A DNA stretch of 64,000 bases from a virus. The notes under the pieces were generated by a model, which saw only the letters and a program-made list of their open reading frames with translations, made no database searches and was not told the DNA's origin. Every line of letters starts with the position of its first letter. The first letter of the stretch is position 1. The stretch covers positions 1 through 64,000 of IMG/VR virus record IMGVR_UViG_3300035182_000826. One strand, written 5' to 3'. A program made the position numbers and the translations under genes. Shown here piece by piece: positions 1 to 64,000 of the stretch.

Positions 1-1
1 T

Positions 2-3000
2 ACAAGTTCACCAACGTTTGCCTCAGTGTCTGTTGCAGCTGATCCAGTCTCTGATTTGCAGCTTGCAACTAAGCGCTATGTTGACAATGCAGTTCAAGGT
101 CTTTCACCAAAGACAAGTGTCAGGGTGGCTACGACTGGAAACATCACCCTATCAGGTCTTCAAACCATTGATGGGGTTGATCTAGTTCAAGGCGATCGAG
201 TACTTGTCAAGTCACAAACTGCACTTGCTGAGAATGGCATCTACGTTGCATCAAGTGGAACATGGGCGCGGGCCGCTGACATGGACACGTGGGCTGAAGT
301 ACCGGGCGCTCTTGTCGTGGTGCAACAGGGCGCCTCCGAGGCTGATACTGCATGGTTATCAACCGCTGATACTGGAGGCGCTCTCGGCACCACGCCAGTG
401 ACCTGGACGCAGTTCCTGTCAGCAACTGACATTTCTGCAGGAACAGGCCTGATCCGTACTGGAAACATGATCAGTCTTACCAGCACCGGTGTCAGTCCTG
501 GGACATACAACACGATCACCGTGGATGCACAGGGCCGCGCAACAGCCGCGTCAAATACTCCTTACCTAACAGGTAATCAGGTGATCACATTGCAGGGGTC
601 AGTGCTTGGATCAGGAACAACGCTGATCAACACGACACTTTCAAGCACTGGTGTTACGGCTGGCACATACAAGTCGGTGTCAGTAAACGCAGATGGTCGT
701 GTCACCGCTGGCACTAACCCAACGACATTAGCAGGTTACGGCATTACAGATGCACAACCGCTCAGCACACTTCTCACGAACGTGTCTAATCTGTCTACGG
801 ACGGAATCATTGTCAAGTCTGGTTCGTCTTCACTAACTAGAGCCATTCAAGCTGGCTCAACGAAAGTCTCAATCACCAATGGTAATGGTATTGCTGGAAA
901 CCCAACAGTTGATGTAATTGAATCTAATCTGACGCTCACAAATCTCGGTGGCACCCTGTCACTAGCAAAGGGCGGTACAGGATTGACTGCTGGTGGTGCA
1001 GTCAATCAGCTGTTGGGTATGAATGCGACCGGTACAGGATTGGAATATAAGACCATTGCGGCCGGCACCGGAATCACGGTAACGCAAACAGCTGGCAACA
1101 TCACAATCTCAAGCCAGAACACTGGCACCGTCACTTCTGTTGCTGCGTCTTCAGCATCATCTGGTCTTGTGATCAGTGGATCGCCAATTACCTCTTCTGG
1201 AACTCTTGCCTTTAGTCTGAATTCAGAAATTCAAGGTCTTACCACTTTGACAGGTTCGACTGGATTGGTTGTTCATACAGCGAATGGGGGCTATGCCCAG
1301 CGTTCAGTTGTTTCTGGAAATGGAACGATCACCATTACTAACCCAGCAGGGCTAGCTGGTAATATTGGTGTTGAGCTGACGACGACTGGTACAGCTGGCA
1401 CTTACAAGTCCGTTACGACTGACGTGTACGGGCGCGTCACAGCTGGCACTAACCCAACGACACTTGCTGGCTACGGCATCACGGACGCTGTTTCAACATC
1501 GCAAATTGGAGTTCCTGGAGGTGTTGCGTCTCTTGATGGAACTGGCAAATTGCCAGTGTCTCAGCTCCCAGCAACAGCCATAGTGAACACAAATGTGGTC
1601 GCGTCGCAGTCAGCAATGCTGGCGCTGACCGCGCAAGTTGGTGACATTGCAGTCAGAACTGATCTGAACAAGACATACATCTTGGCAGCCGAGCCAGCAA
1701 GCACACTTGGGAACTGGCAAGAACTACTGACTTCAACTGCACCAGTCACATCGGTGAACGGACAAACTGGTGCAGTGAATGTTGGCACTGTGACTTCTGT
1801 TGCTGCAACTGCTGGAACTGGTTTGACGGTGACTGGATCACCAATCACGACTACTGGAACACTGTCCTTTGCGCTAGCAAATGACATTGCTGCCGTAGAG
1901 GCCTTGTCAGGAATTGGCCTAGCAGTCAGAACTGGCGCAGAGTCTTGGGCCACAAGAACTCTTGTGGCAGGCACAGGCATTAGCATCACTAATCCAGCTG
2001 GCACGGCTGGTGACATCACTATTGCAAACACTGGTGTGACATCTGTTGGAATGACCGTGCCAAGCTTCTTGTTGGTGGCCGGTTCGCCAATCACATCAAC
2101 TGGTACATTTGCGATTTCACTTGCCCCTCAAGCCGCAAAGACAGTCTTTGCGGCTCCAAGTACCGGTGCTGGCACTCCAACATTCAGAACCATTGCTCTT
2201 GGAACTGATCTTTCAGATGTCACGATCAGCTCACCTAGCACAAATCAAGTTCTGTCCTATGATGGAACAAAGTGGGTTAACTCTGGAGCAGTTGGTGCCT
2301 CGGCTTCTGGGTTGATTGGCGCAGGTCAAACTGGGGGCGCTGCCTGGACACTGCTGGCTGGCTCACGTTACTATGCTGATTTTGCACACGGCCTTGGAAC
2401 TACGAATGTCGTTGTGACTGTATATGATACCAGCAACAATGCCGTTGTTCAACCAGATTCAATTGTGTTGACCAGCACAACAACTATCAGAATCACAGTT
2501 CTTGGGAATACAAAGACCCTACGCGTTGTGGTTGTTGCGAATGGCCAATCGATTGTTGCGAACGGGTCAACACCATCTAGCATCATCACCGCAAAGGAAG
2601 GTGTCACTGTCACTACAGCAACCACAAAGCTGAACTTCATTGGCCAGAATGTTAGCGTTACTGATGCTGGTTCTGGCACAACTAACGTGTCCTTTGGTCA
2701 GCGCTTTGTGTACTTCGCCAGCTCAATGGACAGCCCTGTGTCTGATTACGCAGTGAACTCACTGGCACCAGCAATTCCAGATCCTTCATTCCCGTCATTG
2801 ATGGTTCGTTCATTTAGCAACACTACCGAGCAGGGTGTTGGGCTATTGGTTTCAATTCCAACAGGATGCACAACAATCACCTTCAAAATGAAGGGTAGAG
2901 CAGGTGTTAATCCGGGAACAACTGGCTACATTGTCCAGCCAAGAATTTACACGAGAGGTCTTCTTGACAACGCGGCGACGAGCAGCTGGTCTGGTGCACA

Positions 3001-3196
3001 CGAGTTGGCGAACATCACGATCAACAACAATCAATACTTCCAGTATGTGACGCAGACCTACTCATTATCAACACTTGGAATGACTGCTGGTACAACTTAC
3101 CAAGTTGAGCTCACGAGAAGAATTTCAGGCGTATCTGGTGGAACACAACTGGCTGGCGCATGGTATCTAATGGAACTGACTGTGGAGGTAAGCTGA
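2..3196 (+). CDS. Tail fibre-like structural protein, 5' end outside the window
   Basis: The reading frame is open from base 2. The first possible start (GTG at 26) falls inside a conserved module, so the gene begins upstream. The N-terminal part carries a phage fibre module with ATKRYVDNAVQGLSPK, GDRVLVKSQ and ENGIYVASSGTWARAADM, which recurs in the proteins at 24593 and 41835. The middle is Gly/Thr/Ser-rich shaft sequence with repeated phrases such as LAGYGITDA (near 722 and 1465) and TVTSVAA. Around 2360-2550 lies a short module (HGLGTTNVVVTVYD) found at the C-termini of several fibre genes downstream. The last ~170 residues look like a distinct globular tip. The role is inferred to be host attachment. 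The stop overlaps the next start by one base. Confidence 0.8.
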   Translation, partial: TSSPTFASVSVAADPVSDLQLATKRYVDNAVQGLSPKTSVRVATTGNITLSGLQTIDGVDLVQGDRVLVKSQTALAENGIYVASSGTWARAADMDTWAEVPGALVVVQQGASEADTAWLSTADTGGALGTTPVTWTQFLSATDISAGTGLIRTGNMISLTSTGVSPGTYNTITVDAQGRATAASNTPYLTGNQVITLQGSVLGSGTTLINTTLSSTGVTAGTYKSVSVNADGRVTAGTNPTTLAGYGITDAQPLSTLLTNVSNLSTDGIIVKSGSSSLTRAIQAGSTKVSITNGNGIAGNPTVDVIESNLTLTNLGGTLSLAKGGTGLTAGGAVNQLLGMNATGTGLEYKTIAAGTGITVTQTAGNITISSQNTGTVTSVAASSASSGLVISGSPITSSGTLAFSLNSEIQGLTTLTGSTGLVVHTANGGYAQRSVVSGNGTITITNPAGLAGNIGVELTTTGTAGTYKSVTTDVYGRVTAGTNPTTLAGYGITDAVSTSQIGVPGGVASLDGTGKLPVSQLPATAIVNTNVVASQSAMLALTAQVGDIAVRTDLNKTYILAAEPASTLGNWQELLTSTAPVTSVNGQTGAVNVGTVTSVAATAGTGLTVTGSPITTTGTLSFALANDIAAVEALSGIGLAVRTGAESWATRTLVAGTGISITNPAGTAGDITIANTGVTSVGMTVPSFLLVAGSPITSTGTFAISLAPQAAKTVFAAPSTGAGTPTFRTIALGTDLSDVTISSPSTNQVLSYDGTKWVNSGAVGASASGLIGAGQTGGAAWTLLAGSRYYADFAHGLGTTNVVVTVYDTSNNAVVQPDSIVLTSTTTIRITVLGNTKTLRVVVVANGQSIVANGSTPSSIITAKEGVTVTTATTKLNFIGQNVSVTDAGSGTTNVSFGQRFVYFASSMDSPVSDYAVNSLAPAIPDPSFPSLMVRSFSNTTEQGVGLLVSIPTGCTTITFKMKGRAGVNPGTTGYIVQPRIYTRGLLDNAATSSWSGAHELANITINNNQYFQYVTQTYSLSTLGMTAGTTYQVELTRRISGVSGGTQLAGAWYLMELTVEVS

Positions 3197-3897
3197 TGTC
3201 GGTTCTTTGCAACGCCTCTGACATTCACTTGGTTTCAACTGTTGCCAATAACTTCACATCTACAACTGATCCACACACAATCACATGCTGGATTAACGCA
3301 AATTGGAACCCGGGGTCCACAAAGTCATTCATTGGCATATATGCTTATGGGTCTAGCGCGGCAGTTCAGATAGGAACACACACTGGCAATAATGACTTGA
3401 CGTGTTGGGCATGGGGTGGCATGACACTTACTGGAACTGCTACTGGTTTTATGTCAGCTTATAACGGGGTGTGGGTGAATATTGCTTACACTTTTGATGG
3501 AATAAACCACGCTATTTACTTGAATGGCAACCAAGTAGCATCAAGCACCGTGGCCAATGTCAGTGCCAAATATAATGAGATCTACATAAATGGGTATCCT
3601 AGTGGCGGGACAAGTGAAGTTTCAAACCACCGGGTTGCAACATTCTCCTATTTCAATCGCGCGCTAAGCCCAAATGAGATTCTGACGATTAGCTCAGAAC
3701 GCGGGCTTAGACACGGTATCAAAAATGGGCTGCTATCAGAACTCAGATTTGATAATGGGATTAATGGAAGCACAGTTTCGACAGTGGCTGACTTGTCAGG
3801 AAATGGAAATTCTGTCACATTAACTGGTGCAGGAACAGCCATGACGTATACATACTCAGATGAGCCTTGCACCAGTCACCTTAGGATGGTTTTATGA
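3196..3897 (+). CDS. LamG/concanavalin-like fibre-associated protein
   Basis: The ATG at 3196 overlaps the upstream stop and follows a GGAGGT ribosome site at about 3185, so it is preferred over an in-frame ATG at 3160. The 233-residue product resembles a LamG-type lectin jelly roll: TITCWINANW, WVNIAYTFDGINHAIYLNGNQV, then FNRALSPNEIL, a common tail motif of these domains. Such folds bind carbohydrate. In this fibre operon a glycan-binding or fibre-tip role is inferred. It overlaps the next gene by 4 bases (ATGA). Confidence 0.7.
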   Translation: MSVLCNASDIHLVSTVANNFTSTTDPHTITCWINANWNPGSTKSFIGIYAYGSSAAVQIGTHTGNNDLTCWAWGGMTLTGTATGFMSAYNGVWVNIAYTFDGINHAIYLNGNQVASSTVANVSAKYNEIYINGYPSGGTSEVSNHRVATFSYFNRALSPNEILTISSERGLRHGIKNGLLSELRFDNGINGSTVSTVADLSGNGNSVTLTGAGTAMTYTYSDEPCTSHLRMVL

Positions 3898-4772
3898 CGA
3901 CTCAAGTTTTAGGGAAATACTCTTTCCTTGATATTCCAGATGTGAACGGGAGCGATGTGCTTCTGAATGGCGGAGGTGTTCCGACAATTTTGGCAGGTGC
4001 AGTTACTGCTCTACCTGCTGCAGGCACCACCGGGCGCCTTTATCTTGACACCACAAATTCAGTGTTCTATCGAGATAATGGAACGTCATGGGATAACATG
4101 ACAGCACTGGTTCAGTTGACGGGCACCCCAAATCAAATTAGCATCACACCAGCTGTAGTTGGCACACCAGCTAACATTGCGCTGGCCACAAATCCGACTC
4201 TGCCGGGTCTTCAAAAGGTGACAATTCCTGGTGGTGCCACGACTGATAGACCTGCTTCGCCTGTTGCGGGTGATTTTCGGTACAATAGCACCATCACAAA
4301 GCATGAGGGCTATAACGGGTCTTATTGGATTCCTTTCGGCAATGTCATTCAAGCTGTTACTGGTTTAATTCCAGCATCATCTGGAACAACCACTGTACCG
4401 CTTGATAATACCATTCCAACTTCAACTGAAGGGTGGCAAGTTTTCAGCAATACCGTAACTCCCATCTCAGCATCATCAAAGATGTTGATCATCTTCTCAA
4501 TCACTTGTTCCATGTCAGCTACTGGTACAATGATTGGATCAGTATTTGCTGGAACCACGAATATTGGGTCAGCTGCAGTGCTAAGACCGGCCACCAACGT
4601 CGGATCACAGATGACATTTTCGGTTCTTCACCAGCCAGGGTCCACAAGCCCAATTACATACTCGTTTAGATTTGGTGGATCAGCTGCTTCGACAACCTAT
4701 GTGAACCAAATTGGCACAACAACTCTTGGTGGCGCTCTCGCATCCAACTACACAATTCTAGAGATCCTATGA
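3894..4772 (+). CDS. Tail fibre protein
   Basis: 292 residues, rich in Thr, Gly, Ser and Ala. The N-terminal half has phrases typical of phage fibres: GTTGRLYLDTTNSVFYRDNG and DRPASPVAGDFRYNSTITKHEGYNG, a 'metadata-like' strand motif common in fibre proteins. The C-terminal half (from about residue 155) is a compact beta domain ending in SNYTILEIL. It is translationally coupled to both neighbours by ATGA overlaps. Receptor binding is inferred from composition and context, and no enzymatic motif is visible. Confidence 0.65.
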   Translation: MTTQVLGKYSFLDIPDVNGSDVLLNGGGVPTILAGAVTALPAAGTTGRLYLDTTNSVFYRDNGTSWDNMTALVQLTGTPNQISITPAVVGTPANIALATNPTLPGLQKVTIPGGATTDRPASPVAGDFRYNSTITKHEGYNGSYWIPFGNVIQAVTGLIPASSGTTTVPLDNTIPTSTEGWQVFSNTVTPISASSKMLIIFSITCSMSATGTMIGSVFAGTTNIGSAAVLRPATNVGSQMTFSVLHQPGSTSPITYSFRFGGSAASTTYVNQIGTTTLGGALASNYTILEIL

Positions 4773-5284
4773 GATACTTTGAACCATACTCTTATCTGGA
4801 AACACTTGCAGAAAAGTACCCAACACTACAAGTATCAACTATTGGTGATGGTACTGACTATGATTCGCTGGTTTGCCATAACGCACCGCTGCCGTCAAAA
4901 GCTGAACTTGACGCAGCAAAATTAGAACTAACAAAGCTCCGTGGTTGGTATGCGATCAAAAATGAACGTGACAGACGCCAAGCTGGTGGAGTTCTAGTTG
5001 GACATTACTGGTTTCACTCAGATGGTGTTTCGCGTATTCAACAGCTAGCACTAGTGATGCTTCAGTCGTCAATCCCATCAGGTTTGTTGTGGAAAACAAT
5101 GAGTGGTGCGCTTGTGCCTATGACACCGACATTAGCTGTGCAAATTTTCCAATGCGCCGTTCTCTCTGACACAAAGATATTTGCGATCGCTGAGCAACAT
5201 AAGGTAAATATGTATGCTGCAGAGGATCCAACACAGTACGATTTTCTATCTGGTTGGCCTTTGATTTACGAGGAAACAGTATGA
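4769..5284 (+). CDS. DUF4376-like tail fibre accessory protein
   Basis: 171 residues. The central segment RDRRQAGGVLVGHYWFHSDGVSR followed later by WKTMSGALVPMTP matches my memory of the DUF4376 family, which usually sits at the end of fibre proteins or in small proteins beside them. The family's exact function is not established, and fibre assembly or a fibre tip is the usual guess. It overlaps its neighbours by 4 bases on both sides, so it is in the fibre operon. Confidence 0.55.
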   Translation: MRYFEPYSYLETLAEKYPTLQVSTIGDGTDYDSLVCHNAPLPSKAELDAAKLELTKLRGWYAIKNERDRRQAGGVLVGHYWFHSDGVSRIQQLALVMLQSSIPSGLLWKTMSGALVPMTPTLAVQIFQCAVLSDTKIFAIAEQHKVNMYAAEDPTQYDFLSGWPLIYEETV

Positions 5285-5901
5285 ACCTGATCAAAAAGCT
5301 TTACTCAAAAGTGGTTCTGTGGATTGGCACAATCCATTGGGCGCCAAAACGGCTGTTGACAGTTGAGCAGCAAGATGACATCAAGAAGTTGTTGAAGCTG
5401 AACTACTTCGTCATTCTGACACATCGTTCAAATCACCTCAGTTCATACTTCATTGGTCTTGCAAATTTCCTACTTACGGGCAAGTGGGGTTATTGGACAC
5501 ATGCGCTAATGAACCTTGAAGATGTGGTCACGACAGACGATGATTTCAGACTGATTGAGGCCATTGGCAAGGGCGTCGAAATCACGCCATTTGACAAGGT
5601 GTTTGATGTTCAGGGCGTAGTATTACTGAAGCCAAAGTACATGCCAATTGAGGACTGGACACTTGCTCTTGACAAAGCAAGAACTGAACTTGGCAAACCG
5701 TATGACACCCTGTTTGACCTGAAGTCTGATCAGAGTCTGAGCTGTGTTGAGCTTGTCAGAACTGCACTTATGGCAACACCAAACTATGAGCAGAACTTTG
5801 CAAGCTTTGAAGCCATGATCAAGAAGGAAAAGAACCTGACACCCCAGATGTTCTTTGAATGTGACGACTTTGAAATCATGTACTTGGTAAAGCGCTGGTA
5901 A
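5281..5901 (+). CDS. YiiX-like permuted NlpC/P60 papain-fold hydrolase
   Basis: The ATG at 5281 overlaps the upstream stop and follows a GAGGAAACAGT ribosome site. An in-frame ATG at 5254 would overlap more and is less likely. The order of catalytic residues fits the circularly permuted papain-like group: His near residue 73 in WTHALMNLED, then Cys near residue 154 in SLSCVELVRTAL. Enzymes of this fold act on peptides, amides or lipids in cell envelopes. As the last member of the fibre operon it could process envelope material or the host surface, but the substrate is unknown. The N-terminal 40 residues are hydrophobic/basic without a clear signal peptide. Confidence 0.6.
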   Translation: MNLIKKLYSKVVLWIGTIHWAPKRLLTVEQQDDIKKLLKLNYFVILTHRSNHLSSYFIGLANFLLTGKWGYWTHALMNLEDVVTTDDDFRLIEAIGKGVEITPFDKVFDVQGVVLLKPKYMPIEDWTLALDKARTELGKPYDTLFDLKSDQSLSCVELVRTALMATPNYEQNFASFEAMIKKEKNLTPQMFFECDDFEIMYLVKRW

Positions 5902-5902
5902 A

Positions 5903-6268
5903 ATGTCGATTAACGCCTGTACGCTTGAGTCATCTACGTTGAACGTCTTTTGTTCAAACAGACGGTCCATAGTTGTCGGGCGGTTGATCAATGAACTTCA
6001 CCCACCAAAGAAAACCGTCAAGGGTGGCAACCCCGGCCCAGTAAATAGGTGGACTGGCTTCAGGCAAGAGGAACCAGTTCAAGTACCTACTGAGCGTCCG
6101 CAAATTCTTGTTCGTGCCTGGTATGGATCTGTTTATGGTGAAGACCTGCGTGATTACAGCCCAATGGTCCCGTTCTTCGTCTTTGTGAACGACTTGAAAT
6201 TTAATGGAATGGGTTCAGTAACCGTAAACATCACTAACCTGAGATTCAACGATGTTGAAGATAAATGA
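5903..6268 (+). CDS. Unknown protein, possibly virion-associated
   Basis: 121 residues starting directly after the YiiX-like gene (1-base gap) and overlapping the next gene by 17 bases. The N-terminal third is basic (KKTVKGGNPGPVNRW); the C-terminal half has alternating hydrophobic residues (FFVFVNDLKFNG, SVTVNITNL) typical of a beta domain. I do not recognise the family. The tight spacing puts it in the same transcript as the fibre genes. Confidence 0.55.
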   Translation: MSINACTLESSTLNVFCSNRRSIVVGRLINELHPPKKTVKGGNPGPVNRWTGFRQEEPVQVPTERPQILVRAWYGSVYGEDLRDYSPMVPFFVFVNDLKFNGMGSVTVNITNLRFNDVEDK

Positions 6269-6848
6269 AACAAACAAGATCACCTTTGTGATGGATATTG
6301 AAGGGACTGCTTCATTGCCAACTAAGGTACAGTGTGTTTTGGGGGCTGATCCGGAGCTAGTATTCGCGGCAACCCAAATGTTTGAAAAGAACTACTCTTG
6401 TGAGATCTTTGTGCCTGCTACAATGTCACCCGGTATGGTCCCATTCAAAATCCAAGCAATCGTGAATGGCAGGTTGTTTACACCAATTTCGATGATGACT
6501 GAACTTTCAGCGGCTGCTGAAATTCCAGCTGAATCAGCTCCAGAAATCTCTTCTCCAGCAGCACCAGCTGTGTCTAACGTTGCGGCAGAGGAGCTTGTTT
6601 CACTCCTTAAGCAGTTCCATAGTACGCCTAAATCTGAGCCAGCACAAGTTCAAGAAGAAGTTCAGCCTGAGGCTGAGTCGGTAAGGGAAATCACAATTGA
6701 TGTTGCTGATATTTTCAGCACCCCAATATCTGTTGAACGTAAAGAGATTCCAGAGGTGAAGATGACTCCCGCGCCAGCGCCAAGCGCCCTAAAGCAAGCA
6801 GTCATCAAATCACTATTCAACCCAAAGATCAAAGGAAAAGGCAAATGA
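6252..6848 (+). CDS. Unknown protein with disordered Ala/Pro/Glu-rich centre
   Basis: 198 residues. The first ~85 form a beta-rich domain (KITFVMDIEG, FKIQAIVNGRLFTP). Residues 86-150 are low-complexity, rich in Ala, Pro, Glu and Ser, and probably disordered. The end is strongly basic (IKGKGK). The start overlaps the preceding gene and the stop overlaps the next start. The shape (small folded head, flexible acidic linker, basic tail) is seen in some phage structural and scaffold-like proteins, but no family is recognised. Confidence 0.55.
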   Translation: MLKINETNKITFVMDIEGTASLPTKVQCVLGADPELVFAATQMFEKNYSCEIFVPATMSPGMVPFKIQAIVNGRLFTPISMMTELSAAAEIPAESAPEISSPAAPAVSNVAAEELVSLLKQFHSTPKSEPAQVQEEVQPEAESVREITIDVADIFSTPISVERKEIPEVKMTPAPAPSALKQAVIKSLFNPKIKGKGK

Positions 6849-6997
6849 AAATTCTAAGTGATGCCGTTGTTTCAAAGGAAGAGGTTACAGCGCTTGATGA
6901 GAAACAGTCTAGACAAATCAGACAACTCAAGGTGATGCTTGGTGTCTCATTTGTGTTGAACATTGCTCTCACCCTAGGTCTTAAATTTCTCATGTGA
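6845..6997 (+). CDS. Small membrane protein, 50 aa
   Basis: Short frame that starts at the ATGA overlap with the preceding gene. The first 28 residues are polar and charged (KEEVTALDEKQSRQIRQL), probably a short amphipathic or coiled helix. Residues 31-50 are one hydrophobic segment (MLGVSFVLNIALTLGLKFLM) that would span the membrane at the extreme C-terminus. The layout is that of a tail-anchored protein. Function is unknown. The overlap and composition support translation. Confidence 0.6.
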   Translation: MKILSDAVVSKEEVTALDEKQSRQIRQLKVMLGVSFVLNIALTLGLKFLM

Positions 6998-7016
6998 ACC
7001 CTATTATTAGGTTCAC
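6994..7016 (+). terminator. Hairpin at operon end, weak terminator candidate
   Basis: A perfect 7-bp stem, GTGAACC at 6994-7000 and GGTTCAC at 7010-7016, with a 9-base AT-rich loop, covers the stop of the 50-aa gene. No run of T follows, so it is either a weak terminator or an RNA-processing or stability hairpin. Confidence 0.4.
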
Positions 7017-7068
7017 CTTAACACTGCCTCAATCTAGAATTGCTTAAGCATTCTTGGAAAGAGGAGAA

Positions 7069-7297
7069 ATGAACTTTATCCTGACTGGGTGTGATGGCAG
7101 TGTCAAATATATTCGCCCTCAAGTTCTTGCCTGAAGAACTTGTTGACTGCAGGTTCTATAGAGTAGATCCGGGTGGTAATTACCCGATCCTGCCCTAACT
7201 CAGCAACTTCCACCACTTACCTGGCAGATCTACTCGTCACACTCTCGTTGTTGAAACGCCAGAAAAGGACCCTGTGAAATCCACAGAGAAGAACTAA
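7069..7297 (+). pseudogene. Decayed small gene (one frameshift and one in-frame stop), about 76 codons
   Basis: A strong ribosome site (AAAGAGGAGA) precedes ATG 7069, which opens MNFILTGCDGSVKYIRPQVL but stops at TGA 7132-7134. In the +1 frame from 7133 the sequence continues as EELVDCRFYRVDPGGNYPIL, meets TAA at 7196-7198, and continues in the same frame as LSNFHHLPGRSTRHTLVVE to TAA 7295-7297, just ahead of the RNA ligase start at 7305. Joined, the pieces read like one small phage protein. Two lesions with an intact ribosome site suggest recent decay; recoding or sequence error are alternatives. Confidence 0.5.
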
Positions 7298-7304
7298 GGC
7301 AATC

Positions 7305-8507
7305 ATGTTTCCAAAAATCAAAACACTGGACGATTTTCTTCCATACATCCAGGGCAACCCACAGTTTCGTGTAGACCACCGGGCTGATGGATTCACCATT
7401 GTTTGCTACATGGTGAAAGATGAAGACACCTTCACTGGAGAGAATCAGGATTGGTACAAGGAATGCCGTGGAATCACGTTCGACTCCACAGGCCGCATCG
7501 TGTCTCGTACACTGCACAAGTTCCCTAACGTCGGCGAGACCGAGGACGATCAGCCAGAGCAGATTCCTTGGCACGACATTGTTCGCATTATGGACAAGCG
7601 CGATGGGTCAATGATCACTTTTGTCGAGACTGACAAAGGTGTTCGTGCTAAAACCAAGAAGACCTTTGACTCGGCTGAAGCAATCGAAGCGACTTATCTG
7701 TTGTACAGCGTGAACACTGGTCAGTATGGGTTGGAGTGGGTCAAGAAGGTCTTGCGTGCTGGCTACACCCCAACGTTCGAGTTCACATCGCCCCGCTTTC
7801 CAATCGTCCTTGTGTATGACAGGGATGAACTGACTTTGCTGCAGATCCGTGAAAACGTGACCGGTCGATACATCATGCCGAACACTGAAGAGTGGGATCA
7901 GCTGATGGTTGATTGCCCGTTCAACGTGGTCGAGAACCTGGTTGAACAGTTTAGCTGGGTGAGGGAAGATGAAGGGATCCCTAAGACCGTTGAAGTTCAA
8001 TGGGACAAGCTGAAGGCCGCCGCCGAAACTTGCACTGGTATCGAGGGCTTGATCATTCAAGCCTCTGACGGTCGGATGTGGAAGGTCAAGACCCTTTGGT
8101 ACTGCAATCTACATCATGCAGTGACATTTGTGCGCTGGCGTGATGTTGCAAAGCTGGTGCTTGCAGATCAGACAGATGACCTAAAAGGGGCGTTCACGCT
8201 GACTGGCCGTGATATTGAACCAATCAATCAGGTTCAGCATCAGATCTTCTCAAAGATTGAAGAGTGCCGAAAAGAGGTGAATGACATTGTGGAACAAGCA
8301 CGCCTTGATGGGCTGTCCTCATACAAGGAATTTGCGCTCAAGTTTGGGACTCACAAGTGGTTCAAGCAGATCATGACAATGGTTCGCGGTGGTGATTTCG
8401 ACTGGTTGTACTGGTACAAAAAGGAACATCTGAGATCGCACTCACTTGAGGTCATTCCATGCGCAGGAATGGATGACTACGTTCCGCCTGGAGATGATGC
8501 GGGATGA
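7305..8507 (+). CDS. rnlA: RNA ligase, T4 Rnl1-like
   Basis: 400 residues, close to T4 RnlA (374). The nucleotidyltransferase motifs are in order: motif I KRDGS with the AMP-accepting lysine near residue 97, a motif-III-like FEFTSPRFPIVLVYD near 160-175, motif IV EGLIIQASDG near 246-255 and motif V WKVKTLWY just after. The C-terminal ~130 residues are alpha-helical as in Rnl1. The enzyme joins 5'-phosphate and 3'-hydroxyl RNA ends with ATP. In T4 it repairs tRNAs cut by host anticodon nucleases. The partner kinase/phosphatase is not in this window. Confidence 0.9.
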   Translation: MFPKIKTLDDFLPYIQGNPQFRVDHRADGFTIVCYMVKDEDTFTGENQDWYKECRGITFDSTGRIVSRTLHKFPNVGETEDDQPEQIPWHDIVRIMDKRDGSMITFVETDKGVRAKTKKTFDSAEAIEATYLLYSVNTGQYGLEWVKKVLRAGYTPTFEFTSPRFPIVLVYDRDELTLLQIRENVTGRYIMPNTEEWDQLMVDCPFNVVENLVEQFSWVREDEGIPKTVEVQWDKLKAAAETCTGIEGLIIQASDGRMWKVKTLWYCNLHHAVTFVRWRDVAKLVLADQTDDLKGAFTLTGRDIEPINQVQHQIFSKIEECRKEVNDIVEQARLDGLSSYKEFALKFGTHKWFKQIMTMVRGGDFDWLYWYKKEHLRSHSLEVIPCAGMDDYVPPGDDAG

Positions 8508-8589
8508 AGAAACCGCTTGGCCCAAATCATACTATTACCTTGAGCGTCGTAAGTTGAGACAGCACAAAGAGTTAAGCGGCCGGGCATAG
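8494..8589 (+). CDS. Possible 31-aa frame, perhaps truncated by a repeat element
   Basis: ATG 8494 overlaps the end of the RNA ligase gene and follows a GGAG-like site. The frame reads MMRDEETAWPKSYYYLERR, then a basic stretch, and ends at TAG 8587-8589. The last codons lie within the start of a repeat element (TTAAGCG at 8571 onward), so a longer gene may have been cut off. Support is limited to position and composition. Confidence 0.25.
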   Translation: MMRDEETAWPKSYYYLERRKLRQHKELSGRA

Positions 8590-8680
8590 CCTCGGCGACA
8601 CCAGGCGACGCCGGCTCACCTCAGACATAACGGCCAATAAGTTATGCGCAAACGATAAAGGGCACCGGTTGGTGCCCTTT
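8571..8680 (+). repeat. Repeat element, terminator-ended variant (8.6-kb copy)
   Basis: From TTAAGCG (8571) the sequence follows the family seen at 22.6-24.5 kb. The left arm starts at 8594 with GGCGACAC, nine bases, then CCGGCTCAC. The conserved centre CAATAAGTTATGC follows. The usual right arm is absent and a terminator hairpin stands in its place. The nine inner-arm bases (CAGGCGACG) resemble the right-arm version of full copies, so this copy looks recombined. It lies between the RNA ligase operon end and the converging gene at 8824. Confidence 0.8.
8657..8680 (+). terminator. Rho-independent terminator after RNA ligase
   Basis: Perfect 10-bp stem, AAAGGGCACC at 8657-8666 and GGTGCCCTTT at 8671-8680, with a GGTT tetraloop, then ATTTG. 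The A and T flanks make it usable in both directions between convergent genes. The 22.7-kb repeat copy ends in a very similar hairpin. Confidence 0.8.
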
Positions 8681-8702
8681 ATTTGCGTAGTGCCTCGAGC
8701 TA

Positions 8703-8730
8703 TTCAACCCGCTATTCGTCGGCTAATGCG
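8703..8730 (+). repeat. Repeat core copy, 8.7 kb
   Basis: TTCAACCCGCTATTCG followed by TCGGCTAATGCG matches the 32-bp core of the 22.6-24.5 kb array except for one base near its start, and lacks the last four core bases. It lies 22 bp past the terminator. The rest of 8731-8823, up to the end of the minus-strand gene, shows nothing recognisable. Confidence 0.8.
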
Positions 8731-8823
8731 TATAACGCGTGCTCACACCAGATCTTACTGAACTTAACTTTCTTACTTCCATCTTCTGAGGTAACGCCTG
8801 CCTTCATGGAAGCAATCATGTCA

Positions 8824-9438
8824 TCAGTAATGTCTCTGCATCTTTTGATTCAATCGAGCACGCAGCTTTCCAGCATACTCATGTGCTTGCGCATAGCCAA
8901 CCTTCGTGTCATCAAAGGTGCGCACGTAGTCTCTTCCGTTCTTCTCATCTTCAAGAGCTACAGAGATCCGCTTATCATCATCAAGTGAAAGCACGATTGC
9001 CTTGGTCTCATCACCGTCATCACCGTAGGCAATGAGTGCTTTTCCACTTGCTGGGTGTTCAGCACCTTGGAAGGCCATGAAGTCATGCCTGTTCATTGGT
9101 TTGAAATCATCGAACATTGGCTTCTCGAGACCCTCTTGCATGCCTCTAATCCAATCAAGCTCAGCTGCACGACCTTGAGATGCCTGAGAGCGCATCGTGA
9201 CCTTGCCACGTTCCTTCTCCCATTGCTCCTCGTCTTCAATCCTCTTCTTTGCATTTTTGAAGATTGCATCCTTTTTCTTTTGTTCTTCCTTGCGCTTTGC
9301 AAGCAACGCCTCACGTTCAGCCTTCAGCTTCTCGATCTTTTCGCTGTTTCTGAAGATGCCGAAAATTTCATCGACACGTTCTTCTGTTAGGTCATCGGTC
9401 TCAACGAAGTCGTTGAACTGTTTGAAAGAGATTTTCAT
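8824..9438 (-). CDS. Late protein with possible capsid-targeting N-terminus
   Basis: 204 residues. Start chosen for the AGGAAAGACT ribosome site. The N-terminus MKISFKQFNDFVE resembles the short capsid-targeting leader of T4 internal head proteins (MKTYQEF type). Residues 30-75 are a highly charged coiled coil (KAEREALLAKRKEEQKKK). The C-terminal 100 residues form a mixed domain with ALIAYGDDGDETKAIVLSL. A late-promoter box lies 27 bases upstream on the same strand. Packaging into the head is an inference from the leader and late expression; the family is not recognised. Confidence 0.55.
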   Translation of the reverse strand: MKISFKQFNDFVETDDLTEERVDEIFGIFRNSEKIEKLKAEREALLAKRKEEQKKKDAIFKNAKKRIEDEEQWEKERGKVTMRSQASQGRAAELDWIRGMQEGLEKPMFDDFKPMNRHDFMAFQGAEHPASGKALIAYGDDGDETKAIVLSLDDDKRISVALEDEKNGRDYVRTFDDTKVGYAQAHEYAGKLRARLNQKMQRHY

Positions 9439-9464
9439 AGTCTTTCCTAAATGAAACTATAGCG

Positions 9465-9472
9465 TATTTAGC
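9465..9472 (-). promoter_or_regulatory. Late-promoter box (TAAATA) for the 8824-9438 gene
   Basis: On the minus strand the sequence reads GCTAAATACGC, matching the T4 late -10 type (TATAAATA) recognised by a gp55-like factor. It is 27-34 bases from the start codon and back to back with the plus-strand box at 9483. Confidence 0.6.
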
Positions 9473-9482
9473 ATGAAATGAG

Positions 9483-9490
9483 ATAAATAG
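9483..9490 (+). promoter_or_regulatory. Late-promoter box (ATAAATAG) for the 9518 gene
   Basis: ATAAATAG, 28 bases ahead of ATG 9518 and divergent to the box at 9465-9472. The close match to the T4 late box and the correct distance support it. Confidence 0.6.
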
Positions 9491-9517
9491 AGCATAGTCA
9501 ACCAACTGGTCACAGAC

Positions 9518-10285
9518 ATGAAACTATTTGAACTGCTTTCTGCCTCTATCACCCTTCTCGAGAGCAGAATTGATTACACGGCGAAGCAATACAACCAAAA
9601 GCTTTTAGACCGTGCAAAGGAAGACCCTTCATACAATGGCGAGGCTGATTCACTTGAGATTGTGAAAGAGCTTGTGAAGGCAGACCCTGAGAATGGAAAG
9701 AACATTCAATTCATTGTCAGAATGTACTTGAAGGGCCTCTTCAAGATGGAAGACTGCAAGCGTCTCCATGATGATATCGAAAAGTTCCTGAAGTTCAAGT
9801 CAAAGATGGAAGTCAAGGACCTGAATGCATACAAGACGCTGAACGACTTCTATGATGCTATTGAGAAATTCAGCGACAAAGATGAGCCCGTGTCAGGCAA
9901 GGAAGCTGCTCGCCAAATCAAGAAGGATGCAGTTAAGGTATTCGACGAACCAGGCTTTTTGGTGCTTCACCCAAAGACAAAGGATGCTGCTTGCTTCTAT
10001 GGGTCTGGCACAAAGTGGTGCACAGCCGCTCGTGAAAATAACCAATTTAATTACTACTCAAATCAAGGCGATCTTTACATTTTGATTGTTGACTTGGGTG
10101 GTAAGCAGCGTAAGTTCCAACTGCACTATGAGTCTGATCAGTTCATGGATGAACGTGACCAAGAAGTGTCGAAGGCTGATATCGCCGAGCTTTCAAAGTT
10201 GCCAGCTTACACAGACTTCCTGAATTTCTTGATTAAGAAGCACTATGAGCCAGCTATCCTGGCTCTCAAAGGTGAAACGAAATAA
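9518..10285 (+). CDS. Unknown late protein with GTKWCTA motif
   Basis: 255 residues. The N-terminus MKLFELLSASITLLES is short and helical, reminiscent of capsid-targeting leaders. Residues 20-145 are charged helices. Near residues 162-171 is GSGTKWCTA followed by FNYYSNQGDLYILIVDLGGK, a Trp-Cys motif plus beta strands that I recall from proteins of other large phages but cannot tie to a function. The last 40 residues are helical. It is driven by its own late-promoter box and followed by a strong terminator, so it is a single-gene unit. Confidence 0.55.
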   Translation: MKLFELLSASITLLESRIDYTAKQYNQKLLDRAKEDPSYNGEADSLEIVKELVKADPENGKNIQFIVRMYLKGLFKMEDCKRLHDDIEKFLKFKSKMEVKDLNAYKTLNDFYDAIEKFSDKDEPVSGKEAARQIKKDAVKVFDEPGFLVLHPKTKDAACFYGSGTKWCTAARENNQFNYYSNQGDLYILIVDLGGKQRKFQLHYESDQFMDERDQEVSKADIAELSKLPAYTDFLNFLIKKHYEPAILALKGETK

Positions 10286-10306
10286 GCTAACCCATTAGCA
10301 AATTGT

Positions 10307-10338
10307 AAAGCCCCATTGTTTGGTTACAATGGGGCTTT
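10307..10338 (+). terminator. Rho-independent terminator
   Basis: Perfect 13-bp stem AAAGCCCCATTGT (10307-10319) and ACAATGGGGCTTT (10326-10338) with a TTGGTT loop, then ATTCATTTT. It ends the 9518 gene. Because it covers a possible ATG at 10316, it also argues that the next gene starts further down. Confidence 0.85.
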
Positions 10339-10357
10339 ATTCATTTTGGAGCGGGTT

Positions 10358-10960
10358 ATGGCGTACAACACATCGTACACAAGAGGCCATCCAGGTAAGT
10401 ATGGCCTGTGCATTGATTGGGAAACAAGCGGTTCGACCTTTGGCGGTGACTCATCAAAGGAGTGGCAAGGTCTTTCATTTGGCGCCGTGGTGTTCGACAC
10501 AGATACGTTTGAGCCTGTTGAAACCATGTACCGTGAGCTTCATTTTGACGACAAGAAGTACAAGTGGTCTGACGAAGCTGCAGCGATTCATGGTCTGACA
10601 CGAGAGCATCTGAAAGAGCATGGTGTCACACGTGAGCAAGCACTTTGCGATCTGCTTGAGATGATTTTGAAATACTGGGGCCCAGATCAAAAGATCATGT
10701 TAGCTGGTCACAATGTTGGCTTCGACGCTGATTTCACGAATCAGCTTTGTGAAGATTTTGGGATGCATCTGGTGTTCCATCACGTGATGCTTGACACATC
10801 AGCTGCGGCCTTCATTTTGATCGGTAAATACCGTTCGAACGACGTGTTTGATTTGCTTGGAAATGTCGTTCGCACAACTCACAACGCGCTAGAAGATGCG
10901 TTGATCACCCTGTCTTGCATGAAGACTATGAAGCTCATCTTCTCTCAAGCGCTCAAGTGA
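10358..10960 (+). CDS. DEDDh 3'-5' exonuclease, DnaQ/RNase T type
   Basis: ATG 10358 follows a TTGGAGCGGG ribosome site; the in-frame ATG at 10316 lies inside the terminator and is rejected. About 200 residues carry all three Exo motifs: LCIDWET near 17-23 (catalytic Asp, Glu), GHNVGFDADF near 117-126 (Asp) and HNALEDA near 175-181 (His, Asp), giving the DEDDh class. Such enzymes trim DNA or RNA 3' ends with two metal ions. Since gp43 in this phage has its own proofreading domain, this may act in repair, host DNA breakdown or RNA turnover. Confidence 0.85.
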   Translation: MAYNTSYTRGHPGKYGLCIDWETSGSTFGGDSSKEWQGLSFGAVVFDTDTFEPVETMYRELHFDDKKYKWSDEAAAIHGLTREHLKEHGVTREQALCDLLEMILKYWGPDQKIMLAGHNVGFDADFTNQLCEDFGMHLVFHHVMLDTSAAAFILIGKYRSNDVFDLLGNVVRTTHNALEDALITLSCMKTMKLIFSQALK

Positions 10961-10999
10961 ACCTTTTTCGGTTTTACATCAGAGATTGAGAGGCATAAA

Positions 11000-11191
11000 A
11001 TGACAACTTACATCACAAGGGATGGCATTGAAGTCAAGGCAACAGGTCGCACTGCTCAACGCACACTTCCAGCTTCACAGATGGTCGTGACTCTTATTGA
11101 GATCACACCAGTGTCAGAAGACGATGGCACTTGGAAGAAGTGGCTGCAGGCAAGTGACATGTATGTCGTGAACGAGCCTACTAAAGAATGA
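11000..11191 (+). CDS. Unknown small protein
   Basis: 63 residues after a GAGAGGCATAAA ribosome region, overlapping the next gene by 4 bases. The sequence is polar with a short beta-like segment (QMVVTLIEITPV) and no recognised motif. Coupling to two membrane protein genes is the only hint to function. Confidence 0.5.
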   Translation: MTTYITRDGIEVKATGRTAQRTLPASQMVVTLIEITPVSEDDGTWKKWLQASDMYVVNEPTKE

Positions 11192-11469
11192 AGTACACAT
11201 GCGTTTCAAACTTTCAGCTATTCATTCTCGCGATCATGATCGCGGTTATTTCCGCCGGACTTACTGTGCTGTACTCTCAGTATGAGAGTCTGAAGCTGCT
11301 ACCATTGGTAGAAGTGACAGCAACCGGTGAGTGTGTGAAGGTCACAAACTATGAGAATGGCCATGCATTTGGTTGTCCTGACAAAGACGTGTTGCTTCGT
11401 CGGTACAGAACGGTTGTGACGAAGGCCACCGCGGCCCTGCCAGCAGGCGCCGCATCGGAGGCCCAATGA
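11188..11469 (+). CDS. Small single-pass membrane protein
   Basis: 93 residues. After a short polar N-terminus, residues 9-30 form one hydrophobic segment (FQLFILAIMIAVISAGLTVL). The rest is soluble, with two Cys (GECVKV, FGCPDK) that could form a disulphide if it faces the periplasm. It overlaps both neighbours by 4 bases. Inner-membrane location is inferred; function unknown. Confidence 0.55.
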   Translation: MKYTCVSNFQLFILAIMIAVISAGLTVLYSQYESLKLLPLVEVTATGECVKVTNYENGHAFGCPDKDVLLRRYRTVVTKATAALPAGAASEAQ

Positions 11470-11651
11470 GCTTTGAATTTTACTTCTGGGTCTCATTCAT
11501 GGTGACATTCCTCTGTGGCATCATGATTCCATCGGAGATGTCACCGTTTGACAATCTGATTGGAACGCTGCTCTGCTCGCTGTTCGGCTTGATTCTCTGG
11601 CCGTTCTTTGTGATTTCCTTCATCAGGACATTCTTTTTCAAGAATTCATGA
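11466..11651 (+). CDS. Small two-pass membrane protein
   Basis: 61 residues with two hydrophobic stretches, about 3-21 (FEFYFWVSFMVTFLCGIMI) and 30-56 (LIGTLLCSLFGLILWPFF), ending in a basic tail. Size and topology would fit a small holin, but nothing else supports that and the lysis genes seen here are elsewhere. It is the last gene of a three-gene overlapping set, and the stop sits in a hairpin with a late-promoter box. Confidence 0.5.
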   Translation: MSFEFYFWVSFMVTFLCGIMIPSEMSPFDNLIGTLLCSLFGLILWPFFVISFIRTFFFKNS

Positions 11652-11687
11652 CAGATAAATAGGCCTAACAAAAGGCCTGTCTGTCAT
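11648..11687 (+). promoter_or_regulatory. Late-promoter box inside a two-tier hairpin
   Basis: ATGACAGA (11648-11655) pairs with TCTGTCAT (11680-11687), and AGGCCT (11661-11666) with AGGCCT (11673-11678). The late box ATAAATA (11655-11661) lies in the left arm, and the right arm runs into the start codon of the 11686 gene. The box is only about 25 bases from that ATG. The fold may end upstream transcripts or modulate translation. Confidence 0.55.
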
Positions 11688-12822
11688 GAAAAAATACGTA
11701 CTCCTTACCTGTTCAGTTTGCGATAGATCAACGAAAGAACTTGTTGATCTGAAGCGATTCACTCCTGATAAGTGCACCATAACACTTGGGTGTGAAGGTC
11801 GTCTTCTATTCAAGGGGTACACCAATGACAATTCCAGTGTTGACACGGTTCCTCCAACCGGCACTGTGAATTGGTACAAGCGTGGCACAAAGCTCACACC
11901 CAACACCAGCCTTAAGACCGTCTCGCTCTTCAATCTGTCTACAGGTGGAACAAAGCAACTTGTTCTAGCTGTAAAGAAGAGCCTACTGCCGGCAGACACG
12001 AGTGGTGTCATAGAGCTAGGCCTCGAAGGTCCGCAACAGACCTCAAAAGACTACAGACAGTACACGTACCGAAAAACCACGTCGTTTGATACAGTGAATG
12101 GCGTTGAAGATGGCGCCTCCAAAAAGGTGCTACGTTACTCAGTGCTTGGAAGTGATCCAGACATCGTTCAGGTGTATCTGAACGGTGTCCTCAAGGAACA
12201 AGGCGTTGACTACGAGCTCTATGATGGAGTAGCCGCCGTCGCACCGAACTCTGTGAAATTCACCAGCACAGTTTCGGGCTCAAGCAATCAGGTTGATGTC
12301 ATTGTCTCCAAGGCCGGGACAAAGATTTCATTGAACTTGACCTTTGCAAGGCAGATCAGTGATGAGTCACGTGTTGGAACCGGCGCCTGGGAAGGCGTTC
12401 AGCACGTGACGTCAATCGATGATTACGCGCTGTTTTACTGCGATGGGACTACCTTCGTTGACCTGTCACCGCTGAATGTGACCTTCACACTGAGCTCACT
12501 GACTTATGTGCTCGGCGGTGTTCAGTATTCGCTTTCAGACGCTTATTTCTTACTGTCACGCTCAGGTGTACACACCCAGGTTGACAGAAACCTAGCCGCC
12601 TGGGTCCCATTATCTGGGTTAACTGCTGACACGAAATATGTGACAATAGCAAAACAAGATAATGAAAAATGGGTATTCTGCACGGAAGACTCAATTGCAC
12701 CGGTTTTCCCAGTTTTGAACGTGACTCAGTACACCACTAGAACACTTCTAACGACAGGGCTGACTGGTGATTCATCATCAGCTGAATATGATTCAACTCT
12801 CATTAAAGGACCAGACAGATGA
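11686..12822 (+). CDS. Probable virion structural protein with Cys-containing N-terminus
   Basis: 378 residues. The N-terminus has a CSVCD pair and a later GCEGR, which might bind a metal. The remainder is beta-rich (VQVYLNGVLKEQGVDYELYD, a motif common in phage tail and neck proteins with strand-loop repeats). It has its own late box immediately upstream and overlaps the next gene by 4 bases. A tail or fibre role is inferred; no family is assigned. Confidence 0.5.
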   Translation: MKKYVLLTCSVCDRSTKELVDLKRFTPDKCTITLGCEGRLLFKGYTNDNSSVDTVPPTGTVNWYKRGTKLTPNTSLKTVSLFNLSTGGTKQLVLAVKKSLLPADTSGVIELGLEGPQQTSKDYRQYTYRKTTSFDTVNGVEDGASKKVLRYSVLGSDPDIVQVYLNGVLKEQGVDYELYDGVAAVAPNSVKFTSTVSGSSNQVDVIVSKAGTKISLNLTFARQISDESRVGTGAWEGVQHVTSIDDYALFYCDGTTFVDLSPLNVTFTLSSLTYVLGGVQYSLSDAYFLLSRSGVHTQVDRNLAAWVPLSGLTADTKYVTIAKQDNEKWVFCTEDSIAPVFPVLNVTQYTTRTLLTTGLTGDSSSAEYDSTLIKGPDR

Positions 12823-13250
12823 TTGCAGCACCAGCACATGTTGGGTGCACATACTCAGTGTCTTTCACAGATGATGCTGGGAAGTATGTGACCGGATTGT
12901 TCTCATCGTTGTTTGAAGACATTACCTTAGTTGGGGTAACGTCTCAATGGATGAATGATATTGAGGCTACTCAAGAACTTGTTGAAGGTGTCAAGGCCGT
13001 GAACAAGGTAATCAATATCCGAAAAAAGCCAGAAATCGAGTACAACCCACTATTCACGGCTTCTGGTGAGGACATGGAACAGGCAATTAAGCTTGATGAT
13101 CATGGTGAGGCCGCAGGAGTTCAAGGTTTCAGTTCACCGTACGTTTTCGTTCGTGTACAGAATGACCAAATGACAGGTGCTGTGTTTTACGAGGAATTTG
13201 ATCTTCCATCGTTTGCAGAACTGAGAAGCGAAGAGGTAAAAATCCAATGA
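12819..13250 (+). CDS. Unknown, probably structural
   Basis: 143 residues, coupled by ATGA overlaps on both sides to the 11686 and 13247 genes, so the three are one late unit. It has a beta-rich start (CTYSVSFTDDAGKYVTGLF) and an acidic C-terminus. No motif is recognised. Confidence 0.5.
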   Translation: MIAAPAHVGCTYSVSFTDDAGKYVTGLFSSLFEDITLVGVTSQWMNDIEATQELVEGVKAVNKVINIRKKPEIEYNPLFTASGEDMEQAIKLDDHGEAAGVQGFSSPYVFVRVQNDQMTGAVFYEEFDLPSFAELRSEEVKIQ

Positions 13251-13663
13251 GCACCACCATTACCCCAGCAGTCTTTTCATTCATGACAGAGCTGAAACTC
13301 TATGACTTTGAAGAGCACATCCTGTACACCATGTTTCCAAATGCGGAAACAGTCACAATGGTGTCAAAGGACTATGACGAGATTAGTGATGTAGCAGCCG
13401 CTGCTCAGAAATTCTGCAATTCACTAATGACTATCGCAAACCAAAACGTGAAGTCAGATCGTTATAGAGCGGTGGCTGAAGTGAATCCCGAGATTTCAGG
13501 AAAGCGTGGACTGACTGATGATTGGGAAGAGAATGAAGTGTCCAAGATTTGGATCATTTCACACGAAGGTCCGCTTGACACCATCACTGATGTCACTAAA
13601 ACAGCAATTTCTCTGACCACAATCGTCAAAACCCGTGGTGAGCAAACCTTGTTCCTAAATTGA
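13247..13663 (+). CDS. Unknown, probably structural
   Basis: 138 residues, last gene of the late unit from 11686, ended by the hairpin at 13693. Mixed helix and strand with IWIISHEGPLDTITDV near the C-terminus. Nothing diagnostic is visible; late expression suggests a virion or assembly role. Confidence 0.5.
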   Translation: MSTTITPAVFSFMTELKLYDFEEHILYTMFPNAETVTMVSKDYDEISDVAAAAQKFCNSLMTIANQNVKSDRYRAVAEVNPEISGKRGLTDDWEENEVSKIWIISHEGPLDTITDVTKTAISLTTIVKTRGEQTLFLN

Positions 13664-13692
13664 GGACGAGTAGAAACCCCAATGAAACTTAC

Positions 13693-13711
13693 AATGGCCT
13701 TTTAGGCCATT
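13693..13711 (+). terminator. Terminator hairpin
   Basis: AATGGCCT (13693-13700) pairs with AGGCCATT (13704-13711) around a TTT loop, followed by TATTG. It separates the late unit at 11686-13663 from the DNA-metabolism genes that start at 13734. Confidence 0.65.
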
Positions 13712-13733
13712 TATTGTCACAGGAGAAAACCCA

Positions 13734-14072
13734 ATGAGCAACATTACTCTGAAAGATCTTGATAAGAAGGCGCCTAAGTTCCTAGATGTGGCCGTGATCA
13801 TGCGTGATCCAGTTCTACGCAGCAAGCTCACGAACCTGATTGATGAGGCTGTGAAGTGCCAACAGAAGATCGCGATGCAAAAGGAAACCATCAAGCAGCT
13901 TCGCGAGACGGCCACTGAAGAAGTTAAGATCAATCCAAAGATGTTCAATGCATATTTGAACATGGCGTTCAACAATGATTATCTTGTCAAGAAGGCCAGC
14001 ACTGATGAAATGGCTACTCTGATTGACGAGCTGTTGCGCACTCTTCCTGATTACGATTCCAACGTCGCGTAA
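13734..14072 (+). CDS. dsbA: DsbA-like dsDNA-binding protein
   Basis: 112 residues after an AGGAG ribosome site. The segment KETIKQLRETATEEV then KINPKMFNAYLNMAFNNDY parallels the layout of T4 DsbA (helix, then a V/I-D/N-xKMFN motif and a helix), a small dsDNA-binding protein that aids late transcription. The N-terminal ~30 residues are extra compared with T4 (89 aa). It overlaps the polymerase start. The assignment rests on remembered T4 sequence and should be confirmed. Confidence 0.55.
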   Translation: MSNITLKDLDKKAPKFLDVAVIMRDPVLRSKLTNLIDEAVKCQQKIAMQKETIKQLRETATEEVKINPKMFNAYLNMAFNNDYLVKKASTDEMATLIDELLRTLPDYDSNVA

Positions 14073-17000
14073 TGCAAAACTACATCAGTTCTGTGTTCAA
14101 CCGTGAGGACAATGTTGTCCTCGTGTGGGAGAGACCGGTTCTCGGTGGGGATCGGTCTCTCCGTGTGTACAAGGCGCCCTGGTACTTTTTTATTCAAGAT
14201 CAGAATGGTACTGAAAAGGGTATTGATGGGCAAAGCCTCACTCGACTTGACTTCGACAGCCGAGCTGAGTTCGAGCTAGCAAGGAAGAAGTTCGGCCAAT
14301 GCTATGAAAGCGACATTCGGGCTGATGCAAAAGTCTTGATGGACTATTACTACGATCGGCCAACTCCGATCGTACACTATGCGTTCCTTGACATTGAGGT
14401 TGACTACACCTCAACAATCGGTTTCGCAGAAGTTGATGATCCTTACGCACCGGTGAACGCGATCACGATCTTCAAGTCATGGCTTGGCAAGTACGTCACG
14501 TTTGCGATCCCACCAAAGGGCTTGACAACTGAGGCTGATTTGGCAGCTGTCAAGGCAAAGATCTTAGAACAAGCCATCAAGTACAAGCTTGAGTTCACAC
14601 CAGATGTGAAGTTCTTCTTCGATGAGCAGGACCTCTTCAACGCAATGTTTGAAGAGATTGAAGACGCTGACATCGTCAGTGGTTGGAACTCACTGTTCTA
14701 TGACATTCCATATCTGGTAAATCGGGCCAAGCGGATCTTTAACCCAAATGAAATTGGGTCATTTGATCCAACAGCCAGGTTCTGCTTTCGCGGCGCGCCG
14801 AGCCCAATTCGACGTGAAGTCATGCGCTTTGGTGCGCCTCACACGACATATGATCTGAATGGTCGCACCCATTTGGATTATAAGGATCTGTACGAGAAGT
14901 TCACATTTGAGGGTCACACTTCATACAAGCTTGCAAATATTGCAGCTGAAGAGATTGACGCTCCGAAGCTGGAGTATGACGGCACTCTTGAGCACCTGTA
15001 CAAGGGCACCTATGAGCCAGATGTCAGCAATCTAAGCCTGTCTGAGGCAATTGCACATGAGCAAGATGATGATCGCGTTGCGTTCTGCGAACAGCGGGCC
15101 ATTCTGCGCCGAGCAATTGAAGCACTTGACACGGGAGAGCTGTTGGATCCTGAACTAAATCTTGATCGAGACACTTTAGTGACACTCTATCAGGAAGCTG
15201 ATCTACAAGCTCGCATCGCCTCGTTCGCGTACTTCTGTACTTACAACATGCGAGACGTTGAAGTCTTGGTGAAACTTGACAAGAAGCTAAAGCTGATGCA
15301 GCTCGTGAATCAGATGGCTCACGAGAACACGGTGCCATTCACAGCGATTCTAGGAACTGTGCGGTACGTCGAAACTGGCATTACAAACCGTGCGCACAAC
15401 GTGCACCGTCTCCGCGTGCCAGATAAGAAGCTCAGTAAGACAAAGAACAAGAAGGTTGAGGGTGCGATTGTGATGACCCCGTTGGCAGGGCTTCACAAGT
15501 TCCTCGGGTCAGTTGACATTGAGTCACTGTACCCAAGCACTATTCGCGCGTTGAATATGTCCATTGAGACCTTTATTGGACAGTTCGAAGGCGATGACGC
15601 GGCATGGTATGGAATCATGCATGGCGACCAAAACGTGAAATGGACATGTACCTTCAGAGATGGATCGACTGCAACGGCCACCGCGGCTGAATGGGTGCAG
15701 TACTTTAAGGATGAGAAGTACGCGTTGTCTGGCTTTGGCACGATCTTTGATCAAAAGGTGCCAGGCATGGTTGCTGATACCCTGACCTTCTGGTTCTCAG
15801 AACGTAAGCGTCTGAAGAATGAAAAGAAGATCTGGGACAAGAAAGCTGAAAAGCTTCGCGCAGAGCTTGGTCAGAAAGTCAACAATTGCATTGATGAACG
15901 GTTCTTTGAAGATGGGAAGCAGTACACTGAAGACGAGTGGAACCAGATTCAGGCAGCTGAAAAAGAAGCTGAGCACTATGACCTACTGCAACTAACAAAG
16001 AAGATTCAGCTGAACAGTACTTACGGTGCATTGCTGAATGAGGCGTTCAAGTTCGGCCGACGTGAAATTGGTGCTTCTGTGACTGGCACAGGTCGTCAGA
16101 TCACCTCACACATGGCAAAGACTATTGCCGAGCTGCGTAACCCTGGCAGACCAGTCAGGCTTATGAAGCGATTCGTGCCTGGTCAGTTCAAGGACATTGA
16201 GTGTCAAGAACCTGGTGGCCTTGCTGAAATGAAGGCGTGGAAGAAGCGAGCTCGTCGCGAAGGTGAAGAGGTTGAAGACATGTTCGCCCGAGCACGCAAG
16301 AACAATGACATGGAGTTCTTGCTGAACCTGCCAAAGGAAGTTCAGTACAATGTTGAAAAGGATGATGACGGAAATGAGTACGTTGCACCTACCGCTGCGC
16401 TGTATTGGCCGATGTTCCTAGACACCAATGAAGACTGCAATGACATCATCTATGGTGACACTGACAGTTGCTACTTCAGCACTGGTGAAATGAACTACGA
16501 TGCTGCCGTGAGCCGTGCCGACGAAATTGCTGAGCAGGTTAATGCCTCCTTCCCAGAGTTCATGCACCGCAATTTCAACAGCATTGGCGGCAACGAAAAG
16601 TTGATCAAGGCAGCTCGAGAGGTCGTTGGCGAAGCTGGCCTGTTCATGTTTGCGAAGAAGAAGTACACCATCAAGGTCGTTAATCTCGACGGCAAGGATC
16701 TTCGAGCTCACCCGAAGCAGAAGAGCATGGGTTCTGAAATCAAGAAGGCTGACACACCAAAGGTTGTGCAGAACTTCCTGAAGGAGCTCATGGATCATGT
16801 GCTTGATGGCGCTGACTACGATAAGCTTGAGCGTTTCGTGAATGATCACCGCGGTAAGCTGATCACCAAGAAGAATGCGATCCTCTTGGCACCGGCCAAG
16901 CAGGTGAATAGCCTTGATGAATACACGGCCGAGTTCAACCGGGTGGAACGTGATGGTTTCGGACGTGCCAAATTGCCAGGTAATGTCAGAGCAGCGATCA

Positions 17001-17293
17001 ACTTCAACTTACTACTTGAGGAACATGACACGGAACGCGAAATTGCTCCCATCAAGACGGGTGATAAGGCTGCTATCCTGTACGTGAAGCCGAACAACTA
17101 TGGAATGAAGTCCATTGGTGTCCCATCTGAAATCACTGCCTTGCCGCGTTGGTTCTCAGAGCGCTTTGAGGTTGACTTGGATCTGACCGAGCAGAAAATG
17201 ATTGACTCAAAGATCGATTCAATTTTCAAGGTGCTTGGCTATGAAACACCAACCCCGCACTTTGAGTTCCTGAGAAACGCATTTGATATTTAA
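14072..17293 (+). CDS. 43: DNA polymerase, family B, T4 gp43-like
   Basis: 1073 residues (T4: 898). Exonuclease motifs: FLDIEVDY near 107-114, SGWNSLFYDIPYL near 203-215, YNMRDVEVL near 391-399. Polymerase motifs: A, DIESLYPSTIR near 482-492; B, KKIQLNSTYG near 643-652; C, YGDTDS near 794-799. All catalytic residues are present, so it should be an active replicative polymerase with proofreading. Between motifs B and C sits a charged insert (KKRARREGEEVEDMFARARK) that adds to its length. It overlaps the DsbA-like gene and is followed 22 bases later by its clamp. Confidence 0.97.
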   Translation: MQNYISSVFNREDNVVLVWERPVLGGDRSLRVYKAPWYFFIQDQNGTEKGIDGQSLTRLDFDSRAEFELARKKFGQCYESDIRADAKVLMDYYYDRPTPIVHYAFLDIEVDYTSTIGFAEVDDPYAPVNAITIFKSWLGKYVTFAIPPKGLTTEADLAAVKAKILEQAIKYKLEFTPDVKFFFDEQDLFNAMFEEIEDADIVSGWNSLFYDIPYLVNRAKRIFNPNEIGSFDPTARFCFRGAPSPIRREVMRFGAPHTTYDLNGRTHLDYKDLYEKFTFEGHTSYKLANIAAEEIDAPKLEYDGTLEHLYKGTYEPDVSNLSLSEAIAHEQDDDRVAFCEQRAILRRAIEALDTGELLDPELNLDRDTLVTLYQEADLQARIASFAYFCTYNMRDVEVLVKLDKKLKLMQLVNQMAHENTVPFTAILGTVRYVETGITNRAHNVHRLRVPDKKLSKTKNKKVEGAIVMTPLAGLHKFLGSVDIESLYPSTIRALNMSIETFIGQFEGDDAAWYGIMHGDQNVKWTCTFRDGSTATATAAEWVQYFKDEKYALSGFGTIFDQKVPGMVADTLTFWFSERKRLKNEKKIWDKKAEKLRAELGQKVNNCIDERFFEDGKQYTEDEWNQIQAAEKEAEHYDLLQLTKKIQLNSTYGALLNEAFKFGRREIGASVTGTGRQITSHMAKTIAELRNPGRPVRLMKRFVPGQFKDIECQEPGGLAEMKAWKKRARREGEEVEDMFARARKNNDMEFLLNLPKEVQYNVEKDDDGNEYVAPTAALYWPMFLDTNEDCNDIIYGDTDSCYFSTGEMNYDAAVSRADEIAEQVNASFPEFMHRNFNSIGGNEKLIKAAREVVGEAGLFMFAKKKYTIKVVNLDGKDLRAHPKQKSMGSEIKKADTPKVVQNFLKELMDHVLDGADYDKLERFVNDHRGKLITKKNAILLAPAKQVNSLDEYTAEFNRVERDGFGRAKLPGNVRAAINFNLLLEEHDTEREIAPIKTGDKAAILYVKPNNYGMKSIGVPSEITALPRWFSERFEVDLDLTEQKMIDSKIDSIFKVLGYETPTPHFEFLRNAFDI

Positions 17294-17315
17294 CCCAACG
17301 ACTTAAAATCGGTGT

Positions 17316-18050
17316 ATGACTACATTTTCCAAAGAAGACGTAAAACGGCTTAAGATTGCAACAGGTGTTTGCAAGCAAACTGGCATTGAGCTAGTGGTCA
17401 TTTCTGGCGGGATGATCAAAGGTTTTAATGACCAGAAGACAGCCGCGATTTTTGCTGCGCTTCCACTTTCAGTGGACATTGAAATGGGGACAACCCGTCT
17501 CACTGAGCTTGACAAGCGGTTGAGCATCTTTGCCGACATTGAACAGCTGAGTATCACCCCTGAGTTCTCAAAAGACAACAAAGTCAGGTCTCTAACATGC
17601 AGGGGCGCTGGGACAAAGTTCGATTTTAAGTGCACTGACACCAAACTTTTGGAGCGTAAATACCCCAAGGGTTCAAATGCAAGATTCACTGGAGAGCTCG
17701 CCTTCACACGTGAAGAGTCAGCTCTCCTTGTTAGAGGCGCCAGAACCTTCAGCGCTGGGTCAATCACGATTCACGCTAATTCAGATGGCGTGGTGACTGT
17801 CCAAGCGATGAATGACTCACGCGAGTCATTTGAGATTAAGTTGAAGACACCTTCAATGAATCTCTCAAGTGGCTTTTCTTATGATCTGTCCACCAGCCCA
17901 GTTCTTCAACTCATCGACAAGGCAGATGCCGATGGTGATTTGGTGAAGCTCAAGATGGATTCTGGTGGCATTCTAGGAATGTCAATCAATGGTTTGGATA
18001 TTCTGATCACCCCAATTATTCACAGAACAGGAAGCAATGATGATGAATGA
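17316..18050 (+). CDS. 45: Sliding clamp, T4 gp45-like
   Basis: 244 residues (T4: 228). Ordered directly after the polymerase. Features of the fold: VVISGGMIKGFNDQKTAAIF near residue 25-45, STESF/SREPF-like DSRESFEIKL near 165, and a C-terminal LKMDSGGILGMSINGLDILI. Sequence conservation in this family is low, so the call leans on size, the fold-like pattern and its place beside gp43. It would form the trimeric ring that tethers gp43 and also couples gp55-dependent late transcription to replication. The stop overlaps the next start. Confidence 0.75.
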   Translation: MTTFSKEDVKRLKIATGVCKQTGIELVVISGGMIKGFNDQKTAAIFAALPLSVDIEMGTTRLTELDKRLSIFADIEQLSITPEFSKDNKVRSLTCRGAGTKFDFKCTDTKLLERKYPKGSNARFTGELAFTREESALLVRGARTFSAGSITIHANSDGVVTVQAMNDSRESFEIKLKTPSMNLSSGFSYDLSTSPVLQLIDKADADGDLVKLKMDSGGILGMSINGLDILITPIIHRTGSNDDE

Positions 18051-18396
18051 CGATATTGAAAAGAGCCGAGTGGAGTACGTCACGAAGCTAGAAACGCAAG
18101 TGTCTTATCTGAACAAGGAGCTTGTCAAGTACAAGTCACTTGCTGACAATTGGACGCCGAGCGTTACAGCTGAGGTTGGTGGTGATGGAACTGTGGCGTT
18201 CACCCTGCGATTTGGTGGGAAGCTGATTCAAACGCAGATCCCTCAGACAGTGCTAGCATCAACTGGATCAAGTGATCTTGCAATTGCGATTGCGGAATCA
18301 TTCATGAAGACAATGGTGACAACCAAGTTCAAGGACTTGATTGAACCAGAAGTCATTCGCATGTCTCGTAGTGCATCAACAAAGTCAACGCTATGA
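18037..18396 (+). CDS. Unknown small protein in replication operon
   Basis: About 119 residues. Three consecutive ATGs (18037, 18040, 18043) lie behind an ACAGGAAG ribosome site and any may be used. Residues 5-35 look like a coiled coil (YVTKLETQVSYLNKELVKYK), followed by a small beta domain (GTVAFTLRFGGKLIQTQI) and a helical end. It overlaps gp45 and the next gene, so it is co-translated with replication genes. No function recognised. Confidence 0.55.
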   Translation: MMMNDDIEKSRVEYVTKLETQVSYLNKELVKYKSLADNWTPSVTAEVGGDGTVAFTLRFGGKLIQTQIPQTVLASTGSSDLAIAIAESFMKTMVTTKFKDLIEPEVIRMSRSASTKSTL

Positions 18397-18746
18397 ACTT
18401 CGATTTCATCAAGAAGCTCTTTCAGAAGAAGAACAATCTGGACGATCTGGCGGCCTTTGCTAGCTACGAGGACCCAATCCTTGTAGATGATCCAGTGCGT
18501 GAAAGCTACATCAAACAGCAGGAAGGAAAGCCTGCGCCTTGGGCCATGTTCGAGGTGATTGGGATTGATGAGGGGCAAGTCAAGATCCACATGTCTTGGA
18601 ATCCGACGTTCATCAAGTACATTCAAGCACTTGGTTTTGCGGCTGAAACTGAAGAGGACACGGTTCAGTTGTTCTTCAGAGCAAGTCAGATGCAACCAAA
18701 GACCCAAGACAGCACAGTTCAAAACCCAGATCTACCAGCACTATGA
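18393..18746 (+). CDS. Unknown small protein in replication operon
   Basis: 117 residues with a basic start (MNFDFIKKLFQKKNN), an acidic middle, and WAMFEVIGIDEGQVKIHMSWNPTFIKYI, a pattern of strands then helix. It overlaps both neighbours by 4 bases, between the 18037 gene and the 5' nuclease gene. I do not recognise it. Confidence 0.55.
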   Translation: MNFDFIKKLFQKKNNLDDLAAFASYEDPILVDDPVRESYIKQQEGKPAPWAMFEVIGIDEGQVKIHMSWNPTFIKYIQALGFAAETEEDTVQLFFRASQMQPKTQDSTVQNPDLPAL

Positions 18747-19750
18747 TCAGAATGATTGTTGACACGTCAAATTTGTTTTGGCGTTCTGTTTCTGCTTCCC
18801 AGCGGTACGGGGTTCCAGTAGAGGGCGAAGACGCTGCAGGTATGGGTCTGCACCTGAGTCTGATGTCACTCAAGAAGCATTGGAACAAAATTCGGCCAGA
18901 TTCATTGGCGATCAGCTTTGAAGGTTCTCGAAACTGGCGAAAAGCATACACACAGTCAGAAGAGTGCTACTCAAAGAGGCTGTATAAGGGCAATCGTGTT
19001 CTTGACCCAAGCATGGCAGTGCTCTTTGACGTGATCAAGGCCTTTGAAGACCTAGCAATCAACCACACGGCAATCACTGTCCTGTCAAATCCATTACTTG
19101 AAGGTGATGATTTGATTTCTGGGTATGCACTTCATTACGCAGCGCTTGGTGATGAGGTGGTGATCTTGTCAGGTGACAAGGACTTTGCAAGTTTGATCAG
19201 TGACAAGATCACCCTGATCAACCCAGATGACGGCAAGCCGCGAAGCCTTGTTGATCTGTGTGGTGTTGATGATGCTGAATACTTCATGTTCCAGAAGTGC
19301 TTCAGAGGTGATGCTGGTGATAATGTGCTACCGGCGTACCCACGTGTTCGTGCAACCAAGTTGCAGAAGGCGTTTGGTGTCAATGGCGCACCTAGAGACG
19401 AGTTCCTATTGAACTCACTCATGAATCATGAGTGGGAATACACTGACCCAGAAAACCCATCTGAAACAAGAAAGATGAACGTCGGAAAGCTGTTCGAAGA
19501 GAACAAACTGCTGATGGATCTTCGGGCGCAGCCGGAGCATATTCGCCAAGCCATCACAGACACCATTCTGGCAGCTGAAGAAAACCGTGGCAAGTTCAAC
19601 TACTTCAAATTCTGTCAGTTCCTAGGTGCGCACAATCTTGTTCAGATCGGCGAGAAATCAATGGACTTCGTCCCAATGTTCTCTGGAAAATCCCTTGGAC
19701 GTTTGCCAAATCAGAAGACTGATTTGTCAGTTTATGGGTTTGAAGTATAG
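18743..19750 (+). CDS. rnh: 5'-3' nuclease, T4 Rnh-like (flap endonuclease family)
   Basis: 335 residues (T4 Rnh: 305). Acidic metal-binding positions fit the FEN family: MIVDTSNLFWR near the start, AISFEGSRNWRK near 53-64, LLEGDDLISGYAL near 117, VVILSGDKDFASL near 137 and FRGDAGDNVLPAYPRV near 190. The enzyme removes RNA primers and flaps during lagging-strand synthesis. Position two genes after the clamp agrees. Confidence 0.88.
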   Translation: MIRMIVDTSNLFWRSVSASQRYGVPVEGEDAAGMGLHLSLMSLKKHWNKIRPDSLAISFEGSRNWRKAYTQSEECYSKRLYKGNRVLDPSMAVLFDVIKAFEDLAINHTAITVLSNPLLEGDDLISGYALHYAALGDEVVILSGDKDFASLISDKITLINPDDGKPRSLVDLCGVDDAEYFMFQKCFRGDAGDNVLPAYPRVRATKLQKAFGVNGAPRDEFLLNSLMNHEWEYTDPENPSETRKMNVGKLFEENKLLMDLRAQPEHIRQAITDTILAAEENRGKFNYFKFCQFLGAHNLVQIGEKSMDFVPMFSGKSLGRLPNQKTDLSVYGFEV

Positions 19751-19853
19751 AGAAACACACGGCCGAATTGACTCAGCATGTCAATCACGCGATTGTGGCA
19801 AATCGACTTGAGAAGCAAGTTCAAGAGCTAACTGCATTGCTTAAGGATCAAAC

Positions 19854-20510
19854 ATGAAAATCATTCCAGTCATCCACATCAACAATATACGGCAGGCTGT
19901 TGAACAAGTCAAAATTGTCAAGGCTGTTGGATTGGACACTGTCGCGCTTATTCAAATGAGCGCCAAAGACGCTTGGGTTGACAGCGCAATGGCCGTGTGT
20001 CGAGATGAGTTCCCTGAGATGAAGTTCATTTTGAACTATCTTAGCGTGCAGAACATTCACGATGCAATGACACGAGCAAAACTCTCAGATGCTGCTGGCT
20101 TTTGGATCGACAACGCTGGAGTATATGAAGGGCATATGTCAGAGGAATTCGCCGCGACTAGCACCTTTCTTGAGACTCGAATGTTCAACGTCTACGCCGG
20201 GTTCAACTTCAAATACCAACCATGTGATAATGACCCGGCTGCCTCAATGAAGGTGATTCAAGATGCTGGCTTCATTCCGTGTACATCAGGTCCTGGCACT
20301 GGTGAAGCACCAGATCTTGAGTATCTTTCAGCGTTGAGAGCCAAGGTGCCTGAAGGTCGTCTTGCAATTGCCTCTGGCGTAACACCAGCGAATGTGGCCA
20401 AATTCCACGGTCTTGTAACTGACATCTTGGTAGGAACTGGGATTTCAAGCTCGTTCTATGAGATTGACCCAGTGAAGCTTGAAGCGTTGCTGGAGGCGAT
20501 TAGAAGATAA
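19854..20510 (+). CDS. TIM-barrel protein, BtpA / phosphoribosylanthranilate isomerase-like
   Basis: 218 residues of repeating strand-helix units from MKIIPVIHINN onward. The C-terminal part, RLAIASGVTPANVAKF then DILVGTGISSSF, is the phosphate-binding end of a (beta/alpha)8 barrel, closest in my reading to BtpA or TrpF-like proteins. TSGPGTGEAPDLEYL is a loop typical of that group. The substrate is unknown and no biosynthetic partner lies nearby. The 103 bases upstream hold no clear gene. Confidence 0.55.
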   Translation: MKIIPVIHINNIRQAVEQVKIVKAVGLDTVALIQMSAKDAWVDSAMAVCRDEFPEMKFILNYLSVQNIHDAMTRAKLSDAAGFWIDNAGVYEGHMSEEFAATSTFLETRMFNVYAGFNFKYQPCDNDPAASMKVIQDAGFIPCTSGPGTGEAPDLEYLSALRAKVPEGRLAIASGVTPANVAKFHGLVTDILVGTGISSSFYEIDPVKLEALLEAIRR

Positions 20511-20522
20511 TCGCCAGAACAG

Positions 20523-20530
20523 CTAAATAC
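20523..20530 (+). promoter_or_regulatory. Late-promoter box (CTAAATAC)
   Basis: GCTAAATACTC matches the late-box consensus of this phage. It lies about 90 bases ahead of ATG 20617, longer than usual, and leaves a 5' leader that ends in the AAAAGGAGTAATC ribosome site. Confidence 0.55.
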
Positions 20531-20616
20531 TCTTGTACTCGTGAGAGTGCATAACGGGTTGAGGACCAGATGTCTTGTCTTCGTAAATCGTATTCGATCA
20601 CCCAAAAGGAGTAATC

Positions 20617-21048
20617 ATGACAGCTGTTACCAAAATTGAAAAGCACAAGACCGATCTTCGTCACATCTACGTCATTGACTGGAATGATGATGGTTTGTTG
20701 AAGGAATTTGCCGTTGTAATGGAAACACCTGATGGTTCCATCTGGGGCATTGAGATTGAAAAGCTGCACCCAATTGACAAGAGACGCCTCAAGAAGGTCA
20801 TTTCCTCAATTCACGCTGACAAGTATGAACTGTGGGAACTGCTGTCTCAGTCAACCCTGTCAAACGGCATGAACGCCCTTGACTTCTTCCACGCGAACTA
20901 CGTGAAGGTCAAGCGTCCACGTGGTGCTGTGGTTGGTGGTGGTCTGGCAAGCATCCAATTGGATTCAGAGCCAGAAGCAATGATTGGATCAAGCTTCTCT
21001 GATCCACGCGGGGCTGTTGTCTCGCGCGAAGCGCCAGTGGCACGATAA
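20617..21048 (+). CDS. Unknown late protein
   Basis: 143 residues behind an AAAGGAG ribosome site. The N-terminal 60 residues form a compact domain (HIYVIDWNDDGLLKEFAVVM), then helices ending with NALDFFHANYVKVKRPRG, and a Gly/Ala-rich flexible tail. Late box ahead and strong terminator behind make it a single-gene late unit, so a virion protein is likely. Family not recognised with confidence. Confidence 0.55.
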   Translation: MTAVTKIEKHKTDLRHIYVIDWNDDGLLKEFAVVMETPDGSIWGIEIEKLHPIDKRRLKKVISSIHADKYELWELLSQSTLSNGMNALDFFHANYVKVKRPRGAVVGGGLASIQLDSEPEAMIGSSFSDPRGAVVSREAPVAR

Positions 21049-21068
21049 TCTCTTCAGTGCATGTCATC

Positions 21069-21095
21069 AAAGGCCAGCTCTGCTGGCCTTTTTTG
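21069..21095 (+). terminator. Rho-independent terminator
   Basis: AAAGGCCAGC (21069-21078) pairs with GCTGGCCTTT (21082-21091) around a TCT loop, followed by TTTG. It closes the 20617 unit and sits directly ahead of the next late box. Confidence 0.9.
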
Positions 21096-21105
21096 TCTAA
21101 ATACC
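21096..21105 (+). promoter_or_regulatory. Late-promoter box (TCTAAATACC)
   Basis: Box of the consensus type just past the terminator, about 90 bases ahead of the lytic transglycosylase start at 21195. A weaker CAAATAGG sequence lies nearer that gene, at about 21162. Confidence 0.5.
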
Positions 21106-21194
21106 CTCCCAGGTTTAGTTTGTGCGCAAAACACTGCGTGCTAAAATGACCTATCTCTGACAAATAGGCGCAAGCCAAATGCTAAGGAGCAAAC

Positions 21195-21830
21195 ATGTAC
21201 AAACCTCTTTTGGGAGTAGCTTTCTTTTTTGTGGTAGTGGTTTTTGGTGTTGTCAAGGCGGAAAAGATCATGCCTACACCAATCGCAAATTCAGTCATTG
21301 CTGAAAAACCAGAAAAGGCAATCGGTGGACAAGTCGCTGTATTGCTTCCAGCTTCACTCACAATGAAGCAGCACCAGCTGCTGAATGAGGCGTACACCAT
21401 CGCAAAGAATGATGGTCACAAAGACCCAGCAGTCCTGCAAGGTATCATCCTCCAGGAGACGCGTGCAGGTGGAATGTCATCGTTCCGTGTTGCTGGAAAT
21501 AAATCAGACCCATACTACGGAGTTGGCCAAGTAAAATTGGCAGCTGCTCGTGACGTAATGTCGTCATACCCAAAGCTCTGGACACAGTTCGGTTTTCACA
21601 CGCGAACTGATGATGAGCTGAAGGCGAACTTGATCTTGAATGACAAGTTCAATCTTGAGGTGGTGTCAAAGTACCTGTTGATCCTCAGACGAATGGGGTT
21701 CAGTGGACGTGACTTGGTGAACGCCTACAACCGAGGCCCTGGTGGTGTGGCTGCTGTTGACTCGGCAGATTTTCACTATGCGATCGGTGTGGAATCAAAA
21801 TTGGCGAACATGAAGAAAGGGAAGCTGTGA
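21195..21830 (+). CDS. Lytic transglycosylase, SLT type, membrane-anchored or exported
   Basis: 211 residues. Residues 5-22 (LLGVAFFFVVVVFGVVKA) are a signal peptide or signal anchor. The SLT signature follows: catalytic Glu in IILQETRAGG near residue 86, PYYGVGQVKLAAARDV near 104-120, and LVNAYNRGPGGV near 177-188. Such enzymes cleave the glycan strand to form 1,6-anhydro ends. It could aid lysis or local wall opening. Ribosome site AAGGAGCAAAC. The stop overlaps the next start. Confidence 0.85.
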   Translation: MYKPLLGVAFFFVVVVFGVVKAEKIMPTPIANSVIAEKPEKAIGGQVAVLLPASLTMKQHQLLNEAYTIAKNDGHKDPAVLQGIILQETRAGGMSSFRVAGNKSDPYYGVGQVKLAAARDVMSSYPKLWTQFGFHTRTDDELKANLILNDKFNLEVVSKYLLILRRMGFSGRDLVNAYNRGPGGVAAVDSADFHYAIGVESKLANMKKGKL

Positions 21831-22030
21831 TTACCTTACCACAAGCAAGAGCAGCTCAATCACTTGCGAGGGTTGAGCTGAGAAACATCTCTGTGCTTGG
21901 CAGCATTGATGTAGAACAGGAAAATGGCGATCACTTCCTGTTAGTCACCCTTTCCAGAGCGATGCCGATCAATGAGCACTTGCCAAAAACCCTGTTCGGT
22001 GTCCCAGTCAAATCAAAGGTTCTCTCATGA
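21827..22030 (+). CDS. Unknown small protein
   Basis: 67 residues, coupled by 4-base overlaps to the transglycosylase upstream and the 22027 gene downstream. Pattern: helix (QARAAQSLARVELRN) then two strands (SIDVEQENGDHFLLVTL). No motif. Confidence 0.5.
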   Translation: MITLPQARAAQSLARVELRNISVLGSIDVEQENGDHFLLVTLSRAMPINEHLPKTLFGVPVKSKVLS

Positions 22031-22269
22031 GTGATGAGCGCGTCCAAATGAGTGATCTTCCACATATCCCAGAACCGCATGATCTTGAGGACATTCGTTG
22101 GGGATACGACTCAGACGACATGGTGAACTACGGTAGCGACTGCTTTGAGGCTGGTCGCCAGATTGAACGAGCGAAGATCAGAATTGCGGAACTTGCGCTT
22201 AAGAAGCTCATGGATGAAAGAACCAGCATTGAGCATCATGTTCAAGCTATTCTGGATATGTTGAAATGA
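22027..22269 (+). CDS. Unknown small acidic protein
   Basis: 80 residues. Acidic N-terminus (DLEDIRWGYDSDDMVN), then a long helix from residue 40 (GRQIERAKIRIAELALKKLMDE) that could be a coiled coil. Coupled on both sides by ATGA overlaps. No family recognised. Confidence 0.5.
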   Translation: MSDERVQMSDLPHIPEPHDLEDIRWGYDSDDMVNYGSDCFEAGRQIERAKIRIAELALKKLMDERTSIEHHVQAILDMLK

Positions 22270-22547
22270 GACTGCGAAATCTAATCCTGTGTTTCAAGGA
22301 TCAATTGCCGATCAGGCGTTTCATCAAAAATTTCTGCATCACACGGAATGCATGGGGTCTTTTTCACAAGAACTCACATGTGAGCCAGGGTTCTGGAAAG
22401 CCGAAGGTGATGTACAACACGAAGGCCACGGCTGAGAAGGCTGCGCTCTCCATGAAGAAGAAGCACGGCTACCACTACAGTCCGTACAAGTGCTTGTGGT
22501 GCGATGGTTACCACATTGGTCGAAACAGAAGCAATAAGAGCCATTGA
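22266..22547 (+). CDS. Small Cys/His protein, putative zinc-binding
   Basis: 93 residues, basic. The C-terminal half KATAEKAALSMKKKHGYH then YKCLWCDGYHIGRN carries a CxxC plus His pattern that suggests a single zinc site. Similar small 'CxxCxxYHIGR' proteins are common in phages with no settled function; nucleic acid binding is a guess. Last gene of the operon, ended by the 22.7-kb repeat element and terminator. Confidence 0.55.
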   Translation: MRLRNLILCFKDQLPIRRFIKNFCITRNAWGLFHKNSHVSQGSGKPKVMYNTKATAEKAALSMKKKHGYHYSPYKCLWCDGYHIGRNRSNKSH

Positions 22548-22641
22548 GCTAAGTCAATGTTCTAGTTCACTAGATGAGCTGGTTCAAATGGCCATTTACA
22601 AAACAGCGCACATGTTTTGAGGGCACATAGAGCATCACCTC

Positions 22642-22729
22642 GGCGACACCGGTGAGGTCCAGCTCACACCGGCAGGCGCGAGCAATAAGTTATACACAGT
22701 CATTAAGGGGCACCCAACCGGTGCCCCTT
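22642..22729 (+). repeat. Repeat element, terminator-ended variant (22.7-kb copy)
   Basis: Left arm GGCGACACCGGTGAGG at 22642, then the centre CAATAAGTTATACACAG, then a terminator hairpin instead of the right arm. The same build is seen at 8.6 kb, in both cases just past the last plus-strand gene of an operon. Confidence 0.8.
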
Positions 22730-22733
22730 TTTC
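22705..22733 (+). terminator. Rho-independent terminator inside the repeat region
   Basis: Perfect 10-bp stem AAGGGGCACC (22705-22714) and GGTGCCCCTT (22720-22729), loop CAACC, then TTTC. Ends the operon of 21195-22547. Confidence 0.85.
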
Positions 22734-22940
22734 GCATTGAACCCGCTGGCGAGCACTGTGAGCAGCTGATCACCTCTCCAATGAAGAACCTATTGAACTC
22801 CGGCTTCACGGCAAATCTGATGATGTTGAACCCGCTATCTGTCGGCTAATGCGCTCTGTGTACGCCTCACCACTAAGAGCACCACCTAATTTGACACCTT
22901 TCTTAAGTGCAGCTCGCCTTAAGCGATAGAGCACAGCCTC

Positions 22941-23036
22941 GGCGACACCGGTGAGGCCCGGTGTGAGCCGGACGGTGCGGGCAATAAGTTATGCATAGCA
23001 CTTGGCCGGTGTGAGCCGGCGTCGCCTCGTGTCGCC
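22941..23036 (+). repeat. 96-bp palindromic element, copy with flipped left loop
   Basis: Arms begin with GGCGACAC and end with GTGTCGCC around the centre GCAATAAGTTATGCATAGCA. In the left arm the hairpin CCGG-CTCACA-CCGG of other copies reads CCGG-TGTGAG-CCGG, i.e. inverted, while the flanks are unchanged. Confidence 0.85.
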
Positions 23037-23416
23037 GGCTCACGTTGAACCCGCTATTCGTCGGCTAATGCGCTCTGCGCACACGCCGCACCACAAAGAA
23101 CTGATCACCCACTCCAATGAAGACTGATCACCCACTCCAATGAAGAACTTGTTGAAGAACTTGTTGAAGAATCCATTGAACCCGCTATTCGTCGGCTAAT
23201 GCGCTCTACGCACGCCGCACTGTGTGAGCGACTGATCACCCACTCCAATGAAGAATCCATTGAACTGATCACCTACGAATCCATTGAACCCGCTATCTGT
23301 CGGCTAATGCGCTCTATGGGCACCACACAAACAAAGAACACCTTACCACTAAGATCAACACCTAATTTGGCGCCTTTCTTAAGTGCAGTTCGCCATAAGC
23401 GATAGAGCACACCCTC

Positions 23417-23512
23417 GGCGACACCGGTGAGGTCCAGCTCACACCGGGCCTCACCACCAATAAGTTATGCATAGCACTTGGCCGGTGTGAGCCGGCGTCG
23501 CCTCGTGTCGCC
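23417..23512 (+). repeat. 96-bp palindromic element
   Basis: Full-length copy with a slightly altered left hairpin (CCAGCTCACACCGG), centre AATAAGTTATGCATAGCAC and right arm CCGGTGTGAGCCGG through GTGTCGCC. Confidence 0.85.
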
Positions 23513-23860
23513 GGATGATGTTGAACCCGCTATCTGTCGGCTAATGCGCTCTGCGCACACGCTGCACTGTGAGCAACTGGCCATCTCTCCAATGAAGAAC
23601 TTGTTGAAGAACCAATTGAAGAATCCATTGAACCCGCTATCTGTCGGCTAATGCGCTCTGCGCACACGCTGCACTGTGAGCAACTGGCCATCTCTCCAAT
23701 GAAGAACTTGTTGAAGAACCAATTGAAGAATCCATTGAACCCGCTATTCGTCGGCTAATGCGCTCTGTGTACGCAGCACCACTAAGAGCCCCTTCTAATT
23801 TGACACTTTCTCAAGTTCGGCACAAATGGCGGCCCACCTTAAGCGATAGAGCACAGCCTC

Positions 23861-23957
23861 GGCGACACCGGTGAGGTCCGGCTCACACCGGACAGTGCGG
23901 GCAATAAGTTATGCATAGCACATAGCTGGGGGTGAGCCGGCGTCGCCTCGTGTCGCC
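23861..23957 (+). repeat. 97-bp palindromic element
   Basis: Full copy. Left arm GGCGACAC, nine bases, CCGGCTCACACCGG; centre AATAAGTTATGCATAGCAC; right arm has GGGGTGAGCCGG in place of CCGGTGTGAGCCGG, so one right stem is degraded. Confidence 0.85.
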
Positions 23958-24034
23958 GGCCCGCGTTGAACCCGCTATTCGTCGGCTAATGCGCTCTGCG
24001 CACACGCCACACTGTGAGCAACTATGATCACCTC

Positions 24035-24120
24035 AATCCATTGGAAGAATCCATTGGAAGAATCCATTGGAAGAATCCATTGGAAGAATCCATTGGAAGA
24101 ATCCATTGGAAGAATCCATT
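24035..24120 (+). repeat. 13-bp tandem repeat, 6 full units plus a partial
   Basis: Unit AATCCATTGGAAG, exact in six consecutive copies (24035-24112), then AATCCATT leading straight into a core copy. The unit is an expansion of the short-spacer end (AATCCATTGAA). 13 is not a multiple of 3, which argues against coding. Confidence 0.95.
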
Positions 24121-24382
24121 GAACCCGCTATCTGTCGGCTAATGCGCTCTATGGGCACGCGCTCTGTGAGCAACTATGATCACCTCAATCCAATGAAGAA
24201 CCCATTGAAGAACTGATCACCTCAATCCAATGAAGAATCCGTTGAACCCGCCGGCTAATGCGCTCTATGGGCACACACTGTGAGCAGGGTACCAAAGGAG
24301 TTCCTAGCACCACCACCTAATTTGACACTTTCTCAAGTGCGACACAAATGGCGGCCCGCCTTAAGCGATAGAGCACACCCTC

Positions 24383-24478
24383 GGCGACACCGGTGAGGTC
24401 CGGCTCACACCGGACCTCACCGGTAATAAGTTATGCATAGCACATAGCCGGTGTGAGCCGGCGTCGCCTCGTGTCGCC
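24383..24478 (+). repeat. 96-bp palindromic element
   Basis: Full and well-preserved copy, the last in the array. Both arms and the centre match the 23861 copy closely, and the right arm has the intact CCGGTGTGAGCCGG. Confidence 0.85.
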
Positions 24479-24554
24479 GGCCCGCGTTGAACCCGCTATT
24501 CGTCGGCTACTGTGCTGCGCTCTCACAATGACTTTTTTGGGATCTTGCTTCTTT

Positions 24555-24562
24555 GTAAATAA
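24555..24562 (+). promoter_or_regulatory. Late-promoter box (GTAAATAA)
   Basis: GTAAATAA lies 31 bases ahead of ATG 24593, immediately after the repeat array. It would start the long late transcript for the giant structural proteins. Confidence 0.6.
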
Positions 24563-24592
24563 GAAACTTCAGTCAAGCAACGAACCAATCGT

Positions 24593-27500
24593 ATGGCAAA
24601 CAAGGACTACAAACTAGCTCATCGCGATCTCGTAAAATACATTCCAGAGCGCCTGAGAAATCTAGTGAACACCTCTCTGGTAGACAACCTGTTCAATAGA
24701 CACATGACTCACGATGAGTCTGTGCCATTGTTTGGTTATGTAGGACGTAAGCCAAGTTCTCCAGACGACACAACACCAGCGGTTCCACAAAACACGGTGT
24801 CTCGTGACGTGAATGCACTCATTCCAGTGTTCTCGTTTAAGAACGGTAAAGAGCTCATTGCCTTTACGGCGGAGGACGTTATTCGAAAAGCTGAGGTGTT
24901 GGGTGTTGATGCTGACCAAAGCACTTGGCTGTATTCACAGGCAAACAACTACGCGCCCCCAATTGACTTTGACAAGTTCACGAACTTCTTCAACTACTAC
25001 TGGGTTGGTCAGTCATTACCAAACTCTCCAATCCTGAGCTGGAATCCGACTATAGCGCCAGAGTACTATGTGATCGCTAAGCCAGCGATCACAGATCTTG
25101 ACAAGCTAAATGTTCGTTTAGGTACTACATCTCAAATCACCACGACTGGAACTGGTTTCTTGTCAATGACCTGGGTCGTGACGTTTACTGATGCATTGAA
25201 CTTCACTGTTCAAGCACAAGGTGCCGGTGCTGGACAGTTGCTTCCATCTGAGGTGACTCAGTCTTTCACTCTTCCAACGGTGACTGTTGAATCAACAAGT
25301 GTCTTCACTGTTGAGTTCACTGTAAGTCATCCACTACCACGAACACTGCTGTCATTCAAGATTCAGCGTGACCCAATCTATGATGGTGATGGGAACTGGA
25401 CAGGAAATGAAACTTTCACGGCTGGTGATACCTTCACCATTACTGCACCATTCATTTCATCGTCTTACACGTTGACGTCTGTCGTGTCAAGCGGTGTTAA
25501 GGGCAAGATCAACAACGTGAATTCACTAGACACCTTCCAAACCATTGATGGTGTGCAATTGGTTGTTGGTGACCGAGTCCTTGTTAAGAATCAAGGCGTC
25601 AGCGCTGAGAATGGCATCTACATTGTCGCAGCCGGTGCATGGACCCGCGCTGCCGATTTCGCTGATCCATCCACAACTCTTACTGGTTCACGAGTTTATG
25701 TGACTAGTGGATTAGTGAATGCTGGTGTATTGTTCATCTCATCAGACACCTATGAGTTCAATCCAGCTGGCACTCAGAACAACACAAATGATTGGCAAGA
25801 GCACAACTATTGGATGACGAGTGATGAGGCGGTAGCCGCCGGGTTTGATGTGTCTACACTTGTTCAGGCCACGCGTCCAATCATTGAGTTCTCTGCGAAC
25901 GTAAGACTGAACGGCTTTGTGCAGAACGGCGTTCCGTCTGACGCCGGCACCGCGTACACACAATACAAGACTGAGTTCAATCAAGTTCCGCTGTTTGATC
26001 TGTACAGATATGATGGAACCCATGCAAAGCTGGTCTCGCCGTTGTTCTTCTACGTTGAGGACCCGACAGCTGACATCGACCCAGCTCTTCAGCGCCGCAC
26101 AAAGATTTCATCCAATGGAAGCTCAGACTTTTTGTTCTCACATGGCTTTGAGGATGATAATGGAAACCTGCTGTTCTGCAAGTACAAGGATGGTTCACTG
26201 AAGACCATTTGGCATGCTGGTTATGACACCCCAACAATCTCGAACACGAGTTTTAACGGTAATGGAAATGGCACAATTTCAGTTCAGCCGAGCACAAATG
26301 CATTTGCTGCTCAACAGATCTGGACATTTACGGCAACTGGTCCAACGTCATTTACTGTTGTTGGTTCAAAGAACGCTGAGCTTCCAGTTCCTTATCAAAC
26401 TGCTACAGTTGGTACACAGTACGACAACACACTGATCAAGGCCTTGATCACTGCTGGCTCAACGCCATTTGAAGCTGGAGATGTGTTCACTGTTCAATTT
26501 GGCAATCTTGAAACTACAAGGTACGTTTACCGTTCAGCTGATGCAAGAAGCATGTTTGATCTTTTTGGCGGACCAACAGCTGACACTGAAGGAGTTGGCG
26601 CCTGGCTTACACCACGCATGTTCTACAACAACGTGGCTGCTGTGAACAACGGCGAGATTCCAGAAGGCACGATCTACTCACACTTTAGGGGAATTTTGGC
26701 AAATCAAGCGGCCGGTAATATTGACAACGCCTTCGGTGGATCAATCAAGCTCTGGGGTGAGCAAACAAATCTGCTCGTGTCGCTGTTGATGCAACGTGAT
26801 TTGACACCTATCTCAATGATTGATTTTGCACAGAATCAATATGAGGTAGCGCTGAACGCGATCATTGACATCTTCTGCCAAAAGTTCCCTTCGTACGTCA
26901 GCACAAACACAATCGACACAAGCTCACTGGTAAGCTACATTCTAGCAGTAAGAGCCGCTGATATGGATGTGAAGAAAGTGCTGTATGACACAACAGCCAG
27001 TGTCATTGGTTTCCCAGTCACCTTGCCTGCGATGGGGGTTACCCCATTAGCTGTGCCAGGATATGTTTTTGACAATGAACTGGGCGCTACCGTCTTCAGA
27101 CACCATGACGGGCATCTGAGCTCCATCTTTACGATGTCGCAGTCATTCCTTGACAGGATGGTGACAGCGAAGACCACTGTCCTACGTTCAGACGGCTCAA
27201 CAACTCCTGCATTTGGCTCATACACAACAACAATGCCAGCTTCACCATACCGTGGTGAGTTCTGGCTGTACCCACAGCAATCAGGTGTCCAGTTCCGAAT
27301 GTTCAACGTGCTTGGCGACACTTCAATTGCGCCAACACCTACAGCAACAGGTGATTTCTGGTATGACAGACCAAATGGAACTCTCTATGTTTGGGATGGC
27401 GTATCGTGGGCAACCACCACGAACATGTCTGCTGCATGGGTCTCAATTGACCCAGCAGACATGTTGAATGATGTCCTGCTTGAGATTGAAACGCGGCTGT

Positions 27501-30500
27501 ACAATGGGGTCAATGGTGAACAGCGGTCTTACTTCTCTGACACTGATGTCCAGGACGCGCTAACTGGAGATTTGAGCGCTGGATTGGCTCGTGAACTTAG
27601 TACATGGGCTGCGTTGTACGGGTACGATCAGTTTGGATCAGACTACGTGAGCACAGATCCGTTTACATGGAACTACTCAGGTCTGACAACTGCACAGTTC
27701 GCGCCCGTGAATAGAAGCACGGTGCCTGCACGGTGGTACAAGGCGCTTCAGGCACACCAAGCGACCGTGCCTGGTGTGATCCCAACATCTCGACCAAATC
27801 TTGAACCATGGAAGCTGCTTGGTTTTTCTTCAAAGCCAAGCACATGGGACGCAATGTACAGCAGTACTGTGACACCTGACATGGTGTCAGATTCACAATT
27901 GGTAGGTGCTGTCAAGGCGGTTCTTTATTCAGGAACACCGTTGTTCACTACCTTGAATGGTTCAATTACTGTTGATGGCGTATTGCTGACGGCTGGTGAT
28001 TACATCCTGCTTGTATCTGAGGCAGCTCCAGCAAACAACGGCGTTTGGGTGGTGTCAAATGGAGGCTGGTCACGTCCATTTATGCAACAGGCTGGTCATG
28101 TTCTTACCGTTTCAAGTGGCATTGATTACAGTGCTACCGCATGGGAAATCACAACAACCCAGTCAACACCATCAGATCCTGTTCTTGTTTCTCAAGTCAG
28201 ATACTGGACAGCTTCAATGTGGGCAGATATTCAGGCAGCGCGCCCAACATTGAAGCTGTCAGTTGATACGAACAGAGAAATTCTGCTACCGCCTTATGTT
28301 AACCCATCATTCAGCGCTTCGTTGAACGCATTGACGACAACACTTCCACCAACACCGGCGAAGGCCTATGTTTACGGTGAAGGCTCTCCTGTTGAAACGG
28401 TGTGGCAGAAGTCTATTGAGTTCAGGTACTCACTAGCAAGAGCATTGTTTAGAAAAGACCCACTAGCATTCATTGGAAACTGCTGGGGCTTTGAGTGGGT
28501 GAATGTTGATGGCATTCTCTATGACGGGTTTGACGTTTCGATGCCAGGCATTGCAAATGCGCGCTTCCATGGTGATACTGAGACAAGAACTAGAACGCCA
28601 ACCTTTAGCTTAACCGCCCTTTCAGGCCCATCAGCGATTTCATTGATAATTACACATGATGGCTACACGGCTGATCGTAAGTTCTCATTCTCAGTTAAGA
28701 CCTCAACTGGGCTGACACTTGGATACCTGCATGAGGGCGAAACTGGAACTATCTCTAGCAATGGATATGTCATCACCGCATCCATTGAAGACAATGGCGT
28801 TCCGTTCCATGTTGGTGATTCCTTTACTGTGACAGCCAATGCTGACGGATCAGGTCAACTCATCACCTTCAACAATTCGCTTTATGTCAAGTTCCTTGGC
28901 TTTGGGCAGATCTTTGCCCAGTGTCTGAGAAACACTTCAATTGACATGACACGAGGTTATGCGGTTTCAGCCATGAAGAACTGGGGTGTCAATGTTGGAT
29001 ACCGGGCGGGCGGTCTCGTGGCAACTGATGATCTGAAGGTCTTCACTGACAGCACTGAACTTCCTCCATCAGCGTACACACTGATCTTCAAAAAATCACC
29101 TTACGCATCTGACACCTGGCTACAGGCGCTGCGTGTCACTGTGAGCCAATTCGGTGCGCACAAGACAGCATCTAACGGATTCAAGGTGCCATCATCAGAT
29201 GCAAGTGACTGGGTGTTCAAAGTTCAAGGCTATAACAATCGCTATCTGACCGTGAAGTACTTCACATATGATCACTCAGCGGATGTGACATTCTTGGCGT
29301 TGAATGGCGCTCATACTTCACTGCCTTGGCTACACCCAACAGTGAAGACTGGAACTGTTAGTGCTGAGCTTCCATTGACAATCACTGGTTTGCAATCGCT
29401 CGTAGATTTCTTGTTTGGTTACTCAGAGTATCTAGAATCACAAGGCTGGGAATTTGACAACGCGCTCGAGCCAACAATTGATGCTGAGACAGGTCGTGCT
29501 AGAAACTGGCAACTTGAAATTGAAAAACTGGTTGATCGTGTTTACGCTGGCACAGCTCAAGACACTGGTCATTTGATGAACCCATTTATGGACAAGGTGT
29601 GGTTCAATCAAGACACTGGATTGATTTCAGAGTTCAGAGATACGGCACTGTTTGACATCATCTCAGATCCAGCTGTGTTTGACACACTCGGCGTAAAGAT
29701 GGACTCTTCAAACGTCACGGTGCTGCGTGGCCGTGAACAATCTACTATCATCTCGTCCGTGCCAATGTTCTCTGTGCACGCACAAACTGATGAGTACGAA
29801 CACCTGTTCATCTTCAACAACTATATTTCACCAAGCACCAATGAAGGACTGATTTACGATCCATTCACTGGATCACGTGTTGCCACGATGAAATTCAATG
29901 GGCGTCGCCAGGCAACTGACACACTACGCCCTGAATTTGGTGGTCACTATCTTATTGGCCATGAGGTCAAGGAAAACATCCAAGCCTCAACTGATAAGCT
30001 TCAGCACTACTATGACACGAATTACGTGTTCAGAGACAGAACGAGTACGCTACACGCGATGGAGCTGCTTGGCTTTACACCAAAGCAGTATCTTGCTGAT
30101 CTTGATCTGACTGATAAGTCACAGTTCGAGTTCTGGCGTGGGTTGATTCAGATGAAGGGTACGAACGCGTCTGTTGATGCGTTCTTGAACAACAACCGCT
30201 TTCAAGACGCTAAGCTTGATGAATACTGGGCATACAAGGTTGCTGAGTACGGGGATGCACGTACTAAGGTGTTCCCAGAGCTGAAGTTGTATGCCGAAGA
30301 TGCACTTCAACAGTTCACAAAGTTCAGATTTGTTTCGGCTTATGACAACGACTCATCAACTGCTACCTTCACACAGGTAATTCCATCTGATGAATCGCGG
30401 TGGTACTCAATTGACGATTTGAATAGCGACATGAGCTTCACACCAATGATCATTGGTGAATTTGTTCTTGCCGCAGATCCATCAGTTGTTTACAGCCCAA

Positions 30501-33274
30501 TGATCGAGCCGGGCATGGTTCAGGTGCCATTCTCCGCAGACAGAATCACTGTGACCCTTGATGGCGGTGACACCGGCTTCACTGTGCTGAACAGCCGCAC
30601 GATCTTGGTGTCAACAGCAGGTGAGCTTCGCGTCACTGGTTATGGCCCTGATGCATCGAAGTACAGCCCTGTGAAGGTCATCAATTACGTGGCGAAGGAA
30701 GTGACGGCCGACCTCCCTATGTGGAGCCCAGCAATGAACTTCCATACACCAACAGCCATGGAAAGCGTGAACATCATCGCTGACACTGACCCTGCCCGCT
30801 ATAATCAATCCACACTCGTGAGCGGCAACGCGAACTATGATCCATTGCGAGCATGGGGCGCGAAGCAGGTCGGCCGCATTTGGTGGGACACTACCAATCT
30901 TGATTATGTGCCATATCATGACAGTACCATCTTCGGGTCCATTGATGAGAGACTGAACCGCTGGGGTGCGCTTGCTGACTACGCCGCAAATCACATTGTT
31001 GAATGGGTGCAGAGCACAGTGCCACCAGCTGAATATGACGCACAAGCAGCAACTGACGCCGGTAACTCAGACATCGACCCAGCCTCAAGAGCTGATGGCA
31101 CCCCATATGACAAGAAAGTCTACTCACGTACCAGAGAATGGATGATCAGACCGATTGCCTGGAGCCAGGCGGCTTCACCAACAGTTTCCGCTCATACTGG
31201 CGGTACGATTGGCAGCAGAGGTTCTTTCCTGTCTCAGTCATCAGACACTACCTTGTTCTTCATCATTAGCTCAAACATGGTAGCGCTTGACAATGAATCA
31301 TTCTCGGCTGACGTCGTTGTCGACACAAGAATTGGTTTGTTCAGCGACACCGCTGATTATCTTGGACCGGTGTCTGAGGCAAATGTGGTTTCACTCACAA
31401 AGAACATCACGACTGAATTGACACCGAATGCGCTTCAGAACATTGCTGATGTGAGTGGGTTCTCGTTCACTGTCACACCATCATCCTACAATGAGATGGT
31501 TTATGGGCAAGTACAACCGTCGATGTCGTACTCCATCAGCCAAGGTAGCGCAACTGATGGCACACTGATCAATGAGTGGACTGTGAGCTCATATCTAACT
31601 CTAACGGTGAATGGAATCTCAAGCACTGTCTTGATCAGATCTGATGTTGGTACATCGACATCTGGAACCACTCATAATGCGTCATTCTCAGTCCAGGTCG
31701 GTGATGCATTCTCATTCACATTCGCTGAACTTGGGCTAACGATTGTCGCAACTGCAACAATGGCTGGTACACATGACACTTTGGTTCTTGCGCAAGCCAT
31801 TGACACGGCTGCTGCAACACTGAACGTGTTTGATGCTCGTGAAATCACATTCCTAGTGCCAAACCCACAAGGCATTTCATCAGCTTCTAATGACCCTGAC
31901 AGTGCGTTGACCTACGGCTGGAGAGCTTGGAATGTGCCAACACAAGCGGAACTTGATGCTGATAGCAAGTACCCTAACTGTGAATGGTACCCAATGACTG
32001 GTGAGTTCGTTTCATTCACTCCATCAAATGCTGACATCAAGGAGGCAGTAGCCGCCCAATTGACTCTGAACAACGGAACTGTGATTGACCGTTATTCAAC
32101 AACATGGGGTGATTGGACAGTTCACACTGACAAGTACTTCAAGACTGTCGCTACCTCATCAACAGCTGATGTTGACATTGGTGAAATCGTTCATGCAAGC
32201 CGAGTAGCTGTATACGTGAACGGTGTTGCTCAACTATCAAGTACTTTCACGATCAGTGGTTCCGTAGTGTCAATCTCTACTTTGTCAACTGGTGATTACA
32301 TCACTGTAATCCTCAGAGCGTATTCACCAACTGCTGATGAGCTAAGTTTTGACCCAACTGTTGAAGATGACTTGACGGTTCAAGAACAGTACAAAGAGGA
32401 TTACCAGTATGTGTCAGTGCCTGTTCGGTCAGCCGATGACGGCACTATCACGAGTACGTTGTACTATTTCTGGGTAACTGGAAGATCTGTTGCGGCAAGT
32501 GGTAAGACGCTCTCAACAAAGGCAATTACCTCATTGTTGACCAATGGCCCATCTACCTACATGACTTTGCAACACTTAACTCCTGATTCTGATTTGCCAA
32601 CAGGCACAGTTCTGTCAAGCCCAGTCTATGACTCAATTGCCTTGTCTGGTCTGTCATACTTGGTGACCAAGGACAGCACGTTCAAGCTTCGGTTGATGAA
32701 TGACAATACACTGCGTGATGATCCAGAGGGGTTGAACCTCAAGGACACACATGCTGAGTGGACACTCATTAGACCTGGTCAACGCACAAGAATCCCAGAG
32801 GCTCTTTGGAACAAGTTAACTGACACTGCATGTGGTGCTGATGTTGCGGGAAATCCATTGCCTGCTCCAGAGCGCGTTGCCTATGACGAGCGGAATGGAA
32901 CACGTACGCAGTACGGTTTTGGCAGCGATCAAATCCTTGCTCCTTCAGATTTGGTCACTTCGACTATCCTGTACACGATTCTAAATACCACGGTTGTAGA
33001 TGATTCTGATGACACGGCGGCGCCATATTACATTCAGTTCCTTGACTTTAATGAGAGCGATACGTGGTTTGCTACAGCAGAAAGTACACGAAATATTCTC
33101 ACGAGAATCTGGAATGAAGCTGAGGTTTCGCAAGTGAATGAAATTTTCTTTGCAGTGCTGAATGATATTTGCGCCGCAAACTATGAACTCACGGATTTGT
33201 TCAAGACATCTCGACTAAGTGCGTATTCTGTGAAGGTGATGAACTCATCACCTGTGCAGCCAACTTATGAGTAA
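24593..33274 (+). CDS. Giant virion structural protein, 2893 aa
   Basis: Very long, Thr/Ser/Asp-rich and beta-dominated. The start MANKDYKLAHRDLVKYIPERLRN and the early FDKFTNFFNYYWVG are features I recall in large structural proteins of other T4-like phages. Two copies of the fibre module occur: residues ~303-350 (DGVQLVVGDRVLVKNQ, ENGIYIVAAGAWTRAADF) and ~1105-1160 (DGVLLTAGDYILLVSE, NNGVWVVSNGGWSRP). No enzymatic motif was found. It probably forms a long tail or baseplate appendage. It is followed after 2 bases by another giant protein, so the pair may assemble together. Confidence 0.75.
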   Translation: MANKDYKLAHRDLVKYIPERLRNLVNTSLVDNLFNRHMTHDESVPLFGYVGRKPSSPDDTTPAVPQNTVSRDVNALIPVFSFKNGKELIAFTAEDVIRKAEVLGVDADQSTWLYSQANNYAPPIDFDKFTNFFNYYWVGQSLPNSPILSWNPTIAPEYYVIAKPAITDLDKLNVRLGTTSQITTTGTGFLSMTWVVTFTDALNFTVQAQGAGAGQLLPSEVTQSFTLPTVTVESTSVFTVEFTVSHPLPRTLLSFKIQRDPIYDGDGNWTGNETFTAGDTFTITAPFISSSYTLTSVVSSGVKGKINNVNSLDTFQTIDGVQLVVGDRVLVKNQGVSAENGIYIVAAGAWTRAADFADPSTTLTGSRVYVTSGLVNAGVLFISSDTYEFNPAGTQNNTNDWQEHNYWMTSDEAVAAGFDVSTLVQATRPIIEFSANVRLNGFVQNGVPSDAGTAYTQYKTEFNQVPLFDLYRYDGTHAKLVSPLFFYVEDPTADIDPALQRRTKISSNGSSDFLFSHGFEDDNGNLLFCKYKDGSLKTIWHAGYDTPTISNTSFNGNGNGTISVQPSTNAFAAQQIWTFTATGPTSFTVVGSKNAELPVPYQTATVGTQYDNTLIKALITAGSTPFEAGDVFTVQFGNLETTRYVYRSADARSMFDLFGGPTADTEGVGAWLTPRMFYNNVAAVNNGEIPEGTIYSHFRGILANQAAGNIDNAFGGSIKLWGEQTNLLVSLLMQRDLTPISMIDFAQNQYEVALNAIIDIFCQKFPSYVSTNTIDTSSLVSYILAVRAADMDVKKVLYDTTASVIGFPVTLPAMGVTPLAVPGYVFDNELGATVFRHHDGHLSSIFTMSQSFLDRMVTAKTTVLRSDGSTTPAFGSYTTTMPASPYRGEFWLYPQQSGVQFRMFNVLGDTSIAPTPTATGDFWYDRPNGTLYVWDGVSWATTTNMSAAWVSIDPADMLNDVLLEIETRLYNGVNGEQRSYFSDTDVQDALTGDLSAGLARELSTWAALYGYDQFGSDYVSTDPFTWNYSGLTTAQFAPVNRSTVPARWYKALQAHQATVPGVIPTSRPNLEPWKLLGFSSKPSTWDAMYSSTVTPDMVSDSQLVGAVKAVLYSGTPLFTTLNGSITVDGVLLTAGDYILLVSEAAPANNGVWVVSNGGWSRPFMQQAGHVLTVSSGIDYSATAWEITTTQSTPSDPVLVSQVRYWTASMWADIQAARPTLKLSVDTNREILLPPYVNPSFSASLNALTTTLPPTPAKAYVYGEGSPVETVWQKSIEFRYSLARALFRKDPLAFIGNCWGFEWVNVDGILYDGFDVSMPGIANARFHGDTETRTRTPTFSLTALSGPSAISLIITHDGYTADRKFSFSVKTSTGLTLGYLHEGETGTISSNGYVITASIEDNGVPFHVGDSFTVTANADGSGQLITFNNSLYVKFLGFGQIFAQCLRNTSIDMTRGYAVSAMKNWGVNVGYRAGGLVATDDLKVFTDSTELPPSAYTLIFKKSPYASDTWLQALRVTVSQFGAHKTASNGFKVPSSDASDWVFKVQGYNNRYLTVKYFTYDHSADVTFLALNGAHTSLPWLHPTVKTGTVSAELPLTITGLQSLVDFLFGYSEYLESQGWEFDNALEPTIDAETGRARNWQLEIEKLVDRVYAGTAQDTGHLMNPFMDKVWFNQDTGLISEFRDTALFDIISDPAVFDTLGVKMDSSNVTVLRGREQSTIISSVPMFSVHAQTDEYEHLFIFNNYISPSTNEGLIYDPFTGSRVATMKFNGRRQATDTLRPEFGGHYLIGHEVKENIQASTDKLQHYYDTNYVFRDRTSTLHAMELLGFTPKQYLADLDLTDKSQFEFWRGLIQMKGTNASVDAFLNNNRFQDAKLDEYWAYKVAEYGDARTKVFPELKLYAEDALQQFTKFRFVSAYDNDSSTATFTQVIPSDESRWYSIDDLNSDMSFTPMIIGEFVLAADPSVVYSPMIEPGMVQVPFSADRITVTLDGGDTGFTVLNSRTILVSTAGELRVTGYGPDASKYSPVKVINYVAKEVTADLPMWSPAMNFHTPTAMESVNIIADTDPARYNQSTLVSGNANYDPLRAWGAKQVGRIWWDTTNLDYVPYHDSTIFGSIDERLNRWGALADYAANHIVEWVQSTVPPAEYDAQAATDAGNSDIDPASRADGTPYDKKVYSRTREWMIRPIAWSQAASPTVSAHTGGTIGSRGSFLSQSSDTTLFFIISSNMVALDNESFSADVVVDTRIGLFSDTADYLGPVSEANVVSLTKNITTELTPNALQNIADVSGFSFTVTPSSYNEMVYGQVQPSMSYSISQGSATDGTLINEWTVSSYLTLTVNGISSTVLIRSDVGTSTSGTTHNASFSVQVGDAFSFTFAELGLTIVATATMAGTHDTLVLAQAIDTAAATLNVFDAREITFLVPNPQGISSASNDPDSALTYGWRAWNVPTQAELDADSKYPNCEWYPMTGEFVSFTPSNADIKEAVAAQLTLNNGTVIDRYSTTWGDWTVHTDKYFKTVATSSTADVDIGEIVHASRVAVYVNGVAQLSSTFTISGSVVSISTLSTGDYITVILRAYSPTADELSFDPTVEDDLTVQEQYKEDYQYVSVPVRSADDGTITSTLYYFWVTGRSVAASGKTLSTKAITSLLTNGPSTYMTLQHLTPDSDLPTGTVLSSPVYDSIALSGLSYLVTKDSTFKLRLMNDNTLRDDPEGLNLKDTHAEWTLIRPGQRTRIPEALWNKLTDTACGADVAGNPLPAPERVAYDERNGTRTQYGFGSDQILAPSDLVTSTILYTILNTTVVDDSDDTAAPYYIQFLDFNESDTWFATAESTRNILTRIWNEAEVSQVNEIFFAVLNDICAANYELTDLFKTSRLSAYSVKVMNSSPVQPTYE

Positions 33275-33276
33275 CC

Positions 33277-36200
33277 ATGACAACATCCAATAAGAACTCT
33301 ACGTATGTTGCGGCCTTGGTGTCGTTTTTGAATGACACCAAGCCGTACAGCCGAAAGCTAACAGAGGTTATCGAGGAATATCGGTTTAGCGACAGCATGA
33401 ATGTCGCTATGTCTGAGAACATGAACAGCACTGTGCTAACCAAGTCTGCTTGGACTTATGAGTATTACTCTGGTGGCACGTCCTCATCGAACCCAACAGT
33501 GCTTTCTCACCGGCTGGTAATGCCTGAGTTCAGGGATCTTTACGTGAACACCGATCCTCTAAATCTTGGAGGTTTCAAGGTAGGTAGAGATGAAATCACT
33601 GACATCTCATTGGTTCCAAATGTCTTTGACCCAAAGTCTGGGACGACATACGGTTTCTCGGACGCCTTTGTGCAGCGCAGCTCTGGCGGGTTCACACCAC
33701 TACTGGAAGCACATGACATTCACCTGTCACATGGGGCTTACACATTCCAAATCAAGCGTACTGCTGGTGATCAAGCAACGATCACTGGTCGGTTTTCTGG
33801 TACTTACACTGCCTTAGAAACTTACCCACTCACGGTAACACTGTCATTCTCTTCATACGAGATGATTGTGTCTGGTCCTGCTGTTCAGGCTTCATCAAAC
33901 ACGATCACTGTCACCGGGCCTGGTGTCGTTTCCGTGATTGGATACTCGGACGCACCAGCATACAGTCCACTCTTTTCTGATCAAGCTAAGAGCGGCATGA
34001 TGGCCCAGGCCACAGCGACAATGCAGCAGAACGCGCTTGATGAGTCCAATCCAGATAGTCTAATCAGCAAAATCAGAGCAATGATGGCCCTTGTCCAGGC
34101 AGCCATCGATAACCTGCCTGCGCCAAATGTAGAATGTCAAACTGCGTTGGATGCAGTAATGGCAGTTCTTGACAGTGGCACGCTTCCTAATGACTACAAA
34201 GCGCTGATGTCTTCGCTTGAGGCTGCAGGCGCGGTGTGCCCAGCACCTTACGTAGCATGGCGTGGGCAAGACGTTACAGAGCCATTTACAGATCAGTACT
34301 TTGAACTCGAACTGGCTGCACTTTCGCCAAGCTTGTACTTCAACGCTTATACTGACTTAGCGCTTCGTGAAGATGGCACATTGACTTATGAGTCAGTGAC
34401 AGATAGACCGGATGTTGTCATCAGTGGCATCACTGCTGATTACACCAGAGAGAATTATGAGGAATTCACGGTTCTCCTTTACCCTTCATCATTCTTAGTG
34501 AAGGGTTCAGCCTCTGGGACAATTGGCAGTGGGGTGTACAACACTCTGTTTTCTTCAACTCAAGTGTCAATGCTCGTGACTCTGATTGACGCAAGCAGCC
34601 TTGTGCCAGGCACTGAAATCACGTTGACGCCTGCAGCGAAGATCACAATTCATGAATCAGCACCACTTGAAACATGGAGTCTAATCAAGGTCAATCCAAA
34701 GGCTTATAGCCGTCCAATGCTGAATAGCACAAGGTATGGCTACATCATTGATCAGACAGGTCATCTAGGCTTTGTCACAATTCTGAATCAGACAGTTCCT
34801 GGTGGTGTGTTAGTGCTCACTGCTACATCAAGCACAACATTCAGTGTTTCACTCACCTCTTCACCAGCGTATTCAGGAGTTGCAACTGTTGGCACTCCTT
34901 TCAATGATGGGGTGTTTGCCTTTACAATTGTTGCTGGATCTGCTTACACTTTCGAAGAGCATGACACGTTCTTCATCGAGATTGTAAATGACGCGCCAAA
35001 GTACATTGACTTCGCGTTGGTGTATGGCTATGACGCTGATCCATATGATGCATTCAATCTTGTCTATGACAATGTGAACACGGCCGTTACAGATTATTTG
35101 GTGGAACTTGGTTTTGGTTATGACTCAAGATTCTCTTCACTAGATGAAGCTAGCTTCAACTTGACACTTGCACCAAATGTTCAATCAGGTCGCAAGTGGA
35201 TCATGCGTGCTATTCCAGATCAAAGCAGACCACTGTTCTTGCAGAACAGCGTGCCATCAAACATTCTGAATTTGCTTGGTACAGATGACCCAGAAAATCC
35301 AAACGCTGCCGTACAATTTGATCTGGCTTCTCACATGCAGATCTGGTACGCGTCATCTTTCACATTGGAGTTCTCTGATAATGATGGATCAACATGGACT
35401 CAAGTTGGAACCATTCCAGTTGGCAGTTCATATTCAAGCACTACTTATGGAATTTCATTCACCCTGGTGGAACCAATCAAGCCATACATTGCGGTGACAC
35501 TAACAGACCCAATTGACGGTTCGTCTTTTGCCGGTGGTGACATCATCACATGGGAGGTGCTGAACAACCCGCCAGCTCAGGTTGACGCGGCAGGTCTTTC
35601 ATCTGTGAATGTGCCACGACTTGTGATGTTTGCGGATTCATACCACAGAGCAGTGAACGCCAAATGGGTGTTGACTGCGACTGGAATGAATACTTACACG
35701 CTGCAAGGTGTCGACACTTCGACTGGTAATCCAATCTACCCAGTGCCTAAGACATTTTCAGTTCAAACTGACGGCAGATACTACCAAGACCAATACCTTC
35801 ATTATGGGCTGAAGGTTGGTAAGGCAGGCTTTAGCACGAACGATACAATCTCGTTCTACACTTACGAATCTAGCCCAGCCGTCTTGGTTCATGGTACAGT
35901 ATCTGGCTTTACGGATCTTGCTTACTACGACACATGGTATTGGAACGGAAAGATTGGTTTCAAGCTTCAGGCGCCAGAGGTATCTCTCTTTGAGAATGAT
36001 GAGCTGCTCTCAAACATGGTATCGTCTGTTGGTCAAGTAGTACTTGACTACGTGAGAAACGACCATGAGTCAGCAGTGTACCAAATCAAATCTCATGTTG
36101 ATGGGTATTGGACGCTGTACAGAAACAGCGATGCTGTGGCTGGTGGAGTAAGTAAGCTTGACAACGGCTACATTGGCTTTACGATGCCGCCAGCTGTTCA

Positions 36201-37620
36201 GGGAACAGTGATTACTGTCAAGATCGTCGGTGCTGACATTGACTTCACCTTTGGTCAAGATGCGGCCATTGTGCTAACTGATGCTGGGCGCGCGCCACGT
36301 GCTGGTGATTTCATCCAGATTGAGCGGGCCGTGAATGATAAGTTCGACGTGTCTATCACGCCTCAGAACTCCACGCACTCAGCGACCCTTTCAGTTCTTG
36401 CGTTGCACACGACTGACGTGAATGTGGTTGATCACACTGTACTTTCTGGTGCTGAACTGTCTACTACGAGTCCAGAGACAGGGGTCCTCCAGGGGTGGTT
36501 CCAGACACTTCTTGAGCCAAACGTTGTAGGAACTACACCAGCCTATTTCAGTGAAACCGGGGTGAACGTCGTGGTCCGGGCCGCTGCTACGGGTGAAACT
36601 GTTGGAACACTTGCTAGCACAGCGGCTGATCCATCAGAGAATGTGTACTTCAACTGGGATGTTGACTTCCACACAAAGTACCTTCCACTGAACACTGAGA
36701 CGTTGATTGTGACACGCAGCGGTGGCATGAATGAAAACATGAAGGTGTCAATCACAGAGGTGCTGACTACTTGGATTAGCGGTGGTTCACTCACTGACAG
36801 CTCGCTTTTCATTGATAGCGCTTCGGTGAACTTCACAGATGACAGTGTCTTAAACATCACCACCACGAATAATGACTCTCTGGCAGCTCAATTCCAAGAT
36901 GGGTTCACTGGTTTCTTGCCAGGCTATGATAACTTACCATTTGATGCAGAGATTGACGTTAACACTGCGTTCTATGGAGCTGGTCAACCTTACACAGCAT
37001 GGTTTGATAGAGCTAGAGTGTTGCACGCGCTTGGCACTTCTAGAACTGAAGCTCAAACAAATGAGCTCCTCACCCTTGAGGCGCACCTCTCTTCGTTCCT
37101 TGTGAACGAGGATATTGGGCAAACGACTCTTGAGGACTTCTTGGCTGCTTTGGCTGCTGATACCGGTCCATCATCAACTACTGATTTTGGTGTACCAATT
37201 CAAGGCCTTGGCATCAGTGTTGATGAAAAGCCGGAAGGTACAGCGGCAACATCAGTCGTTGACGCGATGACAATGATGATTACGGATTATGGAACATCAT
37301 TGGACATGAACTTGTTGGACGTTGGTTTGCTAGATGCTCCAGCAGACACCATCGCAATGATCACCACGAACAGCAATATTCCAATTCCTGCTGTGATGCC
37401 AACAGGCACCTATGAGGAGTTCGACGCAGCGCTGATGGTACCAGCGCCAGGTGCTCACACGATCAATGTTGTGTTCATGTCTCCTCAACCAATGCCATCA
37501 GCGGTTTATGTCTGGAGAGCATCGCAACCAACACCTGACCCTGTGATTTTCACATTCACCAACCGCACCATTTCATTCACGATGTCAAATCTTGAAGAAT
37601 GCAAGATCATTGTGACGTAA
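33277..37620 (+). CDS. Large virion structural protein, 1447 aa
   Basis: Begins 2 bases after the 2893-aa gene. Beta-rich, with repeated blocks of the type GVLVLTATSSTTFSVSLTS, WVLTATGMNTYTLQGVD and YWTLYRNSDAVAGGV, each followed by a VGTPFNDGVF- or VGKAGFSTNDTISFYTYE-like strand pair, suggesting tandem Ig-like or fibre domains. Residues ~245-320 are helical with two Cys. No catalytic motif. It likely joins the 2893-aa protein in one tail structure. Confidence 0.7.
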   Translation: MTTSNKNSTYVAALVSFLNDTKPYSRKLTEVIEEYRFSDSMNVAMSENMNSTVLTKSAWTYEYYSGGTSSSNPTVLSHRLVMPEFRDLYVNTDPLNLGGFKVGRDEITDISLVPNVFDPKSGTTYGFSDAFVQRSSGGFTPLLEAHDIHLSHGAYTFQIKRTAGDQATITGRFSGTYTALETYPLTVTLSFSSYEMIVSGPAVQASSNTITVTGPGVVSVIGYSDAPAYSPLFSDQAKSGMMAQATATMQQNALDESNPDSLISKIRAMMALVQAAIDNLPAPNVECQTALDAVMAVLDSGTLPNDYKALMSSLEAAGAVCPAPYVAWRGQDVTEPFTDQYFELELAALSPSLYFNAYTDLALREDGTLTYESVTDRPDVVISGITADYTRENYEEFTVLLYPSSFLVKGSASGTIGSGVYNTLFSSTQVSMLVTLIDASSLVPGTEITLTPAAKITIHESAPLETWSLIKVNPKAYSRPMLNSTRYGYIIDQTGHLGFVTILNQTVPGGVLVLTATSSTTFSVSLTSSPAYSGVATVGTPFNDGVFAFTIVAGSAYTFEEHDTFFIEIVNDAPKYIDFALVYGYDADPYDAFNLVYDNVNTAVTDYLVELGFGYDSRFSSLDEASFNLTLAPNVQSGRKWIMRAIPDQSRPLFLQNSVPSNILNLLGTDDPENPNAAVQFDLASHMQIWYASSFTLEFSDNDGSTWTQVGTIPVGSSYSSTTYGISFTLVEPIKPYIAVTLTDPIDGSSFAGGDIITWEVLNNPPAQVDAAGLSSVNVPRLVMFADSYHRAVNAKWVLTATGMNTYTLQGVDTSTGNPIYPVPKTFSVQTDGRYYQDQYLHYGLKVGKAGFSTNDTISFYTYESSPAVLVHGTVSGFTDLAYYDTWYWNGKIGFKLQAPEVSLFENDELLSNMVSSVGQVVLDYVRNDHESAVYQIKSHVDGYWTLYRNSDAVAGGVSKLDNGYIGFTMPPAVQGTVITVKIVGADIDFTFGQDAAIVLTDAGRAPRAGDFIQIERAVNDKFDVSITPQNSTHSATLSVLALHTTDVNVVDHTVLSGAELSTTSPETGVLQGWFQTLLEPNVVGTTPAYFSETGVNVVVRAAATGETVGTLASTAADPSENVYFNWDVDFHTKYLPLNTETLIVTRSGGMNENMKVSITEVLTTWISGGSLTDSSLFIDSASVNFTDDSVLNITTTNNDSLAAQFQDGFTGFLPGYDNLPFDAEIDVNTAFYGAGQPYTAWFDRARVLHALGTSRTEAQTNELLTLEAHLSSFLVNEDIGQTTLEDFLAALAADTGPSSTTDFGVPIQGLGISVDEKPEGTAATSVVDAMTMMITDYGTSLDMNLLDVGLLDAPADTIAMITTNSNIPIPAVMPTGTYEEFDAALMVPAPGAHTINVVFMSPQPMPSAVYVWRASQPTPDPVIFTFTNRTISFTMSNLEECKIIVT

Positions 37621-37624
37621 ATAA
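37617..37624 (+). promoter_or_regulatory. Late-promoter box (GTAAATAA)
   Basis: Overlaps the stop codon of the 1447-aa gene and lies 27 bases ahead of ATG 37651. Confidence 0.55.
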
Positions 37625-37650
37625 CGAACAACCTACTCCAGAGGAAAGAT

Positions 37651-38289
37651 ATGAAGGAATCCATCCAAACTAAGGTCCACGGACATGTCATGATCAAGGA
37701 TCAAGATGGAAACGTCTTGCTTGACAAGGACAATGCAATTCACACTGGGAACATGGCAGTCGCTATTGCACGTGGATTGTCAAACACCGCGCACTACCAG
37801 ATCTACAAGATGAAGCTTGGCAATCAAGGTACGTATGTTGACTCATCACTTCAGATCGTTTTCAGACCGCCAAATGTGACTGGAACATCTGCTGATTTGT
37901 ACAACCCAACATATGTTGAAGTTGTAGATGACAGTGACGCAAGCGTTGGATCAGGGAACTCAGTGACCTTCACGAACGTGGCAGGTACAACTAGCACCCG
38001 CGTCATTGTGACTACTGTGATTTCAGCGAATGAAGCTGTGAATCGCGCAACTGACCAAGCAGACACAACAACAAGCTCAAATGGTGGTCTTGACGGCGTG
38101 TCTTCAACTGCCTCAGAAGGGCAGTACTTCTTTGACGAGCTTGGTCTGTTTACGCAAGGCACTGGCTCTCCTGATCTGCTGAACGAAACAGATGAGCTGA
38201 TGCTATCACACTTGATCTTCTCTCCAATTGAACACACTGGAAACCGTGAACTGACAATTGTTTACACCATCACGATCACCGTGTCATAA
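37651..38289 (+). CDS. Phage structural protein, tail-associated
   Basis: 212 residues behind an AGAGGAAAGAT ribosome site. The N-terminus VHGHVMIKDQDGNVLLDKDNAIHTGNM and the C-terminal YFFDELGLFTQ with LTIVYTITITVS are familiar from a widespread family of tail or baseplate proteins in large phages whose exact role is not settled. It starts its own late unit and precedes a repeat protein by 2 bases. Confidence 0.6.
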   Translation: MKESIQTKVHGHVMIKDQDGNVLLDKDNAIHTGNMAVAIARGLSNTAHYQIYKMKLGNQGTYVDSSLQIVFRPPNVTGTSADLYNPTYVEVVDDSDASVGSGNSVTFTNVAGTTSTRVIVTTVISANEAVNRATDQADTTTSSNGGLDGVSSTASEGQYFFDELGLFTQGTGSPDLLNETDELMLSHLIFSPIEHTGNRELTIVYTITITVS

Positions 38290-38291
38290 TC

Positions 38292-38906
38292 ATGAATCTG
38301 TACAAGTACCATGAGAAGCCAACATCACTGCTACACCATGGCATAGCTCATGACTCAGTTCCATTATTATTATGGGAGAAGTACAAGGGCAATAGGACAC
38401 AGCTGAAGAAACGAGAACACGTGATTGCTACAAGTGCAAAGTACTCGTATGAGTACGCGAAAGATGTCCTCAATGGCCCATTTCCGGCTGGCAAAGCCGT
38501 AATTGCAAGAGACTCATATTTTGCATACCTTTACGCAAGAGATGTTCTTCATGGCCCATTTCCGGCTGGCGAAGCCGCAATTGCGAAGGACACACAATAT
38601 GCCTACCTTTACGCAAGAGATGTCCTCAATGGCCCATTTCCGGCTGGCGAAGCCGTAATTGCGAAGGACACACAATTTGCCTATTATTATGCCAAGGATG
38701 TTCTAAAAGAACCATGGCCAAAGGGAGAGGACGCGATTGCGAAGACACCAGCATCTGCATACATGTACGCGAGAGCTGTCCTCAATGGCAGGTTTCCAAA
38801 AGGAGAAGCCGCAATTGCGAAGGACCCAAACTTAGCACATGTGTACGCAAGAGAAGTTCTCAATGCCGACTTCTATTATGATGGTAAGTTAGTTGGAAAT
38901 AAATAG
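38292..38906 (+). CDS. Tandem-repeat protein (YARDVLxGPFPAGE repeats)
   Basis: 204 residues. After MNLYKYHEKPTSLLHHGIAHDSV and a basic segment come six units of about 22-24 residues with consensus AYLYARDVLNGPFPAGEAVI, each a helix plus Pro-Gly turn. The middle units are almost identical at DNA level, pointing to recent duplication. A shorter paralogue is encoded at 58317-58697 and a relic at 50522-50706. Such repeats occur in many phages without known function. The last codons form a late-promoter box. Confidence 0.7.
   Translation: MNLYKYHEKPTSLLHHGIAHDSVPLLLWEKYKGNRTQLKKREHVIATSAKYSYEYAKDVLNGPFPAGKAVIARDSYFAYLYARDVLHGPFPAGEAAIAKDTQYAYLYARDVLNGPFPAGEAVIAKDTQFAYYYAKDVLKEPWPKGEDAIAKTPASAYMYARAVLNGRFPKGEAAIAKDPNLAHVYAREVLNADFYYDGKLVGNK
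38899..38906 (+). promoter_or_regulatory. Late-promoter box (ATAAATAG) at the gene end
   Basis: ATAAATAG includes the stop of the repeat protein. The paralogue at 58317 ends in the same GGAAATAAATA, so box and gene end travel together. Confidence 0.45.
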
Positions 38907-38931
38907 TGTGACTCGCAGCACCGTGCCATCG

Positions 38932-38940
38932 TCTAAATAA
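38932..38940 (+). promoter_or_regulatory. Late-promoter box (TCTAAATAA)
   Basis: 24 bases ahead of the GTG start at 38964; good match to the consensus seen at 21096 and 44203. Confidence 0.55.
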
Positions 38941-38963
38941 AAGAAACTCACCGAGGGCACAAC

Positions 38964-40604
38964 GTGAAGTTGTCATTCAGACAAGGCATTGTCAAGCATC
39001 AAACTGATGCCAACGGCAATCCAATTTTTCTACAGAACGGATCAGGTCAATTCATTGACCTGGTTGTTTCACCCGACACCACAGTGGTGTCATTTGCGCA
39101 TCGGTCTTCAACGTATCTCATTGAAGAAGTCAAGACTGTAAAGAACGCATGGGGGCCAATCACTGGTACTGGCACAAAGTACCTGTACTGGGATGTGAAC
39201 CTATTGAATGGTGAAGTGACGCGCGGCGTGACACTGTTGCCACCAATCTACACGTCTTCAGCTCCTACATCGCCACTGCCAGATCAATACTGGTTTGACA
39301 CTGTGGAAAATGTTTCACGCGTTTGGAATGGCGCTAAGTGGGTTGAGAAGATCAGAGCGTTCGCCGGTTACATCACATCGAACAGCATCATCAAAGCCGC
39401 AAGAATTGGATCAGAGGCCGGCATCACTGGAACGTTTGATGCCGGTTTCTTGGTGCTTGACAGCTTTGGAATGCCGCTCAGACAGAGTGATGGTTCTCTG
39501 TTGACGACAGTGGCGAGTATGAAGATTGTGAATCTTGGCACTACGACGGCTAGACTTGAGCAACCATTGATGTCAGCAATGGCAGCCGAGGAAATTCCAA
39601 TGTACTCATTGGTTCAGTTGAAGCGTGGTCGTAAGATGGTGCTTGCTAGATCAACTGATTACACCACTAGAGTCGCTGGGATTGTTGCAAGCGACATGTA
39701 CGAGGGTGAAGTAGACAACATCATCACGACTGGCGTAGTGAAGAATCAGAACTGGTCATTCACTGATGATCAAATCAGTAAGCCTGTATTTTGCGGCCCA
39801 ACCGGTCAGGTGTCTATCACCCCACCAACACAAGGTGTGAACCAGATCATTGGCTTTGTGTATGACACAGATTCAATCTTCATGAGCATCAAGCCTGTTG
39901 TGGTTCTTGATGTTCCAACAGTAATTACCCCACCACCGCCACCACCGCCAGTCGCTGCGCCAATTGCAAACTTCTATGGTGATGTGATGACAGGCGTGGC
40001 ACCGTTCACGGTGCAATTCACTGACACCTCCACTGGTGCAGAATTCAGAGAGTGGGATTTCACAAATGATGGGTATGTTGATTCAACAGACACAAACCCA
40101 AGCTATACTTTTGCAGCGGCCGGTCTTTACACTGTTCGCCTACGAGTAACGAACTCATTCGGCGCCGATGAGGAAATCAAGGCGAACTACATCACTGTGA
40201 CGGCTCCACAACAGAGCACTGAGGTGAATGTTGGCGTGTCGTTCGGAGCGCCAGTGAACGTTTCAGGCGGTCAAGCCTTTAGCTTCCAAGTCATCACTTC
40301 GAACGCTGGTGGAATTCAAGCTACGAATGTGGTGAGAGTACTCAAGCTGAGAACAAACAACACTACACCAGTAACTATTCTGAATCCTCCAGCCGGTGTC
40401 ACTGTTGAAACTCAAGGTGTGCTCACTGTAGTGACTCTTCCAACGACAGTAGTTGCAGGCGGTGGCACTGATGTGATTGTGCTTCAGGCATCAGCTGCTG
40501 CCACTGCAGGTACCATCCTAATCACTGGTACAGTTTCTTGCGCTGAAACCGATAACACACCACAAGATAACAGCGCAAGCCTTTCTATCACGGTGACACC
40601 ATGA
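38964..40604 (+). CDS. Fibre/appendage protein with PKD domain
   Basis: 546 residues, GTG start behind GAGGGC. Residues 1-320 are a phage structural region (QYWFDTVENVSRVWNGAKWVEK is a fibre motif). A proline run (PPPPPPP, near 323) links to a PKD domain, about 331-414 (GVAPFTVQFTDTS, EWDFTNDG, TVRLRVTNSFG). The last ~130 residues form another Ig-like, DUF11-type domain. PKD folds bind surface proteins or glycans, so this may contact the host cell. Overlaps the next gene by 4 bases. Confidence 0.75.
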   Translation: MKLSFRQGIVKHQTDANGNPIFLQNGSGQFIDLVVSPDTTVVSFAHRSSTYLIEEVKTVKNAWGPITGTGTKYLYWDVNLLNGEVTRGVTLLPPIYTSSAPTSPLPDQYWFDTVENVSRVWNGAKWVEKIRAFAGYITSNSIIKAARIGSEAGITGTFDAGFLVLDSFGMPLRQSDGSLLTTVASMKIVNLGTTTARLEQPLMSAMAAEEIPMYSLVQLKRGRKMVLARSTDYTTRVAGIVASDMYEGEVDNIITTGVVKNQNWSFTDDQISKPVFCGPTGQVSITPPTQGVNQIIGFVYDTDSIFMSIKPVVVLDVPTVITPPPPPPPVAAPIANFYGDVMTGVAPFTVQFTDTSTGAEFREWDFTNDGYVDSTDTNPSYTFAAAGLYTVRLRVTNSFGADEEIKANYITVTAPQQSTEVNVGVSFGAPVNVSGGQAFSFQVITSNAGGIQATNVVRVLKLRTNNTTPVTILNPPAGVTVETQGVLTVVTLPTTVVAGGGTDVIVLQASAAATAGTILITGTVSCAETDNTPQDNSASLSITVTP

Positions 40605-41545
40605 GCACAGTTTACGAAATTGTCTTTCTTGACAATGACCCAGCATCAGATAGCTATGGCGAAATTGCCAGACTGCCAGACTTAGGGATCATTAACGCTG
40701 GTGGAACTGTTGGTCCAACTTTCTATGTTGGTGATAAACCGCTCTTGTTCGCTGATGGAACTGCTACTGATGGTAGTGCATCGGCAGTCCTGTCAATCAC
40801 CCTTCAGAGTGCCTATGACAAAGGGAACAACATAAATCTGACAGCCGGTCGTGATTTGGTTTTTACCAGCACTTCTGGAAAAAAGGTTGTCGTTGATTCG
40901 AACACTGGCAAGGTCACAATTGACGGTGACCTTGCGGTAAAGGGTGACAGTACTACAGTTGAAGGCACGATCTACAACGTTGATCAGGTTGACATCAACC
41001 CGCCTAATGGGGCCATTACAGGGCTGATCATCAAGCCTGAAGCTGGTGTCACAATGACATCAGACCTTGTCCAGATTTCAGTGCAGAATGCCGGACCAAC
41101 AGTTTTTAGCATTGATGCTGCCGGTGTCACCCATATCGCCTCTCTTGATGTAGGCATAGTGAATGGGTATGACTTCTCATTGCTCGCGGCCAGCATCACT
41201 GATCACTTAAACGGATCTGGCATCAAGCACACTGGAACTGAAATCTCAGTTGCAGGCCCCTTCACAACATTGGTTGGCACGAATGTTGAAGAGGTGCTTG
41301 AATCCATTGATCAACACCTTGTAACACAGGCGGCTGAAATCCGCACATATGAGCATGTGCAAACCGTGAGCGCTGCGCATTGGCTCGTACAGCACAACAA
41401 GGCAAGCACACGACCAACGGTCACAATTTATGGTGATGATGGTTTTCAGTTCTGGCCTGATGAGATTCAAATTGTTGATCAAAATACCATTTCGATTTTC
41501 TTCAACTCACCAACTACCGGAAGAGCAGTAATTTTGTTGTTCTAA
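40601..41545 (+). CDS. Tail fibre-like protein with C-terminal H-N module
   Basis: 314 residues. Central section carries repeated fibre-type strands (DLVFTSTSGKKVVVDSNTGK, KGDSTTVEGTIYNVDQV). The last ~65 residues, AHWLVQHNKASTRPTVTIYG to TTGRAVILLF, are the beta module shared by the fibre genes that follow. Coupled to the PKD protein upstream. Confidence 0.7.
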   Translation: MSTVYEIVFLDNDPASDSYGEIARLPDLGIINAGGTVGPTFYVGDKPLLFADGTATDGSASAVLSITLQSAYDKGNNINLTAGRDLVFTSTSGKKVVVDSNTGKVTIDGDLAVKGDSTTVEGTIYNVDQVDINPPNGAITGLIIKPEAGVTMTSDLVQISVQNAGPTVFSIDAAGVTHIASLDVGIVNGYDFSLLAASITDHLNGSGIKHTGTEISVAGPFTTLVGTNVEEVLESIDQHLVTQAAEIRTYEHVQTVSAAHWLVQHNKASTRPTVTIYGDDGFQFWPDEIQIVDQNTISIFFNSPTTGRAVILLF

Positions 41546-41556
41546 TTTAGATTCTT

Positions 41557-41566
41557 GGTAAATACC
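41557..41566 (+). promoter_or_regulatory. Late-promoter box (GGTAAATACC)
   Basis: A box near the late consensus, 24 bases ahead of ATG 41590. It starts the unit 41590-44144. Confidence 0.55.
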
Positions 41567-41589
41567 ATATATGAATAGCAGTACAAGAC

Positions 41590-41817
41590 ATGAAAAGAAA
41601 TATCGAAACCGATGACATCGTCCTAGCCGCAACCCTGCGTGTTAAGGGATACTTGTTGGATCGTATTGAAAAAGATGGAAAACGCGGGAAGTTTTGCTTC
41701 AATGATGTTGAGCATAATATCCTGCAGGAATATGACCTCGGTCAAGCGTTGGTGGAGCCGGTGACATTCAACAACGCGGTTAAGGCACTCACCACCGCTG
41801 CAAAGCGTATCGTTTAA
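41590..41817 (+). CDS. Small conserved phage protein (DUF5659-like)
   Basis: 75 residues. The pattern DIVLAATLRVKGYLLDRIE, GKFCFNDVEHNILQEYDLGQ and LVEPVTFNNAVKALTT fits a small phage family I remember as DUF5659, with no known function. It sits between a late box and a fibre gene, so a virion or assembly role is possible. Confidence 0.55.
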   Translation: MKRNIETDDIVLAATLRVKGYLLDRIEKDGKRGKFCFNDVEHNILQEYDLGQALVEPVTFNNAVKALTTAAKRIV

Positions 41818-41834
41818 TCTCTTAGGAGTTCACA

Positions 41835-44144
41835 ATGAAGATTAATGGCTCACTCGTATTTGACGCATCGGCCGCATCAGAAATCCAGAACCTACGCGTT
41901 CAGAAGGTTTCTTCACTGCCAACGTTCGACACAAACTCAGACCCTGGTCGTCTGGTCTATGTCACTGGCACCGCGTCTCTGTACTTTGGTACAGCATCAA
42001 GCTGGCTGGCTGTTGCAACAGGCGGTAACGCTGCTGCTCTGCAAACTGAAGTCGACAATCTCGAAACATCACTTGGCGCTATCGTTGATGGCTCTGGTAC
42101 TTTCGTGGTCGGCGCAGTTACTGGTCCAGCTTTCACCGGTTCAGAAGCATCAGTTACAGAGCTGTTGCAAGCACTCTCTAACTACGCGAACGCAAACAAT
42201 GAATTGTCAGAACTTGATGATGTCGCTATCACCTCAATCGCCAACAAGGATTTGCTGGAATTTAACAGTGTCTCTGGTAAGTGGGTGAACAAGGCAATCG
42301 GCTCGGCATCAGGCGTTCAGGCTTGGGACGCTGGCCTTGACAATCTGGCCGCGCTCGCTGGCACCGGTGTCGTCGTTGAAACTGCTGATGGTCAGTTCGC
42401 TAACCGTTCACTAGTTCCACCTGCAGCCGGTCTTACAATCACTAATCCAGACGGCGTCGCTGGTAACCCAACATTCGCCCTTGCTAATGATCTAGCTGCT
42501 CTCGAGGGTTTGACAACCACTGGTTATGTCATTCGCACAGGTGACGGTACTGCTACAACTCGTTCAATCACTGGTACTACTGGTGACATCGTTGTGACGA
42601 ACGGTAATGGTGTTGCATCTGACACAAGCATTGACTTGGCTGATGTGGTACAAGCCTCTTCTGGTAACTTTGTCAAGGTCACTCTTGATGGCAAGGGCCG
42701 TGTTGTTGGTAACACCGCAGTCGTTGCGTCTGACATCACTACTTTGGTTGACTCAACCTACGTAAATGTCGCTGGCGACACAATGAACACCAATGCTAAC
42801 TTGGTGTTCTCTGGTGCTGGTACTGTCAAGGGCATTCCACTACCAACGGCTGACACTGACGCTGCTAACAAGGCCTATGTTGATGCAATGTCCAATGGTC
42901 TGTCATGGAAGCAAGCCGTTCGTGCTGCTTCAACGGCAAACATTAACGTCGCTACTGGTGGTCTGCTTTCAGTTGACGGTGTTGCACTTGTTGCTGGTAA
43001 TCGCGTGTTGGTCAAGAACCAAACCGCTCCTGCTGAGAACGGCATCTATGTTGTTGCTGCTGGTGCATGGACCCGCGCAGCCGACATGAATGACGCTGCT
43101 GAATTCGACGGTGCTGCTGTCTTCGTTCAAGAAGGTACGACACAAGAGGGGTCTGGCTGGACTGAAACCGCCACTGTTACTACTGTTGGTACTGATGCAG
43201 TTGTATTCTCGCAGTTCACTGGTGGCGCACTTTACACATGGGGTGTTGGTCTAAGCAACACAGGTAACACCATCAACGTGAACGTTGGTGCTGGTATCAC
43301 TGAACTCCCAACTGACGAAGTTGGTATTGACTTGTACGATTCCGCTAACAGCGCACTGATTCTGACTTCTGACGGTACAACCCGCACTACGAACTCAGCT
43401 GGTCAGCTGCACCTCTTGCTTGATGCAGCTGGTGCCCTTGCACAAACTTCAGCTGGCTTGAAGATCAGCAATGCTTCTGTCACGAATGCAATGCTCATGA
43501 ATGATCACGTCGGTCTGAATGGTGACGCTGGCACATCAACACTTGCGCTTGGTCAAACACTCCAAGTTAAGGGTGATTCAGTGCAAGGTGTTGCAACATC
43601 AGTAGCAGGTCAAAACGTTACGGTCACTGCAGTTGATGCAACTTACACTCAGAAGGGTGTCGCATCATTCAACGCTGACTTCTTCAGCGTTACTGCTGGT
43701 GTCGTCAGCCTTGCCGCAACCTTGGATGATCTAACCAATGTTTCAACTGCTGATGCAGCTGCAACTGGTTCTCTCCTGCAGAAGAGCGCAACTGACTGGG
43801 TCTCTGTTTCTCCAGCAACAGTGTTGAACGGCACATCGATCGATAATCTCGGTGATGTTACTTCAACCTCCCCAACTGCTGGTCAAACACTGGTTTACAG
43901 CCCAACGTCTTCAACCTATACCAACAGAAGCATCTACTTCCTGTATAACGGTTCAACGGCGGCTACAACCCACACCGTGACTCACAACCTTGGCCAGAAG
44001 TACTGCAACGTGACGGTTGTTGACGCTTCTGATGAAGTTGTGATTCCACAATCGATCACTTACGATAGCGCGAACGGTCTGACCGTGGTATTCAACACGT
44101 CGATCGCTTGCAAGGTGATTGTCATGGGTGTTAACCTGGCGTAA
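41835..44144 (+). CDS. Tail fibre protein
   Basis: 769 residues behind TTAGGAGTTCAC. Early part has fibre phrases (PGRLVYVTGTASLYFGTASSW). Near residues 345-435 is the module found also at 105-345 and 25500: ANKAYVDAMSNGLSWKQAV, GNRVLVKNQTAPAENGIYVV and AGAWTRAADM. The shaft is Gly/Thr/Asn-rich. The last ~65 residues are the shared C-terminal module (VTHNLGQKYCNVTVVDASD). Probably a long fibre for host recognition. Followed by a strong terminator. Confidence 0.8.
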   Translation: MKINGSLVFDASAASEIQNLRVQKVSSLPTFDTNSDPGRLVYVTGTASLYFGTASSWLAVATGGNAAALQTEVDNLETSLGAIVDGSGTFVVGAVTGPAFTGSEASVTELLQALSNYANANNELSELDDVAITSIANKDLLEFNSVSGKWVNKAIGSASGVQAWDAGLDNLAALAGTGVVVETADGQFANRSLVPPAAGLTITNPDGVAGNPTFALANDLAALEGLTTTGYVIRTGDGTATTRSITGTTGDIVVTNGNGVASDTSIDLADVVQASSGNFVKVTLDGKGRVVGNTAVVASDITTLVDSTYVNVAGDTMNTNANLVFSGAGTVKGIPLPTADTDAANKAYVDAMSNGLSWKQAVRAASTANINVATGGLLSVDGVALVAGNRVLVKNQTAPAENGIYVVAAGAWTRAADMNDAAEFDGAAVFVQEGTTQEGSGWTETATVTTVGTDAVVFSQFTGGALYTWGVGLSNTGNTINVNVGAGITELPTDEVGIDLYDSANSALILTSDGTTRTTNSAGQLHLLLDAAGALAQTSAGLKISNASVTNAMLMNDHVGLNGDAGTSTLALGQTLQVKGDSVQGVATSVAGQNVTVTAVDATYTQKGVASFNADFFSVTAGVVSLAATLDDLTNVSTADAAATGSLLQKSATDWVSVSPATVLNGTSIDNLGDVTSTSPTAGQTLVYSPTSSTYTNRSIYFLYNGSTAATTHTVTHNLGQKYCNVTVVDASDEVVIPQSITYDSANGLTVVFNTSIACKVIVMGVNLA

Positions 44145-44174
44145 TGAGTAATGGGCAACATGCCCAACTATGAG

Positions 44175-44199
44175 TGGGCAGCCAATGGCTGCCCATTTT
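44175..44199 (+). terminator. Rho-independent terminator
   Basis: TGGGCAGCCA (44175-44184) and TGGCTGCCCA (44186-44195) form a near-continuous palindrome followed by TTTT. Ends the 41590-44144 unit ahead of the late box at 44203. Confidence 0.85.
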
Positions 44200-44202
44200 C
44201 AT

Positions 44203-44211
44203 TCTAAATAC
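44203..44211 (+). promoter_or_regulatory. Late-promoter box (TCTAAATAC)
   Basis: 18 bases ahead of ATG 44229, directly past the terminator; same form as at 21096. Confidence 0.55.
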
Positions 44212-44228
44212 TCGAAAGAGGGGATGTC

Positions 44229-44831
44229 ATGAAATTTTTTGGCCACGCTAATCTGCAACAGAACGAACTACAGCGTGCGGTTATTCCGCTGAATACAAAC
44301 TTTCCAACCACACCTGTTGTTGGTGAGCTTGCATTTACAAACAGCATCCTATACATTTGCGTATCAGTAGCTGATGACCTACCAGTCTGGGTTCCACTGA
44401 CGCGCGAAATCACACTCTATACCCATAATCAATCAACATCAAGTGCTAAATGGACCATCACACATGATTTGAACACTACTTCAGTCCTGGTGAATGTCTA
44501 TGATGCGGCGAACAAAATGGTAATTCCTAGTGACATCTCTGTTGACAGCCCATCACAGATCACTGTTTCGCTGAACACCGAGATGACGGGCCGTGCTGTA
44601 GTCTTGAGTGGGCACTTTGATGGAAATGTGAAGCCAACATATGCCTTCACGTACTATCAAACTGATTCCTCAACAACATGGACAATTGTTCACGGTCTTG
44701 GCTATCAACCAATCGTTCGTGTATTCATTGGCAATCAAGAAGTTCAACCACTTTCTATCGTTCATGATAGTGTCAATCAGGTAACTATCACCTTTACTAC
44801 TCCACAAGTTGGTGTTGTGCGTTTGATCTAA
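44229..44831 (+). CDS. Fibre protein with two copies of the C-terminal module
   Basis: 200 residues. After a 65-residue head (PLNTNFPTTPVVGELAFTN, a fibre motif) come two tandem copies of the beta module: AKWTITHDLNTTSVLVNVYD to MTGRAVVLSG, then TWTIVHGLGYQPIVRVFIG to PQVGVVRLI. It starts the lysis/tail-tip transcript. Adhesion or fibre attachment is inferred. Confidence 0.7.
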   Translation: MKFFGHANLQQNELQRAVIPLNTNFPTTPVVGELAFTNSILYICVSVADDLPVWVPLTREITLYTHNQSTSSAKWTITHDLNTTSVLVNVYDAANKMVIPSDISVDSPSQITVSLNTEMTGRAVVLSGHFDGNVKPTYAFTYYQTDSSTTWTIVHGLGYQPIVRVFIGNQEVQPLSIVHDSVNQVTITFTTPQVGVVRLI

Positions 44832-44838
44832 GGAGCTT

Positions 44839-45063
44839 ATGATGGATCATAGAGTTGCTACGAATTACAAACACGTGCAAACTGATCCATCAGACACATG
44901 GGTAATTGAACACAACTTGTTTGGTTACCCTGTGATTGATGCGTTCGTTGACGTTGATGGGACTATTCAAAAAGTCATGCCGGCTTCAGTGACATATACG
45001 TCAAACAAGATTTGCACACTTGTGTTTGTTGTGCCAAGAGCTGGATTTGCGGTGGTATCATGA
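44839..45063 (+). CDS. Single-module fibre protein
   Basis: 74 residues that are almost only one copy of the module: TWVIEHNLFGYPVIDAFVD, then VMPASVTYTSNKICTLVF and GFAVVS. Ribosome site AAGGAGC. Stop overlaps the next start (ATGA). Confidence 0.65.
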   Translation: MMDHRVATNYKHVQTDPSDTWVIEHNLFGYPVIDAFVDVDGTIQKVMPASVTYTSNKICTLVFVVPRAGFAVVS

Positions 45064-46658
45064 ATCTTTTAGCCCCTTTCTCTTACACAAAAACCCAATC
45101 AGATCCTTCTGGAACCTGGGTAGTAACACACAACTTAGGTCGCCCAGTAAATGTTGATGTGATGATTGACAATGTGATTCCTGGAATCACGGAGACAGTC
45201 ATAACTAATGAAACTGACAATGGCACCTCCAGTTCCACGACTGTGTCAAACACTATCAAGATCACTAATCCAACTGTGATCTATGATTCATTTTCAGCTA
45301 ATGGCGGAATTGCAAGTCATCCTGCCGATGTTGGATCTACTTGGGCCGCGATATCATCCATGAACACCATGTCCATGGATGGTGCATTACTTCACCCCGG
45401 TGAAACGTCAGATTCAATTCTGAATGGTGCTGTGAACAATCTTGTGATTGATTCAGACTACGAAATGATTGTTTCTGTTCAAGACAATCGCGGCAGCGGT
45501 GAAGACTATACGTTTCATTTCATTGCTAAATTCAATAAGCAAAATGGATATGGGTTTGCAATGGGCATCAACGTCTCTGATGTTGGGGCTCAACCAACGC
45601 TCACCTATGGTGTCTTCAGAGTTCAAGGTGGATCTGTTACATCATTTGACAATACTTCGTTAGACTTGCCTGCGGGTGGACCACAAGTTTTGAATGGGAA
45701 CTACAAGCTTACGTTCAAATTGAAGGGCAATGACGCGCTTTTCTACATTGATTCTCAGTTCATTGCGATGGTTGATATTTCAACACTTCCAAACTTTGGA
45801 ATGCTTGCAAATCTATGCGGTTTTGGATTTAGCAGTAACTTTAATTTTGCGGTTGATGAACTTTATGTGTATGAGAAAACCAATGGAGTAAGTTTGTCAA
45901 CTAAGGCTGATCCAGCAGATACTTACATGGAACAAATTTCGTCTCAGTATCCAAATGGCTTTTCATTCGTAAATGACACCTATGGAACATGGATTCGTGT
46001 ACCAGCTGGTGGAATGCTTTCTGTTCAAGGTGTTGATCTAGACGAAACCGGTGATTTCACTATTGAAGCAACACTGCGCAGATCATTCTTCACTGACCCA
46101 TTTGCCGAAGGTGCACCAGACGTCGGCTTAACAACTTTTGGTTTCGGTGGTGGTTATTACCCAGTCTTTCAGTACAAAGAAAATCAGGGATCAACACCAG
46201 TTGGCGGTGGTTTGCTTCTTTATTACGGCACATCTGGACTCGACGCTGTTCAAGATGAAACCTTGCAAGATGCCATCATTTACCCAGATGAAACACCATT
46301 TAAGCTTGCGTTCTACAAAGTTGGATCAATGCTTTACACGGCAATCAATGGACACATTGTTTCGTCTGTTGATGTGACTGCATATGAAGTAAGTGCGCAG
46401 GATAATTTTTACATTTTGCATGATCAATCTACTTGCTACAACTTTGACATTCTGAATATGAAGATCACAAGTGGTGTTTCACTTTACGGTGGAACTGATT
46501 TTTCACAAGGCAATATCATAAGCACCAGCTATCAGACCCAGGGGCCTAAGCTTGTTCTTGAAAAGGCAATGCCATCTAGCATTGCTTACAACTCAGACAA
46601 TGAGGTCCAAATTGAATTCTCATATTCCCAGTACACTGGGGTTGTGCGAGTGTTCTAA
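45060..46658 (+). CDS. Fibre protein: module split by a large LamG-like insert
   Basis: 532 residues from ATG 45060, which overlaps the previous stop; an earlier in-frame ATG at 45012 would add a spurious tail. It opens with the first half of the shared module (TWVVTHNLGRPVNVDVMID) and ends with its second half (KAMPSSIAYNSDNEVQIEFS, TGVVRVF). The ~455 residues between hold two jelly-roll-like domains (KLTFKLKGNDALFYIDSQFI and FKLAFYKVGSMLYTAINGHI are typical strand pairs). A carbohydrate-binding fibre tip is inferred. Confidence 0.7.
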   Translation: MNLLAPFSYTKTQSDPSGTWVVTHNLGRPVNVDVMIDNVIPGITETVITNETDNGTSSSTTVSNTIKITNPTVIYDSFSANGGIASHPADVGSTWAAISSMNTMSMDGALLHPGETSDSILNGAVNNLVIDSDYEMIVSVQDNRGSGEDYTFHFIAKFNKQNGYGFAMGINVSDVGAQPTLTYGVFRVQGGSVTSFDNTSLDLPAGGPQVLNGNYKLTFKLKGNDALFYIDSQFIAMVDISTLPNFGMLANLCGFGFSSNFNFAVDELYVYEKTNGVSLSTKADPADTYMEQISSQYPNGFSFVNDTYGTWIRVPAGGMLSVQGVDLDETGDFTIEATLRRSFFTDPFAEGAPDVGLTTFGFGGGYYPVFQYKENQGSTPVGGGLLLYYGTSGLDAVQDETLQDAIIYPDETPFKLAFYKVGSMLYTAINGHIVSSVDVTAYEVSAQDNFYILHDQSTCYNFDILNMKITSGVSLYGGTDFSQGNIISTSYQTQGPKLVLEKAMPSSIAYNSDNEVQIEFSYSQYTGVVRVF

Positions 46659-46666
46659 GGAAAATC

Positions 46667-47005
46667 ATGACAAAACTATACGCATACCTCATAGTCATCG
46701 CTTTAGTCTTCGGAGGAACCTGGGCAGGAGTGGAATATGTTTCCAATCTCCAGTCCTCCGTTGAGAAGCTTAAAAAATCAAACAAAGAGCTAAGTGATGC
46801 AATTGCTGTGCAAAACGAAGCAGTTAAGAAATTGAAGTCTGATGCTGACGAACGCTTAGCTAAAGCAGCAGCTGATTTAGCTGAAGCGAAAAAGCAATCA
46901 GCGCAAAAGACAACACAGGCAACAATCATCTACAAGACAAAGCCTGCTGATCCAAATGACCTTTGCGCTTCGGCTCTTACTTTGATGAACGGAGCTCAAA
47001 AATGA
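46667..47005 (+). CDS. Inner-membrane spanin (Rz-like)
   Basis: 112 residues. One N-terminal membrane segment (YLIVIALVFGGTWAGVEYV) followed by a long charged coiled coil (SVEKLKKSNKELSDAI to AAADLAEAKKQSAQKT) that would lie in the periplasm. It is followed with overlap by a small lipoprotein, the classic Rz/Rz1 arrangement. It would join inner and outer membranes at the end of lysis. Sequence identity to known Rz is not claimed; the layout is the evidence. Confidence 0.75.
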   Translation: MTKLYAYLIVIALVFGGTWAGVEYVSNLQSSVEKLKKSNKELSDAIAVQNEAVKKLKSDADERLAKAAADLAEAKKQSAQKTTQATIIYKTKPADPNDLCASALTLMNGAQK

Positions 47006-47247
47006 GAGTTCTAATCTGTGCACTCGCAGTGATGCTACTTGCTGGATGTCAAACAGTGACAAAGACAGTGACTGTTGAGGTCCCAGTCCCAGTTGCCTGT
47101 AAAACGCCAGACCCCTCTGAACCAACACTTGCTTTCAATCCACCTTACCAAGACGTGTTTTCAGGAACACGTGATTTACTTGGTGATCGTGAGCTCATGA
47201 AAGGCTACATAATCGAATTGAAAGCCGCGCTTAAAAGCTGCAAGTGA
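47002..47247 (+). CDS. Outer-membrane spanin lipoprotein (Rz1-like)
   Basis: 81 residues from ATG 47002, overlapping the Rz-like stop; an ATG at 46963 is rejected because the signal peptide would be internal. MRVLICALAVMLLAGC is a lipoprotein signal with lipobox LAGC; Cys16 would be lipidated. The mature chain is Pro/Val-rich at first, as in Rz1. Confidence 0.75.
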   Translation: MRVLICALAVMLLAGCQTVTKTVTVEVPVPVACKTPDPSEPTLAFNPPYQDVFSGTRDLLGDRELMKGYIIELKAALKSCK

Positions 47248-47254
47248 GGGGTAA

Positions 47255-48883
47255 ATGAGTTGCTGTCCTAAAGTAGATCCAGCTGCCGTCATAGGCGGTG
47301 CATTCAACGACAGCTTAGGACCTGAGAGCGATATTCACAAAGGTGAATCAGTCCCATGCTATATGAGCCGTGGAGGTAACACCTCTGGACTGCACGATGA
47401 TGCGAATGCTGACGCACCAGACAAGATTGACAACACAACTATTCCAATCAAGAAAAGCGGAACGAGCGTTTCTGTCGGAACTGATGGAGCTGGTGTCACC
47501 TTTAAACTGACAAGCACCTCTACTAAGACGGCGGTTTCTTGGTCAATTGATGCTACGCCGCCAGGGCTTTCATTCAACACTAGCACAGGTGTTTTGACTG
47601 GCACTTTCACTACACTGGACACAACGTACAACATCACCATATCGGCATATGATTCAACCGTTCAGGATGATTCACACCTGATTGACTCAAGAGCTTTTTC
47701 AGTGACGCCAACGCTGCAAAAGGATGGAGACATCAAGCTTAAAAGCCCACTACCAGGTGGAATCATTAACAGCAGGTTCGGACCACGAATGCACCCAATT
47801 CAGGGCGTCATGAAGCCGCATACCGGCATTGACATGAAGTACGCTGACAGGTCTGTTAAGGATGTTGTTGCGGCCGCTGATGGTGAGGTAATCCTACAAG
47901 GCGGCAATCCTGAATCTGGGTATGGATACCGAATCTGGCTGAAGCACACTGATGGTTCAGGTGCGCATGTGTGCACTACCACCTATAATCACTTGGCAAA
48001 GATCTATGTGAAGGATGGTCAGAAGGTCATGTGTGGCCAGGCTATTGGTCTTGAAGGGTCCACTGGCGCGAGCACTGGTAACCACTTGCACTTTGAAGTG
48101 AAGTTGCCAGATGGAAAGTTCATTGACCCTGAACCATTGATCAATGGTGAAGTCACAGTCGTGACTGCAAATGACTCTACTGGTACAGCTACAGCTCAAG
48201 AAACACGAACTGTTTCTGGTGCTTCCCTTTCAAAGGCAGAGGCTGATGGCACCATGAGTTCATGTGCACAATTCGGCTCTTCATATCCAGCGCCTAGCAC
48301 ACCAAATGGAACAGGCGTACCACCTGGAGGCTCAAGTGATCCATTTGAATTGGCATGGTACTTCACTATGAAACATGAGGTGGGCTCTTGGTGGAGCGTC
48401 AATCCAGGGGAAACACCATCCGACAATGACATTGCGGTTGGGGCAATTGACACACGTGATCAACGAAAGAAGGTTGGCTATGTGAATTTGTCAAATGACC
48501 CAGGTGGTGAGACAAAATTTGGCGTTGCTCAACGTCCAAACCCAAATATTGTCGTGAAGACGATTCAATACAGTCCAGCAAAAACCACAGGGTATCAAAA
48601 CTATTGGCAATCAGCAAAGTCACCCTGTGGCGACAAGTCAAAATTGGTTTCCATCATGCTGTTTGACATGAACTACATGCATGGCGCGGGAAATGCAAAG
48701 ACGATCTACTCAAGAGCAGGCATCTCAAGCTCAACATCAGATAGTCAGGAAAAACAACTTGCTGATGTTCAAGCACTGTATGAAGCACGGTTGGCATTCA
48801 TCAAAGCCATTCCAAGGCCAGAGTTTCAACGCGGTTGGCAGGCTCGTGCCGCTGAGTGTCTAGCATACGTCAAGTCACTGTAA
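47255..48883 (+). CDS. Bifunctional peptidoglycan hydrolase: M23 endopeptidase + GH108-like muramidase
   Basis: 542 residues behind GAGGGG. Residues ~63-148 are an Ig-like (putative-Ig) domain (PPGLSFNTSTGVLTGTF). Residues ~164-295 are an M23 metallopeptidase: RFGPRMHP, HTGID near 189 and HLHFEV near 278 carry the zinc ligands. Residues ~362-541 resemble GH108 lysozymes: MKHEVG with the probable catalytic Glu, then NDPGGETKFGVAQ. The N-terminal ~60 residues are Cys/Gly-rich with no signal peptide. It lies between spanins and a PAAR tip gene, so it may be an endolysin or a tail-borne lysin. Confidence 0.8.
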   Translation: MSCCPKVDPAAVIGGAFNDSLGPESDIHKGESVPCYMSRGGNTSGLHDDANADAPDKIDNTTIPIKKSGTSVSVGTDGAGVTFKLTSTSTKTAVSWSIDATPPGLSFNTSTGVLTGTFTTLDTTYNITISAYDSTVQDDSHLIDSRAFSVTPTLQKDGDIKLKSPLPGGIINSRFGPRMHPIQGVMKPHTGIDMKYADRSVKDVVAAADGEVILQGGNPESGYGYRIWLKHTDGSGAHVCTTTYNHLAKIYVKDGQKVMCGQAIGLEGSTGASTGNHLHFEVKLPDGKFIDPEPLINGEVTVVTANDSTGTATAQETRTVSGASLSKAEADGTMSSCAQFGSSYPAPSTPNGTGVPPGGSSDPFELAWYFTMKHEVGSWWSVNPGETPSDNDIAVGAIDTRDQRKKVGYVNLSNDPGGETKFGVAQRPNPNIVVKTIQYSPAKTTGYQNYWQSAKSPCGDKSKLVSIMLFDMNYMHGAGNAKTIYSRAGISSSTSDSQEKQLADVQALYEARLAFIKAIPRPEFQRGWQARAAECLAYVKSL

Positions 48884-48892
48884 GGAATTCAA

Positions 48893-49189
48893 ATGGGGAA
48901 CGTGGTAAGAATTGGCGACTCTGTTTCATGCGGTGCGCACTCAGCAGCTGGTTCATCAAATGTGTTTGTGAATGGCTTGCCTGTCACACATGAAGGTAAG
49001 AGGAACGTGACAGGACATGGGTGCTTTGCACCAACTGTGTTCAACGGGCCTTGGACAAGTACAGTCTTCGTGAACAATGAACCAGTTGCACTTAAGGGTG
49101 TCACCATCATCGTGCCACATAAATGCGGTCATTCGGCGCACAAGGGAACAGCAAGTTCTGGTTCACCAGATGTATCGTTTGAAGAGTAA
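48893..49189 (+). CDS. PAAR-domain tail-spike tip protein (gp5.4-like)
   Basis: 98 residues. MGNVVRIGDSVSCGAHSAAG, VFVNGLPVTHEGKRN and VFVNNEPVALKG show the PAAR repeat pattern, and HKCGHSAHKG near the C-terminus supplies extra His and Cys for the metal at the needle tip. PAAR proteins cap the central spike of T4-like tails (gp5.4) and type VI secretion. It would sit on the gp5-like protein encoded at 54738. Confidence 0.85.
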   Translation: MGNVVRIGDSVSCGAHSAAGSSNVFVNGLPVTHEGKRNVTGHGCFAPTVFNGPWTSTVFVNNEPVALKGVTIIVPHKCGHSAHKGTASSGSPDVSFEE

Positions 49190-49191
49190 TC

Positions 49192-50115
49192 ATGCTGAAT
49201 GATCCTAAAACCTACACGTATTCACCACGGTATGCCGGTGGTGACGTGAAGTTGCTTACCAGATCTAGTCGTAGATCAAAGCTGCTGGCTGGTGGTACGT
49301 ACTTCAGGTCTGTTCAGCGTGGTGAGCTATCGAACTTGATTAGCTGTGCTGTGCTCGAGGACGGGAACACCGGCGTGTTCATTCAGGTTCATGATGTGTT
49401 GAACTCGGCTGAAATGGTGACTCTGACTGGATTGAGCGCTCAAGTTCAAGTGCTGAGTTTTGATAGACCATTTGATAATGGGTATGAGACAGGCGTCTTA
49501 ATTCAAAAGAGTGGTGGTGAGGTGCGCGCACACATAATACGCATTAGGTGGCAGATAGCGGGTTCAACACTCACGTTCACATCAGAGACCATCACTGATC
49601 TTGGAACTATTCAGCTAAAGCAGTTGAACACTATTGGTGGAGTGCGATTTACCTTGTCAAACACCGCCTGGTCAGATGGTGACTCGCTTATGATTCATGC
49701 AAGATCGCAGTACACCATGCTGTCACAAATCACCGTGCAGGTAACTGACCCAGTCACTTCTGTTGTTACGCCAGTGACAGGCTGGAATATTGGCGCGCTT
49801 AGATCAGCATTGGCTAATTCGGCTACCACATGGGTAAAGATGCCTTCGCGTGGAACGACACAGACGCCAGCAACACCAGAGGATGTGTTAGACACAGGGG
49901 TGGATGAAGTTGTTATGACGGCGTTTCAGAAGACGTACATGAACGGTGGAGATGGCTTGCCAGCATCTCCTGATCTTGTTCTGACTGGCCCTGAACGTGC
50001 GCTGATTCACTTGAACTATGCTGAGTTAGATGACGGCTCACTAGGTGAGCACAACAAGGTGTACGAGTGGGTGGGTGAGTCATCTGCAGCCGGCTCATGG
50101 CAGATCTATGCTTAA
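49192..50115 (+). CDS. Unknown structural protein next to PAAR gene
   Basis: 307 residues, 2 bases after the PAAR gene. Residues 1-190 are beta-rich (NLISCAVLEDGNTGVFIQVH). Residues 250-307 have AFQKTYMNGGDGLPASPDLVLTG and an aromatic end (YEWVGESSAAGSWQIYA). No family recognised; a tail-tip role follows from context. At 49540-49568 the gene contains a reverse-oriented copy of the dispersed repeat core (read as RIRWQIAGST), so part of it is related to the non-coding repeats nearby. Confidence 0.55.
   Translation: MLNDPKTYTYSPRYAGGDVKLLTRSSRRSKLLAGGTYFRSVQRGELSNLISCAVLEDGNTGVFIQVHDVLNSAEMVTLTGLSAQVQVLSFDRPFDNGYETGVLIQKSGGEVRAHIIRIRWQIAGSTLTFTSETITDLGTIQLKQLNTIGGVRFTLSNTAWSDGDSLMIHARSQYTMLSQITVQVTDPVTSVVTPVTGWNIGALRSALANSATTWVKMPSRGTTQTPATPEDVLDTGVDEVVMTAFQKTYMNGGDGLPASPDLVLTGPERALIHLNYAELDDGSLGEHNKVYEWVGESSAAGSWQIYA
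49540..49568 (-). repeat. Repeat core copy inside a coding region
   Basis: On the minus strand GTTGAACCCGCTATCTG is followed by TAATGCG after six bases. By my hand alignment 26 of 29 positions agree with the array core (three substitutions). The copy keeps the frame of the host gene. Confidence 0.75.
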
Positions 50116-50118
50116 CCG

Positions 50119-50204
50119 GGTGTCGCCGGCTCACACCAAAATGCTCACCTATAGAACTTTATGTATTTTGAGACCGGTGTGAGCCGGGCCTCACCGGTGT
50201 CGCC
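50119..50204 (-). repeat. Palindromic element, inverted copy
   Basis: A diverged copy lies in reverse orientation directly after the stop at 50115: arms GGTGTCGCCGGCTCACACC and ACCGGTGTGAGCC through GGTGTCGCC, then GAGGGTGT and GCTTAAGG, the reverse of the usual left flank. The centre has drifted to an AT-rich sequence. The stretch 50220-50310 shows nothing recognisable. Confidence 0.7.
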
Positions 50205-50387
50205 GAGGGTGTACCCCGCTTAAGGTCGCCAGTTTCTGAGAAGGTGGCGCTTAGGAAGGAAGCACTGCGTTGCAGTTGCTTTATTGGCTGAACTGGCGTA
50301 CGCCTCACCACAAAGAACACCTTCTAATTTGACACCTTTAAGTGCGGCACAAATGGCGCCCCACCTTAAGCGATAGAGCACACCCTC

Positions 50388-50483
50388 GGCGACACCGGTG
50401 AGGTCCGGCTCACACCGGCTAAGTGCTGTGCATAACTTATTGGCTGACCTGTCTGGTTTGAGCCGGCGTCGCCTCGTGTCGCC
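50388..50483 (+). repeat. 96-bp palindromic element with inverted centre
   Basis: Flanks (TTAAGCGATAGAG before, TGATGTTGAACCC after) and both arms keep the array orientation, but the centre reads AAGTGCTGTGCATAACTTAT, the reverse complement of the form at 23417 (one base different). Total length is still 96 bp. An AATTTGACACC segment precedes it at about 50327. Confidence 0.85.
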
Positions 50484-50491
50484 GGATGATG

Positions 50492-50523
50492 TTGAACCCG
50501 CTATCTGTCGGCTAATGCGCTCT
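50492..50523 (+). repeat. Repeat core copy, 50.5 kb
   Basis: A complete core of the ATCTGT form, in the same position relative to the 96-bp element as in the array. It abuts the relic gene at 50522. Confidence 0.9.
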
Positions 50524-50706
50524 ATGGGCACGCACTGTGAATGAAGATCGTGCAAATTCGTTTCTTTGCCTTTGCAATCAACTTACCATCGTGGTAGAAG
50601 TCAGGTTGCGTAGGCCTGGTTGGACGCGGCCTCACCTTTTGATCAAGGACCGATGATGCAATTGTCACTTCACCTTTAGGAAATGGCCGGACATCTTTGT
50701 AGAGAT
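50522..50706 (-). pseudogene. Relic of a YARDVLxGPFPAGE-type repeat protein
   Basis: Downstream of the gp6-like stop, one minus-strand frame reads NLYKDVRPFPKGEVTIASS, a Pro/Arg-rich linker, then PDFYHDGKLIAKAK and stops at 50522. This matches a repeat unit (DVLHGPFPKGEDTIA) and the C-terminus (ADFYYDGKLVGNK) of the proteins at 58317 and 38292. There is no start codon in frame before the upstream stop inside gp6, so it looks like a truncated remnant, cut next to a repeat core. Confidence 0.6.
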
Positions 50707-53700
50707 TTACTTCACCTGTCTGATAACGGTTGATGTAAGCGCATCCACAATTTCAATGTCAGAGAGCTGTGCGCTTGAGAGCAGAATTTCATCAAACCCA
50801 CTTTCAACAGTGAAAAGGTCTCCAAAGGAGTTTGTTCCATATAGTGGAACCAACACAACGGACGCGACATCTACTGGCAGACGCTGGTGCATCAGTGACA
50901 ACAGATCAGTTGCATAGAACGTCTCACCGAAATCCCAATTCTTGATGTCAAAGTACGTGTTCACTACGTACAGCAGCTCTTCCTTGATGCGTTCATCGGT
51001 CAAGGTGCTTGATTGTGTCTTCACGACCTTGAACTTGGCTCTGTACTGAGGCTCAGCCAGTGATCCAAACAAGAGTTTGAACTTGCCAGAGTGAAGAACC
51101 ATTGTGTCGCTCATCATTTTGTTCTTCAATAGCGCTGAGTACGAGGTCTTTAGTTCAAGAGGAGTTGGCACATCTGGGGCGCTCGATTGCTCACCATTGA
51201 TGTATGAAACCATGCCGTCATAGTACCCCTGTGTAATCAGGTAAGCATCATGAATGTTCGTTGGTGAAGGATCAATCATGTTCGTGTATGGTGCAAAGTG
51301 CTGCCACATGAAGTCAAGACCGGTGTCATCACTTGAGATGGCTGGCATGCGCTGTCTTCTACCGAACACGGTTCCGTCTGTGCCCCATGCGGTAAACGAG
51401 CCGGCGCTCACACCACTGAATGCAGCCGCGGCCGTTGCAATGTCAGTGCTTGAGGTCAATAGGGTGATCGTTGAGGATGAAGGCTCAATCACGTAGTACT
51501 CGTAGCTACCAGCACTGAATGTCTCAAACTGCAACATGTAGTCTGGTGTCAAATCGCCAGAAGTGCTTGTTTGCAACATGTCACTTGGCATGATTTGGAG
51601 CTTATTGAAGTTTGTGACGCCGGTGCTGTCTTTGATTGGTCCTACCACATCATAGATCTGGTTCTTTTTCAAGACTGTGTTGTTCACATCGAGATTAGAG
51701 CGAAGGATCTTGATGTTGTCAAACACCCGCTTTTGAGTGTCATTGTCAATGAGTTGATCAACTTCATTGTACCAGAAGTTTGTTGTGTTAGATTCAACTG
51801 CCAATGACAAGTTCCGATAGTGGATTTCATAGCCAACGGATAGCTTCTTGATGAAAATCAACCAGCTGTATTGAGTGACATCTTGCGTGAACAAGAGCTC
51901 TTGCCCAACTGAAATCGTTCCACCAGCAAAATCTGGGAGCTGTGAGTACCCTAGGATCTCCCACCAACCGTTTAGATTGATCACTCCCGTGCTGTTGTAG
52001 TTCACATGATAAGCTGACGTGCGAGGTGTCAACACGCCATTGATAGTGTCAATCACGAAAGCGTCACCAGGTTCAAATGGAACACTACCAGCTGTAATCG
52101 TGAAGAAGCTCACAGATGTTTGGCTGCCTGGAGGTTGAACTTGGTATGTGTTGCCAACGACGCCGGTACTCAGTGTGCCCTGAATGCTTGAGCGCACATA
52201 GAAGGTTTCACCGTCAGCCGCGATTTCAATCGTCCACACGTCTGCATTTGGGACAGTTGTTAGGACACCACCAACGTAAGTTGTGTAAGTGCCGTTGATT
52301 ATCGCAGCATCTGTTGTTGACAATGTCAACGTACCAGAGCCAATGCCAAGCATGGTTCTATTGAACTTCAGTGCGAAGTAATCTTGTTCAGCAATTGGCT
52401 GCAGCCCAGAGCCAACGTCACCAGGTGGATACTTTGTAACACCGTCAATTGTGCGAGGCACAGTAGATTGATAGATCCGTGAGTCATCCTTTGGATAGAG
52501 CGCTGGGTCAGGAATCACGGCCCAAATCTGATTGTTCGTGCCTTCGACGTAGGAAAGTGGTTCACCATACCAGTGTCTGTCAATCAGACCTTGCATGGCG
52601 GTTTTTTCTTTCAATGATCCATCTGGAGTTGTACCGTCAATCAGCTTCACGTAACCATTTGATGATGAGAACAATCCAGACCTGTTGTCCTCAATGAAGG
52701 AGGTTCTTGGCGTTGACACAACACCGACAGTTGCAGCATCTGTAGCAGACAAGTGAGTAAGCGCTGTGATCATTCCATTTGTCGACAACAGTGGTTCGAT
52801 CACAGAGTCGATAAGGGCTTGGCCAGAAACCGTGGTCGTCAGTGAGTCAAGACCAAGCTCATATCGCGTCACCAAATCATCGCCGAACAGCTTCACATTT
52901 TCATATGACCCAGATGCATCGTTCCAGTCGATGTACTTTGGTTGGCCAGCAAAGGTTCTGTTGATCGTCTTCAACCGAAGGATTGATGGGTCCTTCAACA
53001 GGAACGTGTTGTAGTCCTGTCCATTCACCATTCGGTTCTGTGAATAGTAAGTGGCTGGAGCTGATTGTCTGATGTGTTCAATCGTTTCAGAGCCAGAGCC
53101 GTTCTGAAGAGTAGAGCACAAGCTGAACGTGAATGTGCACGTCTCGCTGTTGCCAGTGCTTGACTGATAAGTCACTGGCATTGCCGTGTTCACAATCTTG
53201 TTCTTTGCGATGACAATTGATCGGTTAATCGACTGTCTCATCCAAAATCTGAACAACCCCTGCGGCATATCAGCAAAGTCGCCATCACCGAACAGAACTG
53301 AAATCTGATCATTTTCGAGAGTGTCAACTTCGTACTTTGCACGAGTGGTTCTGTCAGTGTTGAAGATCAAGTTCTGTTCACTGATAGTGTCTACTTGAGC
53401 CCATCTTGCGGCAATGTCACCGTTTGAATTTACCTGCTGAACCCACACGTCAGTGTCATTCACGTTGTTTGGCAGGAATGTCAACTTACGGTTTGGTAAC
53501 TTGTCTTTGATGTTCAGATCAACCTTTGTCAGGGTGCCCTGCTTTGTGTAGCCAAGGAAGCCCGTGTAGTCAGACCCATCACCAATACCGTCATCAGCGT
53601 ATAAGATTGAGAACGAAGCTGATAGATCTGGCTCACGTTCAAATGGGCCATCTGCATCAAGATCAGCCGGAACTAGTTCCATCGGAAAGCTGTCCAGCCC

Positions 53701-54303
53701 TGTGTTTGCGGTGTAAGGAAAAACGCCATTCGTGAACGATGTCAGATCAGCGTCAAGCGAATAAAGATCCAAGTTCACATCATTCACTTGGAATGACTTT
53801 TGTGGTTGCCCATATCGTGTAGTCAAAACACGGTTCATAACCAAGAAGAACTGTTCCTTCCAGTTGCTGTTGTTCGGGTCATTCCACGTGATTGTCACAC
53901 CAGACAAATCAATACCACGGCTATCAATGACATGCTCAGTGGTTGTCACTGATGTGAACTTAACAAGCCCTCGCACAGGGATGTTTCTGGTCGCCTTGTA
54001 TGAAATCAGCTTTGCAAGTCTGAGAATGCTTTGCTTACGTTGTGCAGTCGTAATGAAGTTCTCATGTGACAACATGTCAACACGATATGAGAGTTGCTCA
54101 GCCACGTAGGCGAACATTTCAATCATTGCAATGAGTTCACTCGACTCTGTCAGGTCATTGAAGATTTCAGAGTAGTAAATCCGAAGGTAGTCAATGAGAG
54201 ACTGCTTGATCGTGTCAAAGTCGTACGCAGTAAAGTTCACCTCGCTAAATGCTTGGTAGATTGATTCCCACGTTTCGGCTGAATATGAAGTGCGAAGTGA
54301 CAT
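50707..54303 (-). CDS. 6: Baseplate wedge protein, T4 gp6-like (J-like)
   Basis: 1198 residues, nearly twice T4 gp6 (660). The N-terminal region is typical: IYYSEIFNDLTESSELIAMI, EQLSYRVDMLSHENFITTAQR and LRLAKLISYKATRNIPVRG. The C-terminal part has a KFKVVKTQSSTLTDERIKEE stretch and LLSLMHQRLPVDVASVVLVP, expected for gp6/J proteins that contact the tube and neighbouring wedges. The middle (~residues 560-900) carries beta-rich inserts. It is the last intact gene of the minus-strand baseplate operon and has its own late box. Confidence 0.9.
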   Translation of the reverse strand: MSLRTSYSAETWESIYQAFSEVNFTAYDFDTIKQSLIDYLRIYYSEIFNDLTESSELIAMIEMFAYVAEQLSYRVDMLSHENFITTAQRKQSILRLAKLISYKATRNIPVRGLVKFTSVTTTEHVIDSRGIDLSGVTITWNDPNNSNWKEQFFLVMNRVLTTRYGQPQKSFQVNDVNLDLYSLDADLTSFTNGVFPYTANTGLDSFPMELVPADLDADGPFEREPDLSASFSILYADDGIGDGSDYTGFLGYTKQGTLTKVDLNIKDKLPNRKLTFLPNNVNDTDVWVQQVNSNGDIAARWAQVDTISEQNLIFNTDRTTRAKYEVDTLENDQISVLFGDGDFADMPQGLFRFWMRQSINRSIVIAKNKIVNTAMPVTYQSSTGNSETCTFTFSLCSTLQNGSGSETIEHIRQSAPATYYSQNRMVNGQDYNTFLLKDPSILRLKTINRTFAGQPKYIDWNDASGSYENVKLFGDDLVTRYELGLDSLTTTVSGQALIDSVIEPLLSTNGMITALTHLSATDAATVGVVSTPRTSFIEDNRSGLFSSSNGYVKLIDGTTPDGSLKEKTAMQGLIDRHWYGEPLSYVEGTNNQIWAVIPDPALYPKDDSRIYQSTVPRTIDGVTKYPPGDVGSGLQPIAEQDYFALKFNRTMLGIGSGTLTLSTTDAAIINGTYTTYVGGVLTTVPNADVWTIEIAADGETFYVRSSIQGTLSTGVVGNTYQVQPPGSQTSVSFFTITAGSVPFEPGDAFVIDTINGVLTPRTSAYHVNYNSTGVINLNGWWEILGYSQLPDFAGGTISVGQELLFTQDVTQYSWLIFIKKLSVGYEIHYRNLSLAVESNTTNFWYNEVDQLIDNDTQKRVFDNIKILRSNLDVNNTVLKKNQIYDVVGPIKDSTGVTNFNKLQIMPSDMLQTSTSGDLTPDYMLQFETFSAGSYEYYVIEPSSSTITLLTSSTDIATAAAAFSGVSAGSFTAWGTDGTVFGRRQRMPAISSDDTGLDFMWQHFAPYTNMIDPSPTNIHDAYLITQGYYDGMVSYINGEQSSAPDVPTPLELKTSYSALLKNKMMSDTMVLHSGKFKLLFGSLAEPQYRAKFKVVKTQSSTLTDERIKEELLYVVNTYFDIKNWDFGETFYATDLLSLMHQRLPVDVASVVLVPLYGTNSFGDLFTVESGFDEILLSSAQLSDIEIVDALTSTVIRQVK

Positions 54304-54330
54304 GTTGTATCTTTGTCGTTGGACCTTGTG

Positions 54331-54338
54331 GTATTTAC
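54331..54338 (-). promoter_or_regulatory. Late-promoter box (GTAAATAC) for gp6
   Basis: Minus-strand GTAAATACC lies 28 bases from the gp6 start codon, in the short gap after the gp25-like gene. Confidence 0.6.
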
Positions 54339-54354
54339 ATTGATGGCCGATGCA

Positions 54355-54741
54355 TCAGGTCATGCTGAATTCAAGCTTCAGCGTTTCAGTGATGTTCAAT
54401 TCCACATAGTACAAGTCCATGAATGCAGCGATCATGTTGTTGTCTGGCAGCACCTGAATTGACAGATCCTTGAGCTGTAGTCTAGGGTCGTAGTCAACCG
54501 CCTTTTGCAAATCAGCCTTGATGATTTCCAATGTCTTTTGATCAGCCTGTTCAAAGGTAAGGAGTGGAATTCTCGTGCCAAATGATGGCATTCCAACACG
54601 CTCACCTGGTACAGTGTAAATGAAGTTCAACAAGTCCTGCTTTACAAGCTCAAGGTTCGTAAGCATGAACCCAGCCTTCTTGTCCTGCAAGAAGTTAGCC
54701 GTGCTGAACCCGCGATAAAGTGGTAGTGCTCTAGCCATCAT
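54355..54741 (-). CDS. 25: Baseplate wedge protein, T4 gp25-like
   Basis: About 128 residues from the ATG at 54741, which overlaps the stop of the gp5-like gene (ATGA); a TTG at 54750 is an alternative. The conserved layout is present: YRGFSTANFL, NLLNFIYT-like DLLNFIYTVPGERVGMPSFGTRIP, then a helix (DLQKAVDYDPRLQLKDL) and strands. gp25 joins wedge and sheath in the baseplate. T4 gp25 is 132 aa. Confidence 0.9.
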   Translation of the reverse strand: MMARALPLYRGFSTANFLQDKKAGFMLTNLELVKQDLLNFIYTVPGERVGMPSFGTRIPLLTFEQADQKTLEIIKADLQKAVDYDPRLQLKDLSIQVLPDNNMIAAFMDLYYVELNITETLKLEFSMT

Positions 54742-55823
54742 GCTTTCCAATTCTTGTTTCTTGTCATAGATGAAGCAGCTCTAGTCCATGGCTCGTGTGT
54801 TGGCACGATCGTTGGGCTTTCAGGGCAGCTCGCGCTTTCAGCGGTTGGCCCATTCAGGTGAATGTTTGCTCCAGTCTGAATGATGTTCCCGCCGGCTAAC
54901 AAATTCATAGCTGCGCCAGAATCAATATTTACCCCCTTACCTGAGATGTTGAAATCATCACAGGCGGCTTGGTACATGCTACCGGTTGATTGAAGGTGAA
55001 TGTTTGCCGCTGACACTTTGAAGTCACCAACACAGGTGATGTTCATGTCACCACCAGTGCTGACACCAATGTCACCCTCGGCGTAAACATGGACACGTCC
55101 ATCCTGATCAAGTTCAATCCACGACCTGCCTTGAGCGGTTGAAACGTAAATCCGCTCATTAGCGTCGTCCATAATGAGCTGATGTCCAGCTGCGGTCTTG
55201 ATTCTGACTCTTCCAGTTGCAGGATTATCCTGCATGATGATTGAGTGCCTGCCGGGTGTTGTGATGCAGTATGTTTGCGGATCAAGTGCCGCAGAGTCAA
55301 CTACATCAGTCTGATAGCCTTCAGTTCCATCTTTCTCAGTCTTGTCCTGCGCGACGGCGCGCTCATAGACGCCACGAGTCTGTGCTTCACTGGCCGTAAG
55401 CTTGTTGTTGAACTGCACTTTCAGATTTGCAGCAGCAGGCTGAACTGGCTCAAACGTGTCAGTCAACGGGCCTGCTGCAATGTCAGGTCTGTTCCGCCCA
55501 GCAGGCAGTGATCTGTTTCCGTGGTCTCTGAAATATGAACCAACGTAGACACGGCGGTTTGGATCATTGTATAGGAAATCGACGTAGCAGAGGGCACCAG
55601 CCTTTGGTGGTGCCCAGAAGCCATATGAGACAAGTCCAGATGAAACTGTTCCGGCTGGACCGGCCGGGAAATCACGTGTCTGCCCCCCAATTGGGGTTGC
55701 GTACGAAGCCCATGGCAAATCTTGAATGGAGTATTCATCACCATCAACCGACGGCACCCAGATTTTTAGACGCCCCATTTGCTGGGGATCATTAGTGTCA
55801 AGCACAACGCCTTCACGCAGCAT
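54738..55823 (-). CDS. 5: Baseplate central spike, gp5-like without lysozyme domain
   Basis: 361 residues. N-terminal OB-fold: VVLDTNDPQQMGRLKIWVP, then FWAPPKAGALCYVDFLYND and VYVGSYFRDHGN. The C-terminal half is a repetitive beta-helix (HQLIMDDANERIYVSTAQG, VHVYAEGDIGVSTGGDMNI) and the chain ends with PTHEPWTR, a motif common near gp5 ends. T4 gp5 (575 aa) has a lysozyme domain between these parts; none is seen here. It would form the trimeric needle capped by the PAAR protein. Confidence 0.85.
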   Translation of the reverse strand: MLREGVVLDTNDPQQMGRLKIWVPSVDGDEYSIQDLPWASYATPIGGQTRDFPAGPAGTVSSGLVSYGFWAPPKAGALCYVDFLYNDPNRRVYVGSYFRDHGNRSLPAGRNRPDIAAGPLTDTFEPVQPAAANLKVQFNNKLTASEAQTRGVYERAVAQDKTEKDGTEGYQTDVVDSAALDPQTYCITTPGRHSIIMQDNPATGRVRIKTAAGHQLIMDDANERIYVSTAQGRSWIELDQDGRVHVYAEGDIGVSTGGDMNITCVGDFKVSAANIHLQSTGSMYQAACDDFNISGKGVNIDSGAAMNLLAGGNIIQTGANIHLNGPTAESASCPESPTIVPTHEPWTRAASSMTRNKNWKA

Positions 55824-57937
55824 TACACGTCCTTCACGGTTGACGAGGTTGCGCCTTGAACTGTTTGCCCAGGGTAACCAAACACACTGAACGAGTGAAG
55901 TTCAACCTCTTGTGTAAATCTTGATCCACTGATTAGGCTCCTGATTGTGCCAGCCCAGTAGAAATTGTCGTAGAACAGCTGTGCTGAGTAATCACCGCTG
56001 AGCTGCTCATTTGTTCTGAAATCAACATTTGGACCGTACACATTCACCTTGAAGAATAATGGTGAAGTGGTAAAGCTTGGGCCGGTGAAGGCCTTTGACG
56101 TCAGGGTGAAAGTGCCGTCGCCATTGTTGGTGGCGCCAGAGGTAATGCCAAGCGACTTCTCGAACGCCGCTCTGTACTCTGACTTGACTCCAGTATTCAC
56201 AGAACTAGTGCCGGATGCACCGGTTGTCACCGAGTTCACATGCTGCTGAATGGTTGGTAGAGTCACACCAACTAATATGTCAGGGTTGCCGCGGAGCTCT
56301 AATTTAGCCGTGATTGGACCCGCGTTGTAGAACGCTGAAATGTTTCTTGTGTACTGCTGAGCCACAGACTGTGGCGTTTCACCATCTGTGTCACCCGCGA
56401 TCGCGCTGTAATTTGAAAAATTCTGACGCTCCAAGTGCGTTCTCTTTGGCAGCAGCATTGGGTCCTTTGCACGCATGCCATACACGTTCCGTTTGTCAGT
56501 GCTTGTTGTGTTCCCATCTGTTTGATTCTGCCCCTCATCAGCCGTGACGAACAACTCACTCTGCCCAAGCTTGACGCCTTGCATTAGCATGATGTTCAAG
56601 TTCTCAATTTTCAGATCAAGAGACAAAACATCAAGGTTCTTTCCAGAGAAGATGTAGTCATATTCAACAAAGTTCTTCGGCACTGATTTCACGACCCCGT
56701 TCTCTGTTGTTTGGGTGAACAGATTTTGAGGGTAATCACCGCTCGAGTTCTCTTTGGTTGCCATGTCGACGTTTGGCACAATGAACTCAACCACATCAAC
56801 GTGCACAGTGAAGTTCGTGTCATCACTGGTGATTGACACGATGTGCTTGTAGAACTTCACAGCTGTGGTCTTGTTCGTCTTTGAGAAGTTACCAAGCTTA
56901 GCTACTTCGATTGTCTGCTCAAAGATTTTGTCAAGCACTTCAGTTAGCGACAGCTCGGGGTCTACCGCAACATAGCTGTCCTTGGCGGTAGCAGGTGAGT
57001 TCTTGTTCGCTGCCTGTTTCTTAGTGGCTTCGTTCTTACGCTTGGCCTCTTCATTCTCAAGTAAGGTCTTGAAGTTGATTTCAGTGGCCGCCCCAGTTGT
57101 CGGACCAGCAAAGGTAAAGTTCTCCCAAGATGCTGGGATGGTGATCATGTACTGGACAGGTCGCCCAAAATTGCTGGTGGTCTCAACTGTTGTTGCCCCT
57201 GGTGTTGGGTTGATCTGAGCATTCAGCTGCTTGTACCGAACCATTGACAGATCGTTCAGCTGCTTTTCAAATGATGCAACCACTGCACCAAGGGTGTTCG
57301 CACTCTTGCCAGTGAAGTACGAAGAGGCCGTGCCAATTGAACTCCAGGCAAAGTTGTAATTGGAGTTCGTGCTAACACCGATCATTGGGTAGCACTTGCA
57401 CTCATAAATGCCACGCACCTCATTCAAATCAACTTGGATCTGAGAGAAGATGCATGGAATGCTTGTTGATTGAATCAACGAAGTTGACCCGTCTGGCTTG
57501 TGCCCAATGAACAGAATCTTCAGCAGTAGTGTCATGCCTTGGTATGACACCTGCAGCTTCTGATCCATAATGTACTGAAGAAAGTTCGCAAAGGAAATGC
57601 CAACACTGTCAATCACATTGAATGACATTTCTAGCCCAACAGCGTTCGGTGATCTTGAGCCGGGCACATTGAACCCAGCAACACTGGTCGTTAGCGCGAA
57701 GTTATCGATCGTGAATTGCGAGAACCGACGGGTGTCAATGACCAAGAACGCTGAGTTGTTGTCAATCGTCTTTATCTCAGATCCAAGTGCCGTTGCGCTA
57801 TCAATTCGAGCCAGCATCTCTTGATTTGACGCTGGCTCAGTAAAGCTTCTGACAGCTTCAGTGGATCTAGCTGCTAAGAGCACGTAATGAATACTGTGTG
57901 ATTGGTATTCATCAAGGGGGTTTTTGATCTTTGCCAT
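55823..57937 (-). CDS. Baseplate hub protein
   Basis: 704 residues between the gp53-like and gp5-like genes, sharing 1-base junctions with both. Segments such as NFLQYIMDQKLQVSYQGMTL and LLKILFIGHKPDGS look like domains of a gp27-type hub; the C-terminal DNFYWAGTIRSLISG and FTQEVELHSFSVFGYPG are typical tail hub strands. A charged helix (EEAKRKNEATKKQAANK) interrupts the middle. Identity as the gp27 counterpart is inferred from order (hub then spike) and size; T4 gp27 is shorter (391 aa). Confidence 0.6.
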   Translation of the reverse strand: MAKIKNPLDEYQSHSIHYVLLAARSTEAVRSFTEPASNQEMLARIDSATALGSEIKTIDNNSAFLVIDTRRFSQFTIDNFALTTSVAGFNVPGSRSPNAVGLEMSFNVIDSVGISFANFLQYIMDQKLQVSYQGMTLLLKILFIGHKPDGSTSLIQSTSIPCIFSQIQVDLNEVRGIYECKCYPMIGVSTNSNYNFAWSSIGTASSYFTGKSANTLGAVVASFEKQLNDLSMVRYKQLNAQINPTPGATTVETTSNFGRPVQYMITIPASWENFTFAGPTTGAATEINFKTLLENEEAKRKNEATKKQAANKNSPATAKDSYVAVDPELSLTEVLDKIFEQTIEVAKLGNFSKTNKTTAVKFYKHIVSITSDDTNFTVHVDVVEFIVPNVDMATKENSSGDYPQNLFTQTTENGVVKSVPKNFVEYDYIFSGKNLDVLSLDLKIENLNIMLMQGVKLGQSELFVTADEGQNQTDGNTTSTDKRNVYGMRAKDPMLLPKRTHLERQNFSNYSAIAGDTDGETPQSVAQQYTRNISAFYNAGPITAKLELRGNPDILVGVTLPTIQQHVNSVTTGASGTSSVNTGVKSEYRAAFEKSLGITSGATNNGDGTFTLTSKAFTGPSFTTSPLFFKVNVYGPNVDFRTNEQLSGDYSAQLFYDNFYWAGTIRSLISGSRFTQEVELHSFSVFGYPGQTVQGATSSTVKDV

Positions 57938-58317
57938 TAGACGATCGGGGTAATTGGATTAGTCGGCACTGTTCGTGTGCTTGTGTACCCACCAAGTCGG
58001 CCTTGCATTAGCTGTTGTGCTCTTGACTTGGTTGGAATACGAAGAACTCGACCAACTGAAACCTCCTGTTCAGGATCAAGAATTGCGTTGTACTGAGCAA
58101 TTAGCCACCACATTGACCACTTGTCTTCTCCATAGTAAGCAGCTGCAATCAGATCGATTCTGCCTGCAGTTAGTGAATCCACAACATAGATCAAATCAGT
58201 TTCATCAGTCTGGAACTGGGTTCTCTCCCACCATTCCAATGCTGAACTGTTCACCTCGGTCTGGCCACCAGCTGTATACCGTGACGATGAAAGTAAAGTT
58301 GAGTTCTTTTCAGCCAT
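57937..58317 (-). CDS. 53: Baseplate wedge protein, gp53-like with LysM-type fold
   Basis: 126 residues. LIYVVDSLTAGRIDLIAAAYYG, WSMWWLIAQYNAILDPEQEV and GRVLRIP match the gp53/LysM pattern in which a small LysM-like domain joins neighbouring wedges. The N-terminal 45 residues are an arm. ATG overlaps the upstream stop within a TAAATAATG sequence that also resembles a late box. Confidence 0.75.
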   Translation of the reverse strand: MAEKNSTLLSSSRYTAGGQTEVNSSALEWWERTQFQTDETDLIYVVDSLTAGRIDLIAAAYYGEDKWSMWWLIAQYNAILDPEQEVSVGRVLRIPTKSRAQQLMQGRLGGYTSTRTVPTNPITPIV

Positions 58318-58697
58318 TATTTATTTCCACGAGGTGTGAGGTGTTTCTTCCAATCTGGGTCACCTAAGAATTTTCCGTATTCAAATGAGAACCCGTTGCT
58401 CTTCGCGATTGCTGGTTCGCCAGGTGGCCATCTGCCCTTGATGACATTTTTAACATAAAGATATGCACACACGGAACTTTTTGCAATCGTGTCTTCGCCC
58501 TTTGGAAATGGGCCGTGGAGGACATCTGTAGCATAAAGATATGCATACACTGGGTCTTTTGCAAGCGCATTTTCCCGCTTCTTCAGCTCACTTGGGTTAT
58601 TCTTATATTTCTCCCAAACCAATTTTGGCACAGCTTCATGCGCCGCGTCATAATGCTTAAGAGACTTTGGGTCTGAATGGTGCTTGTAGATGTTCAT
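58317..58697 (-). CDS. Short repeat protein, paralogue of the 38292 protein
   Basis: 126 residues. MNIYKHHSDPKSLKHYDAAHE and VPKLVWEKYKNN match the N-terminus of the 38292 protein. Two full units (YLYATDVLHGPFPKGEDTIA, YLYVKNVIKGRWPPGEPAIA) and a partial one follow, against about six in the paralogue. It sits inside the baseplate operon with overlaps on both sides, yet no structural role is known. The end GNK then TAAATA is conserved with the paralogue. Confidence 0.65.
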   Translation of the reverse strand: MNIYKHHSDPKSLKHYDAAHEAVPKLVWEKYKNNPSELKKRENALAKDPVYAYLYATDVLHGPFPKGEDTIAKSSVCAYLYVKNVIKGRWPPGEPAIAKSNGFSFEYGKFLGDPDWKKHLTPRGNK

Positions 58698-59899
58698 GGT
58701 GTGTTTGGTGTGTTTGAGACGTCCATTCCATACTCTTGGGATGGTTTCTTAATTGCATCAGCCCTAGATGCTAATCCTGAGTTGTTATAAACGGTTTCAG
58801 ACGTACTGGTGGTTGAACTTGTGGTAGCTGATTCAACACTCACCGTTGATCCATCACTTGTAGTAACAACAGAACTTGTTGATGTGTATGCGCTGGCGGT
58901 TGAACTTGATGTTGACTCTGACACGTACTCGTTCGTGCTTGTTGACTCTCTGAATGCACTCACCATGTCTCCATTTCTGAATGACACCAAATCGAAACCG
59001 TTGAACTGAAGTGGAGAGAATGATTCAATCAAGTCAATGTTCACATCCATCACTGTTGGAAATGGAATGAACTCACCATCTGCATCCTTGATGCTAGTTG
59101 GAATCCAGTCAACATCTGTTGGCCATGTCCAGTTCAGGCCAGTGATGACGGTCGGTACTTCACCAACGATCCCTCGCCAGCCGCTGAACATCACGATTGG
59201 TGGTGGCGCTCCTAGCTTGTTCTGGAATTGCACGCGTTGCTTTTCTCCAAAGTAAGGCATCACCCAACCACGAAGTGTGTTCAGCATGATGAAGTTCCGC
59301 TTTGCTTCATCACTAGTTCTGCAGGTGAACTTAGCAGTGATCTGCCATCCCGTTGACTTTGTACCCTTGTACTTTTGAAATTCACCAGGCATTTGTGGTG
59401 GTGAAATTGCCTCGTACTCAGCGTTTCGACGTTCACCTACTTGTGGCATGTTATCGAACTCAACAACATCTTGTGTAAACGGGTCAACTGGAAAATTAAC
59501 ATTTGCAACGATTGCCGATGCAGCTCCATTTGACGCAGCTGAGGTGAGCTTCACCTTGTGACCGGTGAGATTAGTGACAGCATTTCCAGAAGACGCATTC
59601 ACAGCAGTTGCGCTGACTTGTGACACGCTGGCCGATGCAGATGCAACAGAGCTTCCAACTGAGGAGTACGTGTTGCTCAGTGTACCAAGGTCATACCCAG
59701 TTGAAATTGACTTGAATGATTCAGTAGCGCTTGACAGGCCAGTGAATGAATTCAAGTTTCCATACGATGACTGGATCTTTTCGAATGACTCGCTGAGTGC
59801 TGTAGACACGTCAGACGATGTGTTGTTCACCAAAGAATCTGAAACTGTGCCAGTTCCAAATGATGGAAGTGAGCCTGAAAGACTGCTCATTAAGCTCAT
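58694..59899 (-). CDS. Baseplate/tail-tube protein, possibly gp54-like tube initiator
   Basis: 401 residues. Residues 1-125 and 320-380 are Ser/Thr/Ala-rich and look flexible. The central fold has STGWQITAKFTCRTSDEAKR, RGWVMPYFG, APPPIVMFSGWRG and FPTVMDVNIDLIESFSPLQF, similar to tail-tube-like baseplate proteins (gp48/gp54 group) in related phages. The position in the baseplate operon agrees; the choice between gp48 and gp54 cannot be made here. ATGA overlap with the gene upstream. Confidence 0.5.
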   Translation of the reverse strand: MSLMSSLSGSLPSFGTGTVSDSLVNNTSSDVSTALSESFEKIQSSYGNLNSFTGLSSATESFKSISTGYDLGTLSNTYSSVGSSVASASASVSQVSATAVNASSGNAVTNLTGHKVKLTSAASNGAASAIVANVNFPVDPFTQDVVEFDNMPQVGERRNAEYEAISPPQMPGEFQKYKGTKSTGWQITAKFTCRTSDEAKRNFIMLNTLRGWVMPYFGEKQRVQFQNKLGAPPPIVMFSGWRGIVGEVPTVITGLNWTWPTDVDWIPTSIKDADGEFIPFPTVMDVNIDLIESFSPLQFNGFDLVSFRNGDMVSAFRESTSTNEYVSESTSSSTASAYTSTSSVVTTSDGSTVSVESATTSSTTSTSETVYNNSGLASRADAIKKPSQEYGMDVSNTPNTP

Positions 59900-60501
59900 G
59901 ATGCTGGTCCTTTGATTTTACGGATGATCTTTGTGGCAATCTCTGGAGAAACGTGAACCAACTTTGACACTGCCGCTACGTTATCAGACTTTGCTGCATG
60001 TCTAACAAGTGATCCAGATACCAAGTGCACTGGAAAATCATCATCAAGAAGTTTCAGCATTTCATTTGCTGAGTCTTCGTTGAACTCTTCATTTCGATTG
60101 AGCTCGATGATTGTGTGATCAATCTTTGACCCGTCCTCTGCAGTGTTGTACTTGTCCAACAACTTCTTGTAAGCCTTGATCCGATCAGAGCCACCAGCGA
60201 TCACTGTTGGCGTTAGTCCTTCAGCTTTAACTTTTTTCACGGCGTCCATTACCGAGTTTGCGACAATGATCTTCATACCATCGGCACGTTTCGAGGCATG
60301 CATAATTGCCTTGCGCTCCTCAGGGCTCAATGGGTTTCTGGTGTGGTCTTCAGAGGTTTTCTTACCATTGATGATGGCACAGATGGGAACTACTTCCATA
60401 TCTGGATTCTTTCTAACGTACGCCTTGACCTTATCAAAGAGTGCGTAATGCCCAATTGTCGGTGGTTGAAATCTACCAAAGATGATTGCTACTTTTTTCA
60501 T
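59896..60501 (-). CDS. Nucleotidyltransferase, cytidylyltransferase / NMNAT-like
   Basis: 201 residues from ATG 60501 (MKKVAIIFGRFQPPTIGHYALF). A further in-frame ATG at 60645 is rejected because the conserved fold starts at 60501 and a late box lies between. Signature: GRFQPPTIGH (HxGH-type), LSPEERKAIM, and HLVSGSLVRHAA in place of the usual ISSTxxR. The enzyme would join a nucleotide to a phosphorylated substrate, for example in NAD or lipid/sugar metabolism; the substrate is unknown. It heads the baseplate operon. Confidence 0.75.
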   Translation of the reverse strand: MKKVAIIFGRFQPPTIGHYALFDKVKAYVRKNPDMEVVPICAIINGKKTSEDHTRNPLSPEERKAIMHASKRADGMKIIVANSVMDAVKKVKAEGLTPTVIAGGSDRIKAYKKLLDKYNTAEDGSKIDHTIIELNRNEEFNEDSANEMLKLLDDDFPVHLVSGSLVRHAAKSDNVAAVSKLVHVSPEIATKIIRKIKGPAS

Positions 60502-60525
60502 TGCACTTTTCTTAAGGGTGACCTC

Positions 60526-60533
60526 ATATTTAG
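60526..60533 (-). promoter_or_regulatory. Late-promoter box (CTAAATAT) of the baseplate operon
   Basis: Minus-strand GCTAAATATGAGG, 25 bases from ATG 60501, within the gap to the divergent gp55 gene. Confidence 0.6.
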
Positions 60534-60635
60534 CCAGCAGTGAAGTTCGTCGATTTGATCCTGAGAGCCCCAGTCTTGTGCTGCATAACCCAAATACAAT
60601 ACCTATTAGAGCCGTTTCTTCACCTAGGTAGTTCA

Positions 60636-61100
60636 ATGACGGCACCCAAAAAAGTTAAACCAGCAAAACGTGAGCGCTCAACATCAACAAAGGGGCATTA
60701 CGTTGACAACAAAGATCTTTTAGCAGCATTCCTTGAGGCAAGGGAAAAGGGCGTTCTTACTGATCGCCTTGCAAAGTACTTGATGCTCATTGCAGAGCGG
60801 TACTCATATCACCCTTGGTTCGCATCATTTTCATGGCGTGAAGACATGGTGGCGACAGCTGTGTTGAACCTCTGTTCGAATTGGCACAAGTTTGATCCGA
60901 CTAAGAGTGACAGTCCGAATCCGTTCTCATACTACAGCACTGCTGTTTACCGCAGTTTTCTCTCATATCTTGACACTGAGCGTGGTGAGCGAAAGGTCAA
61001 GGACCTGTTGCTGATTGCTGCTGGAGCAAATCCCTCATTCAATTTTGATGGTGGCATGTCGTCTGATGATTCGGCCTTTTCGAGTAGAAGTGACGAATAA
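60636..61100 (+). CDS. 55: Late-transcription sigma factor, T4 gp55-like
   Basis: 154 residues from ATG 60636 behind CTAGGTAG; an in-frame ATG at 60540 is rejected because it adds unrelated sequence. The basic N-terminus is followed by LAKYLMLIAERYSYHPWFASFSWREDMVATAVLNLC and FDPTKSDSPNPFSYYSTAVYRSFLSYL, the diverged sigma-2-like region of gp55 that reads the late -10 box. It agrees with the many TAAATA boxes in the window. It is slightly shorter than T4 gp55 (185 aa). Confidence 0.85.
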   Translation: MTAPKKVKPAKRERSTSTKGHYVDNKDLLAAFLEAREKGVLTDRLAKYLMLIAERYSYHPWFASFSWREDMVATAVLNLCSNWHKFDPTKSDSPNPFSYYSTAVYRSFLSYLDTERGERKVKDLLLIAAGANPSFNFDGGMSSDDSAFSSRSDE

Positions 61101-61177
61101 CCCAATCATGAAAAGTCGGGCTTGCCCTGATAGCTAAAATAGCATTAGGCCGTTCAACACCACTTGAAATACGGCCA

Positions 61178-62221
61178 ATGAAATTTGACATCAAACGTTT
61201 ACTTTGTTTCACTGACATCCACTTTGGCGCTAGGCTGAATTCAGAGCAGCATCTTCAAGACTGCTCTGAATTCATTGCTTGGTTCATTCGGAAAGCCAAA
61301 GACACAAAGGCAACCCATATTGCCTTTCTCGGCGACTGGTTCGAGAACCGATCAGCCATCAATGTCAGAACGCTTCAAGTTGCATCAGAGTGCGCCGATG
61401 CGCTGAACGCGCTTGGCCTACCAGTGTTTTTCATTGTTGGTAACCATGACCTATTCTTCAGACACAATAGGTCAGTGTTCAGCACTGCACCCTACAAGAG
61501 CCTAGAGAACTTTCACTTGATCAGTGATACCACTGAGCTCAGTGACACGGTGCTGGCGGCTCCATTCCTGTTCAAGCAAGAATACATTGATCAGGCAGAG
61601 CAGATCAACAAATACAAGTTCGTGCTTGGGCACTTTGAGTTCAAGAACTTCGTCGTCACTGGACAGACGAAGATGCTTGATCATGGGCCAGATGCTGATC
61701 TGTTCTTCGGCCCGAAATACATTCTCTCTGGTCACTTCCACAAGCGTCAGGTAAACAAGAACATCGTGTACATTGGGAACACATTCCCAACCAACTACGG
61801 TGATGTGTGGGACACGGAGCGCGGTTGCGCATTGCTTGACCTAGAGTCTGAGACCATTGAGTTCTTCGACTATGATGGGCCGACCTTCTACTCAATGCTG
61901 CTTTCAGACATGCTGATGAAGGCGCCAGTGTTCAAAAATGGTGGTCGTGTTCGATGCATTCTTGATGTTGATATGACCTACTCTGAGGTTCAGCTCTTGC
62001 GAGATGAGTTCACTAAGCAATTCAATCTTCGTGAGTTCTGCATTGAGGAAGACATCGAGACCAAAATGTCAACGCTGAACGATGGTATTGAATTGGCAAC
62101 GGAACTTGACACTTCCTCTTTAGATGCCACTGTTCAACAGTTGATTGCCGAGGGCGTTCAGCCATCACCTAATATCAGTCCAGTAGAGCTCATCGCGATT
62201 TACAAGGAATTGGACCAATGA
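61178..62221 (+). CDS. 47: Recombination endonuclease subunit, T4 gp47-like (Mre11/SbcD)
   Basis: 347 residues with the metallophosphoesterase motifs: FTDIHFGARLN near residues 11-21, LGDWFENRSA near 51-60, VGNHDLFF near 88 and LSGHFHKRQ near 184. It pairs with gp46 to resect DNA ends for recombination-dependent replication. The stop overlaps the gp46 start by 4 bases, so the two subunits are co-translated. Confidence 0.93.
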   Translation: MKFDIKRLLCFTDIHFGARLNSEQHLQDCSEFIAWFIRKAKDTKATHIAFLGDWFENRSAINVRTLQVASECADALNALGLPVFFIVGNHDLFFRHNRSVFSTAPYKSLENFHLISDTTELSDTVLAAPFLFKQEYIDQAEQINKYKFVLGHFEFKNFVVTGQTKMLDHGPDADLFFGPKYILSGHFHKRQVNKNIVYIGNTFPTNYGDVWDTERGCALLDLESETIEFFDYDGPTFYSMLLSDMLMKAPVFKNGGRVRCILDVDMTYSEVQLLRDEFTKQFNLREFCIEEDIETKMSTLNDGIELATELDTSSLDATVQQLIAEGVQPSPNISPVELIAIYKELDQ

Positions 62222-63957
62222 AGCAGTTCGATCTTCATTTCATCAGTCTTGTTCTTCAGAACTTCATGTCATTTGGGAATTCACCAATTGAGGTGAACTT
62301 GAGTGAGCCTGGTACCATTCTGGTTGAAGGCGTTAATCTTGACAAGGGCGGATCAAACGGATCTGGCAAGACAACAATTTTGAATGCAATTTGTTACGCG
62401 CTGTTCAACAAGCCGTTTGACAATATCAGTCTACAGCGGCTGATCAACAACACGAATGCTACCAAAAACACCAAGATGGAGGTCTCCCTGACCTTTATCA
62501 AATCAGGCATAGAGTACACGGTGACTCGTGTACGTGGTGAAACAAATAACATCAACATCACACGAGATGGAGAGGACATCACTCCTGGAAAGGGTGTGAC
62601 TGAATGTGATGCAATGATCCAAGACATCATTGGAATCTCATTCGAGCTGTTCGTGATCATGGTGATCTTCTCTGGGTCATCATCACCGTTCCTAGATCGG
62701 CCAATTGCGCAGCAGCGTAATCTGATCGAAGAGCTGTTCAATATCTCAATGTTGTCAGAGAGGGCAGTGAAGCTTAAGGAGCTGATCAGAGCGACTGAGA
62801 CAGACATTAAGGTCCAAGAAGCCATCATCAAGCAACAGCAGATCGCGAATGAGCTTCATGTGAAGCAGATCAAGGACGCTGAGAACCGAATCCTTACGTG
62901 GGAATCACAGCGCCAAGACAAGATCTTCCGTATGGAACACGATCTGAAACGCATCGGCGACATCGACTTTGTGGCTGAACAGGCTCTACACCAACAAAAG
63001 GCAGAACTCACTGCGGCACTGTCTAGTGCAAAGCAGCGGTATAAGACCGTGATGCAGGAGCATCATCGAGTCAGCACCGACTTGGACCGGCATTTGTTTG
63101 AGGGGGAAAAACTCAAGAACTCAATATGCCCGTACTGCGAACAGCACCTTGCCTCAGCCAAGGAAAAGCTGGCCATTACACTAGGTAAGATTGACCAGAT
63201 GGCAGTTCAGTTCGAGGGCCTTTCAACAAATGCTGAAGCGCTCAAGACTGAGGTGCAGCGTCTTGAAAGTGAACTGAACGAGGTGACCAGCAAGATCAAG
63301 CACCAAGATCTGATTTCACTGCTGTCAATCCGCGAGAACTCCACACTGACCCAAACAAAGCTTGACGAGTTACGTGTTGCAGTAAACCCGCACACCGAGG
63401 CGCTGCAAGCGCTCATGGAGCAGGAACAAGTAAAGGTTCAGACGGAGGAGTTTGACGCTCTGAAGCGCCGCCAGGAACACCAGCAATTCTTGCTAAAGCT
63501 CTTGACAAGTAAGGACTCATTCGTGCGTCGTCGGATTTTGAATTCATTGATTCCATATCTGAACCAGCGGTTGAACTTCTATGCAACAATTCTTGGTTTG
63601 CCGCACCGCGTCACCTTTAACCCAGACCTATCATGCACATTGAGTGAGTATGGTCGCGAGCTTGACTTTGGGAACTTATCAAATGGCGAGAAGAAGCGAG
63701 TGAACATCGCAATGGCACTTGCCTTCAGAAATGTCACACACAAGCTCCACATGTCCGTTAATCTGTTCTTTGTCGACGAGCTAGAGGGTGGTGCTCTTGA
63801 CACACCAGGCATTGATGGTATCATCAAGATTCTGAAGGATCTGGCAAGAGATGAAGACATGACTGTGTTCGTAATCAGTCATAGCCCACAAATCATTGGC
63901 CGTCTTGATCGAACAATGACAGTCACAAAGCAATTTGGGTTCAGCACCATCTCCTAA
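62218..63957 (+). CDS. 46: Recombination endonuclease subunit, T4 gp46-like (Rad50/SbcC)
   Basis: 579 residues. Walker A GGSNGSGKTT near 43-52, then coiled coil with the zinc-hook CPYC near 303, a second coiled coil, the ABC signature LSNGEKKRVN near 486-495 and Walker B FFVDELEGGALD near 517-528. Full-length and intact. Its ATPase head works with gp47. The stop is part of a late-type box for the next gene. Confidence 0.93.
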   Translation: MKQFDLHFISLVLQNFMSFGNSPIEVNLSEPGTILVEGVNLDKGGSNGSGKTTILNAICYALFNKPFDNISLQRLINNTNATKNTKMEVSLTFIKSGIEYTVTRVRGETNNINITRDGEDITPGKGVTECDAMIQDIIGISFELFVIMVIFSGSSSPFLDRPIAQQRNLIEELFNISMLSERAVKLKELIRATETDIKVQEAIIKQQQIANELHVKQIKDAENRILTWESQRQDKIFRMEHDLKRIGDIDFVAEQALHQQKAELTAALSSAKQRYKTVMQEHHRVSTDLDRHLFEGEKLKNSICPYCEQHLASAKEKLAITLGKIDQMAVQFEGLSTNAEALKTEVQRLESELNEVTSKIKHQDLISLLSIRENSTLTQTKLDELRVAVNPHTEALQALMEQEQVKVQTEEFDALKRRQEHQQFLLKLLTSKDSFVRRRILNSLIPYLNQRLNFYATILGLPHRVTFNPDLSCTLSEYGRELDFGNLSNGEKKRVNIAMALAFRNVTHKLHMSVNLFFVDELEGGALDTPGIDGIIKILKDLARDEDMTVFVISHSPQIIGRLDRTMTVTKQFGFSTIS

Positions 63958-63961
63958 ATAG
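63953..63961 (+). promoter_or_regulatory. Late-promoter box (CCTAAATAG)
   Basis: Overlaps the gp46 stop and lies about 20 bases ahead of ATG 63981, which has the site GGAGAGATTG. Confidence 0.5.
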
Positions 63962-63980
63962 AGAAAACAAGGAGAGATTG

Positions 63981-64000
63981 ATGAAGTTATCAGATTTTGG
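63981..64000 (+). CDS. Start of a further gene, cut by the window end
   Basis: ATG behind GGAGAG opens MKLSDF and runs off the window. Only six codons are visible, so no product can be named. The first residues resemble the short leaders of the 8824 and 9518 proteins. Confidence 0.5.

Follow-up and report, generated by a model that had tools for sequence, protein, structure and literature searches.

Just upstream of a large virion gene, the phage DNA analysed here carries a long array of direct repeats interspersed with spacers, and the question it raises is what such an array does and which of its parts matters. The stretch of DNA analysed, referred to as the window, comprises bases 1–64,000 of a 161,452-bp virus record. 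The proteins of the record include a T4-type baseplate wedge, a DNA polymerase, a DnaB-like helicase and large virion proteins, and judged from these proteins the source is a jumbo myovirus. Because close relatives in IMG/VR reach up to 291–345 kb, the record probably represents about half a genome. The fuller genomes of the clade are three near-complete ones (310–343 kb) and a 235-kb partial record, G008; all genomes used are metagenomic except for the Campylobacter phages and other named isolates, and gene calls throughout are simple ORF calls.

The array extends over positions 22629–24530 on the plus strand, with a small plus-strand gene on one side and the 2893-aa virion gene just downstream. 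The eleven direct core repeats described in the initial annotation, including one with a 7-base deletion and one with a diverged end, were reproduced exactly. All on the plus strand, these are core 1 (22826–22857, a CTATCTG variant), core 2 (23045–23076, a CTATTCG variant), cores 3 to 9 (23176–23207, 23284–23315, 23521–23552, 23628–23659, 23735–23766, 23966–23997 and 24119–24150), core 10 (24242–24266), in which the 7-base deletion has cost the conserved motif its 5′ half, and core 11 (24487–24518), which has diverged at its 3′ end. Nine cores have the full length of 32 bp, compared to a chance expectation of 0.00 in 100 shuffles, indicating that the array is real. Reading the array also bore out the two spacer classes. 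Four long spacers each contain a palindromic element of ~96–106 bp (22937–23038, 23410–23515, 23857–23959 and 24376–24480, plus strand), with fold z values as low as −7.1 (DNA fold z −4.7 for the second copy and −7.1 for the fourth), and the short spacers of 75–76 bp are mutually related and give rise to 107/108-bp units. One spacer holds a 13-bp tandem repeat, AATCCATTGGAAG, present six times at about 24035–24112 (plus strand), which is a trace of slippage. At the left end (22638–22735, plus strand), half a palindromic element comes first, then an ordinary hairpin resembling an intrinsic terminator, and a T-run; terminator calling across 22200–24800 called none, yet a hairpin with a T-run is visible at 22709–22733. 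Small ORFs within short spacers (e.g. MKNLLKNQLKNPLNPLSVG*) were rejected as candidates, since they lack a conserved start codon and their frame is interrupted by the 13-bp repeats and by the 7-base deletion.

Parts of the array recur in the window, as had been annotated for 8.6 kb and 50.1–50.5 kb. At 8.57–8.73 kb (8570–8730, plus strand) there is a single site with its motif at 8712, half a palindromic element and a terminator-like hairpin; at 50.11–50.54 kb (50110–50540, plus strand), palindromic elements and one core (50492–50523) lie 3′ of the baseplate wedge gene. A single motif copy, CTATCTGCCACCTAATGC, is located on the minus strand at 49541–49558, inside and antisense to ORF 49192–50115; seven relatives have orthologous sites within the gene. 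When the full record was searched for the core and the palindromic element, more arrays as well as single elements were found beyond the window, the arrays at 92.37–93.62 kb (minus strand), 121.5–122.46 kb (plus strand) and 156.18–156.67 kb (minus strand) of the record. The suggestion that these parts always mark the end of a plus-strand operon is correct within the window, but elsewhere in the record arrays are antisense to the flanking genes, and across the clade the orientation is random. As to a possible assembly artefact, the separate assembly L014 (14,404 bp at 99.99% to the record) reproduces the 156-kb array, a support that extends to that array and not to the one in the window. In two palindrome copies (window 50405–50443 and record 93176–93214) the inner segment is inverted relative to the arms, as if flipped between inverted repeats. 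Half palindromic elements are joined to differing intrinsic-terminator-like hairpins at 22709–22735 and 8660–8687 of the window and at 4540–4567 of contig L020 (record about 109,026–109,053). The linker before these fused hairpins is shared and AATAAGTTAT-like or AAATAAACTG-like, and the difference of the hairpins after a common linker suggests modular hairpin swapping.

Comparison of the element with relatives by BLAST left only short surviving pieces. At the centre of the core, ~18 bp (CTATYTGYCRNCTAATGC) recur in nine relatives with unrelated flanking DNA and are nearly invariant among genomes that otherwise have no intergenic sequence in common. The site has the consensus (C/T)TATYTGYCRNCTAATGC and is more weakly conserved as far as about +25, and the information profile of the motif has sharp edges and a width of about 27 bp. 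The motif takes the form CTATCTGTCAGCTAATGC in G001, CTATYTGTCAACTAATGC in G002 and CTATTTGTCACCTAATGC in G003, and variants are found in G012, G006 and G004, the last with four identical sites of the form TTATTTGCCCCATAATGCC. Copy numbers are 11 in G001, 9 in G002, 8 each in G003 and G008, 4 each in G016 and G004, and 3 each in G014 and G012, with 17 copies in five arrays in G006. In G003 and G002 the motif was found without prior knowledge as the top dispersed 14-mer of the whole genome, and as a control, the reversed motif pattern had zero matches in 30 records. Given that relatives carry the motif without the palindrome, it appears to be the motif that is conserved for its function, with the spacers as lineage-specific padding; the initial annotation, in which 32-bp core and 96-bp palindrome formed a single unit, is thus not upheld on this point.

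Searches beyond the clade gave little. None of 50,697 phage records matched the array, and the core pattern had 0 matches in 84,980 prokaryote species genomes; a repeat family derived from the host was not encountered, and the statement that no described family has this layout holds for everything searched. A 19-mer scan of 2.9 million viral contigs returned 21 stretches, mostly from records already in this clade; the remaining stretches, not separately classified, come from metagenomes that also yielded baseplate-gene relatives. Scanning the viral contigs with CTCGGCGACACCGGTGAGG of the palindrome detected, besides contigs of the same virus, further contigs, of which the three inspected (L015, L016 and L018) are unrelated high-GC phage-like sequences and were dismissed as chance matches. 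In the cultured phages XacN1, RAS14, Paride, GAP32, Phosso and XbC2, motif matches were not above the reversed-pattern control, and exact k-mers revealed no comparable dispersed motif in RAS14. Since none of these distant cultured relatives shows such a motif, it currently has no laboratory phage.

To describe the distribution of the sites along the genomes, we used tests of spacing and position that were devised after the pattern had been seen, and the results hold across several genomes. The three near-complete genomes have roughly 8–11 loci per 310–343 kb, on average one per ~35 kb, and G008 has eight sites. Compared to random intergenic positions, the sites are evenly spaced, with a coefficient of variation (CV) of the gaps of 0.27–0.30 and P values of 0.0001, 0.0008, 0.0009 and 0.0021 in G001, G002, G003 and G008, respectively; the effect is marginal in G000 (P = 0.02) and not significant in the fragmentary G006 and G016. 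Mapping through orthologous genes placed 8 of the 9 G002 sites within 3 kb of a site in G003 (null 18%, P = 0.008), and orthologous positions were found for 7/11 sites from G001 to G003, 8/11 from G001 to G002 and 6/8 from G008 to G002, with only partial agreement between G000 or G006 and the other genomes. The shared positions could partly be due to inheritance. Some sites in orthologous regions are displaced by one gene or inverted and the region still holds one site, which suggests selection for a site per region rather than for an exact position.

The sites are indifferent to the direction of transcription. Relative to co-directional neighbours, 16 are sense and 17 antisense in ten genomes (P = 1), and every near-complete genome has sites on both strands (5+/6−, 6+/3− and 5+/3−). 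They are also strongly intergenic, with 15 of 61 located in ORFs of at least 80 aa compared to a coding fraction of 91% (P = 3e-35). Given the random orientation and the avoidance of coding sequence, promoters, terminators, stoperators and RNA elements no longer serve as main explanations. The GC skew does not switch at the sites, so that fixed bidirectional origins find no support in it.

The in-gene site of the window allows selection on DNA to be separated from selection on protein. The gene of ~300 aa that adjoins the baseplate cluster and carries the antisense site (window ORF 49192–50115) is fast-evolving, with 32–47% identity across eight genomes, and in its variable loop the codons GGC-ATT-AGG-TGG-CAR-ATA are kept, including AGG and ATA, codons that are as a rule uncommon in genomes of such base composition. 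The loop residues encoded in G004 and G012 change exactly as the motif variant of the respective genome requires, and in the G006 orthologue, which lacks the site at this place, the loop residues are unrelated, indicating that the DNA site is kept and not the protein. Across the clade, similarity is higher among the sites of a genome (0.864) than from one genome to another (0.679; P = 0.0005 by permutation), which fits a trans-acting reader with drifting specificity, one co-evolving reader per genome. Gene conversion could produce the same similarity; in the window phage, however, the in-gene copy has a GCCACC centre, as do relatives at the same place, compared to GTCGGC in its arrays, so that gene conversion is not complete.

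Arrays are found in more than one lineage. Sites have been expanded into arrays of 3–11 motif units (3–4 in G006) in both the window phage and G006; spacers and unit lengths of the two are unrelated, and each has one array just upstream of a homologous virion gene of ~2900 aa, where G001 has a single site. A more distant relative, G007 (164 kb), has CCTTAGTCTGTCAGTTTTCGTAG-core arrays of its own with unrelated AT-rich spacers at 0.1–1.0, 61.8–63.2, 99.4–100.2 and 140.8–141.1 kb, that is, 37–62 kb apart and one of them directly 3′ of a baseplate gene; it is possible that this core is related to the clade motif. The slippage recorded by the 13-bp repeat and the inversions inside palindromes make the arrays look like a secondary amplification of a functional site.

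Conservation of the motif, its even spacing and conserved positions, the independence from transcription, the co-variation within genomes and the DNA-level selection inside a gene together suggest, with a probability of about 50%, that the window array represents a cluster, amplified locally, of a double-stranded DNA site that occurs dispersed over the genomes of the whole clade and is read by a trans-acting protein. We infer that every site would be bound by such a protein, probably encoded by the phage, and that the arrays of the window phage, G006 and perhaps G007 would be clusters raising local occupancy, having grown by tandem duplication and slippage along with lineage-specific hairpin spacers. 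As for the purpose, the most likely use, which is speculative, would be a division of the genome into ~35-kb domains for the organisation or segregation of replicating DNA, or else a set of dispersed replication or loading sites. In its fuller form, which we regard as tentative and judge from sequence patterns, a phage-encoded protein might bind ~10 evenly spaced, orientation-neutral sites and define ~35-kb domains of a DNA of 300+ kb for compaction, segregation or ordered replication, and some lineages may have turned each site into a centromere-like array. Of the functions first listed for the array, a replication, packaging or recombination-type DNA site comes nearest, with the specific role remaining our extrapolation. 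If a protein reads the sites, they would be direct sequence evidence for large-scale genome organisation in jumbo phages, a question that is otherwise hard to approach.

Other readings account for part of these observations. Dispersed replication origins, or sites where a primosome or initiator is loaded at several places per genome, would match the even spacing of about 20–65 kb, the conserved positions, the iteron-like direct-repeat arrays and the independence of orientation, but the absence of a GC-skew switch at the sites and array units that lie 100–350 bp apart and out of helical register render this explanation rather unlikely. It is less likely still that a phage nickase or a packaging-linked enzyme cuts at the motif, as in T5-, phiKMV- and tf-like phages: the dozen or so copies of a short nick motif in known phage groups resemble the clade sites in count per genome and in group-wide conservation, but known nick motifs occupy a single strand and those of the Rembedalsseter group lie unevenly and mostly within genes, whereas the clade motif occurs on both strands, mostly between genes and evenly. 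Our guess at the order of roles is domain organisation, then dispersed replication sites, then nicking sites. That the repeats are recombination or module-shuffling sequences, or a copying MITE-like element with no function in the site itself, is improbable. The tandem growth, the 13-bp slippage and the inverted inner palindrome segments in the arrays speak for such a process, as do the rearranged modules between repeat regions in Campylobacter group II phages, and this lineage may owe its palindromic spacers to it. Selfish copies, however, would not retain a motif without the surrounding element, at orthologous positions, with even spacing and under codon constraint, and the non-autonomous mobile element initially considered is disfavoured as the core explanation, the motif being common to relatives that share no flanks.

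Control of transcription or of RNA finds the least room. Operator sites for a repressor, of the stoperator type, would be asymmetric, dispersed and intergenic like the motif, and about 10–25 in number, as in cluster A mycobacteriophages, but genuine stoperators follow transcription, and a motif that is oriented 16:17 and flips at orthologous loci makes this reading very improbable. We consider an RNA-level element, such as a terminator, a 3′-end stabiliser or a processed RNA, the least probable of all. A strong hairpin precedes the motif on its 5′ side at 36% of sites compared to 19% of random intergenic stretches, and intrinsic-terminator-like hairpins are attached to two copies in the window; such hairpins lie near the motif because operon ends are where intergenic space is found. 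Half of the sites are antisense to their neighbours (16 sense, 17 antisense), one family of in-gene sites runs antisense to the coding sequence, orientation flips, and the core itself does not fold, which also argues against the RNA-processing or termination structure of the initial annotation. An Rfam search gave no match above the gathering score and one sub-threshold match.

Dispersed short sites are known in phage genomes, among them stoperators, nick motifs and the repeats of Campylobacter phages. To our knowledge, no described set of sites combines even spacing with indifference to transcription, conserved positions and matching variants within a genome. The closest analogue are the Campylobacter group II phages CP21, CP220 and CPt10, likewise T4-related myoviruses, whose repeat regions RR1–RR4 were interpreted as recombination targets (PMC4546147). 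As checked on HE815464, these regions resemble the clade arrays in being mostly extragenic, about 1–3 kb long and built of short units with an invariant core; they separate genome stretches of 28–55 kb, with extra single units elsewhere, and the clade arrays separate modules in the same manner. By contrast, their core AAACTTAAAGCAA and their units of 72–86 bp (read out for CP21) gave no convincing alignment with CTATYTGYCRNCTAATGC, arms of both orientations occur in one array, and a clade-wide version with evenly spaced single sites has not been described for them. Since core and units differ, the clade system works like the Campylobacter arrangement without demonstrable membership. The clade sites would also allow the Campylobacter repeat regions to be read as functional sites rather than recombination debris. 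Cluster A stoperators, which follow transcription and lose function when reversed (PMC9283540), share with the clade sites their short, asymmetric form and dispersal in short intergenic spaces, and are read by one phage protein; their orientation sets them apart. Nick motifs of tf (14 sites, TACTRTGMC), Rembedalsseter, phiKMV-like phages and T5 (PMC3517423, PMC11780129) are likewise conserved across a phage group in a dozen or so short copies, but lie on one strand and, in the Rembedalsseter group, cluster at one genome end, unlike the clade sites. In Escherichia coli, MatP organises a chromosome domain through 23 copies of the 13-bp matS over 800 kb (PMC3330122). This density, ~1 per 35 kb in the Ter domain, is close to that of the clade sites, which is why a domain-organising role is our leading guess, but matS has a different sequence and serves one domain of a bacterial chromosome. 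matS is a palindrome. Plasmid and phage centromeres (ParB-parS, sopC, N15) are direct-repeat arrays, with dispersed copies of the binding site in N15.

The putative reader was sought among phage proteins. Although centromeres share direct-repeat arrays or dispersed sites with the clade, the ParB family (PF02195) was found in 0 of 9 clade records, and tyrosine recombinases (PF00589) in 0 of 6 records, with control genomes positive in both searches. Tus (PF05472) was found in 0 of 9 phage records in a search of phage-encoded proteins; a likeness of the motif to TATGTTGTAACTAAAG, which we take to be a Ter-like sequence, was rejected, the match being offset by one base and no phage-encoded Tus being found. 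A search for the MreB-like family gave no match, a scan of clade-specific proteins gave no clear DNA-binding candidate, and the proteins whose similarity tracks the motif variant shared by G000 and G016 are from tail-region genes only. As a 30-bp duplex, the motif itself is a simple bait for the protein, for which the variants of the individual genomes serve as matched and mismatched controls.

Several relatives contain further dispersed words. G001 (342 kb) has a separate 20-bp element, GGCGTCGCCTCGTGTCGCCG, in ~15 copies (e.g. at 51521, 83874, 101814, 189770 and 278080), often without the motif and shared with the palindrome of the window phage. G006 has another dispersed 14-mer, GTAACAAAGTGTAA, at six loci (about 9, 36, 45, 51, 106 and 170 kb). 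The dispersed words GAGTAATTATATCACAG and AAAAGTACACACTTT of G005 (345 kb) lie nearly all on one strand and are probably promoters, and the many CTACACACATCAACCACGGAG-like words at 0–25 kb of Stenotrophomonas phage RAS14 (OP752703) are probably early promoters or leader sequences.
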